DNA of 54,034 bases from NCBI GenBank assembly GCA_937888365.1, contig CALBFA010000101.1:1-54034 (forward strand). Direction: 5' to 3'. Source of the stretch: an uncultured Fidelibacterota bacterium (GTDB taxonomy: Bacteria > Fidelibacterota > UBA8477 > JABMPR01). Shown here piece by piece: positions 1 through 54,034 of this stretch; positions within the stretch are counted from its first letter, which is position 1, and each line of letters starts with the position of its first letter. The notes under the pieces were generated by a model, which saw only the letters and a list, made by a program, of their open reading frames with translations, was not told the DNA's origin and made no database searches. Made by a program: the position numbers and the translations under genes.

Positions 1-18
1 ACTTTATTTACAGACAAG

Positions 19-303
19 TTAGAGTGATTTTGGACCTTTTTCAGCAGCGACTAAATAGAGGTTGCCCTCTTCTCCAATAACTGGACCTGAAAAAATACCT
101 TCTGGGATATCTGCCGCCCATTCTATAAGTGGGGATTGTGGGCCTCTAAATGGAGAGCGTCCGGTGCGTTGAGGATCATGACTTATCATGGGCCAGTCTG
201 ATTGACCTATTGTTGGCCAATCAACATTTACTTGTTCAGCTTGTGCGAGTACGGTATTTGATAGTCCAAGAATGGCTATCATCATCAAGATGATTCTTTT
301 CAT
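19..303 (-). pseudogene. Short exported PQQ-propeller-like fragment (94 aa), probably truncated
   Basis: The ATG at 303 follows a good AGGAG site. Residues 1-20 form a Sec signal peptide ending LAQ. The mature part has the WPMISHDPQRTGRSP pattern seen at the start of exported PQQ/BamB-like beta-propellers, and one blade-like strand pair (GPVIGEEGNLYLV) before an in-frame TAA after residue 94. Family members normally run several hundred residues, so this looks like the 5' remnant of a broken gene, or a gene whose remainder lies beyond the window edge after a frameshift. The other two frames over the last 60 bases do not resume an obvious blade. A genuine short protein cannot be excluded. It lies downstream of the terminator of its neighbour, so it should have its own promoter. 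Confidence 0.5.
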
Positions 304-345
304 GTTTACAGCTCCTGTTTTAATAAACGTAACTAAAGTAATAAA

Positions 346-379
346 AGTAGGGTTATTTGCGAGAATAAATAACCCTACT
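346..379 (-). terminator. Rho-independent terminator after the propeller gene
   Basis: A perfect 13-bp inverted repeat (346-358 with 367-379) around an 8-nt loop. On the minus strand it is followed by a T-rich run. It starts 7 bases past the stop codon of the 704-aa propeller protein. Confidence 0.8.
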
Positions 380-385
380 AATAAT

Positions 386-2500
386 TTATTTAAGCAGGAG
401 CATTTTCTTAACTTCTACAAAATTATTTGAGGTAATCTTATAAATATAAGTACCGCTTGGAAGATTTGTAGAGTTAAACATAACACTATATGTTCCAGGG
501 TTCATATTTTGATTAATAAGAGTCTCAACTTCTTGTCCTAGAGAGTTATATACCTGTAGCATTACAGTTCCTGTATGTGCAATTGAGTACTCAATTGTCG
601 TAATAGGATTAAATGGGTTGGGAAAATTCTGTGTTAATTGAGGAGTAGAAATTAATCCAGCATTAGCGTTTTCAATAATATGCGTCTGCCCCGAGTTCTT
701 TTTTAATATTGCGCCATATCGACCTACTGCCCAAATGTTCTGACTGTCAATAATTTCAACAGAATAGAGACCACTGGTGTTGCTTATTTGCGACTCCCAA
801 TTCTCGCCTCCATTGTCTGTAAATAATATTGTGCCGTTATCCCAATTGACAACATAGCCAATGTTTTCATCTAAGAATTTGACAGATGAAAATATCTCAT
901 AGTTGTCAGTTACTATTTGAGACCATTCGTTACCGCCATCTAGTGTTTTAATGATTAATCCATTTTGCCCAACGGCCCAGCCGAGGCTATCGTTAAGCAT
1001 AAAAATATCTTGTAAATGCCAATAGGGTCCAGTCGCTTGTTGAATCCAGTTGACGCCGCCATCAATCGTTTTTAGAATTGTATTTTGCCAACCAACAATC
1101 CAACCCGTATTTTCATCTAGGAATTGGACCGAAAACAAGGAATTCGACTGTCCTCCCACTTGTTCAGTCCAGTTTTCACCACTATCTGATGTTTTTAATA
1201 TTGTACCGTTAGTGCCAACAACCCATCCCACATCCTCATTTATAAAAAAGAGTGCATATAATGAATTTGTTGTACCACTTGGTACGTTATTCCAAGTTTC
1301 GCCTCCATCTTGGGTTTTGATGATGATGCCATTATAGCCAGATGCCCATCCGTTGCTGTCGTCAAGAAATTGGACTGCTAACAGATTCTCCGAAATACTG
1401 TTGTTCTGAATATTCCAATTCACACCGCCATCATTTGTATGAGCGACGAGGCCGTATAGTGGCTCATTAATATCATAACCAACAGCCCAGCCATTTTCTG
1501 AATCAATGAAATCTACAGAATTTAATTCCCCAATCTCTGTCCCTTGTGACTGCTCAACCCATGTAAGACCTCCGTTTGAGGTCGTCAATAGTGTACCATT
1601 ATCACCAACGACAATACCATTGTTGGCATCAAAGAATCTTACAGACTTCAAATTTTGGCCTGTGCTGCTTTGTTGCTCCCCCCATGTTATTCCGCCATTC
1701 ACCGTTCTTACAATCGTGCCTTGATAGCCCACAGCCCACCCAGTTTGAGTGTCAATGAAATGGACAGAACTCAAATAAAATGTACTGCCTTGTTGTACCC
1801 ATGATTCACCTGCATTTGTCGTCTTTAAAAGAGCACCATTGACACCTACAGCCCAACCTGTCGATTCATTTACGAAATAGACATCCTGTAACTGTGTAGA
1901 AATATTAATCACTTGGGGAGACCATGATTCACCACCATCAGCCGTCATAAAAATTACGCTACCATCTCCAACAATCCATCCGGTAGTTTCATTAATAAAA
2001 GCCATGCTCCAAAACGTATAATTTCCAATGTCCATTTGTGTCCAAGTTTCGCAGCCATCTATAGTTTTTGCAACATTCCCATAATAATCAGCCACATAAC
2101 CTATTTCAGAATTCGCAAAATAAATTGAATGGATACCAGACAGCCCACAATTTGATAGTTCGTTCCAAGTAGCACCTCCATCAATCGACTTGAACACATC
2201 TCCCCAACCATTTACGGTCCAACCTTCTGTTGGACTGATAAAATGTAAATCAGGAAACCACTGCTGATTCATGTCAGTGATTTGTCCAATATTCCAAGTA
2301 AGACCTTGATCTAGGGTTTTCATAACAGTGCCGTTCCTACCAATAGTGATAGCTGTTTCTGGCGTTAAGATCTGGATTGCATTAAGAGCATTGCCTTGAG
2401 GCAAAGGATTTTGCCACACCCATTCGTTTTGGGCAATGGCCGTGACACATAAAAGAAATAACATTGATCGTTTAATAAATGATAATTTTAGTATTTTCAT
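386..2500 (-). CDS. Secreted Ycf48/BNR-type double beta-propeller with T9SS sorting domain (704 aa)
   Basis: The ATG at 2500 is chosen because AGAGAAGA precedes it and it opens directly into a signal peptide (residues 1-24, ending AIAQ); the longer frame begins with TTG at 2545. The mature protein consists of about 14 repeats of roughly 40-45 residues with the pattern GW.VG..G.I.KT.DGG..W, typical of Ycf48/HCF136-like and sortilin/BNR propeller blades. Fourteen repeats would make two seven-bladed propellers. The last ~80 residues form a type A T9SS C-terminal sorting domain (FPNPFNPITTIEYS, then GQEV, ending KKMLLLK), so the protein is predicted to be exported across the outer membrane and released or anchored. 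Ycf48 in phototrophs assists photosystem II assembly; that role does not apply here. A structural or adhesive role is a guess. Confidence 0.85.
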   Translation of the reverse strand: MKILKLSFIKRSMLFLLCVTAIAQNEWVWQNPLPQGNALNAIQILTPETAITIGRNGTVMKTLDQGLTWNIGQITDMNQQWFPDLHFISPTEGWTVNGWGDVFKSIDGGATWNELSNCGLSGIHSIYFANSEIGYVADYYGNVAKTIDGCETWTQMDIGNYTFWSMAFINETTGWIVGDGSVIFMTADGGESWSPQVINISTQLQDVYFVNESTGWAVGVNGALLKTTNAGESWVQQGSTFYLSSVHFIDTQTGWAVGYQGTIVRTVNGGITWGEQQSSTGQNLKSVRFFDANNGIVVGDNGTLLTTSNGGLTWVEQSQGTEIGELNSVDFIDSENGWAVGYDINEPLYGLVAHTNDGGVNWNIQNNSISENLLAVQFLDDSNGWASGYNGIIIKTQDGGETWNNVPSGTTNSLYALFFINEDVGWVVGTNGTILKTSDSGENWTEQVGGQSNSLFSVQFLDENTGWIVGWQNTILKTIDGGVNWIQQATGPYWHLQDIFMLNDSLGWAVGQNGLIIKTLDGGNEWSQIVTDNYEIFSSVKFLDENIGYVVNWDNGTILFTDNGGENWESQISNTSGLYSVEIIDSQNIWAVGRYGAILKKNSGQTHIIENANAGLISTPQLTQNFPNPFNPITTIEYSIAHTGTVMLQVYNSLGQEVETLINQNMNPGTYSVMFNSTNLPSGTYIYKITSNNFVEVKKMLLLK

Positions 2501-2548
2501 GGTCTTCTCTTTTTTGTCATGTTGATGTCCCGAACAATAAATCAAATA

Positions 2549-2599
2549 TTAATATTTGTCATATGATATTTCTCTAGATTGATTATTGCGCTTGTTCAT
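2549..2599 (-). CDS. Possible 16-codon leader ORF upstream of the propeller gene
   Basis: ATG at 2599 is preceded by GAGG with a 6-nt spacer and encodes MNKRNNQSREISYDKY before TAA. It lies between the candidate promoter at 2627-2654 and the propeller gene start at 2500. The only support is the ribosome binding site and its position in the leader; it may be chance. Confidence 0.2.
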   Translation of the reverse strand: MNKRNNQSREISYDKY

Positions 2600-2626
2600 T
2601 TCAGTCCTCAAGTTTAGAACTGATTT

Positions 2627-2654
2627 AATATAAACAGGTACTTATATGATACAA
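2627..2654 (-). promoter_or_regulatory. Candidate sigma70-type promoter for the propeller gene
   Basis: On the minus strand TTGTAT (2654-2649), a 16-nt spacer, then TATATT (2632-2627). The implied leader is about 120 nt. The rest of the gap 2501-2826 holds the possible leader ORF, the terminator at 2771-2809 and otherwise AT-rich sequence without recognisable features. Confidence 0.45.
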
Positions 2655-2770
2655 TTAAAGAATATTCCAGACACGCTAATAACAAAGGCTAATGTTCTGC
2701 AGAAATTGTTTAATTGTTTTACGCTTTTGGAACAATCCAAGTTTAAATGAGCTAAGAGAGGCAATTTAGC

Positions 2771-2809
2771 AAAAAAAAAGACCCTCAACATTGGAGGGTC
2801 TTTTTTTTT
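2771..2809 (-). terminator. Strong terminator after the nfeD-floA unit
   Basis: GACCCTC/GAGGGTC stem flanked by A9 and T9, with a 7-nt loop. It begins about 18 bases beyond the stop of the 153-aa membrane protein and would work in both directions. Confidence 0.9.
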
Positions 2810-2826
2810 GAGATATTTGTGAGAAT

Positions 2827-3288
2827 CTATTCTCGTAATGAAACCGGTTTCCCCAAGATTTCAGCCATAATAACACCTTGCGCTAAAGGCGAATGGCGAC
2901 CGAGTCGATCCAAAACAGATTTTATCTCGCTAGGTTTTTTAGCCCCAACTGTCTTGTTTTTTATTTTTCGTGTTTCAGACAAACGAGAGTTACTGCCCTC
3001 TGAGAATGTTTCACCCTTCTTTTCAACGGTGGGTTCTGGTTTCACCGCTTCAAAAGCTGGCTCTATAACGTAAGGTACCTCTTTTACCGTATCACTGAAC
3101 TCTTTTTGAACTTCCTCTTTAAGATTTTCAATCATATTTTGGAAATCAAAACCACCTGATTTCTTCTTCTCTGGAAGAGGGTTTCTTTCGTTGTCACGAG
3201 AACTTCGTTCGGCTTTTTTCTTTTTCTTTTTCAAAAAAGCTATCACCATATATATGAGGACAAAAAATAGCGGTTTATAATCGTCCAT
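2827..3288 (-). CDS. Small single-pass membrane protein with charged linker, unknown function (153 aa)
   Basis: ATG at 3288 follows a perfect AAGGAGG site. Residues 5-19 form one membrane segment followed at once by a run of six lysines (positive-inside, so the rest is cytosolic). Residues 25-120 are charged and probably disordered. The last ~30 residues (LDRLGRHSPLAQGVIMAEILGKPVSLRE, given here in pieces: SPLAQGVIMAEILG then KPVSLRE) resemble a short helical tail I associate with small conserved proteins ending in ILG.P..LR in related phyla. It is the last gene of the nfeD-floA unit, 44 bases after floA, and ends at a strong terminator, suggesting a role with the flotillin. No enzymatic motif is visible. 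Confidence 0.7.
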   Translation of the reverse strand: MDDYKPLFFVLIYMVIAFLKKKKKKAERSSRDNERNPLPEKKKSGGFDFQNMIENLKEEVQKEFSDTVKEVPYVIEPAFEAVKPEPTVEKKGETFSEGSNSRLSETRKIKNKTVGAKKPSEIKSVLDRLGRHSPLAQGVIMAEILGKPVSLRE

Positions 3289-3332
3289 TTTATCCTCCTT
3301 TCTTCATCATATAAGCATTAAAACCTCTATCT

Positions 3333-4310
3333 CTATTTCGAGACTTCCCCTTCGCTACTTGTCGCAAGCGTATCTCTCATGGATGTATCGGCTTGAATGT
3401 TTTGCATTCTATAATAATCCATAATACCGAGATGTCCTTTACGAAAGGCTTCTGCAATAGATTTTGGGATTTCGGCTTCAGCCTCAACAACTTTTGCCTT
3501 CATCTCAACGACGCGTGCCTTCATCTCTTGCTCGTTGGCAACAGCCATAGCACGACGCTTTTCGGCTTGAGCTTGAGCAATATTTTTATCGGCATCCGCT
3601 TGATCAATTTGTAAGGTAGCGCCAATATTTTTACCGACGTCAACATCGGCGATATCAATGGATAGAATTTCAAAGGCGGTACCGGAGTCCAAACCTTTGC
3701 CCAATACGTTTTTCGAAATAATATCAGGATTTTCCAACACAGCTTTGTGCGAAATTGCCGAACCAATACTACTTACAATACCTTCGCCAACGCGGGCAAT
3801 AATGGTTTCTTCACCCGCTCCACCGACAAGTCTATCAATATTGGCTCGAACGGTTACGCGTGCGACACAAAAAAGCTGAATCCCGTCTTTTGCCACTGCG
3901 GATACTCTTGGCGTTTCAATAACGCGAGGAATAACCGACATTTTAACAGCATCAAGAACATCTCGACCTGCTAAATCGATGGCAGCTGCGCGTTGAAACG
4001 GTAAATCAATAGAAGCTTTGTCAGCAGAAATCATAGCGAAAATGACACGCTCGACATTTCCTCCTGCAAGCAAGTGAGCTTCCAAGACATCCGTTTCGAT
4101 ATCTAAACCTGCTTTTCTGGCACTAATTAATGCTCCCACAATAAGTTGTGGCGATATGCGCCTCAATCTCATTCCGATGAGCGTAAATAAACTTACATAC
4201 ACTTTTGATGCTGCTGCACTAATCCATAATCCTACTGGTATTAACCAGACAAACAGGAAAATAAAAAGCATAGCACCAAAAAGAAAAATAATCGTTGTTG
4301 GTGTTGTCAT
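3333..4310 (-). CDS. floA: Flotillin-like protein FloA (325 aa)
   Basis: Bacterial flotillin-like scaffold (UPF0365 family) that organises membrane microdomains. It has an N-terminal hydrophobic segment (about residues 5-32), then the highly conserved FloA core with [19 protein letters not shown], an SPFH-like domain with [24 protein letters not shown], and an alanine/glutamate-rich coiled coil from about residue 230. Length matches the family (~330). ATG at 4310 follows AAGGGGACG. It lies directly downstream of an NfeD-type protease, the classical nfeD-floA pairing, and upstream of a small membrane gene. Identification is secure. Confidence 0.95.
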
Positions 4311-4349
4311 ACGCGTCCCCTTAATTTATGATTTTGTCTCATTTGATTT

Positions 4350-5693
4350 TTATATTTTCTCAACAAAAATTCGATTGCCTTTAACTTTTAGGACTCGAAT
4401 TTCACTATTTTTTTCAATGTATTCACCGTCGGTTAAAACATCTACACGTTTGCCAGAGAATTTAGCTGTCCCCGCAGGACGTAAATCAGAAATGGCCGTT
4501 CCTGAAGAACCGACTAAATCTGAAAGTCCAATATCGTTGGAATATCCTTCTTTTTGCGTTTCTTCAACATTGAGAGCAATTCTTTTCCAGAATTTCGTTT
4601 TGCTCATGTTTTTGATGAGATAAATCGTACCGACGATGCCACCTATAACCGCGATTGTAACCCCTAATAAGGCAGATTGAATATCAACATTTGTCGGAAT
4701 GGTGGGTAGCATCATGAGAAATAATCCATATAATACGACAATTGTTCCTGCAATACCTGTGACACCAAATCCTGGAATCACGAATGCCTCCACAGCCAAA
4801 AGAATGATACCCACTAAGAAAATCAAAAGTTCATTCATTGACGCTAAATCTGCAATAATAGAAGTGCTGAAAAATAAAGTTAATGCAATCACAGCAACGG
4901 TGCCTCCCACTCCCCAACCCGGACTTTGAACTTCGAAAATAAGGCCTAGAAATCCCAAGGTCATGAGTAAAGAGCTCACAATAGGATTCGTTAAAAATCT
5001 TACGACATATTCTGACCATGTTGGTTCAACGTGAATAATTTTTTCATTTTCAAGACCAAAGTGTTTGAGTAATGCATCAAACGAATCCAGCTCATAATCT
5101 ACCATATTGTATTTTAAAGCTGTTGTCGTGCGTAGCGTCACCAGTTTGCCACTTTTTGCACCTTCAACATCGTTGATAAAAAGGGTATCGCCATTTGCCA
5201 GAACAAGTGTATCAATATCAAGTGTTTCGTCAACCATGGCCATTGCAATATCACCATTCCGACCCTTTGCTTCTGCAGTGGATGCCATTTCTTCTCGCAT
5301 ATAGGATTGAGATTTTTCACTCGCTTTGTTGCTTTGGCCATCAACAACAGTTGTTGCACCCATGGTTGCTCCTGTCCGCATGACAATCGTGTCGCAGGCC
5401 AATGATATCAATGATCCAGCTGATATTGCGCGGGAATTTATAAAAGCAATTGTCATAATGTCAGACTCTAGTAAGGCGTCTCTCATCATAGTTGCAGCAT
5501 CAACGCGTCCACCAAAGGTATCAATATCAAGAATGATTGCTTTTCCGCCTTCAGCATTTTTCTCGGGAATTGCTCGCTCAAAAAAGTGCGCCAAACCCAT
5601 ATCAATGGTGCCTTCAACTTTCATGACATAAACTTGAGAAAATATAAGTGTGGGTAATATTAATAGCACCCATAAAGTTGATCTTAGTTTCAT
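4350..5693 (-). CDS. NfeD-family membrane serine protease (447 aa)
   Basis: Full-length NfeD1b-type protein. It has a signal peptide (residues 1-20), a ClpP/SppA-like protease domain (about 22-215) with LDIDTFGG and the RAISAGSLISLACD segment holding the candidate nucleophile (Ser91 or Ser94), four to five membrane segments (about 235-350) and a C-terminal NfeD OB fold (about 385-447, ending GNRIFVEKI). Such proteases act on membrane proteins and work with flotillin/stomatin partners; here floA follows after 39 bases. ATG at 5693 has an AGGTGAG site. Upstream (5694-5809) is a TATATT -10-like element at 5739-5744, but I find no convincing -35. Confidence 0.93.
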   Translation of the reverse strand: MKLRSTLWVLLILPTLIFSQVYVMKVEGTIDMGLAHFFERAIPEKNAEGGKAIILDIDTFGGRVDAATMMRDALLESDIMTIAFINSRAISAGSLISLACDTIVMRTGATMGATTVVDGQSNKASEKSQSYMREEMASTAEAKGRNGDIAMAMVDETLDIDTLVLANGDTLFINDVEGAKSGKLVTLRTTTALKYNMVDYELDSFDALLKHFGLENEKIIHVEPTWSEYVVRFLTNPIVSSLLMTLGFLGLIFEVQSPGWGVGGTVAVIALTLFFSTSIIADLASMNELLIFLVGIILLAVEAFVIPGFGVTGIAGTIVVLYGLFLMMLPTIPTNVDIQSALLGVTIAVIGGIVGTIYLIKNMSKTKFWKRIALNVEETQKEGYSNDIGLSDLVGSSGTAISDLRPAGTAKFSGKRVDVLTDGEYIEKNSEIRVLKVKGNRIFVEKI

Positions 5694-5809
5694 TTTATCT
5701 CACCTCTTTGTGTAAAATAATTCAATTTTCATTGCCTTAATATACGAAAAATACACGGAAATAGTTTCCCTAATTTTAGTTAATTTTTTAATATAATGAG
5801 TCCATAGAA

Positions 5810-6490
5810 CTAATGTCGTAGTATTAAAACGAAATCACCATATTTTGAGCCAATATCCAGTTGAAGCGGAAGATGTGGCATCGATTCACTAAACCACATA
5901 CTCACATTAATATCATTTTTTCGCGCTTTATCACTTTCAAAATAAGGTGTGAATTTAAGTGCATTTTGTTTGCCCCTAGCTGTTTTTAAAACTTTTGATT
6001 CTGAAACAATAAAGTGAGCTGACGCCTTGTTTGCCCCATCAACAAAATTAGATGAAAGGGTGTCACCTGTTTGAATGTTTTGATGTCTCATGCTGTGTAA
6101 AAAGCTCAATAGATCGTAATAACTGCTTAAATCAGCATAGCTTTTCGAGGACAATACTTTTGCTGCATTTTCAGTGTGTCGAAGCTGGAATCGTTTATGG
6201 TATTTCCCTTCGTTTACAGCTTTTGAATGGAAAATCAATTGCTTAGAGTCAAGCAAATATTCTGATTTTATCGTATCCGAAACGGACCAAATTTTGTCCA
6301 ACATACCTGTTGAATACATGAAAAGGTGCGAGAGAAGCGTTCCAGAAGAATCTTGAAAGCTCAATTCTGCTCTTCCAATGGTTAACATGCCATATTTTAA
6401 ATAATATTGATGTAAAATGTTTTCGTCTGTTTGACATATTAATACTGAAATATTTAAGATAAACAATAAAATGAGTTTTTTTAACATCAT
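5810..6490 (-). CDS. DUF3108-family exported protein (226 aa)
   Basis: N-terminal signal peptide (to about residue 19, ICQ). The YYLKYGMLTIGRAELSF opening, a middle DT..SEYLLD segment and the C-terminal WFSESMPHLPLQLDI..KYGDFVLIL are the pattern of DUF3108 proteins, periplasmic or outer-membrane beta-rich proteins of unknown function. Two adjacent ATGs (6490, 6487) are possible starts. It is the last gene of the envelope operon, 25 bases after the MsbA-like exporter, so a role in handling a lipid or lipopolysaccharide substrate is plausible, but only by context. Confidence 0.8.
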   Translation of the reverse strand: MMLKKLILLFILNISVLICQTDENILHQYYLKYGMLTIGRAELSFQDSSGTLLSHLFMYSTGMLDKIWSVSDTIKSEYLLDSKQLIFHSKAVNEGKYHKRFQLRHTENAAKVLSSKSYADLSSYYDLLSFLHSMRHQNIQTGDTLSSNFVDGANKASAHFIVSESKVLKTARGKQNALKFTPYFESDKARKNDINVSMWFSESMPHLPLQLDIGSKYGDFVLILRH

Positions 6491-6515
6491 AAAATTGGGC
6501 CGTTAAATAATGTGT

Positions 6516-8333
6516 CTATTCACTTTTAAATTGTAAATCATAGAGTTTTTTATAAACGCCTCCTTCTTTGATTAAGGCATCATGACTACCTTGCTGAATA
6601 ATTTGACCATTTTCCATCACCACAATTTTATCGGCATTTAAAATTGTAGAGAGTCTATGTGCGATGACGAGGGCTGTTCGATTTTCCATAAGATGGTCTA
6701 TTGCAGATTGAACGAGTCGCTCCGATTCCGTGTCCAATGCGGAGGTTGCCTCATCTAAAATGAGAATTTGTGGATTTCGAAGTAGCGCGCGGGCAATTGC
6801 GACACGTTGCTTTTGTCCACCTGAAAGTCGTGTGCCTCGTTCGCCAATGATGGTGTCATATCCTAATTCAAATTCACAAATAAAATCATGTGCATGCGCC
6901 AATTTTGCCGCATGATAGACATCATCTTTATCCACATCCAAACCATAGGCAATATTTTCAAATATGGTTGTATTGAACAGAAAAGTATCTTGGGAAACGA
7001 TACCCATAAGATTTCGTAAGCTCTTTCGTGACAAGGTATTGATGTTCTGTCCATCTAGATAGATCCCGCCGCTTTCGACATCATAATAACGTGGTAATAA
7101 ATCAGCGAGGGTCGTTTTTCCAGCACCACTTGCACCAACGAGTGCGACAACTTCCCCGCGTTTAATTTCGAGATTTATATTCAACAAAGCGGAATAATCG
7201 CTGGTATCGTAATGAAATGACACGTCTTTAAACTGAATGGAATCTTTGAGTTCCATGATGTCTTCTAGCTTAGCATCATGTCCTGCCGGTGCCTCGATAT
7301 CGAGCATCTCAAAAATCCTTGAGCTTGCAGCAATCCCGCCTTGTAAGGAAACATTCACATTAGCCAAATTTCGTATCGGTTGATAAATAGTAAAAAGTAG
7401 AATAATAAAGCGCAAAAAATCTTCGCTTGAACTTGTACCATATTCCAATACTTGCATTCCACCTATCCAAAGCAAGCTTGCGCCCATAAGGACACCGAGC
7501 ATTTCGGTGATAGGCAATGACGCACTCTGAAGCTGAATTTGACGGAACATGAGCTTAAAATAATAGTCTGTAAACTGAAAGAATTTTCCTCGTTCAAATG
7601 TTTCGTTGGTAAATGCTTTAATGATTTTGATACCTGAAATCGATTCAGAAAGTTGACTCGTTATTTCACCGAGTTGCTCTTGAGACCGTTTCACTTTGCG
7701 TCGCATACTTTGACTAATTCTATCAATAATAAATGCTGTAAAGGGGATCACTGCAGTTGAAATGAGCGTTAGTTTCCAGTTGATAATAAAAAGCAAACTA
7801 TACAAGGCAATTATTGTTAATGGCTCAATCATTAAACTTCGGAAACTTGATCCTAAGCTATTATTGATGCGTGATACGTCATTCATCGTCAAACTAATTA
7901 AATCGCCGCTCCGACGACTTTGAAAAAAAGAAAGTGGTTGAATAAGGAAATGAGAATAAAGACGATTTCTTAGATCTTCTGCGACTTTTTGCTGGGCGAG
8001 TCCCGTAAAAACAGAATTTAAATAATACGAAACACTTTTGCCAAAATATGCGATAACAATAATCATAACGGCAATTTGAAAAATAGAAACGGTGTCGGCA
8101 GAATCAACGAGTTGATAGGTCCAAATCTTTAGTCGAGTATTTAAATCCAAATTATTTGTGACACTTAAGGCTTGGGTTTCCTGCGCAATATCAGGTGAGA
8201 AAATACTCGTAACAAATGTGGCTGAAATCCATACGGTAATGGAATTAAATAAGACATTTGTTATGGCAAAGAAAAAGCTGATTGCAACTTTTCCCCAATG
8301 AGGCAACAATAATGAAAACAGTCGCTTATACAA
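6516..8333 (-). CDS. msbA: MsbA-like lipid-exporting ABC transporter, fused membrane/ATPase (605 aa from TTG)
   Basis: One polypeptide with a six-helix ABC membrane domain (about residues 10-320) and a nucleotide-binding domain. Walker A GASGAGKTT lies near residue 400, the signature LSGGQKQR near 502, Walker B ILILDEATSALD near 525 and the switch histidine in LVIAHRLS. Homologues flip lipid A or other amphiphiles from the inner to the outer leaflet; its place after lipid A genes supports an MsbA role, although related multidrug exporters look alike. I prefer TTG at 8333, with AGGAG six bases upstream and an 8-base overlap with tsaC; the alternative ATG at 8405 lacks a ribosome binding site, would overlap tsaC by 80 bases and would add 24 charged residues. 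Confidence 0.87.
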   Translation of the reverse strand: MYKRLFSLLLPHWGKVAISFFFAITNVLFNSITVWISATFVTSIFSPDIAQETQALSVTNNLDLNTRLKIWTYQLVDSADTVSIFQIAVMIIVIAYFGKSVSYYLNSVFTGLAQQKVAEDLRNRLYSHFLIQPLSFFQSRRSGDLISLTMNDVSRINNSLGSSFRSLMIEPLTIIALYSLLFIINWKLTLISTAVIPFTAFIIDRISQSMRRKVKRSQEQLGEITSQLSESISGIKIIKAFTNETFERGKFFQFTDYYFKLMFRQIQLQSASLPITEMLGVLMGASLLWIGGMQVLEYGTSSSEDFLRFIILLFTIYQPIRNLANVNVSLQGGIAASSRIFEMLDIEAPAGHDAKLEDIMELKDSIQFKDVSFHYDTSDYSALLNINLEIKRGEVVALVGASGAGKTTLADLLPRYYDVESGGIYLDGQNINTLSRKSLRNLMGIVSQDTFLFNTTIFENIAYGLDVDKDDVYHAAKLAHAHDFICEFELGYDTIIGERGTRLSGGQKQRVAIARALLRNPQILILDEATSALDTESERLVQSAIDHLMENRTALVIAHRLSTILNADKIVVMENGQIIQQGSHDALIKEGGVYKKLYDLQFKSE

Positions 8334-8961
8334 GTTTGGCTCCTGATAATAGTTGGATTGTCTCTCTCGATATTTCACCTTCTCGCATAAGAACAGGATT
8401 TTCATTTCGAATGTCTAAGACCGTACTTCCAGCTGATTTATTTAAGGTTCCATTGTCGATTAAAAGGTCAATTTTATCGTGAAAATAACTCATGATGCGC
8501 TCAATATTTAATGCGGGTGGATTACCTGACAAGTTGGCACTTGTCGTTGTAATAGGGCGTCCCAAAATCTGAACCATCGCTTGACATAATTCATGATTTG
8601 GAACCCGAATCCCAACGCTCTTTCCATCACCCAACAAAAGCGAGCTAAATTCGTATTTAGATGTACCAACAACCGTCAGGGCTCCTGGCAGGAGTTTATT
8701 GATAATCACATGACTACTTACGGAAATATCGCATAAATAATCATCAATATCTTTGACATTACCCAACATTATGGACATGGGTGTGTTGCTTCGACCCTTT
8801 AAATGATACAATTTTTCGATGGCGTTTTCCTGTGTCGCATCGACACCAAGACCGTATAATGTGTCCGTTGGATATGCGACGATTCCTCCCGCTTCAAATA
8901 CTTCTTTGGCCATAAGCGCAATATCGACAGCAGATTCTTTATATAGGGATACGATTTTCAT
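8326..8961 (-). CDS. tsaC: L-threonylcarbamoyladenylate synthase, Sua5/YrdC family (211 aa)
   Basis: Makes threonylcarbamoyl-AMP from threonine, bicarbonate and ATP for the t6A modification of ANN-decoding tRNAs. Sequence signatures are GGIVAYPTDTLYGLGVDA near the N-terminus, KGRSNTPMSIML (the K.R..S substrate-binding patch) and PITTTSANLSG. The length fits the single-domain YrdC/TsaC form without the extra Sua5 domain. It is a tRNA-modification gene embedded in the envelope operon, 76 bases after the acyltransferase, and its 3' end carries the start of the MsbA-like gene. Confidence 0.93.
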   Translation of the reverse strand: MKIVSLYKESAVDIALMAKEVFEAGGIVAYPTDTLYGLGVDATQENAIEKLYHLKGRSNTPMSIMLGNVKDIDDYLCDISVSSHVIINKLLPGALTVVGTSKYEFSSLLLGDGKSVGIRVPNHELCQAMVQILGRPITTTSANLSGNPPALNIERIMSYFHDKIDLLIDNGTLNKSAGSTVLDIRNENPVLMREGEISRETIQLLSGAKLV

Positions 8962-9037
8962 GTTAATTTCTGTTTAACGCTAAGTTATTCTTTAGGTGAT
9001 TGAGGTACAATGATTTTAAGCGTTCAGCAATATGGTA

Positions 9038-9988
9038 TTATTTATTTAATAATTTTGGCCAACGTTTATGAAACCAAAAATATTGTTCCGGTTTTTTGAT
9101 AATTTCAACTTCAAGTAAATTCATAAGTTTTTGAGTCAATTCAATGTCCCACTCTTCGCTAGGTTCAGTTGGCAACGTATAATCAACTTTTTCCCAATGA
9201 ATCGTATATGTTCCAAGATTTTGATTGACGGATAAAAATACGAGTTCAGGATTAACACGTTTTATGAGCTCAACAGCGCCACGTGGTGAGGACGATGGGA
9301 GCCCGAAAAACGAAATCTTGAGTGAATTTTTTCCTCGATGTTGATCGCCAACAACAGCTAGTTGACCTTTCTCAACCAAAGTGTTAGAAATCGCTCCTAA
9401 ACCTGCCCATGAATTTATAAGGTAGAGACCTTTTCGTATTCGCATCCATTCCAAGGGTGCGTTAACCAATGGATTTTTTTGGATGCGATAAATTGATGCT
9501 GAACCTTTCGACATCATGGCAACCCAGCGACCTGCTATTTCCCAACTACCAAAATGTCCCGTAAAAAAAATCACGGGGATATTTTGCTTTTTCTTCTCAA
9601 TCAAATAGTCTTTAAAACCATCTTCTGCTTCAACTATAGATTCAATTTTTCTATCTGAAAGGAACCAAAGTTTTAGTGTCGCAAAAAACATCTCACCCCA
9701 ATGTTTATAGACATCCCTAATTACGTTATCTCGTTTACTCTTTTCCCAATGGGGGAAAGCAAGAGACAGATTACTCTCGACTAATTTTCGTCGAGTTGGA
9801 AAATATTTGGCCATAACAGCACCGATACCGCGACCAATGCGCCAAACGATTGACCATGGGATGATGAAAAGAATCAGCGTAAAATTAATAAATACAATAA
9901 ATTCAAACGAATATCGAATCCAAGTTAAAACGCTCGTTTTTTCAGGAGCCTTCTTACTTGTAGTTATTTTTTGTTTGCTATCTGCCAT
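9038..9988 (-). CDS. lpxL: Lipid A late acyltransferase, LpxL/HtrB family (316 aa)
   Basis: Membrane-bound acyl-ACP-dependent acyltransferase that adds a secondary acyl chain to a lipid A precursor. It has a hydrophobic anchor (about residues 28-50, FEFIVFINFTLILFIIPW), the H(X)4E-type catalytic motif in GHFGSWEIAGR, and the VVGDQHRGKN and FFGLPSSSPRGAVELIKR blocks of the family. The C-terminus FWFHKRWP is also characteristic. It begins 15 bases after rseP. Which acyl position it modifies, and whether the acceptor carries Kdo, cannot be read from sequence, so the symbol denotes the family only. Confidence 0.88.
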   Translation of the reverse strand: MADSKQKITTSKKAPEKTSVLTWIRYSFEFIVFINFTLILFIIPWSIVWRIGRGIGAVMAKYFPTRRKLVESNLSLAFPHWEKSKRDNVIRDVYKHWGEMFFATLKLWFLSDRKIESIVEAEDGFKDYLIEKKKQNIPVIFFTGHFGSWEIAGRWVAMMSKGSASIYRIQKNPLVNAPLEWMRIRKGLYLINSWAGLGAISNTLVEKGQLAVVGDQHRGKNSLKISFFGLPSSSPRGAVELIKRVNPELVFLSVNQNLGTYTIHWEKVDYTLPTEPSEEWDIELTQKLMNLLEVEIIKKPEQYFWFHKRWPKLLNK

Positions 9989-10003
9989 TTATTTTGATTC
10001 GAT

Positions 10004-11191
10004 TTAGAATCTTGAAAGATCATTAATGGTTACAAATAAAATTAAGCCAAGTAACAGTAACATCCCAACTTGCTGAATACCAAGTTTGACTTTAATGGGA
10101 AGTGGTTTTCGAAGTACTGATTCAACAATAATAATAATTAAATGACCACCATCTAAACCAGGGATGGGCAAAATATTGATAAATGCAAGATTCACGGAAA
10201 TGATGGCCATAAAATATAGAATGTCAAGCCAACCCTGACGCGCGACATCGCCTGCCATTTTTGCAATCATGATGGGGCCGCCAACCTGGTCCATACTTGC
10301 ATTTCCCGAAATGAGACTCCAGAAAGATCGAGCCATCAAGGTTCCATGCATAACAGTCGTTGTAAAACCCAGTGTTATAGATTCTATAAAGGCAGCGGGA
10401 CGTTGATCAACAACGCGTCCAATACCCAGCATGCCTACCGTTTTAATGCCATCAAATGTTGGGATTTGTTCTTTTACAACCGCGATAGAATCCGAATAAT
10501 TTTGACCGTTTCTTGTCCATGTAATAAATGCATTTTTATGAGGATATGTTTGTATTATAGTAACCAGTTCGTCCCAATTCGACAGCCTTTCATTATTGAT
10601 AGATGTAATTACATCACCAATTTGAACGCCAACTTTTTCAGCTGGGAATACAACACGCTCTTCAGTCGTTGTAAGGCTTCCAACTTCAGTTGTTTCGCTA
10701 GGGATTGGAATGCCGCTTGAATAAATAATGATGACGAAGAAAATGAATGCCAAAATGGTATTCATAATAACACCACCCGAAATCGTCAAGAATTGTTGCC
10801 ATTTCTTTTTACTGGCAAATTCCCAAGGTTTTCCTGTGAGTTCTCCAGTCAAGGATTCATCAATCATTCCCGACATTTTTACATAACCACCGAGAGGTGT
10901 CCAGCTTATGGTGTATTCCGTATCACTCGACTTTGGGTTTTTGCGCCTAAAACGATATTCAATTTTTGATGCCTTTAAAAGTTTCTGTAAAAACCATGGC
11001 ACAAACATGGTAACCCAAAGTCCGTCCATTTTGTTTTTCAACGCTAAAAATTTAGGAGGGAAACCGATGGAAAATTTTTCGATGCGTATCCCCACCATTT
11101 TAGCCGCAATAAAATGACCCCATTCGTGCACGAGTATTAAGATACCTAAGGTTAATATTGCTGCGATTATTGTATACATTAAATCAATCAT
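10004..11191 (-). CDS. rseP: Site-2 intramembrane metalloprotease RseP (395 aa)
   Basis: Zinc protease that cleaves membrane-spanning anti-sigma factors or leftover signal peptides. Zinc motif HEWGH is in the first transmembrane helix (about residues 22-27), followed by GGYVKMSG, one PDZ domain (about 185-260, VGVQIGDVITSINNE) and the C-terminal NILPIPGLDGGHL motif carrying the third metal ligand. A single PDZ matches the shorter form of the family. It directly follows dxr (9-base gap), the same pairing seen in many bacteria. Start ATG at 11191; a second in-frame ATG lies 12 bases downstream. No sigma-E/anti-sigma pair is in the window. Confidence 0.95.
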   Translation of the reverse strand: MIDLMYTIIAAILTLGILILVHEWGHFIAAKMVGIRIEKFSIGFPPKFLALKNKMDGLWVTMFVPWFLQKLLKASKIEYRFRRKNPKSSDTEYTISWTPLGGYVKMSGMIDESLTGELTGKPWEFASKKKWQQFLTISGGVIMNTILAFIFFVIIIYSSGIPIPSETTEVGSLTTTEERVVFPAEKVGVQIGDVITSINNERLSNWDELVTIIQTYPHKNAFITWTRNGQNYSDSIAVVKEQIPTFDGIKTVGMLGIGRVVDQRPAAFIESITLGFTTTVMHGTLMARSFWSLISGNASMDQVGGPIMIAKMAGDVARQGWLDILYFMAIISVNLAFINILPIPGLDGGHLIIIIVESVLRKPLPIKVKLGIQQVGMLLLLGLILFVTINDLSRF

Positions 11192-11200
11192 AAATTATTG

Positions 11201-12343
11201 TTATTCCTTGTTTTGGATAAATTGTTTTGCCCATTCCTCATTCCTAAGAATATCATCAAGAGAAGGATGAGCTATAAAATAATGTTGTGAAATTGCTTCT
11301 TGAATCAGCTCAGGAATTTCCGTAAAGCGAATTTCTTCTTTTAAAAATCTGTAAACGGCGAACTCATTCGCGACGTTTAGTACTGCTGGCGTTGTACCCC
11401 CTCGATGCAAGGCATCATAGGCTAATTGAATACATGGAAACCGTTCATAATCGGGTGCTTCAAACGTTAACTCACCGATCTTTATCAAATCTAAAGGTTC
11501 CCAATTTGTCGCCACATGTTTTGGATAGGTCAACGCGTATTGAATTGGTATTTTCATGTCAGGTAAGCCAAGTTGCGCTTTTACGGAGCTATCGACGAAT
11601 TCCACCATAGAATGTATAATACTTTGGGGATGCACAATAATGTCGATTTTTTCCGCAGGCATGTCAAAAAGCCATCGTGCTTCAATAACTTCAAGCCCTT
11701 TGTTCATCATCGTTGCGGAATCAATCGTAATTTTATTTCCCATCGCCCAATTAGGGTGTTTCAATGCCTCTTTCACGGTGATGTCTTTAAACGTTTGCAG
11801 TGGTCGTTTTCGAAAAGGGCCACCAGATCCCGTCACAATAAGGCGTTTTATGTCATCCATATTTTCGCCGACAAGTGATTGCCAAATAGCACTGTGCTCA
11901 CTATCAACGGGATAAAGTTTCGTTTTATGTTTTTCAAGCAGACGATAAATTAAATCCCCTGCCATCACGAGACTTTCTTTGTTCGAAAGCGCTACATCAA
12001 CACCATTTATGATGGCTTGAATCGTGGGTTCCATACCCGATGAACCGACTATTGCATTTATCATTAAATCTGGAACATCGCGACTTGCCAATTCCAACAA
12101 ACCGTCACGACCACCCAGTACTTCAACATTTGACAGTTCTTTTTTTAAATAGGAGACTTGGGTCTCATCGCCAATGGCAACGACTTTGACATTAAACTCC
12201 TTGGCAAAAACAATAAGTTGATCCACTTGACGATGGGCTGACAATCCATAAATCGAAAATAGTTCAGGATTTTCTCGTATAACGTTTAACGCATTAACGC
12301 CAATGCTACCCGTTGCGCCTAAAATTGAAATAGATTTTTTCAT
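11201..12343 (-). CDS. dxr: 1-deoxy-D-xylulose 5-phosphate reductoisomerase (380 aa)
   Basis: Second step of the MEP isoprenoid pathway: NADPH-dependent rearrangement and reduction of DXP to MEP. The N-terminal dinucleotide fold has GATGSIG; substrate and metal residues lie in NKESLVMAG, PVDSEHSAIWQ and TGSGGPFR; the C-terminal helical domain is complete. Its ATG directly abuts the TAA of the preceding gene, so translation is probably coupled. The pathway supplies the isoprenyl units that uppS, first gene of the same operon, extends. Confidence 0.97.
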   Translation of the reverse strand: MKKSISILGATGSIGVNALNVIRENPELFSIYGLSAHRQVDQLIVFAKEFNVKVVAIGDETQVSYLKKELSNVEVLGGRDGLLELASRDVPDLMINAIVGSSGMEPTIQAIINGVDVALSNKESLVMAGDLIYRLLEKHKTKLYPVDSEHSAIWQSLVGENMDDIKRLIVTGSGGPFRKRPLQTFKDITVKEALKHPNWAMGNKITIDSATMMNKGLEVIEARWLFDMPAEKIDIIVHPQSIIHSMVEFVDSSVKAQLGLPDMKIPIQYALTYPKHVATNWEPLDLIKIGELTFEAPDYERFPCIQLAYDALHRGGTTPAVLNVANEFAVYRFLKEEIRFTEIPELIQEAISQHYFIAHPSLDDILRNEEWAKQFIQNKE

Positions 12344-13009
12344 TTAATTCAAGTCTTCCTTGAATGTATAATGAAATGACAATTGAATCCCTAACCCTTG
12401 CTTAATAAATCGAGTTGTGATTTTTGTTTGCCATTTTTCATTTAAATCCATTTGAGTCGAAACGTCTATAAATCCATAATCAATTCTTTGGCTTTTAAAG
12501 GGTGATGTTTTATCAGCAAGGTAGCGCTGCATCAATACACCACCTTTTAGATTGAGCTTGAGAAAGCTAATACTTTTGCGATTGGAGGCTGAAATCGATA
12601 AAGAGCGAACCAAGCCAATTTTATCAAAATAGGCATAACTCTGATGCAGTCCGTAAATCGTTGATTCCGTATTATAGCTAGCACCAAGTCCATAATAATA
12701 ATTGAGCAAATTATCAACGATCTGCCCTGTTTCTGCACTAAATGAAAATTGAGGATAAGGTGAAAAATAGAGCTGGGCTCCTACTGCTAACTCGTTCTTT
12801 GACAATCGATTGGAGGTAAATGCGATATTTGAAGTACTCGCTTCATTGATTAAGGCATCAGAATTAAGCTGCCCTGCAAGGAGTAAAAGTGTTGATTTAC
12901 CATTATTCCCAGATAAAAGCGCTCCGGCTAAATCGATAGAATAACACACGTTCATTAGTGATAGAAAGACGACAATCGAGGATAAATAACCTCTAGCAGA
13001 GGATTGCAT
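12344..13009 (-). CDS. Unknown exported protein in the lipid A operon, possible small beta-barrel (221 aa)
   Basis: I do not recognise a family. Residues 1-24 form a signal peptide (FLSLMNVCYS). The rest lacks further hydrophobic helices and alternates polar and aromatic residues (YYYGLGASYN, SLSISASN, IDYGFIDVSTQMDL, LGIQLSFHYTF), as in outer-membrane beta-strands, with F close to the C-terminus. It sits between lpxA (2-base gap) and dxr (no gap), so it is firmly part of the operon. An outer-membrane barrel or surface-lipid accessory role is inferred from these two facts only. Confidence 0.7.
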   Translation of the reverse strand: MQSSARGYLSSIVVFLSLMNVCYSIDLAGALLSGNNGKSTLLLLAGQLNSDALINEASTSNIAFTSNRLSKNELAVGAQLYFSPYPQFSFSAETGQIVDNLLNYYYGLGASYNTESTIYGLHQSYAYFDKIGLVRSLSISASNRKSISFLKLNLKGGVLMQRYLADKTSPFKSQRIDYGFIDVSTQMDLNEKWQTKITTRFIKQGLGIQLSFHYTFKEDLN

Positions 13010-13011
13010 GA

Positions 13012-13797
13012 TTATTTACCTCGAATGATTCCTCTAGGACTACTTTGTATAAATTGAATAATATTTAGAACTTCAGGTGAATTTTTGTCTTTTTGTTTTA
13101 ATATTTCTACAGCTTCTCTCACATTATAAGTTGAGCGGTAAATAAGTTTATAGGCGCGTTTAATGTCCCGAATTGTTTCGGTACTCATGCCTCTCCGTCT
13201 GAGTCCGACGGCGTTTAAACCGTTGAAAGCGAGTGGATATTTTGAGGCTCGGATATAAGGCGGAATATCTTGAGAAATGCGAAATCCTCCCGCAACAAAT
13301 GCATGATCGCCAATATGACAAAATTGATGTATCCCAACCATCCCGCCGATGATAACATGGCTACCGATAACAACATGGCCCCCTAAGTTACATGAATTTG
13401 CGATGATGACTTGGTCGCCAACGATACAATCATGAGCGATATGTGCATACGCCATAATGAGGCAATTTTTACCGATGACCGTTTTGCGTCTGTCAGTTGT
13501 TCCCCTATGCACCGTAACATATTCACGAATGACAGTATTATCACCAACATGCGTCGTTGTGTCCTCGTTTGCATATTTTAGATCCTGAGGTGCTTCACCA
13601 ACGACGGCACCTTGAAATATTTTTACATTTTTCCCAAGCGTTGTGTCGCGTCCGATGTAAGCATTCGCTTTTATGATCGTTCCATCACCTATGGTAACAT
13701 TTTCTTCAATGATGACATGAGGACCAATAATGATATCGTTGCCAAAAAGTACGTTATTTTCAGAAATAATGGCACTAGGATGTACTTGATTTTCCAT
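13012..13797 (-). CDS. lpxA: UDP-N-acetylglucosamine O-acyltransferase LpxA (261 aa)
   Basis: First committed acylation in lipid A synthesis: transfer of a hydroxyacyl chain from ACP to the 3-OH of UDP-GlcNAc. The first ~190 residues are hexapeptide repeats of a left-handed beta-helix, with the catalytic histidine in AHIAHDC and the family block FVAGGFRISQDIPPY; the C-terminal helical domain starts at FNGLNAVGLRRRG. Length is as in E. coli (262). Its ATG overlaps the TGA of lpxC/fabZ by one base. Confidence 0.97.
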   Translation of the reverse strand: MENQVHPSAIISENNVLFGNDIIIGPHVIIEENVTIGDGTIIKANAYIGRDTTLGKNVKIFQGAVVGEAPQDLKYANEDTTTHVGDNTVIREYVTVHRGTTDRRKTVIGKNCLIMAYAHIAHDCIVGDQVIIANSCNLGGHVVIGSHVIIGGMVGIHQFCHIGDHAFVAGGFRISQDIPPYIRASKYPLAFNGLNAVGLRRRGMSTETIRDIKRAYKLIYRSTYNVREAVEILKQKDKNSPEVLNIIQFIQSSPRGIIRGK

Positions 13798-15203
13798 CAG
13801 CGATTGACCACTGACGCCATTAAATCAGCCTCAATTGCTACAATTCCATCAACATACCCAACACCGCTCATTTTTGCCGTGCCTAAACGGAATTTTACAA
13901 GTTTAACTTCAAACGTTATCGTGTCACCAGGTTCGATAAGTTTTCTAAATCTCACATTATCTATTGCGGAGAAAAATACGAGTTTGTCTTCAGGATTTGC
14001 GACGGCATTGAGTAAAAGAATACCGCCAGCTTGCGCCATACTTTCAATCGATAAAACGCCAGGCATTACTGGTTTTCCTGGGAAATGACCTTGAAAAAAT
14101 GGTTCATTGACGGTTACATTCTTGATAGCTGTGATGGTTTCACCCGGTATCAAATCAATGACGCGATCTATTAATAAAAAGGGATAACGGTGAGGTAGAA
14201 TCCGTTTAATGGCTTCAATATCAAAGAAAATCTTGCGTTTGCGCGGCTTCATTTTAAAGCGTTGAGCCAGAATTTGTTTTTCGTATTCCTTTTTTAGCAA
14301 TTTAACAAGTTCAACATTCGATTTATGACCACTGCGTGCGGCGATAAAATGGCCTTGAATAGGGGTCCCTAAAAGGGCGAGATCACCAATCATATCTAAA
14401 ATTTTATGGCGTACAGGCTCCGTTCTGTAGCGGAGTTCTTTCCCATTCAAAATTCCATTTTCACCCTGAACCAAGTCACCTTTAATCTGAAATAGATCCC
14501 TTAGTCGATTTAGTTCTGAGTCCTCAATCTTCCTATCTATCATGACAAGCGCTGTTTCAACGGATCCGCCCTTAATGAGACCTTGTTCTTTAAGAGCTTC
14601 GACTTCATGCAAAAAACAAAACGTGCGAGCAGGGGCAAATTCGTTGATAAAATCCTGTTCCAACGAATAGAAACTCATGTATTGCGTTCCCAACGATTCA
14701 AGTTTATAATCAATCATAAATGTGATTCTAAAATCATTTGAAGGTAGCACATGAATATCGACACCTTTTTCAGGATCAGAATAAGTAATCGTTTTATCGA
14801 TAACGAGATATTGTCGTTCTAATTCTTGCTCGACGATTCCAGCCTCAATTAAAATATCGACAAATTGCTTTGCGCTTCCGTCTAAAACAGGTGGTTCTTT
14901 ATTATCTAATTCGATAATGATATTGTCAATTTGAAGGCCTGATACAGCCGCCAAAACGTGTTCTACTGTATGGATGCGAACTTCGTCCTTGGCGATTGTT
15001 GTTCCTCTCGAGATATCAACAACATGATCTATGTCTGCTTTTATAAGGGTAGGTGTTTCGACGTCGGTTCGTAAAAATTGAATCCCACTTCCTGCTTCAG
15101 CAGGTTGAAACGTTAGAGTCGTTTGTACACCTGTATGCAATCCGACACCGGAAATAGTTGCGGATTTTTTGATCGTTCGTTGAAAGTCTGATTTTGTCTG
15201 CAT
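13797..15203 (-). CDS. lpxC/fabZ: Fused UDP-3-O-acyl-GlcNAc deacetylase / hydroxyacyl-ACP dehydratase (468 aa)
   Basis: The N-terminal part (about 1-300) is LpxC, the zinc deacetylase that commits the cell to lipid A: HTVEHVLAA carries the first zinc histidine, HKILDMIGDLALLG the second histidine and aspartate, and RSGHKSN the catalytic histidine. The C-terminal part (about 320-468) is FabZ, which dehydrates hydroxyacyl-ACP: HRYPFLLIDR, then GHFPGKPVMPGV with the active-site histidine and ESMAQAGG with the glutamate. The two enzymes compete for the same hydroxyacyl-ACP branch, so fusion fixes their ratio. The fusion is known from Bacteroidota and relatives and is a useful lineage marker. Confidence 0.97.
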   Translation of the reverse strand: MQTKSDFQRTIKKSATISGVGLHTGVQTTLTFQPAEAGSGIQFLRTDVETPTLIKADIDHVVDISRGTTIAKDEVRIHTVEHVLAAVSGLQIDNIIIELDNKEPPVLDGSAKQFVDILIEAGIVEQELERQYLVIDKTITYSDPEKGVDIHVLPSNDFRITFMIDYKLESLGTQYMSFYSLEQDFINEFAPARTFCFLHEVEALKEQGLIKGGSVETALVMIDRKIEDSELNRLRDLFQIKGDLVQGENGILNGKELRYRTEPVRHKILDMIGDLALLGTPIQGHFIAARSGHKSNVELVKLLKKEYEKQILAQRFKMKPRKRKIFFDIEAIKRILPHRYPFLLIDRVIDLIPGETITAIKNVTVNEPFFQGHFPGKPVMPGVLSIESMAQAGGILLLNAVANPEDKLVFFSAIDNVRFRKLIEPGDTITFEVKLVKFRLGTAKMSGVGYVDGIVAIEADLMASVVNR

Positions 15204-15215
15204 CTCTAGCCTTTT

Positions 15216-16229
15216 CTAAATTTTCCCACTATCTGATTCTTTTTTCAGATGTGTATAAATCTTTGGTAGTTTTTGAATCATAGCTTCAATTTTTAGCATC
15301 TCACGATGGGATCGAGCTGGAAATCCACTTACCATAGTATTATCTTCGATGTCTTTTGTAACGCCACCTCGTGTAGCAATGGAAACATGATTTCCAACGT
15401 TAACATGGCCCACAATACCGCTTTGTCCGCCCATTTGAACATGGTTTCCAACGGAGGATGAACCTGCGATACCTACTTGAGCCGTTATAAAACAATAATT
15501 TCCCACTTTTACATTGTGGGCAATATGAATAAGATTATCCAGTTTTGTATGATGTCCAATAGATGTCGAGCCTATTGTGCCTCTATCTATTGAGCAGTTC
15601 GCACCAATTTCAACGTCATCGCCTATCACAACATTACCCGTTTGAGGGATTTTTCTAACACCCGTTTCAGTCGGTAAAAAACCGAATCCATCTTCTCCAA
15701 TGCTGGTTCCCGCATGAATGATGCATGCACTACCGATGACAACATCGTCATAAATTGTAACGTTTGGATGAATAATTGTATTGTCTCCAATTGAAACATT
15801 TTGACCAATTGACACATTATTGAAAATGACTGCCTTTTCGCCAATGAAGGAATTCTCGCCTATGGAGACAAATGCTCCGATATGAGCTGTTTCATGGACA
15901 GATGCTTTTGCATGTATATCGCATAAATTGTGAATACCCACTGGATAGCTAGTTTGCTTCTGGTTCAAGATATATAGAGCTTCTACCATTGCTGCATAGG
16001 CATTTTTAACCCAAAGGATATTCTGGAATTTGACATCCATATTTTCTTGAACAATCAGCGCTGATGCCCGTGTTCCCTCGACATATTTGGCATATTTAGC
16101 ATTGGAAAGGAAGGTAATTTCGCCTTCTATCGCATTTTGAATTTCCGAAAGCTTATAAATAAGAAAATTAGGGTCACCCGAAATTCGAGCCCCTAATTTC
16201 TCAGCTAATTGTCCTAGGGTTATGGCCAA
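15216..16229 (-). CDS. lpxD: UDP-3-O-acylglucosamine N-acyltransferase LpxD (337 aa, TTG start)
   Basis: Adds the N-linked hydroxyacyl chain to the LpxC product. It has an N-terminal uridine-binding domain (about 1-100), a hexapeptide-repeat beta-helix (about 105-300) and a short C-terminal helix; the catalytic histidine is in NLIHIAHNVKVG. Translation must start at TTG (16229): no ATG lies upstream in frame and the residue aligns with the normal N-terminus (xITLGQLAEKLG). It starts 3 bases after the skp stop without a clear ribosome binding site, so coupling to skp translation is likely. Confidence 0.95.
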   Translation of the reverse strand: MAITLGQLAEKLGARISGDPNFLIYKLSEIQNAIEGEITFLSNAKYAKYVEGTRASALIVQENMDVKFQNILWVKNAYAAMVEALYILNQKQTSYPVGIHNLCDIHAKASVHETAHIGAFVSIGENSFIGEKAVIFNNVSIGQNVSIGDNTIIHPNVTIYDDVVIGSACIIHAGTSIGEDGFGFLPTETGVRKIPQTGNVVIGDDVEIGANCSIDRGTIGSTSIGHHTKLDNLIHIAHNVKVGNYCFITAQVGIAGSSSVGNHVQMGGQSGIVGHVNVGNHVSIATRGGVTKDIEDNTMVSGFPARSHREMLKIEAMIQKLPKIYTHLKKESDSGKI

Positions 16230-16232
16230 TAT

Positions 16233-16739
16233 TTATTTTCTATTGAGCTCGATTAAAACTTTTTCGGTTAAATCGAAACCATCTTTTGCGTAGAGTATAT
16301 TTCCTGCTACAGAATCAAAAATAAAATCGTATCCATTTGCTTCACCTACAGCTTTAATAGCTTTATTCACTTTTTCTAAAACAGGATCAGCTAAAGTTTG
16401 TTGCTTTTGATAGAATTCACCTTGGGGACCGAGTTTATTCACTTGAAAATCTTGAAGTTTTTGACTGAGGACCATCATTTCATTTTCTTTGGTTTTTTTA
16501 TTCACATCCGTCATTAAAAACTTTTGACGCTCGTAATCTTGTTTAAGACTATCAAGTTGACCCGCCATTCTATAATATTCTTGCTCTAATTTTTTACCTT
16601 CAATTTCAAGCTTATTTTGAGCTTCAATAAATTCGTCGAATTGAGACAAAATATACTCGGAATTTACATACCCAAATTTTTGACCGAACACATTGCCAGC
16701 CATTAAGGTGATTATTGCGATAATTAGTAGTTTTTTCAT
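16233..16739 (-). CDS. skp: Skp/OmpH-type periplasmic chaperone (168 aa)
   Basis: Signal peptide (residues 1-19, AGNVFGQ) followed by the FGYVNSEYILSQ start of the mature Skp/OmpH family, a long charged coiled coil (about 40-110) and a C-terminal strand region. Skp trimers hold unfolded outer-membrane proteins and hand them to the BAM complex. Position between bamA and lpxD is the classical arrangement. Confidence 0.93.
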   Translation of the reverse strand: MKKLLIIAIITLMAGNVFGQKFGYVNSEYILSQFDEFIEAQNKLEIEGKKLEQEYYRMAGQLDSLKQDYERQKFLMTDVNKKTKENEMMVLSQKLQDFQVNKLGPQGEFYQKQQTLADPVLEKVNKAIKAVGEANGYDFIFDSVAGNILYAKDGFDLTEKVLIELNRK

Positions 16740-16770
16740 TTGAGTATGTTATCTCCTATTTGTAGTTGTT

Positions 16771-19104
16771 TTAAAATTGTTGTCCAAAAATAAAATGTAT
16801 TTCTGGAGATGTTAATCCATTTGGCTCTAGACCGAGTTTCTCTCTATCAAAGCCCCAGCCGAAATCTACTCCAATTAGGCCTAATGGTGGCATAATAATT
16901 CGGGCTCCAAAACCAGCCGAACGTTTTAAATTATTGATATCAATTTTATTCAAATCATCCCAAACGTTACCAGCTTCTGCAAAAGCAAGAAGGTACATCA
17001 TTGGATTAGGACTGAGTTGAAAGCGTGCTTCAAGGCTGTATTTCATACTTGCGACACCGCCAAAATATCCACCAATGGAGCGTTCAGGATATCCGCGTAA
17101 AGCCGATCCCCAAATGAGCCCTGCACCACCCATAAATAAATATTCATCGTATGGGATGATATACTTATCACCTTCTTTTAAGGATTTAAGATAGCCTGAT
17201 TCAAAATAACTCTTTAACGCGAGTTTATCTTTCCATAATGGTGTGTACCAATCAAGGGAAACATTTTGTTTAAAGAATGTTTCATTTCCGCCAAAACCAC
17301 TATACTTGGAAACCAAAGATAAAACGCTTCCGCCTGTTGGAAATTCCGGAGCGTTTCGAGAGTCACGTGTAATCGTCTGAGTTAAACTTATGCCCGATGT
17401 GTGCTCAATGTGGGCAGGATTAATTCTATTAAAAGTTGCCCAGTCATAAACTTTTGTCGTGTCATAATCATTGGTCATAGCTTGAAAAGCCCAACGGCCT
17501 CTAAAATAATTATCAGGGAATTTAAAACGGCGACCAAATGTTACAGAGCCACCCCTTGTATGAATATCATAAGGAGTATATGAGGTTGTCGACCCGAATG
17601 GATTAAATGTGTCGTTCCGAGAGCGATCCGAATCAAAAACACTGAAACCAACGAGGTTTGGCGTATTCATAAGCCAAGGTTCAACGTAGGAAATCGACGA
17701 TGATTGATAGCCGCCAGCTCTTTGAAAGCTAAATGATAATTGCTGACCAGAGCCGCGTAAATTCGGAAATTGGACGCCTACCGTACCGATAAAGCCATCA
17801 CGCTCACTATAACCAGCGGAAGCCGTAGCTGTACCTGTATGCTTCTCTTCAACAGTAAATTCAAGATCTATTTCCTCTTGACTAACGGGAACAACATCGG
17901 GGATAACATTAGCGAAATAATTAAGGATATAGACATCTCGTTGACTTCGCATAAGCGCCGTCCGGTTAAACAAATCACCAGGATAAACGCGCAATTCTCT
18001 TCGGATGACATTGTCCCATGTTTTATCATTGCCGACAATATTAATGCGGCGAATTTTTACAGGATTCATTTCGACAATTTCAACAGCGATGCTTACAGAA
18101 TCCGCCGATACAGGCACTTCAATTGGATTGACCTGGCAATAGAGATAGCCTTTGTCCATGTAGGCACCACGAACATATTGTTCAATATTCATCATCAATT
18201 CTTCAGAGTTATAAACATCTCCCTTTTCGATGCCTAAACCGCTCAGGATCATTTTATTGTCAAAAAGTGTATTCCCGCTGACAGTAATATCGCTGTAATG
18301 GTATTGTGGACCTTCATTGATTTCGATATCGAGGTACATCTTTTTATTGTCTTCGCCATAAGAAATCGTGTCATAAACAACTTCTGCATCGCGATACCCT
18401 AAACTACGATATAAATTCTCGATTGAGCGCATATCTTTTTCAAGATTTTCATCATTGTACTCATTCTCGACCCATATTTTCCACCAACGCTCTTCTTTTA
18501 CGTTTTCCATCGCTTTTTTAAGTTTGCGAGCAGATACTTCAGTATTCCCCTTAAAACTTATCTGATAAATTTTAACTTTTTCGTTTTCTGTAATTGTAAA
18601 AGTAATACCTCTAGAATTTTCTTTTTCTCCTTCAAACGTTGCAGGAACGACTTCTGCCAGAAGATACCCTTCTTTGAAGTATAGTTCTTTAATGAGACGC
18701 TGTGCCTCATAGACAACATGAGGTGATAGCACCTGCCCCGTTAAGAGGCCCAGTTCTTCTTCAATATCTTCAACTTTAATTTTTTTATTGCCTTTTAAAA
18801 CAACTTTGTCAAGACGAGGATATTCTTCAACGCTTATAATGAAGTAAACTCCCTCGGCTGTTTCTCTATCCATCAAGATTCTGATATCAGAGAAAATCTT
18901 CATGTTCCAGAGTTGGCGTATAGCATCGGCAATAATTTCTGTGTTTGCATACTCACCAACGCGCAAACCAGAGTTAATTTTTACGACATCTTCAGAAGCA
19001 GTTTTAACGCCAATTACTTCGACTGATGCAATCTTAACACGAGCTTGTTGCTGTGAGAATAATGTGGTTATCGATAAGATAACTAAGAATAATAACTTTT
19101 TCAT
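16771..19104 (-). CDS. bamA: Outer-membrane assembly factor BamA (777 aa)
   Basis: Core of the BAM machine that inserts beta-barrels into the outer membrane. Signal peptide 1-18, then about five POTRA domains (residues ~22-420; conserved starts such as VEVIGVKT, VVLKGNKKIK, ISFKGNTEVS, ITVSGNTLFD, INIVGNDKT) and a 16-strand barrel (~430-777) ending HFIFGQQF, a normal BamA terminal strand. SALRGYPERS contains the VRGF-like loop 6 motif of Omp85 proteins in RGY form. No frameshift or missing domain is seen. It follows uppS by 15 bases. Confidence 0.96.
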   Translation of the reverse strand: MKKLLFLVILSITTLFSQQQARVKIASVEVIGVKTASEDVVKINSGLRVGEYANTEIIADAIRQLWNMKIFSDIRILMDRETAEGVYFIISVEEYPRLDKVVLKGNKKIKVEDIEEELGLLTGQVLSPHVVYEAQRLIKELYFKEGYLLAEVVPATFEGEKENSRGITFTITENEKVKIYQISFKGNTEVSARKLKKAMENVKEERWWKIWVENEYNDENLEKDMRSIENLYRSLGYRDAEVVYDTISYGEDNKKMYLDIEINEGPQYHYSDITVSGNTLFDNKMILSGLGIEKGDVYNSEELMMNIEQYVRGAYMDKGYLYCQVNPIEVPVSADSVSIAVEIVEMNPVKIRRINIVGNDKTWDNVIRRELRVYPGDLFNRTALMRSQRDVYILNYFANVIPDVVPVSQEEIDLEFTVEEKHTGTATASAGYSERDGFIGTVGVQFPNLRGSGQQLSFSFQRAGGYQSSSISYVEPWLMNTPNLVGFSVFDSDRSRNDTFNPFGSTTSYTPYDIHTRGGSVTFGRRFKFPDNYFRGRWAFQAMTNDYDTTKVYDWATFNRINPAHIEHTSGISLTQTITRDSRNAPEFPTGGSVLSLVSKYSGFGGNETFFKQNVSLDWYTPLWKDKLALKSYFESGYLKSLKEGDKYIIPYDEYLFMGGAGLIWGSALRGYPERSIGGYFGGVASMKYSLEARFQLSPNPMMYLLAFAEAGNVWDDLNKIDINNLKRSAGFGARIIMPPLGLIGVDFGWGFDREKLGLEPNGLTSPEIHFIFGQQF

Positions 19105-19119
19105 TCGGGGATATACTGA

Positions 19120-19884
19120 CTAAGAGTTGATTTGTTCACTAACTTTTCCATATCTACGTTCGCGTGATTGATAATTTTCAAGTGCCTTTAAAAACGACAT
19201 CTCTCTAAATTCAGGCCAATATTCATTGGTTAAATAAATTTCCGTATAGGCCAATTGATACAACAAAAAATTGCTCAATCTAAATTCACCACTTGTTCGA
19301 ATCAGCAAGTCGGGATCATGCATTCCTTTTGTATAGAGATTGTCAGAAATCATATCTAAGGTTATGTCTTCTGGATTGATTTTATTTTCAAGCACATCTT
19401 TATTTATTTGTTTTACTGCATGCAATATTTCTTCTCGAGAGCTATAACTAATCGCAAGATTTAAATTCAATCCAGTGTTTTTGGATGTCGATTCAATTGC
19501 ATTTAATAAGCTTTTTTGAGGACCTTTTGGTAAATCATGAAGTTTTCCAATGACGGTGAGTCTGACATTATTTTTATTCAAATCATCTACTTCACCTTTA
19601 ATGGTTTCTACAAGAAGATTCATAAGTGCAGAGACTTCCATTTTGGGTCGATTCCAATTTTCACTCGAAAATGTATAGAGTGTCAATTCCTTAATACCCA
19701 ACTCTCCAGCCAACTCGGTAATGACCCGAACCGATTTCACACCTTCACGATGACCAAATACGCGAAGCGCACCATTTTTTTTAGCCCATCGACCGTTACC
19801 ATCCATGATGATAGCCACATGCTTGGGGAGGTTTCCGTGTTCTAATATTTGGTGTTTATATTTATCTAAATTCATTGCTATCAT
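19120..19884 (-). CDS. uppS: Undecaprenyl diphosphate synthase (251-254 aa)
   Basis: Cis-prenyltransferase that makes the C55 carrier for peptidoglycan and O-antigen precursors. IIMDGNGRWAKK carries the catalytic aspartate, GHREGVKSVR binds substrate, and RTSGEFRLSNFLLYQ and WPEF complete the signature. Two starts are possible: ATG 19884 (AAGGG only 2 bases upstream) and ATG 19875 (spacing 11); the second fits family length better. First gene of the envelope operon, about 20 bases downstream of the promoter at 19908-19936. Confidence 0.96.
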   Translation of the reverse strand: MIAMNLDKYKHQILEHGNLPKHVAIIMDGNGRWAKKNGALRVFGHREGVKSVRVITELAGELGIKELTLYTFSSENWNRPKMEVSALMNLLVETIKGEVDDLNKNNVRLTVIGKLHDLPKGPQKSLLNAIESTSKNTGLNLNLAISYSSREEILHAVKQINKDVLENKINPEDITLDMISDNLYTKGMHDPDLLIRTSGEFRLSNFLLYQLAYTEIYLTNEYWPEFREMSFLKALENYQSRERRYGKVSEQINS

Positions 19885-19907
19885 AGCCCTTGTTTTAAAA
19901 GCGCGGG

Positions 19908-19936
19908 AATATAGAAGAGGGCTTATAGCAAGTCAA
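19908..19936 (-). promoter_or_regulatory. Sigma70-type promoter of the uppS envelope operon
   Basis: Minus strand TTGACT (19936-19931), exactly 17 bases, then TATATT (19913-19908), followed by the GC-rich CCCGCGC in an otherwise AT-rich area. It is the best candidate to drive the whole 5810-19884 gene run. Confidence 0.75.
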
Positions 19937-19951
19937 GCTACAGAAGCCCTC
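19917..19951. promoter_or_regulatory. Interrupted palindrome centred on the uppS -35 element
   Basis: Outer arms GAGGGCTT (19917-19924) and AAGCCCTC (19944-19951), inner arms TAGC (19926-19929) and GCTA (19937-19940), with the -35 hexamer lying in the 7-base centre. It could be an operator, or the terminator hairpin of mrp, whose stop is about 70 bases upstream; no T-run follows the hairpin on the minus strand, which argues against an intrinsic terminator. Confidence 0.5.
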
Positions 19952-20022
19952 CAAACGTTTGAAATTCATATTCTTAGATGAAGATAAATTTGCGTAATTC
20001 TTCATCCAATAATTAATATTTT

Positions 20023-21060
20023 TTACTTATTTTCGACGGCTGAAACAATTGATTTTGCAATTTCTACAAATACTTTTGCTTCAACAGAATCAGGAAATGA
20101 TAAGACAATTGGTTCACCTTTTTCGGCAGACTCCATTACTTTCTCATTTAGCGGTACACGTCCAAATAGAGGAATCTCCAACCGTATACTTTCTTTTTCG
20201 CCACCGCCTCGACTAAATATTTCTGATTTATGGCCACATTCTGTACATAAATGATAGCTCATATTTTCAATGATTCCTAAGATAGGCGTGTTCACCTTCG
20301 AAAACATATTGGCACCGCGTTGGACATCGATTAAAGCTAAATCTTGCGGTGTCGTAACGATGACAGCGCCTGATAGCTCGAGTTGCTGCGTTAGGGTCAA
20401 TTGAACGTCGCCAGTCCCAGGCGGCAAGTCCATAATAAGATAATCGAGTGGGCCCCAGGCAACGTCGTATATAAACTGAGACACCATTTTTGAAACCATC
20501 GCACCGCGCCATATTACAGGACTATCATTGCCTAAAATAAACCCAAGTGACATAAGCTCAATTCCGTATTTTTTAAGGGGAAGCAAACGATTCCCTTCTA
20601 AAATTTTAGGGACTTCAGAAATACCCATTGTTATAGGCAAACTTGGTCCAAAGACATCTAAATCAAGTAAACCAACTTTAAAACCTTCCTTAGAAAGAGC
20701 CGCCGCTAAATTTGCTGCTACCGTTGATTTACCAACGCCACCTTTTCCTGAAGCGACAGCAATCGTATGCTTGATATTGGCTAATTTTTGACTGCTCCCT
20801 ATCGTACCAGTTCCCGATGCTTGAGTCGTTTGCTCTAAAGCAAATCGTACATCATTCAAACCCTCATTTTTTAAAACTTCTAAAATTTCTTTTTGAACTC
20901 GACTCTTAATATCATCATCATTTGAAGCGAGTTTGAGCATAATCGTTACGCCTTCATCCGAGATTTCAACATCTTTGATGACGCCAAATGAAACTATATC
21001 ACGACTATAGCCAGGGTATTTTATCTGTTTTAATATTTCTAATATTTTATCTTTTGACAT
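20023..21060 (-). CDS. mrp: Mrp/ApbC-type iron-sulfur cluster carrier ATPase (345 aa)
   Basis: P-loop NTPase that binds and delivers Fe-S clusters. The N-terminal MIP18/DUF59 domain covers residues 1-~85; after a linker, ASGKGGVGKST is the deviant Walker A, DLDVFGPSLP the switch region, DLPPGTGD the Walker B area, and LCTECGH the CxxC that bridges a cluster in the dimer. Full length for the family. ATG 21060 has AGGAG. A TATATT -10-like box at 21100-21105 followed by GCCGCG is its probable promoter. Confidence 0.95.
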   Translation of the reverse strand: MSKDKILEILKQIKYPGYSRDIVSFGVIKDVEISDEGVTIMLKLASNDDDIKSRVQKEILEVLKNEGLNDVRFALEQTTQASGTGTIGSSQKLANIKHTIAVASGKGGVGKSTVAANLAAALSKEGFKVGLLDLDVFGPSLPITMGISEVPKILEGNRLLPLKKYGIELMSLGFILGNDSPVIWRGAMVSKMVSQFIYDVAWGPLDYLIMDLPPGTGDVQLTLTQQLELSGAVIVTTPQDLALIDVQRGANMFSKVNTPILGIIENMSYHLCTECGHKSEIFSRGGGEKESIRLEIPLFGRVPLNEKVMESAEKGEPIVLSFPDSVEAKVFVEIAKSIVSAVENK

Positions 21061-21099
21061 TATATTACTCTCCTAAAACTGTTTTTAAAAAATCGCGGC

Positions 21100-21105
21100 A
21101 ATATA
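21100..21105 (-). promoter_or_regulatory. Candidate -10 element of mrp with GC-rich discriminator
   Basis: Minus-strand TTCTATATTGCCGCG matches TTCTATATTCCCGCG of the uppS promoter at all but one base. No good -35 hexamer is visible at 16-18 bases. Confidence 0.4.
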
Positions 21106-21208
21106 GAATTCAATCATGCTAATGCTATTTTTATTCAACCGCATACTGTTTATTTCACACCATAAAATTCGTCTTTATGATGCATCAAACGCATCGCTGT
21201 TTATTAAA

Positions 21209-21240
21209 AAAAACCTCTGATGTGATAATCAGAGGTTTTT
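21209..21240 (-). terminator. Terminator after the His/Gly-rich secreted protein
   Basis: 12-bp inverted repeat AAAAACCTCTGA/TCAGAGGTTTTT with an 8-base loop, about 20 bases beyond the stop codon of the neighbouring minus-strand gene. Symmetric A and T runs allow function in both directions. Confidence 0.85.
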
Positions 21241-21261
21241 AGAATTAATTTATGGATTGAA

Positions 21262-22176
21262 TTATTTTAATAAAGTAATGCGGCTACTCGAAACTGAATT
21301 TCCAGTTTGAATTCTGTAGAAGTACACACCTGAAGGAACGGAATTCCCCAAATAATTTTTGCCATCCCAGGTAAAATTATAATTTCCTTTAGTGTAGCCT
21401 TGGTTCACAAGATTTTTTATCTGATGTCCTGTTATATCATAAATAGAAACATCGAGATTACCATCCTGTAAGAGTTCAATCGAAATATCAGTCGATGGAT
21501 TAAATGGATTTGGACTATTTTCATGATGTCCGATGGACGATCCGACAACGCGTCTAGGCATCATTCCGCCACCCTGCATAGGTCCTAATTCTCGCCAAAC
21601 TGCTCCATTAAGCATTGTGACAACAACGACATCCATGTCCCACATGGGAGCATTTTCCATTAATGCACCTGTGATTGTTATCTCAGCGCCAGCTTCTGGA
21701 AGCATTAATGTGCTGTCAGCTGGTTGAAACCAAGGAGGTCCAAAATTTAAGACGTAATCTTCCATGCCATCTGCATCTGTATCGAGAAAATAAACAGCTC
21801 TTAGACTATCGTTTTCATGTAAAATTTCATGATCAACGGTATTGTGTGAAGCTTCCATGTAATCAGTTTCATGATGTGACGTACCATGCTGATGATTTCC
21901 TTCTTGTCCGCCGCCCACAAAAGTGCTATCCCATTCATGGCAACCACCTGTAGAATCATCATGAAATCCCCACGCAATAGAATCAATCATGACGGTTCCA
22001 GACAAATCAACAAAGATTAGAGAGTCCGGGTGCATTCCACCGTGACCACCACCAGGACCATCATGATTTCCACCATGTCCACCGCCAGGGCCACCATGTC
22101 CTTGCGCTAAAACACTTCCAGCGGATGAAAATGCAAATACCAAAAACAACGTACATAATTTTCTTAAATTCAACAT
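21262..22176 (-). CDS. His/Gly-rich secreted protein with T9SS sorting domain (304 aa)
   Basis: ATG 22176 is chosen over the longer frame because AAAGGA lies 7-8 bases upstream and it starts a signal peptide (1-25, SVLAQ). Residues 26-50 are repeats of GHGG/GGGHGG, and a second histidine-dense stretch (HQHGTSHHETDYMEASH) lies at about 115-135, suggesting metal binding. The middle contains FVDLSGTV and YFLDTDADGMEDYVLNFGPPW, then ITITGA, a pattern of small beta-rich domains found in secreted proteins of related phyla. The last ~75 residues (NSPNPFNPSTDISI ... SSSRITLLK) are a T9SS type A sorting domain. Function unknown; it is monocistronic, flanked by its own promoter and terminator. Confidence 0.85.
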   Translation of the reverse strand: MLNLRKLCTLFLVFAFSSAGSVLAQGHGGPGGGHGGNHDGPGGGHGGMHPDSLIFVDLSGTVMIDSIAWGFHDDSTGGCHEWDSTFVGGGQEGNHQHGTSHHETDYMEASHNTVDHEILHENDSLRAVYFLDTDADGMEDYVLNFGPPWFQPADSTLMLPEAGAEITITGALMENAPMWDMDVVVVTMLNGAVWRELGPMQGGGMMPRRVVGSSIGHHENSPNPFNPSTDISIELLQDGNLDVSIYDITGHQIKNLVNQGYTKGNYNFTWDGKNYLGNSVPSGVYFYRIQTGNSVSSSRITLLK

Positions 22177-22203
22177 GATTGAGTCCTTTTTACTTTTGAC
22201 CTT

Positions 22204-22232
22204 AATATAATTTTTATAAACATATTGCGTAA
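22204..22232 (-). promoter_or_regulatory. Candidate promoter of the His/Gly-rich secreted protein
   Basis: Minus strand TTACGC (22232-22227), 17-base spacer, TATATT (22209-22204), then AAGGTC. Confidence 0.4.
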
Positions 22233-22323
22233 AATATATTGATTTCTGGGACATTCGCTATTTTATTGTTTTCAAAATATATAACAAATGAGTATCATAA
22301 AAGTTGAAGAGCATGAAGGCGAT

Positions 22324-23586
22324 TTACTTCAATGTCTGCGCTTTGAAATGATCAAACGTCGTGCGTCTAGATTTAATTTTAACAAGAATACCATCGTCTG
22401 TATATTCGATGTTTAAGACTTCTGTAGCTTCATGGAGATTTGCTAGGAGTTTTTGTTGGTCGTATTTTAGAGTGAGCGTGCCTTCGATATACTTCTCTTT
22501 AACAGCTTCCATGATTTTATTTTCTAGCTCAAGAATATTAACCTGTTGTGTTACAGAAATGGGAATCGCATGAGGATTCTGCTTTAAAATGTTTTTTAGA
22601 ACAGAGGCATCTTCTACAAGGTCAATTTTATTAAAAATAACCACTTCAGCTCGGTCTTTAGCATCAATTTCTAGTAATACTTCGTTGACAGTATCAATAT
22701 GTGCACTGTAATTCAAGGAACTCACATCGATAACTTTTAAGATTAAATCGGCGTCCAAAACTTCTTGAAGTGTGGAACGGAAGGAAGCTACCAGTCCATG
22801 AGGTAGTTTACGAATGAAACCAACTGTATCGCTAATTAGGAGTTCATAACCTTGAACCTGAATATTGCGAATCGTTGTGTCCAATGTCGCAAAAAGTTTA
22901 TCTTCAACTAAGACATCCGCATCGCTGAAAAGATTCATCAACGACGATTTTCCAGCATTGGTATAGCCCACTAAAGCAATTTTAAAAATATCATCACGAT
23001 TTTTTCGTCGCGTATTCCGTTGCTCGGCAATTTTCTTTAACTCTTCTTTATTTTTCGCAATTTTATCTCGAATCAAGCGACGGTCAATCTCAATCTGAGT
23101 CTCCCCCATACCCCCACGCGTTCCAATACCACCTCGTTGGCGTTCCAAGTGAGTCCATTGGCGAGTAAGACGAGGAAGTTGATACTGCAATAGGGCCAGT
23201 TCGACTTGGGTCTTAGCCTCTTTGGTTCGCGCATGTTTTGCAAAAATATCAAGAATAACTTGGCTTCTATCAATAAGCTTCGTTTCTTCAAATATGCTCT
23301 GCAAATTTTTAGTCTGTGCGGCAGTTAATTCATCATCAAAAACAACAACATCAATGTCCAACATATCAATCATTGCTTTTATTTCGTCAGCTTTGCCTTT
23401 TCCGACATAAAGTCCCTTATGAGCCACTGCCCGTTTTTGAGTCATGGAATCAATGACTTTCCCTCCAGCAGTTTTAACGAGGAGTTCTAATTCAGCCAAG
23501 TTTTCTTCAACTTCTGCTTCGGTTTTACTACCAATTATAACACCAATTAATAAAACGCGTTCGATTCTAGCCTCTGTTTTAAGCAT
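22324..23586 (-). CDS. hflX: Ribosome-associated GTPase HflX (420 aa)
   Basis: GTPase that binds the 50S subunit and helps split stalled or damaged ribosomes. The N-terminal HflX domain ends in the glycine-rich RQRGGIGTRGGMGETQIE; the G domain has GYTNAGKSSLMN (P-loop), DTVGFIRKLPHGLVASF (G3) and NKID (G4). It is the last gene of the yajC-hflX operon; its ATG and the upstream stop share an 8-base overlap. No intrinsic terminator is visible in 22255-22323. Confidence 0.96.
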   Translation of the reverse strand: MLKTEARIERVLLIGVIIGSKTEAEVEENLAELELLVKTAGGKVIDSMTQKRAVAHKGLYVGKGKADEIKAMIDMLDIDVVVFDDELTAAQTKNLQSIFEETKLIDRSQVILDIFAKHARTKEAKTQVELALLQYQLPRLTRQWTHLERQRGGIGTRGGMGETQIEIDRRLIRDKIAKNKEELKKIAEQRNTRRKNRDDIFKIALVGYTNAGKSSLMNLFSDADVLVEDKLFATLDTTIRNIQVQGYELLISDTVGFIRKLPHGLVASFRSTLQEVLDADLILKVIDVSSLNYSAHIDTVNEVLLEIDAKDRAEVVIFNKIDLVEDASVLKNILKQNPHAIPISVTQQVNILELENKIMEAVKEKYIEGTLTLKYDQQKLLANLHEATEVLNIEYTDDGILVKIKSRRTTFDHFKAQTLK

Positions 23587-25549
23587 CTAATTTTTTCCCA
23601 TTTCCTCGTGCAATTATAGTCTCGGCCAACCATAGAATTCCCAGCAAAATAAATAGTATTGGCCATAATAATTGATTATTGCGCGACATGATAACTTGAT
23701 CTTTAAGCGGATATTGAGCATCCAGAAGATACGCTTCTAAATCTGGATTTTCGTTAATATTCGCTGTTAATTCTGATGGTTTACAATTGACAGCAATCGT
23801 TTCCAAATGCTGATTTCCCCTGAATAATTGATAAAAACCAGGTGTCTCAGTCCTCACGATAGAAACGTTCCCGGCATCATTTAACACCGCATAAACAATC
23901 TGTTCCTTGGGCAGACGGACTTGAAAGCCGTCATCAGAATTAGCATAATTAATGGGATGAAAATCGAGTGAATCTCCGACCCATTGATTTAATCGACGCA
24001 TTTGTCCTTGTGGTAAAATTTGATGCACCCAATTTTGAATCTGAGGTAAAAAATATCCGGAACGAAGCAAATTGGATTTATCAATCGAAACATCTGCGTT
24101 TACCCAAATTGCCTTCGTTTTTTGACTCGACATCATCGTAATAAATGGGAATCCGTCTGAATATTGAGCGATGACTTCTTGTGTATTTGTGCCGGAATTA
24201 TACCCTGTATAACGCTCTTTAATTAAAACTCTTTCATTCATGATGGCTATTGCGAAGGGCTTAATCAACAATTCATAATATCCAGATGAAACCGCTGAAA
24301 TTGGATAGTTGACACGGGTCTCTGTTTTTTCATCCATGGCTTTCCTATTAAACAAATAAGCGAAGGATTTATGTAGAGGACCCAAAATTATAAAACTTCC
24401 ACCCTGATTTGCATATTGCTTCCATGTATTGTCTGAAACAGGAATCTCATCCGAATTACCTGAAATGATGAGGACATCCGTTACGGATAAATCAAGGGGC
24501 TCGGAGATGAGTTGAATATTCAATTTAATATTACTTCCCGATGTTTTTAAAGCCTGAGAAATCAATGTCCAATAATTTATATCGATGGCTTTAGCAGCGA
24601 CTGTCACTCGAATTTCAGGACGGGCGTTAAGCGAAAAATAAAGCTGATTATTTACGTAATTGTCATCTTCATTGAGACGTACAATACCTTCGATAATTCC
24701 CGATGTTTTTATTTCTGTACTCATCCGACCTATTGCTGTCTCATTTTCTTTTATTTCTAATGCTGTGCTGGAAACGCGGTTTCCATTAAGCAGTAAATCG
24801 CTATTTGAGATACTATTGCTGTTTGATGAAACAGGAAATCTTATGTCTAATATTTGTCCGGGATTTAAGATTTGATTCGGAAGTTCCACTGACTCAATAC
24901 CCATATCCGCGGCATAATTTGAATTCCTTGAAATATATTTTACATCCCAAGATTTGATTACTTCAGCGAAATCATCGAAATAGATATCGCCGTCACTTAT
25001 GATAATGAGTTCTTTTGAAGGATATTTTGAAACATCCATTTTTCGGCCGATAAAAGACATCCACGACTGAATCGACTGACTAAAAAACGTCGGTTTAATG
25101 TCAGATATTTCATTCGTTATCATTGTATCGCCAAGAGAACAAAAGATGAGATTTCCACCGCTACGTTGCAGATTTTTAAGTTCTTGGACATCATTTTCAA
25201 AGATTTTAGAATTAAAATAGCCCAACATACTGGCTGTATTATCCATCAACACGATAGATAATCGACCACTTGACGTGTCTAAAACATCGGCATTTCCGTG
25301 AAATACGGGTTGAGCGAATGCCAATATTAAAATGAGAAGCATGAGTATGCGTAAAATGAGCAGGATTATTTGCTTTAGATTAATGCGTTTGAGGGCGTCA
25401 TCTTCAATCATTTTAAGAAATTTCAATGATGAAAACTCCATCTTTTTTGCATTGCGTTTGCTCAATAAATGAATCGCTAAGGGTCCCAAAATAATTGGGA
25501 GAAACCACAATATTGCTGGATTTAAGAAACTAAACACTGAATGAAGCAA
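23579..25549 (-). CDS. BatA-type membrane protein with von Willebrand-like domain (about 652-656 aa)
   Basis: The N-terminus (FLNPAILWFLPIILGPLAIHLLSKR, i.e. FLNPAILWF then IHLLSKRNAKK) and the next helix (LLILRILMLLILILAFAQPVF) are the aerotolerance-regulator BatA N-terminal domain. A vWA-like fold follows with DNTASM in place of the usual DxSxS metal site. The long middle is periplasmic and beta-rich, and one last helix lies near the C-terminus (LLWPILFILLGILWLAETI). Such proteins occur in moxR/bat clusters, but no MoxR ATPase is nearby. There is no ATG: candidates are TTG 25549 and GTG 25537, the latter matching the family N-terminus; neither has a clear ribosome binding site. Confidence 0.8.
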   Translation of the reverse strand: MLHSVFSFLNPAILWFLPIILGPLAIHLLSKRNAKKMEFSSLKFLKMIEDDALKRINLKQIILLILRILMLLILILAFAQPVFHGNADVLDTSSGRLSIVLMDNTASMLGYFNSKIFENDVQELKNLQRSGGNLIFCSLGDTMITNEISDIKPTFFSQSIQSWMSFIGRKMDVSKYPSKELIIISDGDIYFDDFAEVIKSWDVKYISRNSNYAADMGIESVELPNQILNPGQILDIRFPVSSNSNSISNSDLLLNGNRVSSTALEIKENETAIGRMSTEIKTSGIIEGIVRLNEDDNYVNNQLYFSLNARPEIRVTVAAKAIDINYWTLISQALKTSGSNIKLNIQLISEPLDLSVTDVLIISGNSDEIPVSDNTWKQYANQGGSFIILGPLHKSFAYLFNRKAMDEKTETRVNYPISAVSSGYYELLIKPFAIAIMNERVLIKERYTGYNSGTNTQEVIAQYSDGFPFITMMSSQKTKAIWVNADVSIDKSNLLRSGYFLPQIQNWVHQILPQGQMRRLNQWVGDSLDFHPINYANSDDGFQVRLPKEQIVYAVLNDAGNVSIVRTETPGFYQLFRGNQHLETIAVNCKPSELTANINENPDLEAYLLDAQYPLKDQVIMSRNNQLLWPILFILLGILWLAETIIARGNGKKLDA

Positions 25550-25567
25550 TCAGCATAAAAATAGGTA

Positions 25568-26155
25568 TCATCGTATCATCACTCCAATTAAACTTAACAT
25601 AATTGCAGTGACCATTGGTATTGTAAAATTGTCATTGATAATGCTTTGTTTCGCCTCAACGAGTGTTACGATTATCGCGGTTAAAACGATGAATATGATA
25701 TGTAATTCTGTAAAATATAATAATACAAATATTGATACACTCAGAAACGCAATGCTTCCCTCCATTGATTTATCGAGAAAACGATGTTTCCCAAATGGAA
25801 TACCAACTAACGCCGCAGCGGTATCAGAAAATGACAAAATGAGCAAAGAAGGAGCCGCGATGTTTTTGGGAAATAAAAATATAATTACCAAACTCGACAC
25901 GATATAATAAGATGCTCCCGTCACCGTATTGATTTCTTCCCTTCGAATGCCAAATCCAAATATCGATTCAAATATCGATTCAACCCAGGCATAATGAAGT
26001 CTTAAATATTCTAGTATTACGGCAATAAGTGATAATATCACAAGGGAATCAAACATGAATGTCTTATCAAAATAATAATAATAACTCAAGGGAATAATGC
26101 CACCTAGTACATGGATCGACTTGCGATATATTTCACCCATTTGAATACTTATCAT
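25568..26155 (-). CDS. CTP-transferase-type polyprenol/diacylglycerol kinase family membrane protein (195 aa)
   Basis: About six membrane helices with the conserved polar sites of the dolichol kinase/phytol kinase/CdsA-like superfamily: RKSIHV near the N-terminus, FSDTAAALVG..FGKHRF, KSMEGSIAF, a glutamate in VTLVEA and DNFTIPM. These enzymes use CTP (or a CDP-lipid reaction) on membrane lipids or prenols. At ~200 residues it is closer to the polyprenol/diacylglycerol kinase group than to CdsA (~270). Alternative ATG at 26140. Gap of 26 bases after rpe, 18 before the BatA-type gene, so co-transcribed. The exact substrate is unknown. Confidence 0.8.
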   Translation of the reverse strand: MISIQMGEIYRKSIHVLGGIIPLSYYYYFDKTFMFDSLVILSLIAVILEYLRLHYAWVESIFESIFGFGIRREEINTVTGASYYIVSSLVIIFLFPKNIAAPSLLILSFSDTAAALVGIPFGKHRFLDKSMEGSIAFLSVSIFVLLYFTELHIIFIVLTAIIVTLVEAKQSIINDNFTIPMVTAIMLSLIGVMIR

Positions 26156-26181
26156 GATAGTACTAAATAATAAATAATCTT

Positions 26182-26859
26182 TTACGGCTCCATAATTTTC
26201 AATATTCTATTCAATGATGTGAAATTTTCATTGGGTGTATTTTTCTTATTGAAAATCGCTGAACCAGCAACAAAAATATCAATATCCGCTGAAATCATAG
26301 AGGGTAAGGTTTCAATATTAACGCCACCATCAATTTCAATCAATGCACCGCTTTCATGGATTTTGTCTTGCCATTTAATGATTTTTTTAAGGACCTCTGG
26401 CATAAATTTTTGGCCACCAAAACCAGGAAAAACCGACATAAATAAAACTTGATCAATTTTACCTAGAAAAGGTTCGACTCTTTCGAACGGTGTATCAGGA
26501 TTTAAAACAACGCCTACCGATGCCCCTAATTCTCGAACATGTTTTATAGCCCCCTCCATATTTGAACAGGCTTCGATATGGATTTGGACTTGATCGGCTC
26601 CAGCCCGAATAAATGATTCTAAATATTTGTTTGCATTCGAAATCATCAAATGTGCTTCGAGCTTCATGTTTGTTAATTTCCGAATCGCTTTTACAATAAA
26701 TGGACCAAATGTCAAATTTGGGACGAAGTGTCCATCCATAATATCAAGATGCAAATGTGTTGCACCGGCGGCTTCAATACTTCTTATTTCCTCCTCAAGT
26801 TTAGAGAAATCAGCCGCTAGAATTGAAGGAGAAATAATTTGTTTTTGAAGTTTTGTCAT
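26182..26859 (-). CDS. rpe: Ribulose-phosphate 3-epimerase (225 aa)
   Basis: Interconverts ribulose 5-phosphate and xylulose 5-phosphate in the pentose phosphate pathway. TIM barrel with SPSILAADFSKLEEEI, HLDIMDGHFVPNLTFGP (metal histidine/aspartate), EAHLMI, MSVFPGFGGQKFM and IDGGVN, all canonical. Overlaps the PASTA gene by ATGA. Confidence 0.97.
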   Translation of the reverse strand: MTKLQKQIISPSILAADFSKLEEEIRSIEAAGATHLHLDIMDGHFVPNLTFGPFIVKAIRKLTNMKLEAHLMISNANKYLESFIRAGADQVQIHIEACSNMEGAIKHVRELGASVGVVLNPDTPFERVEPFLGKIDQVLFMSVFPGFGGQKFMPEVLKKIIKWQDKIHESGALIEIDGGVNIETLPSMISADIDIFVAGSAIFNKKNTPNENFTSLNRILKIMEP

Positions 26860-27584
26860 TCTGTCGTCACGACTAAATCAATTTTTATTTGGCTCGCAAC
26901 AGGGAAACTTCGACCCGCTGTATAGGATTGAGCAACGACTGTTTCCATCAATAATACGGAATCTTGTTGATAGCTAATATCGCCGAGACTAAAACCAGCC
27001 GATAAAATGGCGTCAATGGCTTGGGACTGATCCATATTAAGTAAATCGGGGACGAATTTTACGACATTCCGCATCCCTAGGCTAACGGTGTAGCTAATAG
27101 TATCGCCAGGAATTATCGTCGCCTCTGGTGGAACGGATTGGGCCATAATGACGCCTTTATGGTAAATATCGGATGAATCCTGAAAAATATTAACGAGGCG
27201 AAGACCGAGGTGTTGAATGGCAATTCTGACTTTTCGTTCTGTGCTGGCGACAAAATCAGGCAAGTTCTGACCTACGGGTGGAATCGCGACGGTAAGTTGA
27301 ATTTTCCGATCTTCCTTCACCATCGTTCCGGGATCTGGATATTGCTCTAAAATGGTTCCTGTCAAGCTTTCTGCATGATAAACTGTATCTTTAATAACGA
27401 GGGAAAGCTGTCGATTATCGAGTCTCTTTTCTGCCTCCGTAATATTGGTGTACAACAAATTGGGAACCCGTACTTCATCTCTCCAATTGACGTATAAAGG
27501 CATCAAAATAAAATTAAAAAGCAATAGGCCTATCATGCCTAAAACAAAAAATATGATTACATAATCTCTAATAATCCGAATCAT
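26856..27584 (-). CDS. Single-pass membrane protein with three PASTA domains (242 aa)
   Basis: A membrane anchor (about residues 8-30) followed by three ~68-residue PASTA domains, each opening with a VPNL/LPDF/VPDLL-like strand and containing a G.I..Q.P..G/GTMV..G-type turn (TILEQYPDPGTMV, VIMAQSVPPEATI). PASTA domains bind peptidoglycan in Ser/Thr kinases and penicillin-binding proteins, but here there is no kinase or transpeptidase domain. Overlaps rsmB and rpe by ATGA on each side. Location in the cell: anchored in the inner membrane, PASTA part in the periplasm. Confidence 0.9.
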   Translation of the reverse strand: MIRIIRDYVIIFFVLGMIGLLLFNFILMPLYVNWRDEVRVPNLLYTNITEAEKRLDNRQLSLVIKDTVYHAESLTGTILEQYPDPGTMVKEDRKIQLTVAIPPVGQNLPDFVASTERKVRIAIQHLGLRLVNIFQDSSDIYHKGVIMAQSVPPEATIIPGDTISYTVSLGMRNVVKFVPDLLNMDQSQAIDAILSAGFSLGDISYQQDSVLLMETVVAQSYTAGRSFPVASQIKIDLVVTTE

Positions 27585-28921
27585 TTTAACTTTCTCAATT
27601 TAATTGCGTACATACCATCCAATCCATCTCGCCAGGGTAAAGTATTCAAAGTTCCCTTTTCGTCAATATACTCTTTTAGTGCAGGGTCTGTAATGGCTTC
27701 GACCTCTATGTCAGGATATTCGGCCAAGACTTTATCTACGACATCGCCATTTTCCTGGGTATTCAATGTACAGGTAGAATATACCAGTAAACCGCCTGGC
27801 AAAAGAGCATCAATAGCATGCTTTAAGATGGATGTCTGAAGCGGAGGATATTCGGCAAGATTTTCAAGACTTCGATTCCATCGGGCATCTGCTCTTCGCG
27901 ACAGCACACCTGTGCCCGAACATGGCACATCGAGTAAAATTTTGTCATACTTTTCGGTGATGTCTTTTGTCGCATCACCAAGGATTGATTTCACTGAGGA
28001 ATAGCCTAAACGCTGAATAGTGTCGTCTAATTTTTCAACACGAACTTTAGCGTTGTCCATAGCGTGAACAATGCCCTTATCTTTCATAAGTTCTGTGATA
28101 TACCCCGTTTTACCACCAGGAGATGCACAGGCATCGAGGATTTTTTCATTCTTTTTGGGCTCAAGCAAACCGGCAATAAACCCAGACGAAATATCTTGAA
28201 ACGCAAACCAGCCATTTTTCATAGCGTCCGTTTGAAGAAGACGACCAGCTCTCGTAACCTTAAAATAGACATCGTTCTTTTCGGATTGATCATATTCAAA
28301 CTCATATTTATTTAAAAATACGATAAAAGTTTTTAGGTCAACTTTTAGGCGGTTAACGCGAATCCATTGGCTAGGTGGCGTATTATTGTAATTACAAAGT
28401 TTAATCGCCTCATCTTTGCCAAAATTACTTATCCATTGTTTTATCATCCATTGAGGGTGAGAATACCGAATGGAGAGCTCCTCTAATTCCGAAAGTTTGG
28501 CTTGCTTAAGCAAATCTTCAATATCCGCATTTGAGACTTTTCGTAAAACGGCATTTGCCAAACCAGCAGCGCCACGATTGCGCCTTTTAAGCATCTCGAC
28601 AGTTTCAGAGACAGTGGCATGGTCTGGCTTCGACATCATTTTTAGCTGATAAATACCCATTCGTAAGGCGGACAATGTTTCAATATCTAATTTCGATATT
28701 TTCTTGGTGTAAAAATTTAAAATATAGAAGTCTAGCTGAAGTTTCCAGCGTATGACACCCATAACCAATTCCGTTACGAAAGGATGGCGTTTGCCGTTCT
28801 TTTTATCAGCATCGAGCTTATGATTTAGATAATAGTCTACATAATGGTCGTCGCTTTTCTCTGATGCAACCAGCACCTTCCATGCGATGATTCGACCTGG
28901 GTCAACCGAGTATTTGGCCAA
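27581..28921 (-). CDS. rsmB: 16S rRNA (cytosine-967-C5)-methyltransferase RsmB (446 aa, TTG start)
   Basis: SAM-dependent rRNA methyltransferase. The N-terminal NusB-like helical domain covers about 1-140; the catalytic domain has DACASPGGKTGYI (SAM site), LDVPCSGTGVLSRR (PC motif) and the nucleophile in YSTCTLN. Start is TTG 28921, which has AAGGA seven bases upstream inside fmt; the two genes overlap by 20 bases. The fmt-rsmB order is common in bacteria. Confidence 0.96.
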   Translation of the reverse strand: MAKYSVDPGRIIAWKVLVASEKSDDHYVDYYLNHKLDADKKNGKRHPFVTELVMGVIRWKLQLDFYILNFYTKKISKLDIETLSALRMGIYQLKMMSKPDHATVSETVEMLKRRNRGAAGLANAVLRKVSNADIEDLLKQAKLSELEELSIRYSHPQWMIKQWISNFGKDEAIKLCNYNNTPPSQWIRVNRLKVDLKTFIVFLNKYEFEYDQSEKNDVYFKVTRAGRLLQTDAMKNGWFAFQDISSGFIAGLLEPKKNEKILDACASPGGKTGYITELMKDKGIVHAMDNAKVRVEKLDDTIQRLGYSSVKSILGDATKDITEKYDKILLDVPCSGTGVLSRRADARWNRSLENLAEYPPLQTSILKHAIDALLPGGLLVYSTCTLNTQENGDVVDKVLAEYPDIEVEAITDPALKEYIDEKGTLNTLPWRDGLDGMYAIKLRKLK

Positions 28922-29837
28922 CTTGAATTCCTTTTCCGCGTAAATATTGCTCTACAAACAATCTTTTTTTTCCTTCTAGTTGCACTTCAAAAATCGATAA
29001 AAAGCCATCACTACATTTCACGGTAAAAGAGGTTTTGTTAACCTTTACAATCTCGCCGTTTTCTAAGTCATTTTGATTATAATTCAGTTCTTGAATAGAT
29101 GCATCAAATAGTTTAAAGCGTTTACCATTATAGCGTGTGGAAGCACCAGGAATTGGATTAAATGCACGAATCGTATTAAATATTTTTTCTGTGGATTCAT
29201 TAAAATTAAGTTCCGCATCTTCGGGTGCTACTTTTCGAGCGGGTGTTGCAAGGGTATTATCTTGATGCCTTGGAACCAGGCTTTGATCTTCAATGCCATC
29301 TAGAGTTTCAACGACGGCTTCAGCACCAAGAGACGCAAGTTTGTCATGGATGCTTCCCAAGTTATCCTTTTCAGATATTGGAATTTCTTTTTGAAGCAAC
29401 ATAGATCCGGTATCCACTTTTTGATCTAGCTGAAACGTCGTAACGCCCGTTTTTGTATCTCCATTTAATAAAGCCCAATGGATAGGAGCAGCGCCGCGAT
29501 ATTTTGGCAATAATGATCCATGGCAATTGATGCTACCAAAAGGAGGCAAATTAAAGACGATTTGAGGCAAGATTCGAAACGCGACAACGACAATAATGTC
29601 CGGCTTCCATGCATTGAGCTGTTGGATAAAATTTGGGTCTTTTAGCTTGGCCGGTTGTGCAACAGGATAATGATATTCCATCGCTCGCAATTTTACCGCT
29701 GACGGAATAATTTTGAGTCCCCGACCCTTCATCCTATCAGGAACGGTGACGACCCCTACAATTTCATGATGTGATTGATGAATGGCATCAAGACTTGCTA
29801 CGGCAAAATCGGGAGTTCCCATGAATACAACACGCAT
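28902..29837 (-). CDS. fmt: Methionyl-tRNA formyltransferase (311 aa)
   Basis: Formylates initiator Met-tRNA with 10-formyl-THF. MRVVFMGTPDFA at the N-terminus, the catalytic set in INCHGSLLPKYRGAAPIHWALLNGD, and GVTTFQLD follow the family order; the C-terminal OB domain is present. Preceded by def 69 bases upstream, as usual, so formylation and deformylation are encoded together. Confidence 0.97.
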   Translation of the reverse strand: MRVVFMGTPDFAVASLDAIHQSHHEIVGVVTVPDRMKGRGLKIIPSAVKLRAMEYHYPVAQPAKLKDPNFIQQLNAWKPDIIVVVAFRILPQIVFNLPPFGSINCHGSLLPKYRGAAPIHWALLNGDTKTGVTTFQLDQKVDTGSMLLQKEIPISEKDNLGSIHDKLASLGAEAVVETLDGIEDQSLVPRHQDNTLATPARKVAPEDAELNFNESTEKIFNTIRAFNPIPGASTRYNGKRFKLFDASIQELNYNQNDLENGEIVKVNKTSFTVKCSDGFLSIFEVQLEGKKRLFVEQYLRGKGIQVGQILG

Positions 29838-29906
29838 CGCATTATTCCTTAACTTCGTTTTCAGGGAGAATTGATCGTTAAAAAGATGAGACCCAAATCA
29901 TTGGCA

Positions 29907-30443
29907 TTAGAGTTCAAATTTTTCAGACATTTCAACTTCGATTTCGCCTGATGTAATTTGTTTGAGCGTCTTTTTCAAAAGTGACCGCTTTAAAGTGCTT
30001 ATGTGGTCAATAAAGAGTTTGCCTTCTAAATGGTCATACTCGTGTTGAATAACGCGTGCACGGTAACCATCGACCCATTCATCGAATTCTTTGCCCGTTT
30101 CGTCTTGCCATTGCAAGCGAATTTCTGATGGGCGTTTAACAACTTCTCGAATCGTCGGTAAACTCAGACATCCTTCTTCATAATCTTCACGCTCAAAACC
30201 GTACTCAACTATTTGAGGATTGATAAATATTTCTTTTTTACTATCCTCAACCAAGGGAGAAATGTCAGTAATAAATAGACGAATTGATCGACCTATCTGT
30301 GGCGCAGCGAGGCCAATACCTTCTGCACTATACATCGCGAGAAACATATCATTGATAAGATTGTTTATGTCATCATCAATAGATTGTATTCGCGTTGCTT
30401 TTTTGCGAAGTACATTGTCTCCAAATACTCGAATTGAAAGCAT
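29907..30443 (-). CDS. def: Peptide deformylase (178 aa)
   Basis: Metal hydrolase removing the N-formyl group from nascent proteins. All three motifs are present: GIGLAAPQIG, EGCLSLP (metal cysteine) and QHEYDHLEG (two metal histidines, catalytic glutamate). Its ATG overlaps the yajC TAA by one base. Confidence 0.97.
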   Translation of the reverse strand: MLSIRVFGDNVLRKKATRIQSIDDDINNLINDMFLAMYSAEGIGLAAPQIGRSIRLFITDISPLVEDSKKEIFINPQIVEYGFEREDYEEGCLSLPTIREVVKRPSEIRLQWQDETGKEFDEWVDGYRARVIQHEYDHLEGKLFIDHISTLKRSLLKKTLKQITSGEIEVEMSEKFEL

Positions 30444-30760
30444 TATTTCTCAGTTTTTACCGAAGCAATCGCTGTTTTATCAATGTGAAGTTTCGTGTCG
30501 CTAGCTGTTTTGATGAGAAGAACGTTATTATCCTTCACACCTTCAACAACAGCATGAATGCCACCGTTTGTGATTATTTTATCACCTTTTTTTACACTGC
30601 TCCGCATCTTCTCGAGATCTTTTTGCTTTTTATTCTGAGGGCGAATAATAAGAAAATAGATGATGACAAACATGAGGATAAAGGGTAAAAAACCCAGAAT
30701 TGAATTGCCTCCAGCGCCACCGCCTTGAGCTCCAACCATTAATAATATCTGTGTGTTCAT
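30443..30760 (-). CDS. yajC: Preprotein translocase accessory subunit YajC (105 aa)
   Basis: A short N-terminus rich in glycine, one membrane helix (about residues 22-42, FLPFILMFVIIYFLIIRPQ) with the family RPQNKKQKD junction, and the cytosolic KKGDKIITNGGIHAVVEGV block. It associates with SecDF/SecYEG. First gene of the operon running to hflX; AAAGGA lies upstream with a long spacer. secD/secF are not in the window. Confidence 0.95.
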   Translation of the reverse strand: MNTQILLMVGAQGGGAGGNSILGFLPFILMFVIIYFLIIRPQNKKQKDLEKMRSSVKKGDKIITNGGIHAVVEGVKDNNVLLIKTASDTKLHIDKTAIASVKTEK

Positions 30761-30994
30761 TTTATGTATATTCCTTTCATATTTCGGCGCATAGTTTAAC
30801 TGGAAAGACGGTAACTAAAAGATAAAAAGGTGGAAACACACTAGGTGTAAAGCAAGGTTATATTCTTTATCTCAAGTGTATTTTATTAATCCGACATTGT
30901 TTCAATTAAAAAAGTTTGTACTTGAAGGAATAATATCTATCTTCTTAGGAATGATTACTATTAAAAAACATATAAATAATGGAGAATTTTAGAA

Positions 30995-31639
30995 ATGTTA
31001 GTAACAAAATTAGCACCCGATTTTACTGCAACTGCCGTCCTCGGTGACAATACGTTTAAAGAAATCAGTTTATCGGATTTTAAAGGTAAAAAAGTTGTAC
31101 TTTTCTTTTACCCTTTAGATTTCACGTTTGTTTGTCCAACTGAAATTTTGGCTTTTAATCACCGTCTTGCAGAGTTTGAAAAACGTGGGGTACAAGTATT
31201 AGCTTGTTCAGTCGATTCTGAGTTTAGTCATTGGGCATGGAAAAATATGTCAACGAAAGAAGGCGGAATTGGCGATATTCAATACCCAATTATTGCTGAT
31301 AAGGACAAATCAATTGCTCGCGCTTATGATGTATTGGTTGGGAGTACACCTGCTACCGTTATGACGGACGAAGATGAAATGGAAACAAGTATTGGTGGCG
31401 ATGTCGCATTGCGTGCCTCTTTTTTAATTGATGAAGAAGGCGTGGTTCGTCATGCTGTTATCAACGATTTGCCACTAGGCAGAAATGTTGACGAAATGCT
31501 TCGTACCATTGATGCATTGACATTCAATCAAACGCATGGCGAAGTTTGTCCAGCTGGTTGGGAAGAAGGTCAAGAAGGTATGAAAGCTTCGCGTGATGGC
31601 GTTAACGACTATCTCGCTAAGAATGCTGATAAACTATAA
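30995..31639 (+). CDS. Typical 2-Cys peroxiredoxin, AhpC/Prx1 group (214 aa)
   Basis: Thiol peroxidase reducing hydrogen peroxide and organic peroxides. Peroxidatic Cys47 lies in FVCPTE and resolving Cys185 in GEVCPAGW. It carries GGIG (residues ~88) and a C-terminal YL, resembling but not identical to the GGLG+YF pair of overoxidation-sensitive eukaryotic-type enzymes. ATG 30995 is preceded by GGAGA with a 10-base spacer. It is divergent from yajC; the 234-base gap must hold both promoters, but I find no convincing hexamer pair for this gene. Monocistronic, ending at a clear terminator. No AhpF or thioredoxin reductase is nearby. Confidence 0.95.
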
Positions 31640-31660
31640 TTATTAGTTTACACACAATTA

Positions 31661-31692
31661 AAAATGGCTCTCATCAATTGAGAGCCATTTTT
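31661..31692 (+). terminator. Terminator after the peroxiredoxin gene
   Basis: AAAATGGCTCTC/GAGAGCCATTTT 12-bp stem with an 8-base loop, followed by further Ts; 22 bases beyond the stop codon. Confidence 0.92.
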
Positions 31693-31750
31693 TTTTCTTC
31701 TATAATTCAGCATGTTTTTTAATTCAATGTAAACAAACAATTCAAATATT

Positions 31751-32908
31751 TTAGTCCTCCTCAAGCATAAAATCACTCGTAATTTCATCTGCTATTTCAA
31801 AGCCTAAGTCTGTTAGTTTTAAGCAGTTATTATCTATTTTAATGAAATTGGGAAGCCATTTTTTTATAGTCATATCAAAGGATTGAAGAAAATCATCCTT
31901 AAATGCAGAATTAAACTCGCTTAAATCCAAGCCCTGTAAAAGACGTAATCGCGTGAAAATCATTTCGTTTTTTGCTTTGGTCATATCAATATTTTCGGTT
32001 TTAATAAATGCGAATTGATGATTATGAATATCAGATTGCCATAAACTTAGATTTCGCACATTTGCCCAGCGTTGTTGATTAAAATAACTATGGGCAGCAG
32101 GACCAAAACTTAAATAGGGTCGATTCAACCAATAGTGTAAATTATGTCGGCATTCAAAGCCATCTTTGGTATAATTCGATATTTCATATTTGCTATATCC
32201 ATATTTTGCGAGGAATTCTTTCGTAAAGTGGAACATCTCCAAATCTTTTAGGTCTTCCATCAATTCAACATGGCCATTTTGCACCCATCGATGCAACGCT
32301 GTCCCCTCTTCCACCGTTAAACTATAGGCTGAAATATGCTCTGGATTAAGCGATGTGATTTTATCCAAATCATTCGTCCAATCCTCTAAAGTTTGATTGG
32401 GAAGCCCAAAAATCAGATCCAGATTAATATTATTAAAACCTGCCATCCGTGCATCTCGATAGCTTTCTGATATTTGTTTCGCATCATGAATGCGTGTCAT
32501 AAATTTTAAATTGGCATCATTAAAACTTTGTGCACCCATACTCAAACGATTAACGCCTGCCTGCAAATATCCCACAAAGGTTTTTTGACTCGTTTCACCT
32601 GGATTTGCTTCAATCGTAATTTCAGTATCCTTCGCAAATGAGATTTCGCGCTTAAAGGCATCAAGAATTGTTTTAATATGTGATGCCTTAAACAAGCCGG
32701 GTGTTCCACCGCCAAAAAATAAGGACGATATTTCATAATCATCTGTATCAAAATGACGAAACGTTGCATTGATTTCTAATAATAATGTATTGATAAAGTT
32801 GGGAATTTCTGTCTCGCGTCCCTTCACGGAATAGAAATCACAATAGGTACATTTTACTTTGCAAAATGGAATATGGATGTATAAAGCGAGTGATTTTTTC
32901 ATGGGCAT
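31751..32908 (-). CDS. hemW: HemW-type radical SAM heme chaperone (385 aa)
   Basis: Radical SAM protein related to HemN. The cluster motif is C16-x3-C20-x2-C23 followed by DF (HIPFCKVKCTYCDFYS); the position after the third cysteine is not a cysteine, which marks HemW rather than the oxidase HemN. FFGGGTPGLF, EANPGE, RLSMGAQSFND and DLIFGLPNQ are family blocks, and a C-terminal HemN domain is present. HemW inserts heme into respiratory enzymes. Starts ATG 32908 or 32902. Only 57 bases separate it from the preceding gene, with a terminator between. Confidence 0.93.
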   Translation of the reverse strand: MPMKKSLALYIHIPFCKVKCTYCDFYSVKGRETEIPNFINTLLLEINATFRHFDTDDYEISSLFFGGGTPGLFKASHIKTILDAFKREISFAKDTEITIEANPGETSQKTFVGYLQAGVNRLSMGAQSFNDANLKFMTRIHDAKQISESYRDARMAGFNNINLDLIFGLPNQTLEDWTNDLDKITSLNPEHISAYSLTVEEGTALHRWVQNGHVELMEDLKDLEMFHFTKEFLAKYGYSKYEISNYTKDGFECRHNLHYWLNRPYLSFGPAAHSYFNQQRWANVRNLSLWQSDIHNHQFAFIKTENIDMTKAKNEMIFTRLRLLQGLDLSEFNSAFKDDFLQSFDMTIKKWLPNFIKIDNNCLKLTDLGFEIADEITSDFMLEED

Positions 32909-32916
32909 ATAATAAA

Positions 32917-32942
32917 AAGTCCCACTGTAATAGCGGGACTTA
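32917..32942 (-). terminator. Terminator after the fibronectin-III lipoprotein gene
   Basis: On the minus strand AAGTCCCGCT, a 5-base loop, AGTGGGACTT (one G-U pair) and a T-rich tail. It lies between that gene's stop and the hemW start. Confidence 0.75.
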
Positions 32943-32964
32943 ATTTCAATTTATTTTCAATATG

Positions 32965-33981
32965 TTATGGGGTTCTAAACACGCCCATTGCACTATATGA
33001 ATTCACTTCTTGGTATTCAGGAATACTAAAGGTTCCAATCATCCAATAATACGTTTGACCGCTCAGCAAAGGCGTTGTTGCGTTGGCGGGATAGGTAATT
33101 GAGATATTTTCAGTGTTACTTTGTTCGATATTTGCAGTCCAAATTTCACCTGTTAGCTGTGAGGTTCTCACACTTATTTGATACGCCGTTGCTTCGTCAA
33201 GTTTTTGCCAAATAAATGCAGGTATGGATGTGGTGACTTGCTCATTGTCGATAGGTGAAATTAATACGGGCATTTCAAGAGGAATATCTGAAACAGTCAC
33301 GCTCGGGTCACTTTCCCAATCAGCTCTATCGATGGCGCGAATCCGATAATAGTAACGCGTACCAGCTTCAACATCATTGTCACTATAAGACGTTACCTCT
33401 GTTGTAAATATTTTATTACTATCGACTGCTGCAAAACTTTGGTTTGTTGAACGATATATGGCATATCGGTCAATATCAGAATCGGTATTGGGACTCCAAC
33501 TAATTTGAACGTCAACTTGTTCACCGCCACCCAAAATCAGCTGATGGTGTGCATTAACTTTCAGCCCATAAGGTTTAGAAGGAGAATTTTCATTTCGAGG
33601 ATATGCTTCAACTGTTGAGGAATATGCCGAAATATTTCCGGCTCTATCGGTCGCTTGAATCGCATAATAATAGGTCAAATCATATTCCAAATATTCATCT
33701 TTATATTGACGAATGCCACTGCCAAGAGAGTCGATAACCGTCCAATCCGCGCTTGAAGATAATTTTCGTGAAATGACATATGCTAAGACATCAGATTCTG
33801 GAGAGAGTGTCCACTCCAGCGTTACTACACCGTCACTTGTTTCGTTAATCACGACACTAAAATTGCCAGGAATTGATGGTGGAGTTGTATCGACAACCTT
33901 CGGTTGATTGACATCATTTTCACAAGATATCACAAGAAAAAGAATGAGTATTATACGCATTAATTTTATAGCTGGTTTCAT
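32965..33981 (-). CDS. Fibronectin type III-repeat lipoprotein (338 aa)
   Basis: ATG 33981 is preferred (GGAG with 8-base spacer); the longer frame adds ten residues without a ribosome binding site. Residues 1-20 are a lipoprotein signal with lipobox LVISC. Two fibronectin type III domains follow (about 30-125 and 130-230), each with W/Y...D and YYYAIQATDRAGN or YYYRIRAIDRADW, and a third beta-rich domain (about 235-338) with WQKLDEATAYQI and GQTYYWMIG typical of Fn3-like folds. Likely anchored at the outer membrane and involved in carbohydrate or protein binding; no catalytic domain. Confidence 0.88.
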   Translation of the reverse strand: MKPAIKLMRIILILFLVISCENDVNQPKVVDTTPPSIPGNFSVVINETSDGVVTLEWTLSPESDVLAYVISRKLSSSADWTVIDSLGSGIRQYKDEYLEYDLTYYYAIQATDRAGNISAYSSTVEAYPRNENSPSKPYGLKVNAHHQLILGGGEQVDVQISWSPNTDSDIDRYAIYRSTNQSFAAVDSNKIFTTEVTSYSDNDVEAGTRYYYRIRAIDRADWESDPSVTVSDIPLEMPVLISPIDNEQVTTSIPAFIWQKLDEATAYQISVRTSQLTGEIWTANIEQSNTENISITYPANATTPLLSGQTYYWMIGTFSIPEYQEVNSYSAMGVFRTP

Positions 33982-34206
33982 TTTATTTTCTCCGATTATT
34001 CGTTTTTTCATGGTCGTAAATTTAATTTTCTTTTTATTTGAATATGTGATTTAACCCAAACATTCAATGTCTGCTAAGTCTAAACTTTTTCTTTCGTTTT
34101 GCAAAGGCAGTATTTGCAGGTTCCACATCTAAAAATATATTAAGCGCCAATATGAGGGCGTCTAAATATTTCCAACCATTTCTAAACCTACACGACAATT
34201 GATTTT

Positions 34207-34235
34207 TTGTTTTGTACGCATTTCATATTTAACAT
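34207..34235 (+). promoter_or_regulatory. Candidate promoter of guaB
   Basis: TTGTTT (34207-34212), 17-base spacer, TAACAT (34230-34235); weak match. I see no purine riboswitch-like fold in 33982-34274, which is otherwise AT-rich and featureless. Confidence 0.3.
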
Positions 34236-34247
34236 TTCCTTTTATAA

Positions 34248-35735
<1,488 letters not shown>

Positions 35736-35753
35736 CTTATTCAAGCATAAAAT

Positions 35754-35795
35754 AAAAAACCCCTCTTTCATCAACCTGTAAAAGAGGGGTTTTTG
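35754..35795. terminator. Bidirectional terminator between guaB and typA
   Basis: AAAAACCCCTCTTT/AAAGAGGGGTTTTT 14-bp stem with a 14-base loop, centred between the convergent stops at 35735 and 35817. Confidence 0.93.
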
Positions 35796-35816
35796 TATAA
35801 TTGATTTATATTTTTC

Positions 35817-37652
35817 CTAAAATTGTTTCCCTTTTTTCTTCTCAACATAACGCATGTTTGATTGCAGTATTCTCTTGCGTAATCGCACTGATTTTGGAGT
35901 GACCTCGACTTGCTCATCTTCCTTGATGAATTCAATGGCTTTTTCCAAGGTCATGGGAGTAACGGGTGCAAGATTAATGGATTCATCTTTTCCTGAAGCA
36001 CGCATATTGGATAGTTTTTTCTCTTTCGTCGCATTGACATCCAAATCATTTTCACGATTATGTTCACCGACAATCATACCCTCATACACTTTTTCAGTTG
36101 GTATGACAAAGAGTACACCTCTTGGTTCTAAGTTGAATAAGGCATAACCTGCGGCTTTACCCATACGATCCGCCACAAGCGATCCTGATAAACGAGCAGG
36201 GAAATCGCCACGATGTTCTTCATATCCTTCAAGATATGAGTTCATGATTCCTGTTCCTTTTGTATCGGTCAAAAATTCATTGCGATAACCAATCAATGAG
36301 CGAGATGGGACTGAAAATTCGAGTCGTACTCGACCCGAACCATGATTAACCATGTTTGTGAGTCTTCCTTTTTTTCGCGATAGCTTTTCGGTGACAACAC
36401 CGACAAAGTCTTCACCACAATCCACAAATAAATGTTCGATAGGTTCAAGTTTCTTATCGTTTTCATATTTGTAAACAACGGTAGGACGACCAACGCTCAG
36501 CTCAAAACCTTCACGTCGCATTGTTTCAACTAGAATCGCCATTTGAAACTCACCTCGACCTTTTACAATAAAGGTGTCACGACTGGAATCCAGTTCAACT
36601 TTTATCCCAACATTTTGGAGCGTTTCTTTAATCAATCTATCCTTAATTTTATTTCCCTGGACAATTTTCCCCTCTTGACCCGCAAATGGCGATGTATTCA
36701 CCGTGAATGTCATGGAAATCGTGGGTTCGTCCACTGTAATTCGAACTAAAGCTTCCGGAAAATCTTTTTGGCAAATCGTATCGCCGATATGAACATCATC
36801 AATCCCCGATAAAATAATAATGTCTCCCGCTGAGGCATAGTCCGTTTCTCTAACCGTAAGACCTTCATAAAGCTGAATGCTACTTACTTTCAAATTTCGA
36901 GGTACGCCATCTTCTCCAATTCTTACGAGTGCATCACCTTTTTTCACTTCGCCATTGACAACAGGACCGACCGCGAGACGACCCATATAATCAGAATAGT
37001 CCAAATCCAATACCTGCATCTGAAAATTAACGCCTTCTTCATATTGGGGTGGTGGAATTTCCCTGATAATGAGATCAAAAAGAATTTTTAAGTTATCCTC
37101 TAAGTTTTCTTTGGTTTCTCCCACTTTTCCTTCTTTGCCAATTGCATATAATACGGGGAATTCAATTTGCTCTTCCGTTGCATCTAATTCAATAAAAAGG
37201 TCGTAAATTTCATTAAGGACTTCTTCGCTTCTCTCATCTTGACGATCAATTTTATTGATTACAACAATCACTTTTTTGCCATCATTGAGCGCTTTTTGTA
37301 GCACGAAACGCGTTTGTGGCAAAGGACCCTCAGCAGCATCAACCAATAGAACAACGCCATTAACCATCCTTAATGCGCGTTCAACTTCGCCGCCAAAATC
37401 AGCATGGCCAGGTGTATCTAAAATGTTAATCCTAATATCATCCCATTTCACAGAGCAGTTCTTTGCAGATATCGTTATACCCCGCTCCCGCTCCAAATCC
37501 ATTCGATCCATTAACCTATCGTCAACATTTTGATTCTCTCTAAATAGTCCACTTTGCTTAAATAACTGATCGACTAGGGTTGTTTTGCCATGATCAACGT
37601 GGGCAATAATGGCAATATTTCGGATACTTGTGTTCGTTTTATAATTTTTCAT
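35817..37652 (-). CDS. typA: Ribosome-associated translational GTPase TypA/BipA (611 aa)
   Basis: EF-G-like GTPase active in ribosome assembly and stress. G domain with AHVDHGKTTL, the switch II DTPGHADFGGEVER and NKIDRQ; then domain II, III, V-like folds and the BipA-specific C-terminal domain (AGYALFNLEPRG, IVGEHNRENDLDVNATKEKKL). Length as in the family (~607). A weak promoter-like pair TTAGAA-17-TATTCG lies at 37683-37711 on the minus strand. Confidence 0.97.
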   Translation of the reverse strand: MKNYKTNTSIRNIAIIAHVDHGKTTLVDQLFKQSGLFRENQNVDDRLMDRMDLERERGITISAKNCSVKWDDIRINILDTPGHADFGGEVERALRMVNGVVLLVDAAEGPLPQTRFVLQKALNDGKKVIVVINKIDRQDERSEEVLNEIYDLFIELDATEEQIEFPVLYAIGKEGKVGETKENLEDNLKILFDLIIREIPPPQYEEGVNFQMQVLDLDYSDYMGRLAVGPVVNGEVKKGDALVRIGEDGVPRNLKVSSIQLYEGLTVRETDYASAGDIIILSGIDDVHIGDTICQKDFPEALVRITVDEPTISMTFTVNTSPFAGQEGKIVQGNKIKDRLIKETLQNVGIKVELDSSRDTFIVKGRGEFQMAILVETMRREGFELSVGRPTVVYKYENDKKLEPIEHLFVDCGEDFVGVVTEKLSRKKGRLTNMVNHGSGRVRLEFSVPSRSLIGYRNEFLTDTKGTGIMNSYLEGYEEHRGDFPARLSGSLVADRMGKAAGYALFNLEPRGVLFVIPTEKVYEGMIVGEHNRENDLDVNATKEKKLSNMRASGKDESINLAPVTPMTLEKAIEFIKEDEQVEVTPKSVRLRKRILQSNMRYVEKKKGKQF

Positions 37653-37764
37653 GCGTGATTATGTCTTCCATTTAATTTGCCTCGAATAAAATCGGAATTG
37701 ATGCGTTCTAAAAGGCTTTATTTATTTATTATTGTCTTAAGTGTGGATGTCTAAAACGAACATT

Positions 37765-38808
37765 TTATTGTTTGGGCCAAATGTGACCATCATTTTCGAT
37801 GAGAAGCGAACCGCCTTTAAAGTCTTCTTGCGTCATTTTTTGAATCAATGAAATCGCTTGATTTTTTTCATCAAATACAGGATAACCTTGCCCCAATTGT
37901 TTTACTGGATGAATCATCCCCGATACAAAATTCCCAGATGTATCGATTGTTGCTTCTAATATCGTCGAAATGCCTAAATTCCCTGTTAAATTAAAACGGC
38001 TATAGGTCGCAAAATTACCTAATGAATAAGCTATTAATTTTCCTTGATATAATTCAATCCCGCGTAAAACATGAGGACCATGACCGAAAACAATATCAGC
38101 TCCAGCGTCAATTGCACAATGTGCAAATTCTCGAACTGCACCACGATTTTCACCCAAAAAGTATTCCGTTGTGTCGGAAGTATGAGAAAAGAATTCTCCT
38201 TCTGCCCCACCATGAAACGAAACGATAATAGTCGAAGCACTTTGATGCGCTTTATCGATTAATTTTTTCAAGGCAGCTTGATCAAAAAGACTATTTGCTT
38301 TGTCGCCATAATGAAAAGCAATCATCGCAACTGATGCTTGCTTTAAGTAAGCAATTGAACCCACTTTCCCAGACCATGCTATCCCTAGCGAATCGAGCAA
38401 TTTTTCAGTATTACTTCGGCAAGTATCACCAAAATCATTCGCATGATTATTGGCGAGTGAAAGTAAGGAAAAATTTAAATTAGCTAATGAATCAGCAAGA
38501 TATTCTGGCATTCTAAACGCAAAACAATTTTCGCTGTCCGCACATTTATCGCTTTCGCCACTATTACAAAAAGTGCCTTCTAAATTTCCAATATTAACGG
38601 TATTCCCTCTCGTCAATATCTCTCGTAGTTTTAAGTCCACAATTATTTCGTTATTGTTCGGTAAATGTCCTACAGGAGTAGAAGTCCCAAGCATTATATC
38701 CCCAACGAGAAGAAAAGTTAGGTCGTTACGAGATTGCGAAAATCCAGCATTTATAAAAAATAATGTAACAAACAAATACAGCGCAATATTTCTAAATATC
38801 ACCTGCAT
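37765..38808 (-). CDS. CapA-family (PGA_cap) metallophosphoesterase-like exported protein (347 aa)
   Basis: ATG 38808 is chosen; the longer frame starts with TTG 38820. Signal peptide 1-25 (NAGFSQ). The fold motifs are TFLLVGDIMLG, SLANNHANDFG, SFHGGAEGEF and VFGHGPHVLRGIELY..KLIAYSLGNF, carrying the metal-binding D/H/N residues of the calcineurin-like PGA_cap family. Named after a polyglutamate capsule protein, but most members are of unknown role, and no other capsule genes are present. Starts 24 bases after the M23 peptidase, so they are co-transcribed. Confidence 0.9.
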   Translation of the reverse strand: MQVIFRNIALYLFVTLFFINAGFSQSRNDLTFLLVGDIMLGTSTPVGHLPNNNEIIVDLKLREILTRGNTVNIGNLEGTFCNSGESDKCADSENCFAFRMPEYLADSLANLNFSLLSLANNHANDFGDTCRSNTEKLLDSLGIAWSGKVGSIAYLKQASVAMIAFHYGDKANSLFDQAALKKLIDKAHQSASTIIVSFHGGAEGEFFSHTSDTTEYFLGENRGAVREFAHCAIDAGADIVFGHGPHVLRGIELYQGKLIAYSLGNFATYSRFNLTGNLGISTILEATIDTSGNFVSGMIHPVKQLGQGYPVFDEKNQAISLIQKMTQEDFKGGSLLIENDGHIWPKQ

Positions 38809-38832
38809 CTCATTGCCCAATTTTGAATAATT

Positions 38833-39762
38833 TTAAAGTTCTAGATTATTAGTAAAAAAGTAGTTCCGTGGATTAACGGGAACATTATTTAAGCGTATTT
38901 CATAATGTAAATGTGGACCCGTTGAACGGCCGGTATTTCCACTTACAGCAATGAGTTGACCTCGCGTAACCGTTTGTCCTTCAGTCACTTTAAAACGGCT
39001 TAAATGAGCGTATAAGGTACGGTAGCCATAGCCATGATCGATAATCATAATATTCCCATATCCCGTTTTTCCATTCACTGAAATAATTTTCCCATCAGCA
39101 GTCGCATAGACAGGTGTTCCGCTCATTACAGCAAAATCCTGACCTTTATGAAATTTGGCCTTCTGTGTAAATGGGTCTTTACGCGTTCCATAGGAGGATG
39201 TGAAAAAGCCACTTGTAACGGGAGGAATTGACGGTAGATGTTTTAACCTGACAATATCCTTGCTCACTTTGTTAAAAATTTGTTCATAGCTGTTCTTCTG
39301 CAGATTTATTTCTCGCGAAAGCAAATCCAGATCAAACTCTAAACTTAATAAATCATTTTTCTCGACGGGAAACAGTTCAGAATAACTATTTCTATTTTTA
39401 AAAATAGTTCCTCCAATACCGACGCGTTTTACAGCATCATCTATTTGAGGTAAATTGGCATAATTACGAAGCGCACCGTTCTTTTCTGTTAAATCTGCGA
39501 GCTGCGTTTCAGCATCATCCAAATGGTCGCGCATATCGTCAATAATGCTGACCAATTGCATATTTTTATTTTGCATATCACGTAGTTTATAAGAGTAATC
39601 GATATCACCAAACTCTAGTGTGGTAAACACTAGTAAAGCGACAAAAACGCCCAAAGCACTAAATAGGGATAACGCAATTGAACGATTAGAGATAAATATT
39701 TCTGAAACACGATTTTTTTTATCGTTTACAAGAAAAAATCTAAACCCCTTATCTACTTTCAT
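38833..39762 (-). CDS. M23 (LytM-type) peptidoglycan endopeptidase-like protein (309 aa)
   Basis: Cytosolic N-terminus (~28), one membrane helix (about 29-48), a coiled coil (about 60-110 and 140-175), then the LytM domain (about 190-300). Zinc ligands H and D in FHKGQDFAVM and H in HLHYEI; GRSTGPHLHYEIR is intact, so it is probably active. Such proteins cut cross-links for growth or division, or guide polymer assembly (as bactofilin-associated peptidases do). ATG at 39762, with AGGAACG upstream. Own promoter at 39813-39841. Confidence 0.92.
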   Translation of the reverse strand: MKVDKGFRFFLVNDKKNRVSEIFISNRSIALSLFSALGVFVALLVFTTLEFGDIDYSYKLRDMQNKNMQLVSIIDDMRDHLDDAETQLADLTEKNGALRNYANLPQIDDAVKRVGIGGTIFKNRNSYSELFPVEKNDLLSLEFDLDLLSREINLQKNSYEQIFNKVSKDIVRLKHLPSIPPVTSGFFTSSYGTRKDPFTQKAKFHKGQDFAVMSGTPVYATADGKIISVNGKTGYGNIMIIDHGYGYRTLYAHLSRFKVTEGQTVTRGQLIAVSGNTGRSTGPHLHYEIRLNNVPVNPRNYFFTNNLEL

Positions 39763-39812
39763 TTTGCGTTCCTGTGCTGTTGTTGATATCTCCGCTCTCC
39801 TCTGAGCCCTTG

Positions 39813-39841
39813 ATTATAGTCGTAATGGTCTTTTGAATCAA
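39813..39841 (-). promoter_or_regulatory. Strong sigma70-type promoter of the M23/CapA pair
   Basis: Minus strand TTGATT (39841-39836), 17 bases, consensus TATAAT (39818-39813). It begins 5 bases after the stop of the upstream gene. Confidence 0.75.
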
Positions 39842-39845
39842 GGAT

Positions 39846-40223
39846 TTATTCTTTTGTGTCTGAAGACTCATTCATCGAGTCAACGATTACACCTTCTTCT
39901 TCCTGATGCTTTACAAGTTCTTCTTTCGATCTAATGTCTATTTCTATTTTCTTAATTTCATTAAAAATTTTGATAAAAGCTTCATCTTTATCAGCATCTG
40001 CATATTGACCTTCCATTACTTTATGGTAAGTAAATGCACCTAAATCACCTAGTTTTTTTGCATACGTTCTTTTGAGTTGCAGTAATTCGATCTTGATTTT
40101 ACCAATATGCGTTAATTCTTCAACTTTGTCAGAAGCAATTTTCCCAAACTCCCCAGCTTTATCTATCGCTACAGAACTAAATTCATTTAAACTCTTTCTT
40201 ACATCATCCCAAAGTGTATTCAT
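39846..40223 (-). CDS. Small helical cytosolic protein, unknown function (125 aa)
   Basis: No signal peptide or membrane segment. Nearly all predicted helix with heptad-like spacing (KIKIELLQLKRTYAKKLGDLG; EIKKIEIDIRSKEELVKHQ), so probably a coiled coil; the C-terminus is acidic. ATG 40223 follows GAGGAG. Lies 80 bases after gatB and immediately before the M23 promoter. I recognise the IELLQLKR..KKLGDLG.F style from small conserved proteins in related phyla but can assign no function. Confidence 0.65.
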   Translation of the reverse strand: MNTLWDDVRKSLNEFSSVAIDKAGEFGKIASDKVEELTHIGKIKIELLQLKRTYAKKLGDLGAFTYHKVMEGQYADADKDEAFIKIFNEIKKIEIDIRSKEELVKHQEEEGVIVDSMNESSDTKE

Positions 40224-40303
40224 ATATTTTCTCCTCGGTTAAAAAACATTATTTGTAAATTTTTAAAAAATCTTCATCCCCTTTAAATATCTTTAAAACT
40301 AAC

Positions 40304-41734
40304 TCAGTCGCCAATGATTTTTTGTATCAAGGGTGCAATGATTTTAGGATTCGCTTTGCCTTGAGATTCTTTCATAACTTGCCCCATAAAAAACCCCAAT
40401 AATTTAGACTCGCCATTTTGGAATCGAGAAACTTCAGTTGAGTATTTCTCTTTTATGTCCCTAATAATCACTTCTAGATTCCTTGTGTCACTGACTTGCT
40501 TGAGACCCAATTTTTCAATTATAAGCGAAACGTCTGAATGATCATCCAGCATGTGGTCAAAGACTTTTTTCCCAGCCTGTTTAGAGATAGAATCCTTTTC
40601 GATTTCTTTTATTAGTTGACTCAATTTCAAAGGCGAAATGGGGAATTCATCAATTGAAATAAGCCGTTCTTTTATAACACGTAGAACTTCTACCGTAACC
40701 CATTTGGATGCCTCAACGGGGTCAGATCCCGCTTGTACGACCTCCTCGAACCAAGCCGACCAATTTTTATCCAAAACGAGTGTTGAGATAGCTTCTTTCC
40801 CTAATTTGTAATCTGCGGAAAAACGTCTCATTTTTGCATCAGGTAATTCTGGTAATTGGGATTTTATATCAGCTAAATAGCCTTCGGTGATTTCAATCGG
40901 TAATAAATCTGGCTCAGGGAAATAACGATAATCATGGGCGTCTTCTTTTGTACGCATCACCCGAGCTTGATTCAGATTCTCGTTCCATAACATTGTAACC
41001 TGTTGAATCTCGCCGCCATTATCAAGAACCTTACCTTGACGTTCTATTTCGGAATAAAGTGCTTTTTCGACAGCTCGAAATGAATTCATATTTTTCATTT
41101 CTGTTTTGGTCCCTAATTCCTTTTGTCCAAATGGACGCAGCGAAATATTGGCGTCAACGCGAAGTGAGCCCTCTTCCATGTTGCAGTCCGAGACTTCGAG
41201 ATATTCTAATATTTGCTTCAATTTCACTAAATATGCGCGAGCTTCTTCAGGACTTCGCATATCAGGCTCAGACACGATTTCAATTAATCCCGTTCCGCAT
41301 CGATTAAAATCAACGGCGGTTTTATCGCCAAATCCATGCACGCTCTTCCCAGAATCTTCTTCAATATGAATTCTAGTGATGCCTAAAACTTTCGCTCTAT
41401 CTTCACCCGAGAATATTTCAATTTTTCCAAACTCGCACATAGGCTCATCATATTGTGAAATTTGATATCCCTTCGATAAATCAGGATAAAAATAATTTTT
41501 CCGTGCTGTGCGCGAATTTAAGCGAATTTTGCACTCGAGGGCCAAACCTGCTTTTGCTGCGAATTCGATGACTTTTTCATTGAGGACAGGCAAGGTACCC
41601 GGCATCCCCAAACAAATTGGGCATGTTTGAGAATTAGGACTATTACCGTATATTGTTTTGCATCCGCAAAACACTTTTGATTCAGTTTTGAGTTGGGCGT
41701 GTATTTCTAATCCGATAACGACTTCGTATTGCAT
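40304..41734 (-). CDS. gatB: Aspartyl/glutamyl-tRNA amidotransferase subunit B (476 aa)
   Basis: Kinase/tRNA-binding subunit that converts Glu-tRNA(Gln) or Asp-tRNA(Asn). VIGLEIHAQLKT at the N-terminus, four zinc cysteines (CGC...CPIC), SRTARKNYFYPDLSKGYQISQY, and C-terminal helical YqeY-like domain with LLGFFMGQVMK. ATG 41734 is the proper start (the frame opens with TTG one codon earlier). Fourteen bases after serA, so in the serine operon; gatA and gatC are elsewhere. Confidence 0.97.
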   Translation of the reverse strand: MQYEVVIGLEIHAQLKTESKVFCGCKTIYGNSPNSQTCPICLGMPGTLPVLNEKVIEFAAKAGLALECKIRLNSRTARKNYFYPDLSKGYQISQYDEPMCEFGKIEIFSGEDRAKVLGITRIHIEEDSGKSVHGFGDKTAVDFNRCGTGLIEIVSEPDMRSPEEARAYLVKLKQILEYLEVSDCNMEEGSLRVDANISLRPFGQKELGTKTEMKNMNSFRAVEKALYSEIERQGKVLDNGGEIQQVTMLWNENLNQARVMRTKEDAHDYRYFPEPDLLPIEITEGYLADIKSQLPELPDAKMRRFSADYKLGKEAISTLVLDKNWSAWFEEVVQAGSDPVEASKWVTVEVLRVIKERLISIDEFPISPLKLSQLIKEIEKDSISKQAGKKVFDHMLDDHSDVSLIIEKLGLKQVSDTRNLEVIIRDIKEKYSTEVSRFQNGESKLLGFFMGQVMKESQGKANPKIIAPLIQKIIGD

Positions 41735-41748
41735 CAATTTAATTTTAA

Positions 41749-43323
41749 CTAACCTTTATTTGGAATTGTTGTAATTGAATAGACATGCTCTAAACTAGCA
41801 CATTTTTCTAAAAGTTCATTAGTAATCTCAGTGTCGATTGAGATGACTGAAAACGCCGTAAAATTAGGCCCTTCAGCAAGAGCGTAATTCGCAATATTAA
41901 CGTGAAAGTCACCCAATACTTTGCCTAATTTCCCAACCATTCCTGGTGTATCTTTATGAGAAACAAATAAAAGTCCATGCCTCATTGGCATTTCAATGCG
42001 ATAATCATCAATTTTTCTTAACCTAAAATCTCCGAGTTCATCTGCGCGAGCACAAATCATCCGCTCTGTCTCACCCGATAAAAGTTGAGCGCAAATCGTT
42101 CCTTTAGGGGCTGTTGAGCGCGTTGATGTCTCCAGTATTATACCAGCGTCTTTGGCAATATTCATAACATTTACGGGATTAACGACGCCAGATGCTCTCC
42201 TTTTTAAAAATCCTTGTAAAAATTTCATTAACAATAATTCAAGATATTTGGTAGCGCCTGAAAAGCTAAGTGTCACTTTTTTAATTGCTCCAGGAATCAG
42301 ATAATGCATCATGCGACCCAATTCTTCCGCTAGCTCACCTTCTTTTTCGATGTCTTTTAACAATGACAAATTTTGAATCGGTAAATTCACAGCGTTTTGG
42401 ATTTTTTCTGCACTTAAATAGCTAACAATCTGTTCACAGATTTGAAGCGTAACTTGCTCACTTGCCTCTATTGTAGAAGCGCCGAGATGCGGTGTTAAAA
42501 CACAATTTTTAGCACCTAGAAGTGGTGAATCATTCATGGGTTCAGTGTCAAAGACATCAACAGCGGCTCCCGCAATCATGTCCGAATTTAGCGCTTCAGC
42601 CAAATCTTTTTCAGACGCAATGCCACCGCGTGCAACATTGATAATAAATGATTCAGGCTTCATTTTTTTCATGACATCGACATTAATGATACCCATTGTG
42701 TCTTTCGTTTTTGGCATATGAATCGTCAAAATATCACACTCCATAATAACATCATCAAAGGATTTAATCACGATTTGAGGGTCATTGAAATTTTCTGGAG
42801 AAACGTATGGATCGAAGCCAACAATCTTCATTTGGAGCCCCAACGCGCGTTTAATAACCTCGCGTCCGATTTTGCCTAAACCTAAAACGCCTAATGTCTT
42901 TCCAGCGAGTTCCCGACCCACATATTTTTTTCGATTCCATTGCCCCTTCATTAAATCACTGTGAGCAAAGGGAATATTTCGCACCAAAGACATCATCATT
43001 GCAATGGTATGTTCAGCGGCGGAAACCGTATTACCGCCAGGTGTATTTAAGACTAAAATCCCTCGTCGGCTTGCCTCTTTAAGATCAATATTATCAACAC
43101 CAACGCCTGCTCGTCCGATAACGCGTAAGTTTGGTGTTAAATTCATCAAAGCGGCAGTTATTGTTGTTCCGCTACGAATAATCCATCCGCTAACATACTT
43201 TAGCTTTTCCCGATGTAGCTCGAGTTCATCGGGGTTCAACTGTAATATTTCAAATCCTGCATTCGTAAGGATGCCTAGGCCGTCGGCGTGCAATGCGTCC
43301 GTTACAAGAATCAATTTGTTCAT
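41749..43323 (-). CDS. serA: D-3-phosphoglycerate dehydrogenase, long ACT form (524 aa)
   Basis: First step of serine synthesis from 3-phosphoglycerate. NAD domain with VLGLGKIGREV, substrate residues in GRAGVGVDN and the catalytic set R..E..H (NVARGG, DVFDTEP, TPHLGAST); then an intervening ASB domain (about 320-445) and a C-terminal ACT domain (about 452-524), the serine-sensing regulatory part. ATGA overlap with the aminotransferase gene upstream. Confidence 0.96.
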   Translation of the reverse strand: MNKLILVTDALHADGLGILTNAGFEILQLNPDELELHREKLKYVSGWIIRSGTTITAALMNLTPNLRVIGRAGVGVDNIDLKEASRRGILVLNTPGGNTVSAAEHTIAMMMSLVRNIPFAHSDLMKGQWNRKKYVGRELAGKTLGVLGLGKIGREVIKRALGLQMKIVGFDPYVSPENFNDPQIVIKSFDDVIMECDILTIHMPKTKDTMGIINVDVMKKMKPESFIINVARGGIASEKDLAEALNSDMIAGAAVDVFDTEPMNDSPLLGAKNCVLTPHLGASTIEASEQVTLQICEQIVSYLSAEKIQNAVNLPIQNLSLLKDIEKEGELAEELGRMMHYLIPGAIKKVTLSFSGATKYLELLLMKFLQGFLKRRASGVVNPVNVMNIAKDAGIILETSTRSTAPKGTICAQLLSGETERMICARADELGDFRLRKIDDYRIEMPMRHGLLFVSHKDTPGMVGKLGKVLGDFHVNIANYALAEGPNFTAFSVISIDTEITNELLEKCASLEHVYSITTIPNKG

Positions 43324-44387
43324 AATTCTATCAACACTTCGTCCATAACTGCTATAAGTTCATCAATATCTTCATGATGCAATGCGCCTAAATGAGCAAT
43401 GCGGAAAGTTTTCCCTTTCAAATCGCCATATCCACCTGAAATCAGGAATCCGCGTGATTCCATCGCTTTTCCAAAAGCATCTAGATCGATGCCACAATCA
43501 TTGGTAAAACAGGTCAAAGTGTCGGAGGCGAAACCATCTTTTGCATATAAACCAAATCGAGCCTTTCCCCAATTTCGCACTTTATTTGCCATCTCGTGAT
43601 GTCTATTAAATCGTGCATAGAGGCCTTCCTCGCGAATTTTCTGAAGACGTAATTTGAGCCCATAAATATGGGGTATTGAAGGTGTAATGGGAGTCTCGTT
43701 TTTTGCGTCAGCTTTGGCTAATTTCAATATATCAAAATAATGACCTCGCTGCGATTGAGGAATCAGCTTTGCGCGTTCTAAGGCTTTGTCAGACAGACCC
43801 AATATGGCGAAACCAGGCGGCAAAGCCCAGGCTTTTTGCACCGATGCGACAATAAAATCAATGCCCCATTCATCCATCTTTATTTCAACACCCGACATGG
43901 ATGAAACCGCATCAACAATAAAAAGGACATCATCGTATTTTTGGACGATCTGTGCTATTTCTTTCAAAGGATTCATAACGCCCGTTGATGTTTCATTGTG
44001 GACAAGAGTTACTGCGTCGTAATCACCATTTTTCAATGCTTCATCAACTTGCTTGGGAGTAAAGCCATCACCCCACGGAACGCTTAGTGTATCTTGGGGA
44101 ATATCGCATTCTTTTGTGATGTCGGCTTGGCGTTGGCTAAAAGCACCACAAACGAGGTTAAGGACTCGCTTTCCGACAAGATTTCGAACTCCTGCTTCGA
44201 GCAAACCTGTCGCGCTGCTTGTCACAAGCATGACATTCTGCTTCGTCATTAAAACATCTTTAATGCCCTCTCGGACTTCATTGTGAAGTTCGCGATACGC
44301 ATGTGTTCTATGGCCAACCGGGTATTGAGCCATCGCATTTAAAACATCTTGTTCGACATGCGTTGGGCCAGGAATAAATAATTTCAT
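43320..44387 (-). CDS. Class V PLP aminotransferase, probable phosphoserine/serine-glyoxylate type (355 aa)
   Basis: ATG 44387 (MKLFIPGPTHV) fits the family N-terminus; the longer frame starts with GTG 44408 inside the preceding gene. PLP-binding residues are visible in VDAVSSMSGVEI (aspartate) and VASVQKAWALPPG (Schiff-base lysine). The sequence resembles the AGXT/serine-pyruvate aminotransferase group, which in organisms lacking classical SerC serves as phosphoserine aminotransferase next to serA. Its overlap with serA supports this role; substrate is inferred. Confidence 0.9.
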   Translation of the reverse strand: MKLFIPGPTHVEQDVLNAMAQYPVGHRTHAYRELHNEVREGIKDVLMTKQNVMLVTSSATGLLEAGVRNLVGKRVLNLVCGAFSQRQADITKECDIPQDTLSVPWGDGFTPKQVDEALKNGDYDAVTLVHNETSTGVMNPLKEIAQIVQKYDDVLFIVDAVSSMSGVEIKMDEWGIDFIVASVQKAWALPPGFAILGLSDKALERAKLIPQSQRGHYFDILKLAKADAKNETPITPSIPHIYGLKLRLQKIREEGLYARFNRHHEMANKVRNWGKARFGLYAKDGFASDTLTCFTNDCGIDLDAFGKAMESRGFLISGGYGDLKGKTFRIAHLGALHHEDIDELIAVMDEVLIEL

Positions 44388-44391
44388 TGTG

Positions 44392-45675
44392 CTAATCTTC
44401 CATTTCACGCATCACAAGACCCGTTGATAATTTTGGAAAAAAGTAGGTAGTGTGGCGAGGAAGTTGAATGCCGTTTGTTGCTAATTCATAAATCAAAGTT
44501 GTGTTAGGGTAGTTTAATATAAAGCCTGCTTGTCCATTTCCCCGTATATCTTCCCAAAAAGATTCTAGCGTAAAATGGTAATTGATAGAATCCGTATTTT
44601 GTATGGTTTCGTTGGACATTTGCATGATTTCTTTTAAAACGATTTCATTCAATATAACGGTGTCAAGTTTCGATAATGCCGGATTTTCGATACGACTTTT
44701 AAGGAGAGCCTTCCCTTCATTATTGAGTTCTAGCTCAGAAACCGTTCCATCTTTTTCGACAAAGGTGATAATCATATCTTCATTGTCTATTCTTATATCC
44801 TCATAATCGATTGTATAGAAGGAGAAATATTTTTTAAGCTTTTCTTTGAAAAGTATATCTGAAAAATCAGGAATATCATGTAATACGCGATGCGTCGGAT
44901 AAATTTTTGAGCCAAAATCATTCGTACAGGCAAAATACCCCATTGTGTAGTCAGCATCCGTTTGATCGATTCCTGTTTCATCAATATGTTCGTCGCGAAA
45001 TTGTTTGATGGTTTCAAGTCGAAAATAGCCATCTGTAACCAGAGCTGACTGAGTCGCCATAAGAGATTGTACTTCTTGGATCACATCTTCTTCTTGAATA
45101 ACGTATAAAATATTCCGTACGCCATTGGTTTCATCTTCAGCGTGAAGTGTTTTTATAGCGCGTGTTTGCGCTTCATCAAGAATTTTATTTATTCTATTTT
45201 CAGGATCTTGATACGCAAAAAATATTTGATTAAAATTTGTTTTCGATGCCTTGAGTAATCGCAGTCTATCTTTGATGACGTCATCCGACAATCGCGATAG
45301 AGGATACAGTTTTTCCGTCGCATAATCTTCTATCGGAATAAGTGCAATGAAACCTTTTCGAATATGGCAAATGCTATCAGGTCCTTGAAAATATTGAACG
45401 AGATAATATAGAGCTGGGGTTGTCGTGTGCTCTAAAATGCCATCCCTAATCCATTTTTTAATAAGTTTAGGAACGGATTCATAGAATTCGTTTTCATAAT
45501 ATCCATCAATCTTTTCTTGACCTACAATCAGACGAGAAACATTATATTCCGTTCTAGAGATTAAAAAGCGTCGTTCCGCTGGCGTTATTTTATCAAAAGG
45601 CGGAGCAATGACATCCGTAAGATTTTCGAACTTATCTTGATTATAAAGTGTCGCACAAAAAGGCATTATTTGCAT
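44392..45675 (-). CDS. DUF1015 family protein in the serine operon (427 aa)
   Basis: Matches the DUF1015 pattern: MPFCATLYNQDKFENLTDVIAPPFDKI, YNVSRLIVG, IRKGFIALIPIEDY, then ADGNH-like motif replaced here by VTDGYFRLETI, and a C-terminal FFPKLSTGLVM. No signal peptide or membrane segments. Function in the family is not established; it frequently neighbours serA and an aminotransferase, as here (4-base gap to the aminotransferase). No phosphoserine phosphatase gene is visible, so this product is the natural candidate for a linked step or its regulation, by context only. Confidence 0.85.
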   Translation of the reverse strand: MQIMPFCATLYNQDKFENLTDVIAPPFDKITPAERRFLISRTEYNVSRLIVGQEKIDGYYENEFYESVPKLIKKWIRDGILEHTTTPALYYLVQYFQGPDSICHIRKGFIALIPIEDYATEKLYPLSRLSDDVIKDRLRLLKASKTNFNQIFFAYQDPENRINKILDEAQTRAIKTLHAEDETNGVRNILYVIQEEDVIQEVQSLMATQSALVTDGYFRLETIKQFRDEHIDETGIDQTDADYTMGYFACTNDFGSKIYPTHRVLHDIPDFSDILFKEKLKKYFSFYTIDYEDIRIDNEDMIITFVEKDGTVSELELNNEGKALLKSRIENPALSKLDTVILNEIVLKEIMQMSNETIQNTDSINYHFTLESFWEDIRGNGQAGFILNYPNTTLIYELATNGIQLPRHTTYFFPKLSTGLVMREMED

Positions 45676-45713
45676 GTATTAAAACCTATTTTAGTTATGG
45701 GATTCATTTTGGG

Positions 45714-45742
45714 CAATTAAAACAATGAAAAACTGCAAGCAA
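45714..45742 (-). promoter_or_regulatory. Candidate promoter of the serine operon
   Basis: Minus strand TTGCTT (45742-45737), 17-base spacer, TAATTG (45719-45714), about 40 bases before the ATG at 45675. Confidence 0.35.
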
Positions 45743-45800
45743 GGGACTTATTGAGTTATTTGAACAAAAATATAAATATATATATGGATTCATTAAGGTA

Positions 45801-45841
45801 GAAAATTACAGAGACTAAAAGGCATTATCTCTGTAATTTTC
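45801..45841 (-). terminator. Terminator-like 14-bp inverted repeat after the PepSY gene
   Basis: Perfect arms GAAAATTACAGAGA (45801-45814) and TCTCTGTAATTTTC (45828-45841) with a 13-base loop, 18 bases beyond the PepSY stop. The T-run after the stem is short, so attenuator or operator roles are possible. Confidence 0.65.
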
Positions 45842-45858
45842 TGGAACTCTATGACACT

Positions 45859-46413
45859 TTATGAAAAGATTAAAAATAGAATGGGGATAATAATACCAAT
45901 CAGTGTGTAGATTCCGCCTGAACCCCAAACGCCCCTCTTACCTTTAACCATAAAAAACGAAGTCAACGCAAACAAGATTAATGATGCAGAAAACGCATCG
46001 GAAAACCATGTCCACCAACGATTTGGATTATAATGCAAAAAGTTAGATTGATAAAAAAGAGGCCTACGTTTAAGCAATTCTATCCTCCCCATTCCATTAT
46101 CAGTATTGACAATAATAGAAGAGCCCCCTTTTAAAAATATTTTAATTCTATTACCTTCAGGATAATAATATTTTCGCATATCATCAGTATCAGCGATTGA
46201 ATTGACCAGCGCTCGAATATTTTGGTCCGTAGTAATATTTTTCCTGAGTTCTATATCTGTTTTAAATTGTTTATTTTCAACAGAATAGTTGGGATTCCAA
46301 TCCGCCAAATGATTTAATGCAATGCCGGATAATCCAAAAATAATTGATGTCCCAATAAAAAGGAATCCAAAATCGCGATGGAGAATGCGACTCCACTTTC
46401 TAATTTGCTTCAT
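45859..46413 (-). CDS. PepSY-associated transmembrane protein (184 aa)
   Basis: Starts KWSRILHRDFGFLFIGTSIIFGLSGIALN, the PepSY-TM family opening with a conserved histidine in the first helix (LHRDFG) ; then a periplasmic PepSY-like region (about 45-120), and two or three more helices including WWTWFSDAFSASLILFALTSFF. Related proteins occur with iron uptake, ferric reductase or cytochrome systems. ATG 46413 lies 11 bases after the OB-fold lipoprotein, and the unit ends here. Function not established. Confidence 0.85.
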   Translation of the reverse strand: MKQIRKWSRILHRDFGFLFIGTSIIFGLSGIALNHLADWNPNYSVENKQFKTDIELRKNITTDQNIRALVNSIADTDDMRKYYYPEGNRIKIFLKGGSSIIVNTDNGMGRIELLKRRPLFYQSNFLHYNPNRWWTWFSDAFSASLILFALTSFFMVKGKRGVWGSGGIYTLIGIIIPILFLIFS

Positions 46414-46424
46414 AAAATAATTAT

Positions 46425-46910
46425 CTACTCAGTTATTTGATGAGAAATATAATCAACGTAATAATCGGAAAAATAATCCTTGCCGCTGGCTTTCAACGAA
46501 TCTCTCATCACTGTGACATATTCTAAAGAACTTATTTTACTAGCATGATCTTCGATCGTATTTGCATCTTCTTCCCATTTTTGGAATGTGGATTCATCAA
46601 TAATATTTTCACCTAATATTCCCGTGATAATCAATTCTTGCCCAACGAGATTTTCGTCAAAGCGTTCTTTTGAAAAAACATGTACGTTATTTTCATTCGA
46701 AACCAGTAGAATCTTTTTGCCGCCATGTTTGCACACATGATCCGCGATTCCGCTAATTTTGATGGTTTGGTTAACATGTTTTGGGGCTTCTTCTTGCAAT
46801 AGATCAAGTGATATTGTGGCCATTTCAGAAACGGGGGCTTTCTCACTACCGCACGAAATGAGCAACAAAATTGATGCAATCATTACACTGGTTTGAATTC
46901 GATTTTTCAT
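46425..46910 (-). CDS. Small OB-fold-like lipoprotein (161 aa)
   Basis: ATG 46910 follows AGGAGAAAAA and starts a lipoprotein signal with lipobox LLISC (Cys about residue 21). The mature part has the OB-like pattern IKISGIADHVCKHGGKKILL .. QELIITGILGE, comparable to exported DUF4920-like/nucleic-acid-free OB proteins, in which a VC..KG segment sits in the same place. The cysteine-histidine pair (VCKHGG) could bind metal. Paired with a PepSY membrane protein downstream. Function unknown. Confidence 0.8.
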   Translation of the reverse strand: MKNRIQTSVMIASILLLISCGSEKAPVSEMATISLDLLQEEAPKHVNQTIKISGIADHVCKHGGKKILLVSNENNVHVFSKERFDENLVGQELIITGILGENIIDESTFQKWEEDANTIEDHASKISSLEYVTVMRDSLKASGKDYFSDYYVDYISHQITE

Positions 46911-46932
46911 TTTTTCTCCTAGAAAATTGTAT

Positions 46933-48813
46933 TTATTTTGTTTCAATTATTTTTTCTTCTGTTTCAATTTCAGGTTTTTCTTCCATGATCAATTCATCAG
47001 GCTCTTTAATGGCTAAATCATTCTTTTTGATAAGTTTTAACCGGCCATTAGTAATTTTTAATATTTCTCCTTCTTTTGCGAGATAAACAACGTTATTGTA
47101 ATACTCTAATGCTTCATCTTGATTGCGTGCATGCATATCATTTAGCCAGGCAATTTTAAAAGCGGATAATGCACGCTTGTCAGTCGCAGCACTTGTATCA
47201 GCGTAAACAGATTTTAATATGCGAATACTTTCGTCCCAATTGTGGGCATCATAGTATTCACCAGCTTGAGTCATCAAACTGTCTTCTTGAGTTTCAAGTG
47301 CAGGAATCTCTTCCTTTTTTTCTCCGAATACTAAATCGTAATATTGAGGAAATCGACCCCTTATTTCTCGAATAATAGCCTGTGTCATGTCTGGATTATT
47401 TAACTTTTCATCATAGATGAAATATTTCATGTAGAGTCCATTTTGAATAAGCGCTGTATCCCTATTAGACAATTCGAATTCGGCCAATTTAAATAACGCT
47501 CCTTTTGGGTCGTCTATATTAAAAAGCAAATGTTCGGCTTGTTGATATAAATTTGCCCACATTTCTTTCTGAATTTGGATAGAATCCGCTGATGTGACGT
47601 CTTTGATGACGTCTAATTCTACCTCTTCACTGGCTTCTGGAATGGCATTCCCAGGAGCACGGCCTCTTGATCGACCTCTTGCGTTATTTGTTTTATTAGT
47701 TTTTGTTTCTTTTTTTTGTGGCGGTTTCCCCGCAAGCTTTAATTCTAAATTTGTATAGTCAAAGGCGTACTTCTCAAGCGTTTCAATATTTTTTGTGTGT
47801 TCATTTGCTGCTTTTTTAAAGTCAGATCTAGAATAAAGTCGAACGATGTCTCCAAAATGCGATTTTGCTTTTGGGTAGCCTCTAAATTCTTTCATATATA
47901 ATAAACCCAATTCATAAGCAGCTTCTGCAGAATAAGATTGATTGATATAATTGTCTGTTATTTCTTCAAGCTTTGTCTCAGCTTGGCCATAATCGTTTTG
48001 AAATAAATAGACCTTTGCCAGCTCCAATTCCAATCGTCCACGAATATCAAAATAGTCTTCTTCTTTTAACATTTTTGCAATTTCATCAAGGACTTTGTTG
48101 TCCATCCCTAAAGCCAACATAACGTCAAATTTCTTTAGAACAGCCGCAACTTTTAGAGACTTACTTGTTCGTTTATCGATAACATCCGAATAGGAATCTA
48201 AGGCTTTATTAAACTCTTTTTCAGAGACATATAAATCACCTCTTTGCAAAGCCGCTTTTGCCATAATATCCTTATTAGGAGCAACTTTGACAACATGGTC
48301 CAAGTATCTTAGAGCCAAATCGATGGAATCTTGCTCCAAAGCAATTTCTCCAAGTAAAAGATAGGCATCTGCCTTTAATCTATTATTGGTTTTTGATGTC
48401 GTTAGTTTTCGGGATTCATGTTTAGCCATTTCTAAATCTTGCGTTGCAACCAAACACCGTGCGACCCACAAAGGGACTTCATCCATTAGCTCGCTATCGG
48501 ATCGATCACGCCGAAATGCATCGAGTTGTTTCAATGCAATGCCAAAGTCATCACGGTAATAATAGGATTTTGACATTAATAAATGGGCATCGTCTGCATA
48601 GGAACTGGCTGGATATCTTTCCATTAATTTGCGCGTTTTTTGGATGGCTTTATCGTAAAGCTGACGCTCTTCTCGCGAAACTTCACCTGTCTTATTCTCT
48701 TTGCTTAATTTTTGAGCCTCTTGAAAATAAAGCTCTGCATTATAATAGGTATTAAAGTATGCACAGCTTGACAATAATATAATGGGGACAATGAGCTTAA
48801 TTATAATTCGCAT
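46933..48813 (-). CDS. Large TPR lipoprotein, SprE/PorW-like (626 aa)
   Basis: ATG 48813 has AGGA five bases upstream and begins a lipoprotein signal (lipobox LLSSC, Cys ~17); the longer frame would add 19 residues. After the cysteine, AYFNTYYNAELYFQEA resembles the start of SprE/PorW lipoproteins of gliding/T9SS systems. Tandem TPR helices follow (about 40-380 and 450-590) with YPASSYADDAHLLMSKSYY, LDHVVKVAPN, and a basic/proline linker at ~395-425 (RGRSRGRAPGN). Located at the inner face of the outer membrane or periplasm. BamD is another TPR lipoprotein but is only ~250 residues. It overlaps the sirtuin gene by 17 bases. Confidence 0.8.
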   Translation of the reverse strand: MRIIIKLIVPIILLSSCAYFNTYYNAELYFQEAQKLSKENKTGEVSREERQLYDKAIQKTRKLMERYPASSYADDAHLLMSKSYYYRDDFGIALKQLDAFRRDRSDSELMDEVPLWVARCLVATQDLEMAKHESRKLTTSKTNNRLKADAYLLLGEIALEQDSIDLALRYLDHVVKVAPNKDIMAKAALQRGDLYVSEKEFNKALDSYSDVIDKRTSKSLKVAAVLKKFDVMLALGMDNKVLDEIAKMLKEEDYFDIRGRLELELAKVYLFQNDYGQAETKLEEITDNYINQSYSAEAAYELGLLYMKEFRGYPKAKSHFGDIVRLYSRSDFKKAANEHTKNIETLEKYAFDYTNLELKLAGKPPQKKETKTNKTNNARGRSRGRAPGNAIPEASEEVELDVIKDVTSADSIQIQKEMWANLYQQAEHLLFNIDDPKGALFKLAEFELSNRDTALIQNGLYMKYFIYDEKLNNPDMTQAIIREIRGRFPQYYDLVFGEKKEEIPALETQEDSLMTQAGEYYDAHNWDESIRILKSVYADTSAATDKRALSAFKIAWLNDMHARNQDEALEYYNNVVYLAKEGEILKITNGRLKLIKKNDLAIKEPDELIMEEKPEIETEEKIIETK

Positions 48814-49540
48814 GGAGTTCCTGATAAATTTTGAATAATATTTCTCCAGAAAGTCCCTGAATTGAGGCATCGGCCATGGATGTCAGAGGCGTACTTTGTG
48901 GATTTATTTCAATAATTTTTGCGCCGTTATTTTTGGCTTCATAAGGCATCTGGGCAGCGGGGTAAATCAATGACGACGTTCCAATACTAAAAAATATATC
49001 GGCGCTTCGGCTTATGCTTTCGGCTTGATGCATCACCGAAAGTCTAAGCGACTCTCCAAACCAAACAACCGAGGGGCGCATTAGACCACCGCAGTCACAA
49101 AAAATAGGTTTATCGTCATGCAAAAGTTCACAGCCGTCAAGATTCTCTTTCCTGCATTGATTGCAATGAGTTTTATGAATATTTCCATGCAATTCGATCA
49201 CATCAATAAAATCTGCTTTTTTATGAAATCCGTCAACATTCTGAGTGATTACTTGGGCTTGAGGAAAAAGTTTCGCAATATTTTCAATTGCGTCGTAACC
49301 TTTGTTGGGTTTGGCCTTTTTTATTTCATTTCTACGATATTGATACCAGTCCAAAACGAGTTTTGGATCATTTTCAAAACCAGCCGGACTCGCTAGTTTC
49401 ATGGGGTCATATTGCGACCAATATCCATCATTATCTCGAAACGTTCGAATGCCACTCTCTGCTGACATCCCTGCCCCCGTAAAAAAAACGAGCTTTGAAT
49501 TTTTGCTAAACCACTCTTTTTGAATCCAATCAAACGCCAT
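48797..49540 (-). CDS. cobB: NAD-dependent sirtuin deacylase (247 aa)
   Basis: Removes acyl groups from lysine using NAD+. GAGMSAESGIRTFRD (NAD site), TQNVDGFHKKA with ELHGNIH (catalytic histidine) and a zinc ribbon CNQC...CDCGG are complete. YQYRR matches the YxxR pocket of class III sirtuins, which favour succinyl/malonyl-lysine. First gene of a unit with three envelope proteins. The -10 element lies so near the ATG that the mRNA may be leaderless. Confidence 0.94.
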   Translation of the reverse strand: MAFDWIQKEWFSKNSKLVFFTGAGMSAESGIRTFRDNDGYWSQYDPMKLASPAGFENDPKLVLDWYQYRRNEIKKAKPNKGYDAIENIAKLFPQAQVITQNVDGFHKKADFIDVIELHGNIHKTHCNQCRKENLDGCELLHDDKPIFCDCGGLMRPSVVWFGESLRLSVMHQAESISRSADIFFSIGTSSLIYPAAQMPYEAKNNGAKIIEINPQSTPLTSMADASIQGLSGEILFKIYQELHANYN

Positions 49541-49545
49541 AGCTC

Positions 49546-49574
49546 AGTATAAACGGAGACCTTCCTCGTAACAA
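49546..49574 (-). promoter_or_regulatory. Candidate promoter of the sirtuin unit, possibly leaderless
   Basis: Minus strand TTGTTA (49574-49569), 17 bases, TATACT (49551-49546), only 5 bases before ATG 49540. No ribosome binding site precedes the ATG. Confidence 0.5.
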
Positions 49575-49671
49575 GATTTTCATTTGTATTTTTAGACTAA
49601 ACTTTAGGCACCGAAAAACTTTATCCGATTGATAATAGCGTTTAAAGGAATCGCATATTCGTTTACTAAAA

Positions 49672-50268
49672 TTATTGGGTTGACGGTTTTTGCTGAAATT
49701 TTAATAAATCTTCTGGCGTGTTGATATTTATAATACGATTATGTTTTTCTAGTTTTATGACTTTATATTTTGTTTTTTTTATGGCTTTATGAAGACTGAG
49801 ATTTTGTTTTTTTAATGCGTCTTCAAAAGTCCCTAGGACTGATTTATGATATAACGCAAAAAGCGGTTCCAGAATATTTTCTTTATTTTCAAATAGACAT
49901 ACTTGCCTATCATCTTTTGCGTCCCAGAGCTGCTGAACCCATGAAAAATCAATTTTTGGGATATCAACGGGAAAGACGAAAACCCACTCTGAATCGCAAT
50001 GTTTCAATCCTGTTGCTATGGCACTAAGCGGTCCTTGAAAAGGTGTCTCATCGTAGATAAGAGGCAAAGCAGATAATCCACGATGGTCTTTATAATTGCT
50101 GATGACAAAGCCCGAATTAAATGTGTTTTTCAAATCCAAAGAATGTTGTTTAAGCAGTTCAATTTTCTCCAAAACGATTCGGGCTTTATCCTGACCCATC
50201 CGACTACTTTTTCCGCCGGATAAAAGCAAAGCGCAAGCATCTGAATATGATTTGGGATTGCTAATCAT
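49672..50268 (-). CDS. mobA: Molybdenum cofactor guanylyltransferase-like protein MobA (198 aa)
   Basis: Nucleotidyltransferase with the signature [16 protein letters not shown], a metal aspartate in VFPVDIP, and PLSAIATGL. MobA attaches GMP to molybdopterin for the bis-MGD cofactor. The ATG at 50268 (overlapping the DUF255 stop by 8 bases) fits family length; an upstream frame up to 50376 is not supported. No other molybdenum cofactor genes are in the window; other small NTP transferases look similar, but the GGKSSRMG..K pattern is typical for MobA. Confidence 0.85.
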
Positions 50269-52417
50269 TGTCGAATAAATAAGCATTCTTGAGTAGAGAT
50301 TCCATTGTTTCTTTTGAAAATGTTGGAAGCCTGCAGGTATGATTTTCACAAACATAAAGGGTCGTTTGATTATCAATCGCTATTTGATTGCTTAAGTAAG
50401 GAATGATATTATTTAAATTCGATTTTGGCTCATTATACACAATAACTCGCCACGGCCAATTCCATGTTTCTAAAGTATTTAGGATGTCTTTTCTCTCGTT
50501 TTTTCCTACTGAAATAGTAATCTCTTGAAACGACACATTTTGAGCCTGTTTTAGCCAAAGTGTAACGGCGTGACCCATGGGATATTGCATAATTTTAACG
50601 CTTAAGGCATTGCCAATATTTAAAGCCATCGTTTCCCAATTTGTCTTTGCATTGATTTTTGAAAGATAAAATAAATTCAGCGCCGAAATTGAATTTCCAC
50701 TTGGATATGCGCCGTCATAGATGTCTTTTTTTGACAGGAAATGTTTTTCGCCATCATGGGGAGCAAGGTCAAAAGCGTTGAAAGAATTGTCCCAAAAATA
50801 GTCGATAGCTTCTTGCTGAAGCGCGATAGACGTTTCTAATATTTGTTCGTTCCATTCAAGCTCGTACCATTCTCGGAACCCCCAAATAAGGAAGGCGTAA
50901 TCGTCCAAAAATGCTGGAATATGATTGCTTTGATCGGACCAACGATGAATAAGACGTCCATTTTTATCTTTGGAATTCTGTAAAAGAAATGTCCCTAATT
51001 GATGGGCTGTTTCTTTGATTTCTGGGTTCTGAAGCGTCCGCGCCGCTTTTGAAAATGCGGCTAAGAGCATGCCGTTCCAATCGACAAGAATTTTTTCGTC
51101 TCTGCTGGGTCGAATTCTTTTGCTTCGCAATTTGATTAATTTTTGACGAATCTTTTCCCATTTTTGATTCCATTCTAATGTCATGTTTGATGCATCGAAA
51201 GATGGATCAAAAATATTCAATCCAGAAAGTTGATGCGTCGCCTCATCTTGAAAATTACCATCTTCAAAAACTTGAAACTGCTGAATAAATGAAAATTCAT
51301 CATCACTAAGATAGTGTTTTAATGCAGTATATGACCAGACATAGAATTTCCCTTCTTCACCTTCACTATCTGCATCTTCGGCAGAATAAAACGCTCCATT
51401 GTCACTTTTCATGTCTCTAACGAGATAGGCATGGAGCTCTTCGACTGTTTGTTTAAATAAAGGATTTCGAGTAATTGCGTAAGCTTCCGTATAAGCCATC
51501 ATTAACATAGCTTGATCATAAAGCATCTTTTCAAAATGAGGCAAATGCCACATCTCATCCGTACTGTAGCGATGAAAACCAAACCCAATTTGATCATAAA
51601 TGCCACCCAATCGCATCTCAGTCAATGTCTTGGAAACCATATTTATCAATGTATTATCGCCTGCAATTTGAGCTTCTCGCATTAAGAAAATTAAGTTATG
51701 CGCCGATGGGAATTTGGGTGAACGCCCAAAACCACCGTAAGAGCCATCAAACGTATTTTTATACTGTTGGATGGCTTCAGGCCGAATATCGCCTAACGGT
51801 TCCGTTGGTTTTGAATGTTCGAGACGCTCCTTAATTTGGGCAATGATGCGATCTGCGTCGGCTTCAAAACCATTTCGATTGCTTTTCCACATGGTTTGGA
51901 CTTGATTCAAAATGTCGACTAGCCCTGTACGATTTCCAACAGATTCCTTCTGAAAATAAGTTCCTGCAAAAAAAGGTTTCTTGTCGGGCGTCATTATGAT
52001 AGTAAGGGGCCAGCCACCTCTACCGGTTAGCGCCATGCAAACATCCATATACACTTGATCAATATCAGGACGTTCTTCCCTATCCACCTTGATGCTAATG
52101 AAATTTTCATTAAGAATTTGAGCAATTACAGAATCTTCAAACGATTCATGCGCCATGACATGACACCAATGACATGTTGAATAACCGATCGATAGAAAAA
52201 TTGGTTTGCCTTCGATTTTAGCTTTTGCAAAAGCTTCATCACTCCAGGGATACCAATTTACAGGGTTGTGGGCATGTTGAAGTAGGTATGGACTGGTTTC
52301 ATCAGCGAGATGATTTAAGTTGGAATTATTTTTCATTTTCGGTATTTCCTTCGACGAGCAGGTCAATATTAATAATAGTGAAATTGTAATAACGGACTTT
52401 TGAGCGTAAATATTCAT
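50261..52417 (-). CDS. DUF255/YyaL thioredoxin-domain protein, predicted lipoprotein from the first ATG (718 aa)
   Basis: N-terminal thioredoxin-like domain (about 30-190) with [18 protein letters not shown] and [10 protein letters not shown], then a large (alpha/alpha)6 glycosidase-like barrel (about 210-610) with [17 protein letters not shown] and [11 protein letters not shown]. The family (YyaL, spermatogenesis-associated protein 20) is of uncertain role. ATG 52417 gives [15 protein letters not shown], a lipoprotein signal; the in-frame ATG 52336 has AGGA ten bases upstream and gives the usual cytosolic form (691 aa). First gene before mobA. Confidence 0.9.
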
Positions 52418-52635
52418 CACCGAACTTAAGCGGATTTCTTTTTAATGACGACTGATTTAATCATGTATTTTTTGTATGAAATAATCTAAATTAAAAACCC
52501 AATTTGGACTAATATTTCACAAGTTTCAGATGTATTTGAATTGATTTTTGTCCATTGCCTATCCCTACCATCTCGAATACATTCCACGGCTTTTTAATGA
52601 TAGTTGAAGCCTTTAAAAAGGAGGATTTTAATCCC

Positions 52636-54034
52636 ATGGGCGTAATGAATTCAATGCGGGCAAATATGTCCAGTATTATGATAGGTTTAGTAGTAGTATT
52701 CGTGATAACAATGACCGCTGGTGGTCTCGTTGGGGGTGCTGATATTATGGACCTTGTAGGTGGAAATAATACAAATGTTTTTACCCAAATCAATGGTGAA
52801 ACCATTTCGTATGATACATATACGAGAGCTGTCCAAAGAGAACTCGATTCTTATAAAGAACGAAGTGGAAATGAAGCAGACGAGCGTGTAACAGATGAAA
52901 TAATGAATCAAACATGGGAAACGATGATTTCTCAAGTGATGATTAAACAAGATATCGCGGATAAAAATATTCGTGTCAGTGATGAAGAACTCAAATACTA
53001 TTTTGTTGATGAAATTCATCCAATGATAAAACAATATTTTGTTGATGAACAAGGTGCCTTTGACAGAGTCAAATATGACGAAGCTGTCAATGCCCCTGAA
53101 GCAGCCAATTTTTTCAATGCAATTCATGATCAGCTTGCCTCGATTATTCCTATTGAAAAATTACAAAAACGAATTTATGCAACGGCGAGCGTGAGTGATG
53201 CTGACATTCGTTTAGCGTATGAAAGAGACAATCTTGAATTTGATTTAGATTATTTTTTCGTTAAATCAAGTATGTGGAAAGATGATGAAGTCACCGTTTC
53301 AGACGCAGCGATTGCTGCCTATTATCAAGAACATAAAGATGATTTTTTCAACGAAGAAACACGGATTGTTAAGTACGTTAGTTTACCCGTAGAGGCTACG
53401 ACTCGCGACTCTCAGAAAATTTTTGATCGAATCTCTGGCTATAAAACTGATATTGAAAACGGCCAAAAATTCGAAGAATTTGCCGCACTTTATTCTGATG
53501 ATCCATCGGGTACAAATGGTGGATATTTAGGATGGTTTGGCAAAGGTCGTATGGTACCTCCATTTGAAGAAGCTGCATTCACAGCAAAATTAGGTGATAT
53601 TGTTGGTCCTGTTAAGACGCGCTTTGGCTATCATATCATCCGTGTCGAAAATAAGCGAAACGCTGCAGATGGTTCACCTGAAATTGAAGCCCGACATGTT
53701 TTACTTAACATAAATCCGAGCGAATCAACTCGAAACGAAATACGCAGATCACTTCGAAATTTTGGTTATTTAGCGGAAGAAATGTCTTTTGAGGCCGCCG
53801 CCGATAGCGCAGGACTTGAGTCCAAAACAAGTACTCCTTTTAAATATAGTGATAGTTTTATTTCAGGGCTTGGCCAATTTAAATCGGCTATTCGATTTGC
53901 TTTTAGGTCCGATCTTAATACGCAAAGTAGTCTGCTTCAAAATCAAACTCAAATGGCTATTTTCCAATTAAACAAGGTTGTTCCTGAAGGTGCACGCGTT
54001 CTAGAAGATGTGAAAAAAGAAATCACCTCCAAAA
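52636..54034 (+). CDS. ppiD: PpiD/SurA-type membrane-anchored peptidyl-prolyl isomerase, 3' end outside window
   Basis: Open from ATG 52636 (AAGGAGGA ten bases upstream) to the window edge: at least 466 codons, no stop. N-terminal helix (about residues 15-38, MIGLVVVFVITMTAGGLVGG) anchors it in the inner membrane; a SurA_N-like helical region follows (about 50-215) and a parvulin domain (about 250-350) with FEEFAALYSDDPSG, GGYLGWFGKGRMVPPFEEAAF and GYHIIRV. A second parvulin-like segment begins at EARHVLLNI. It assists outer-membrane protein folding. Divergent from the DUF255 gene across 52418-52635, which has AT-rich sequence and no convincing hexamer pair. Confidence 0.92.
   Translation, partial: MGVMNSMRANMSSIMIGLVVVFVITMTAGGLVGGADIMDLVGGNNTNVFTQINGETISYDTYTRAVQRELDSYKERSGNEADERVTDEIMNQTWETMISQVMIKQDIADKNIRVSDEELKYYFVDEIHPMIKQYFVDEQGAFDRVKYDEAVNAPEAANFFNAIHDQLASIIPIEKLQKRIYATASVSDADIRLAYERDNLEFDLDYFFVKSSMWKDDEVTVSDAAIAAYYQEHKDDFFNEETRIVKYVSLPVEATTRDSQKIFDRISGYKTDIENGQKFEEFAALYSDDPSGTNGGYLGWFGKGRMVPPFEEAAFTAKLGDIVGPVKTRFGYHIIRVENKRNAADGSPEIEARHVLLNINPSESTRNEIRRSLRNFGYLAEEMSFEAAADSAGLESKTSTPFKYSDSFISGLGQFKSAIRFAFRSDLNTQSSLLQNQTQMAIFQLNKVVPEGARVLEDVKKEITSK

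Follow-up and report, generated by a model that had tools for sequence, protein, structure and literature searches.

A small exported protein, predicted to form an outer-membrane barrel, keeps a fixed place upstream of dxr in the Fidelibacterota

A stretch of 54,034 nucleotides from an uncultured Fidelibacterota bacterium (GenBank assembly GCA_937888365.1, contig CALBFA010000101.1, positions 1 to 54,034) was analysed and is referred to throughout as the window. It contains a run of genes on one strand, in the order bamA, ompH, lpxD, lpxC-fabZ, lpxA, X, dxr, an rseP-like gene, an lpxL-like gene and a Sua5/YrdC-like gene, in which X is the exported protein considered here (Table 1). There are 2 bases between lpxA and X and 0 bases between X and dxr, all three being on the minus strand. 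A purine-rich GAGG can be read a few bases 5' of the ATG of X, within the end of lpxA, and AAGGAAG can be read 5' of the dxr ATG, within the end of X. The numbers of promoters and terminators counted within the operon were not in excess of those in shuffled sequences. The lpxL-like gene after rseP is present in the window and in its order, and was not seen in the loci of other families. LpxC and FabZ are a single fused protein in the window; they appear to be separate in the genus labelled g8, described below.

Table 1. Features of X and the surrounding operon in the window.
Feature	Position	Strand	Basis
X, 221-aa exported protein	12344..13009	minus	predicted 10-stranded outer-membrane beta-barrel with N-terminal helix; 0 Pfam/NCBIfam matches
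Putative signal peptide of X, approximately residues 1-24	12938..13009	minus	hydrophobic N-terminus and helix 3-21 in model; putative cleavage site
N-terminal helix of mature X, residues 36-48, possible plug	12866..12904	minus	AlphaFold2 model; equivalent in L075 is helix 32-50
Predicted ten-stranded barrel of X, residues 60-216	12362..12832	minus	AlphaFold2 model
dxr, downstream neighbour of X	11201..12343	minus	Pfam DXP reductoisomerase domains
lpxA, upstream neighbour of X	13012..13797	minus	Pfam Hexapep and Acetyltransf_11
lpxC-fabZ fusion	13797..15203	minus	Pfam LpxC and FabA-like
lpxD	15216..16229	minus	Pfam LpxD
ompH/skp-like periplasmic chaperone	16233..16739	minus	Pfam OmpH
bamA	16771..19104	minus	Pfam POTRA x5 and Omp85
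rseP-like site-2 protease	10004..11191	minus	Pfam Peptidase_M50 and PDZ
lpxL/htrB-like lipid A acyltransferase	9038..9988	minus	Pfam Lip_A_acyltrans

A search for dxr in 199 genomes of the phylum identified the gene in 191. The DNA upstream of dxr was read in more than 100 loci, representing 75 of the 76 genera, with the remaining genus (g67) covered by a profile match. An exported ORF, mostly of approximately 190 to 260 residues, is directly upstream of dxr in 73 of the 76 genera, one of which is without lpx genes, and in the loci of the phylum it often overlaps the start of dxr by 1 to 7 bases. The copy is broken by a frameshift in one genus (G123). X is absent from two genera: that of G024, with 46 bases from lpxA to dxr, and g8, a streamlined genus with genomes of approximately 0.7 to 1.0 Mb, where the four loci read have lpxA immediately ahead of dxr. 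A profile made from 70 members matches X in 148 of the 199 genomes and 67 of the 76 genera, at about one match per genome, and this match adjoins dxr on the same strand in all 42 genomes for which coordinates were compared. The genera that the profile misses, among them most of family f6 and parts of family f14, nevertheless carry an ORF in this position.

Some of the loci have peculiarities of their own. Four genera, belonging to families f3 and f8, carry one more gene ahead of X, an ORF of approximately 250 to 280 aa between lpxA and X (L029, L035, L039, L040, L043, and L104); that of L029 resembles a lipoate/biotin ligase-type protein. The frameshifted X of G123 (L079) is either decayed or misassembled, with the profile matching fragments in two reading frames. 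In L053 (G054, 4083-4463), the frame of X extends upstream of the called ATG and there is a plausible signal peptide in the extension. No ATG, GTG, or TTG start was found in this extension, and an unusual start codon is possible.

Among counterparts of X within a sister genus the median dN/dS is 0.16, versus 0.03 to 0.05 for dxr, lpxA, and rseP, and the median identity is 45%, versus 80 to 88% for the neighbouring genes. X is under purifying selection and is evolving approximately three times faster than its neighbours. It is clear from this dN/dS of about 0.16 and from the position kept in 73 of the 76 genera that X is a real gene. Surface proteins often change fast. No invariant or catalytic-looking residue was found in the X family, the best conserved residues being P, N, and G. 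These are structural, located at turns (including a tight turn) and in strands.

X has no match in either Pfam or NCBIfam, and this is because it changes so fast that the two general family libraries scanned miss it. Within its own family, a tblastn search with X found only X itself, and blastp gave no link from the window protein to the rest of the collected set. The sole match outside its own genome in the genome collection, L002 from the Bacteroidetes, was rejected as a chance match to a peptide of a DivIVA-like protein. A viral scan with dxr found nothing, sequence and profile searches of solved structures with X returned nothing significant, and no papers describing X in this operon or phylum were found. 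X belongs to no named family among those that could be tested, and resembles other small outer-membrane barrels.

The two large groups of sequences, one from across the phylum and one from within the order of the window, are related, with an hhalign probability of 95%. Comparison of the phylum group with f6 g7 gives a probability of 74%, and with f14 one of 98%, the latter value being inflated because the phylum group itself includes the f14 sequences. The window protein is a singleton, its profile-profile link to the family having an E value of about 0.02, which is not significant. A joint family profile made without the window protein scores 10.1 bits against it, with none of 2000 shuffles of the mature chain scoring as high, and the match is collinear over most of the mature length. 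The reversed sequence of X scores 7.5 bits with this profile, thus part of the 10.1 bits reflects general barrel-like composition. The window protein likely, if not provably, shares descent with the family, by its position, length, signal peptide, and predicted topology. Its place within the family is one that we infer from position, topology, and the weak collinear profile match.

The hydrophobic N-terminus of X, with a helix at residues 3 to 21 in the model, has the appearance of a Sec signal peptide. AlphaFold2 modelling of X with the family alignment gave a pLDDT of 82 and a pTM of 0.72, and that of a distant member, L075, gave a pLDDT of 90 and a pTM of 0.84. The two proteins are approximately 10% identical and their models have the same order of elements, the signal helix being followed by another N-terminal helix and then by ten strands, although the models are not fully independent since the alignment used for the window protein contains the family. 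The number of strands is even in both models, as would be expected of a closed antiparallel barrel. Foldseek searches of the PDB matched outer-membrane barrels of many kinds, natural or designed, with E values of 1e-5 to 1e-6. The TM-scores by query length are approximately 0.25 to 0.45, and the matches are to generic outer-membrane barrels; for L075 the top match is the helix-plugged FapF.

Alternation of hydrophobicity between the inner and outer faces of the predicted strands has a contrast above the shuffle mean, yet does not beat the shuffles, 330 of 2000 reaching the observed value for X and 699 of 2000 for L075. It is therefore from the models and the fold matches that the case for a membrane barrel is drawn. 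Outer-membrane proteins often have F, L, I, or Y as their C-terminal residue. This holds for 54 of 94 members, and the window protein ends, after its last strand (GLGIQLSFHYTF), in KEDLN.

Most of a preliminary description of this gene is borne out by these results. It placed X against dxr and 2 bases after lpxA, and the coordinates, strand, and gaps are exact; it considered X to be retained in the core operon, where 73 of the 76 sampled genera have an exported ORF; and it described an exported protein of no known family with a beta-barrel-like mature chain, for which there are an apparent N-terminal signal peptide, empty results from both family libraries, ten modelled strands, and Foldseek matches to membrane barrels. 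The checks that it proposed returned a barrel from structure prediction, no known family from profile searching, and an lpxA-X-dxr order that holds across the phylum.

The reading preferred here, at a probability of roughly 0.55, is that X is a small constitutive channel or a structural barrel of the outer membrane that is co-expressed with the BAM and Lpx genes, and is not a lipid A enzyme. We infer its outer-membrane location, its insertion by BamA, and its channel or structural role. X would be the local representative of a family of small barrels, hitherto undescribed, that spans the phylum and has a fixed place in bamA-ompH-lpxD-lpxC/fabZ-lpxA-X-dxr-rseP. It would be exported via its signal peptide, handed to BamA by the Skp-like chaperone, and inserted as a ten-stranded barrel, with the N-terminal helix lying inside the barrel or beneath it, where it might act as a plug. 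Production of X would be coordinated with that of the outer-membrane assembly machinery, and X would serve as a small channel, present constitutively, or as a structural barrel. A bolder and quite tentative suggestion is that this is a new phylum-specific family of ten-stranded outer-membrane barrels, fast-diverging and locked into the operon, with a job in outer-membrane building that is independent of lipid A.

Two genera bear upon the relationship between X and lipid A. Neither LpxC nor LpxB was found in any of the 9 genomes of genus g17, while both are present in the sister genera. In g17, the two loci that were read (L112 and L113) have the arrangement bamA-ompH-ORF-dxr, where the ORF encodes an exported protein of 214 aa. 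This is the positional counterpart of X with weak homology to it, 12 of 2000 shuffles scoring as high with the joint profile and hhalign not being significant. Genus g8 keeps lpxA, lpxC, lpxB, and dxr (L117-L120), and X was not found in the five g8 genomes searched. As an observation on the genus itself, the capacity to make lipid A seems to be gone from g17 (G040, G044, and seven further genomes). A Pfam search for LptD was discarded as uninformative, because the model misses most of the lpx-bearing genomes of the phylum.

The preliminary description had linked X to surface-lipid assembly, and this part of it does not sit well with g17, where the ORF is kept without LpxC and LpxB (in two loci and with weak homology), nor with g8, where lpxA, lpxC, and lpxB are present without X, nor with a family that has no invariant residue. 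Such a link could take the form of an outer-membrane component of lipid A or LOS assembly or modification, for example a deacylase or palmitoyltransferase barrel like PagL or PagP, or a partner of the LPS translocon. PagP, PagL, and LpxR are small barrels, and X is a small barrel within a run of lpx genes. Against this, in addition to the two genera and the lack of an invariant residue, PagP, PagL, and LpxR are absent from the best-listed 50 structural matches of either model. A role as a lipid A enzyme or translocon component is therefore less likely than that of a small channel or structural barrel, and is on the whole improbable.

Outside of lipid A, the next alternative after the channel or structural reading is that X serves the BAM or chaperone machinery as an accessory barrel, aiding the assembly of outer-membrane proteins or signalling stress to the RseP-like protease encoded downstream. 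The cluster is flanked by bamA, ompH, and rseP, and in g17 the counterpart of X stays with bamA, ompH, and dxr after the lpx genes are gone, although a core assembly factor would not be expected to diverge to 45% identity beside neighbours at 80 to 88%, and g8 and g5 are without X. This role is slightly less probable than one in lipid A. Least probable of all is that unrelated exported genes of fast turnover occupy the place in different clades and that the window ORF is a replacement and not an orthologue. In its favour, BLAST finds no relative of the window protein, even within its own family, and both this protein and the g17 ORF are only weakly linked to the rest by sequence. Against it, the position, the length, the signal peptide, and the topology of ten strands are all alike, the relationship between the two large groups is clear, and the leave-out profile match is collinear.

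Conserved at one place in the outer-membrane operon across almost the whole phylum, X is probably a core part of the envelope of a large and mostly uncultured group. The contrast between g17, with the ORF kept and no lipid A genes, and g8, with lipid A genes and no X, is a natural test of which envelope parts co-occur.

Comparison with known systems places X nearest to the small outer-membrane barrels. DUF6588 (PF20230) is matched by 1 of 70 members of the X family (E value of 7e-6), whereas no match was obtained with the window protein or with 20 other members scanned one at a time. PagP, PagL, and LpxR are like X in being small barrels, X being encoded among lipid A genes; however, the conserved catalytic polar residues of these enzymes have no equivalent in X, which has no invariant column, the positional counterpart persists without LpxC and LpxB in g17 (with weak homology), and none of the three is among the 50 best-listed structural matches per model. 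The FapF polypeptide transporter, which is 12-stranded with a helical N-terminal plug, resembles L075 in having an N-terminal helix before the barrel. X differs from it in having two fewer strands, no sequence match, and no amyloid genes among the immediate genes of the neighbourhoods read. The OmpA transmembrane domain, OprF, NspA, OmpX, and OpcA differ from X, which has ten predicted strands and an N-terminal helix, no sequence match to them, and TM-scores of approximately 0.3 to 0.45, but they are among the best structural matches of the X models and share with X a signal peptide and a compact antiparallel barrel with short turns.
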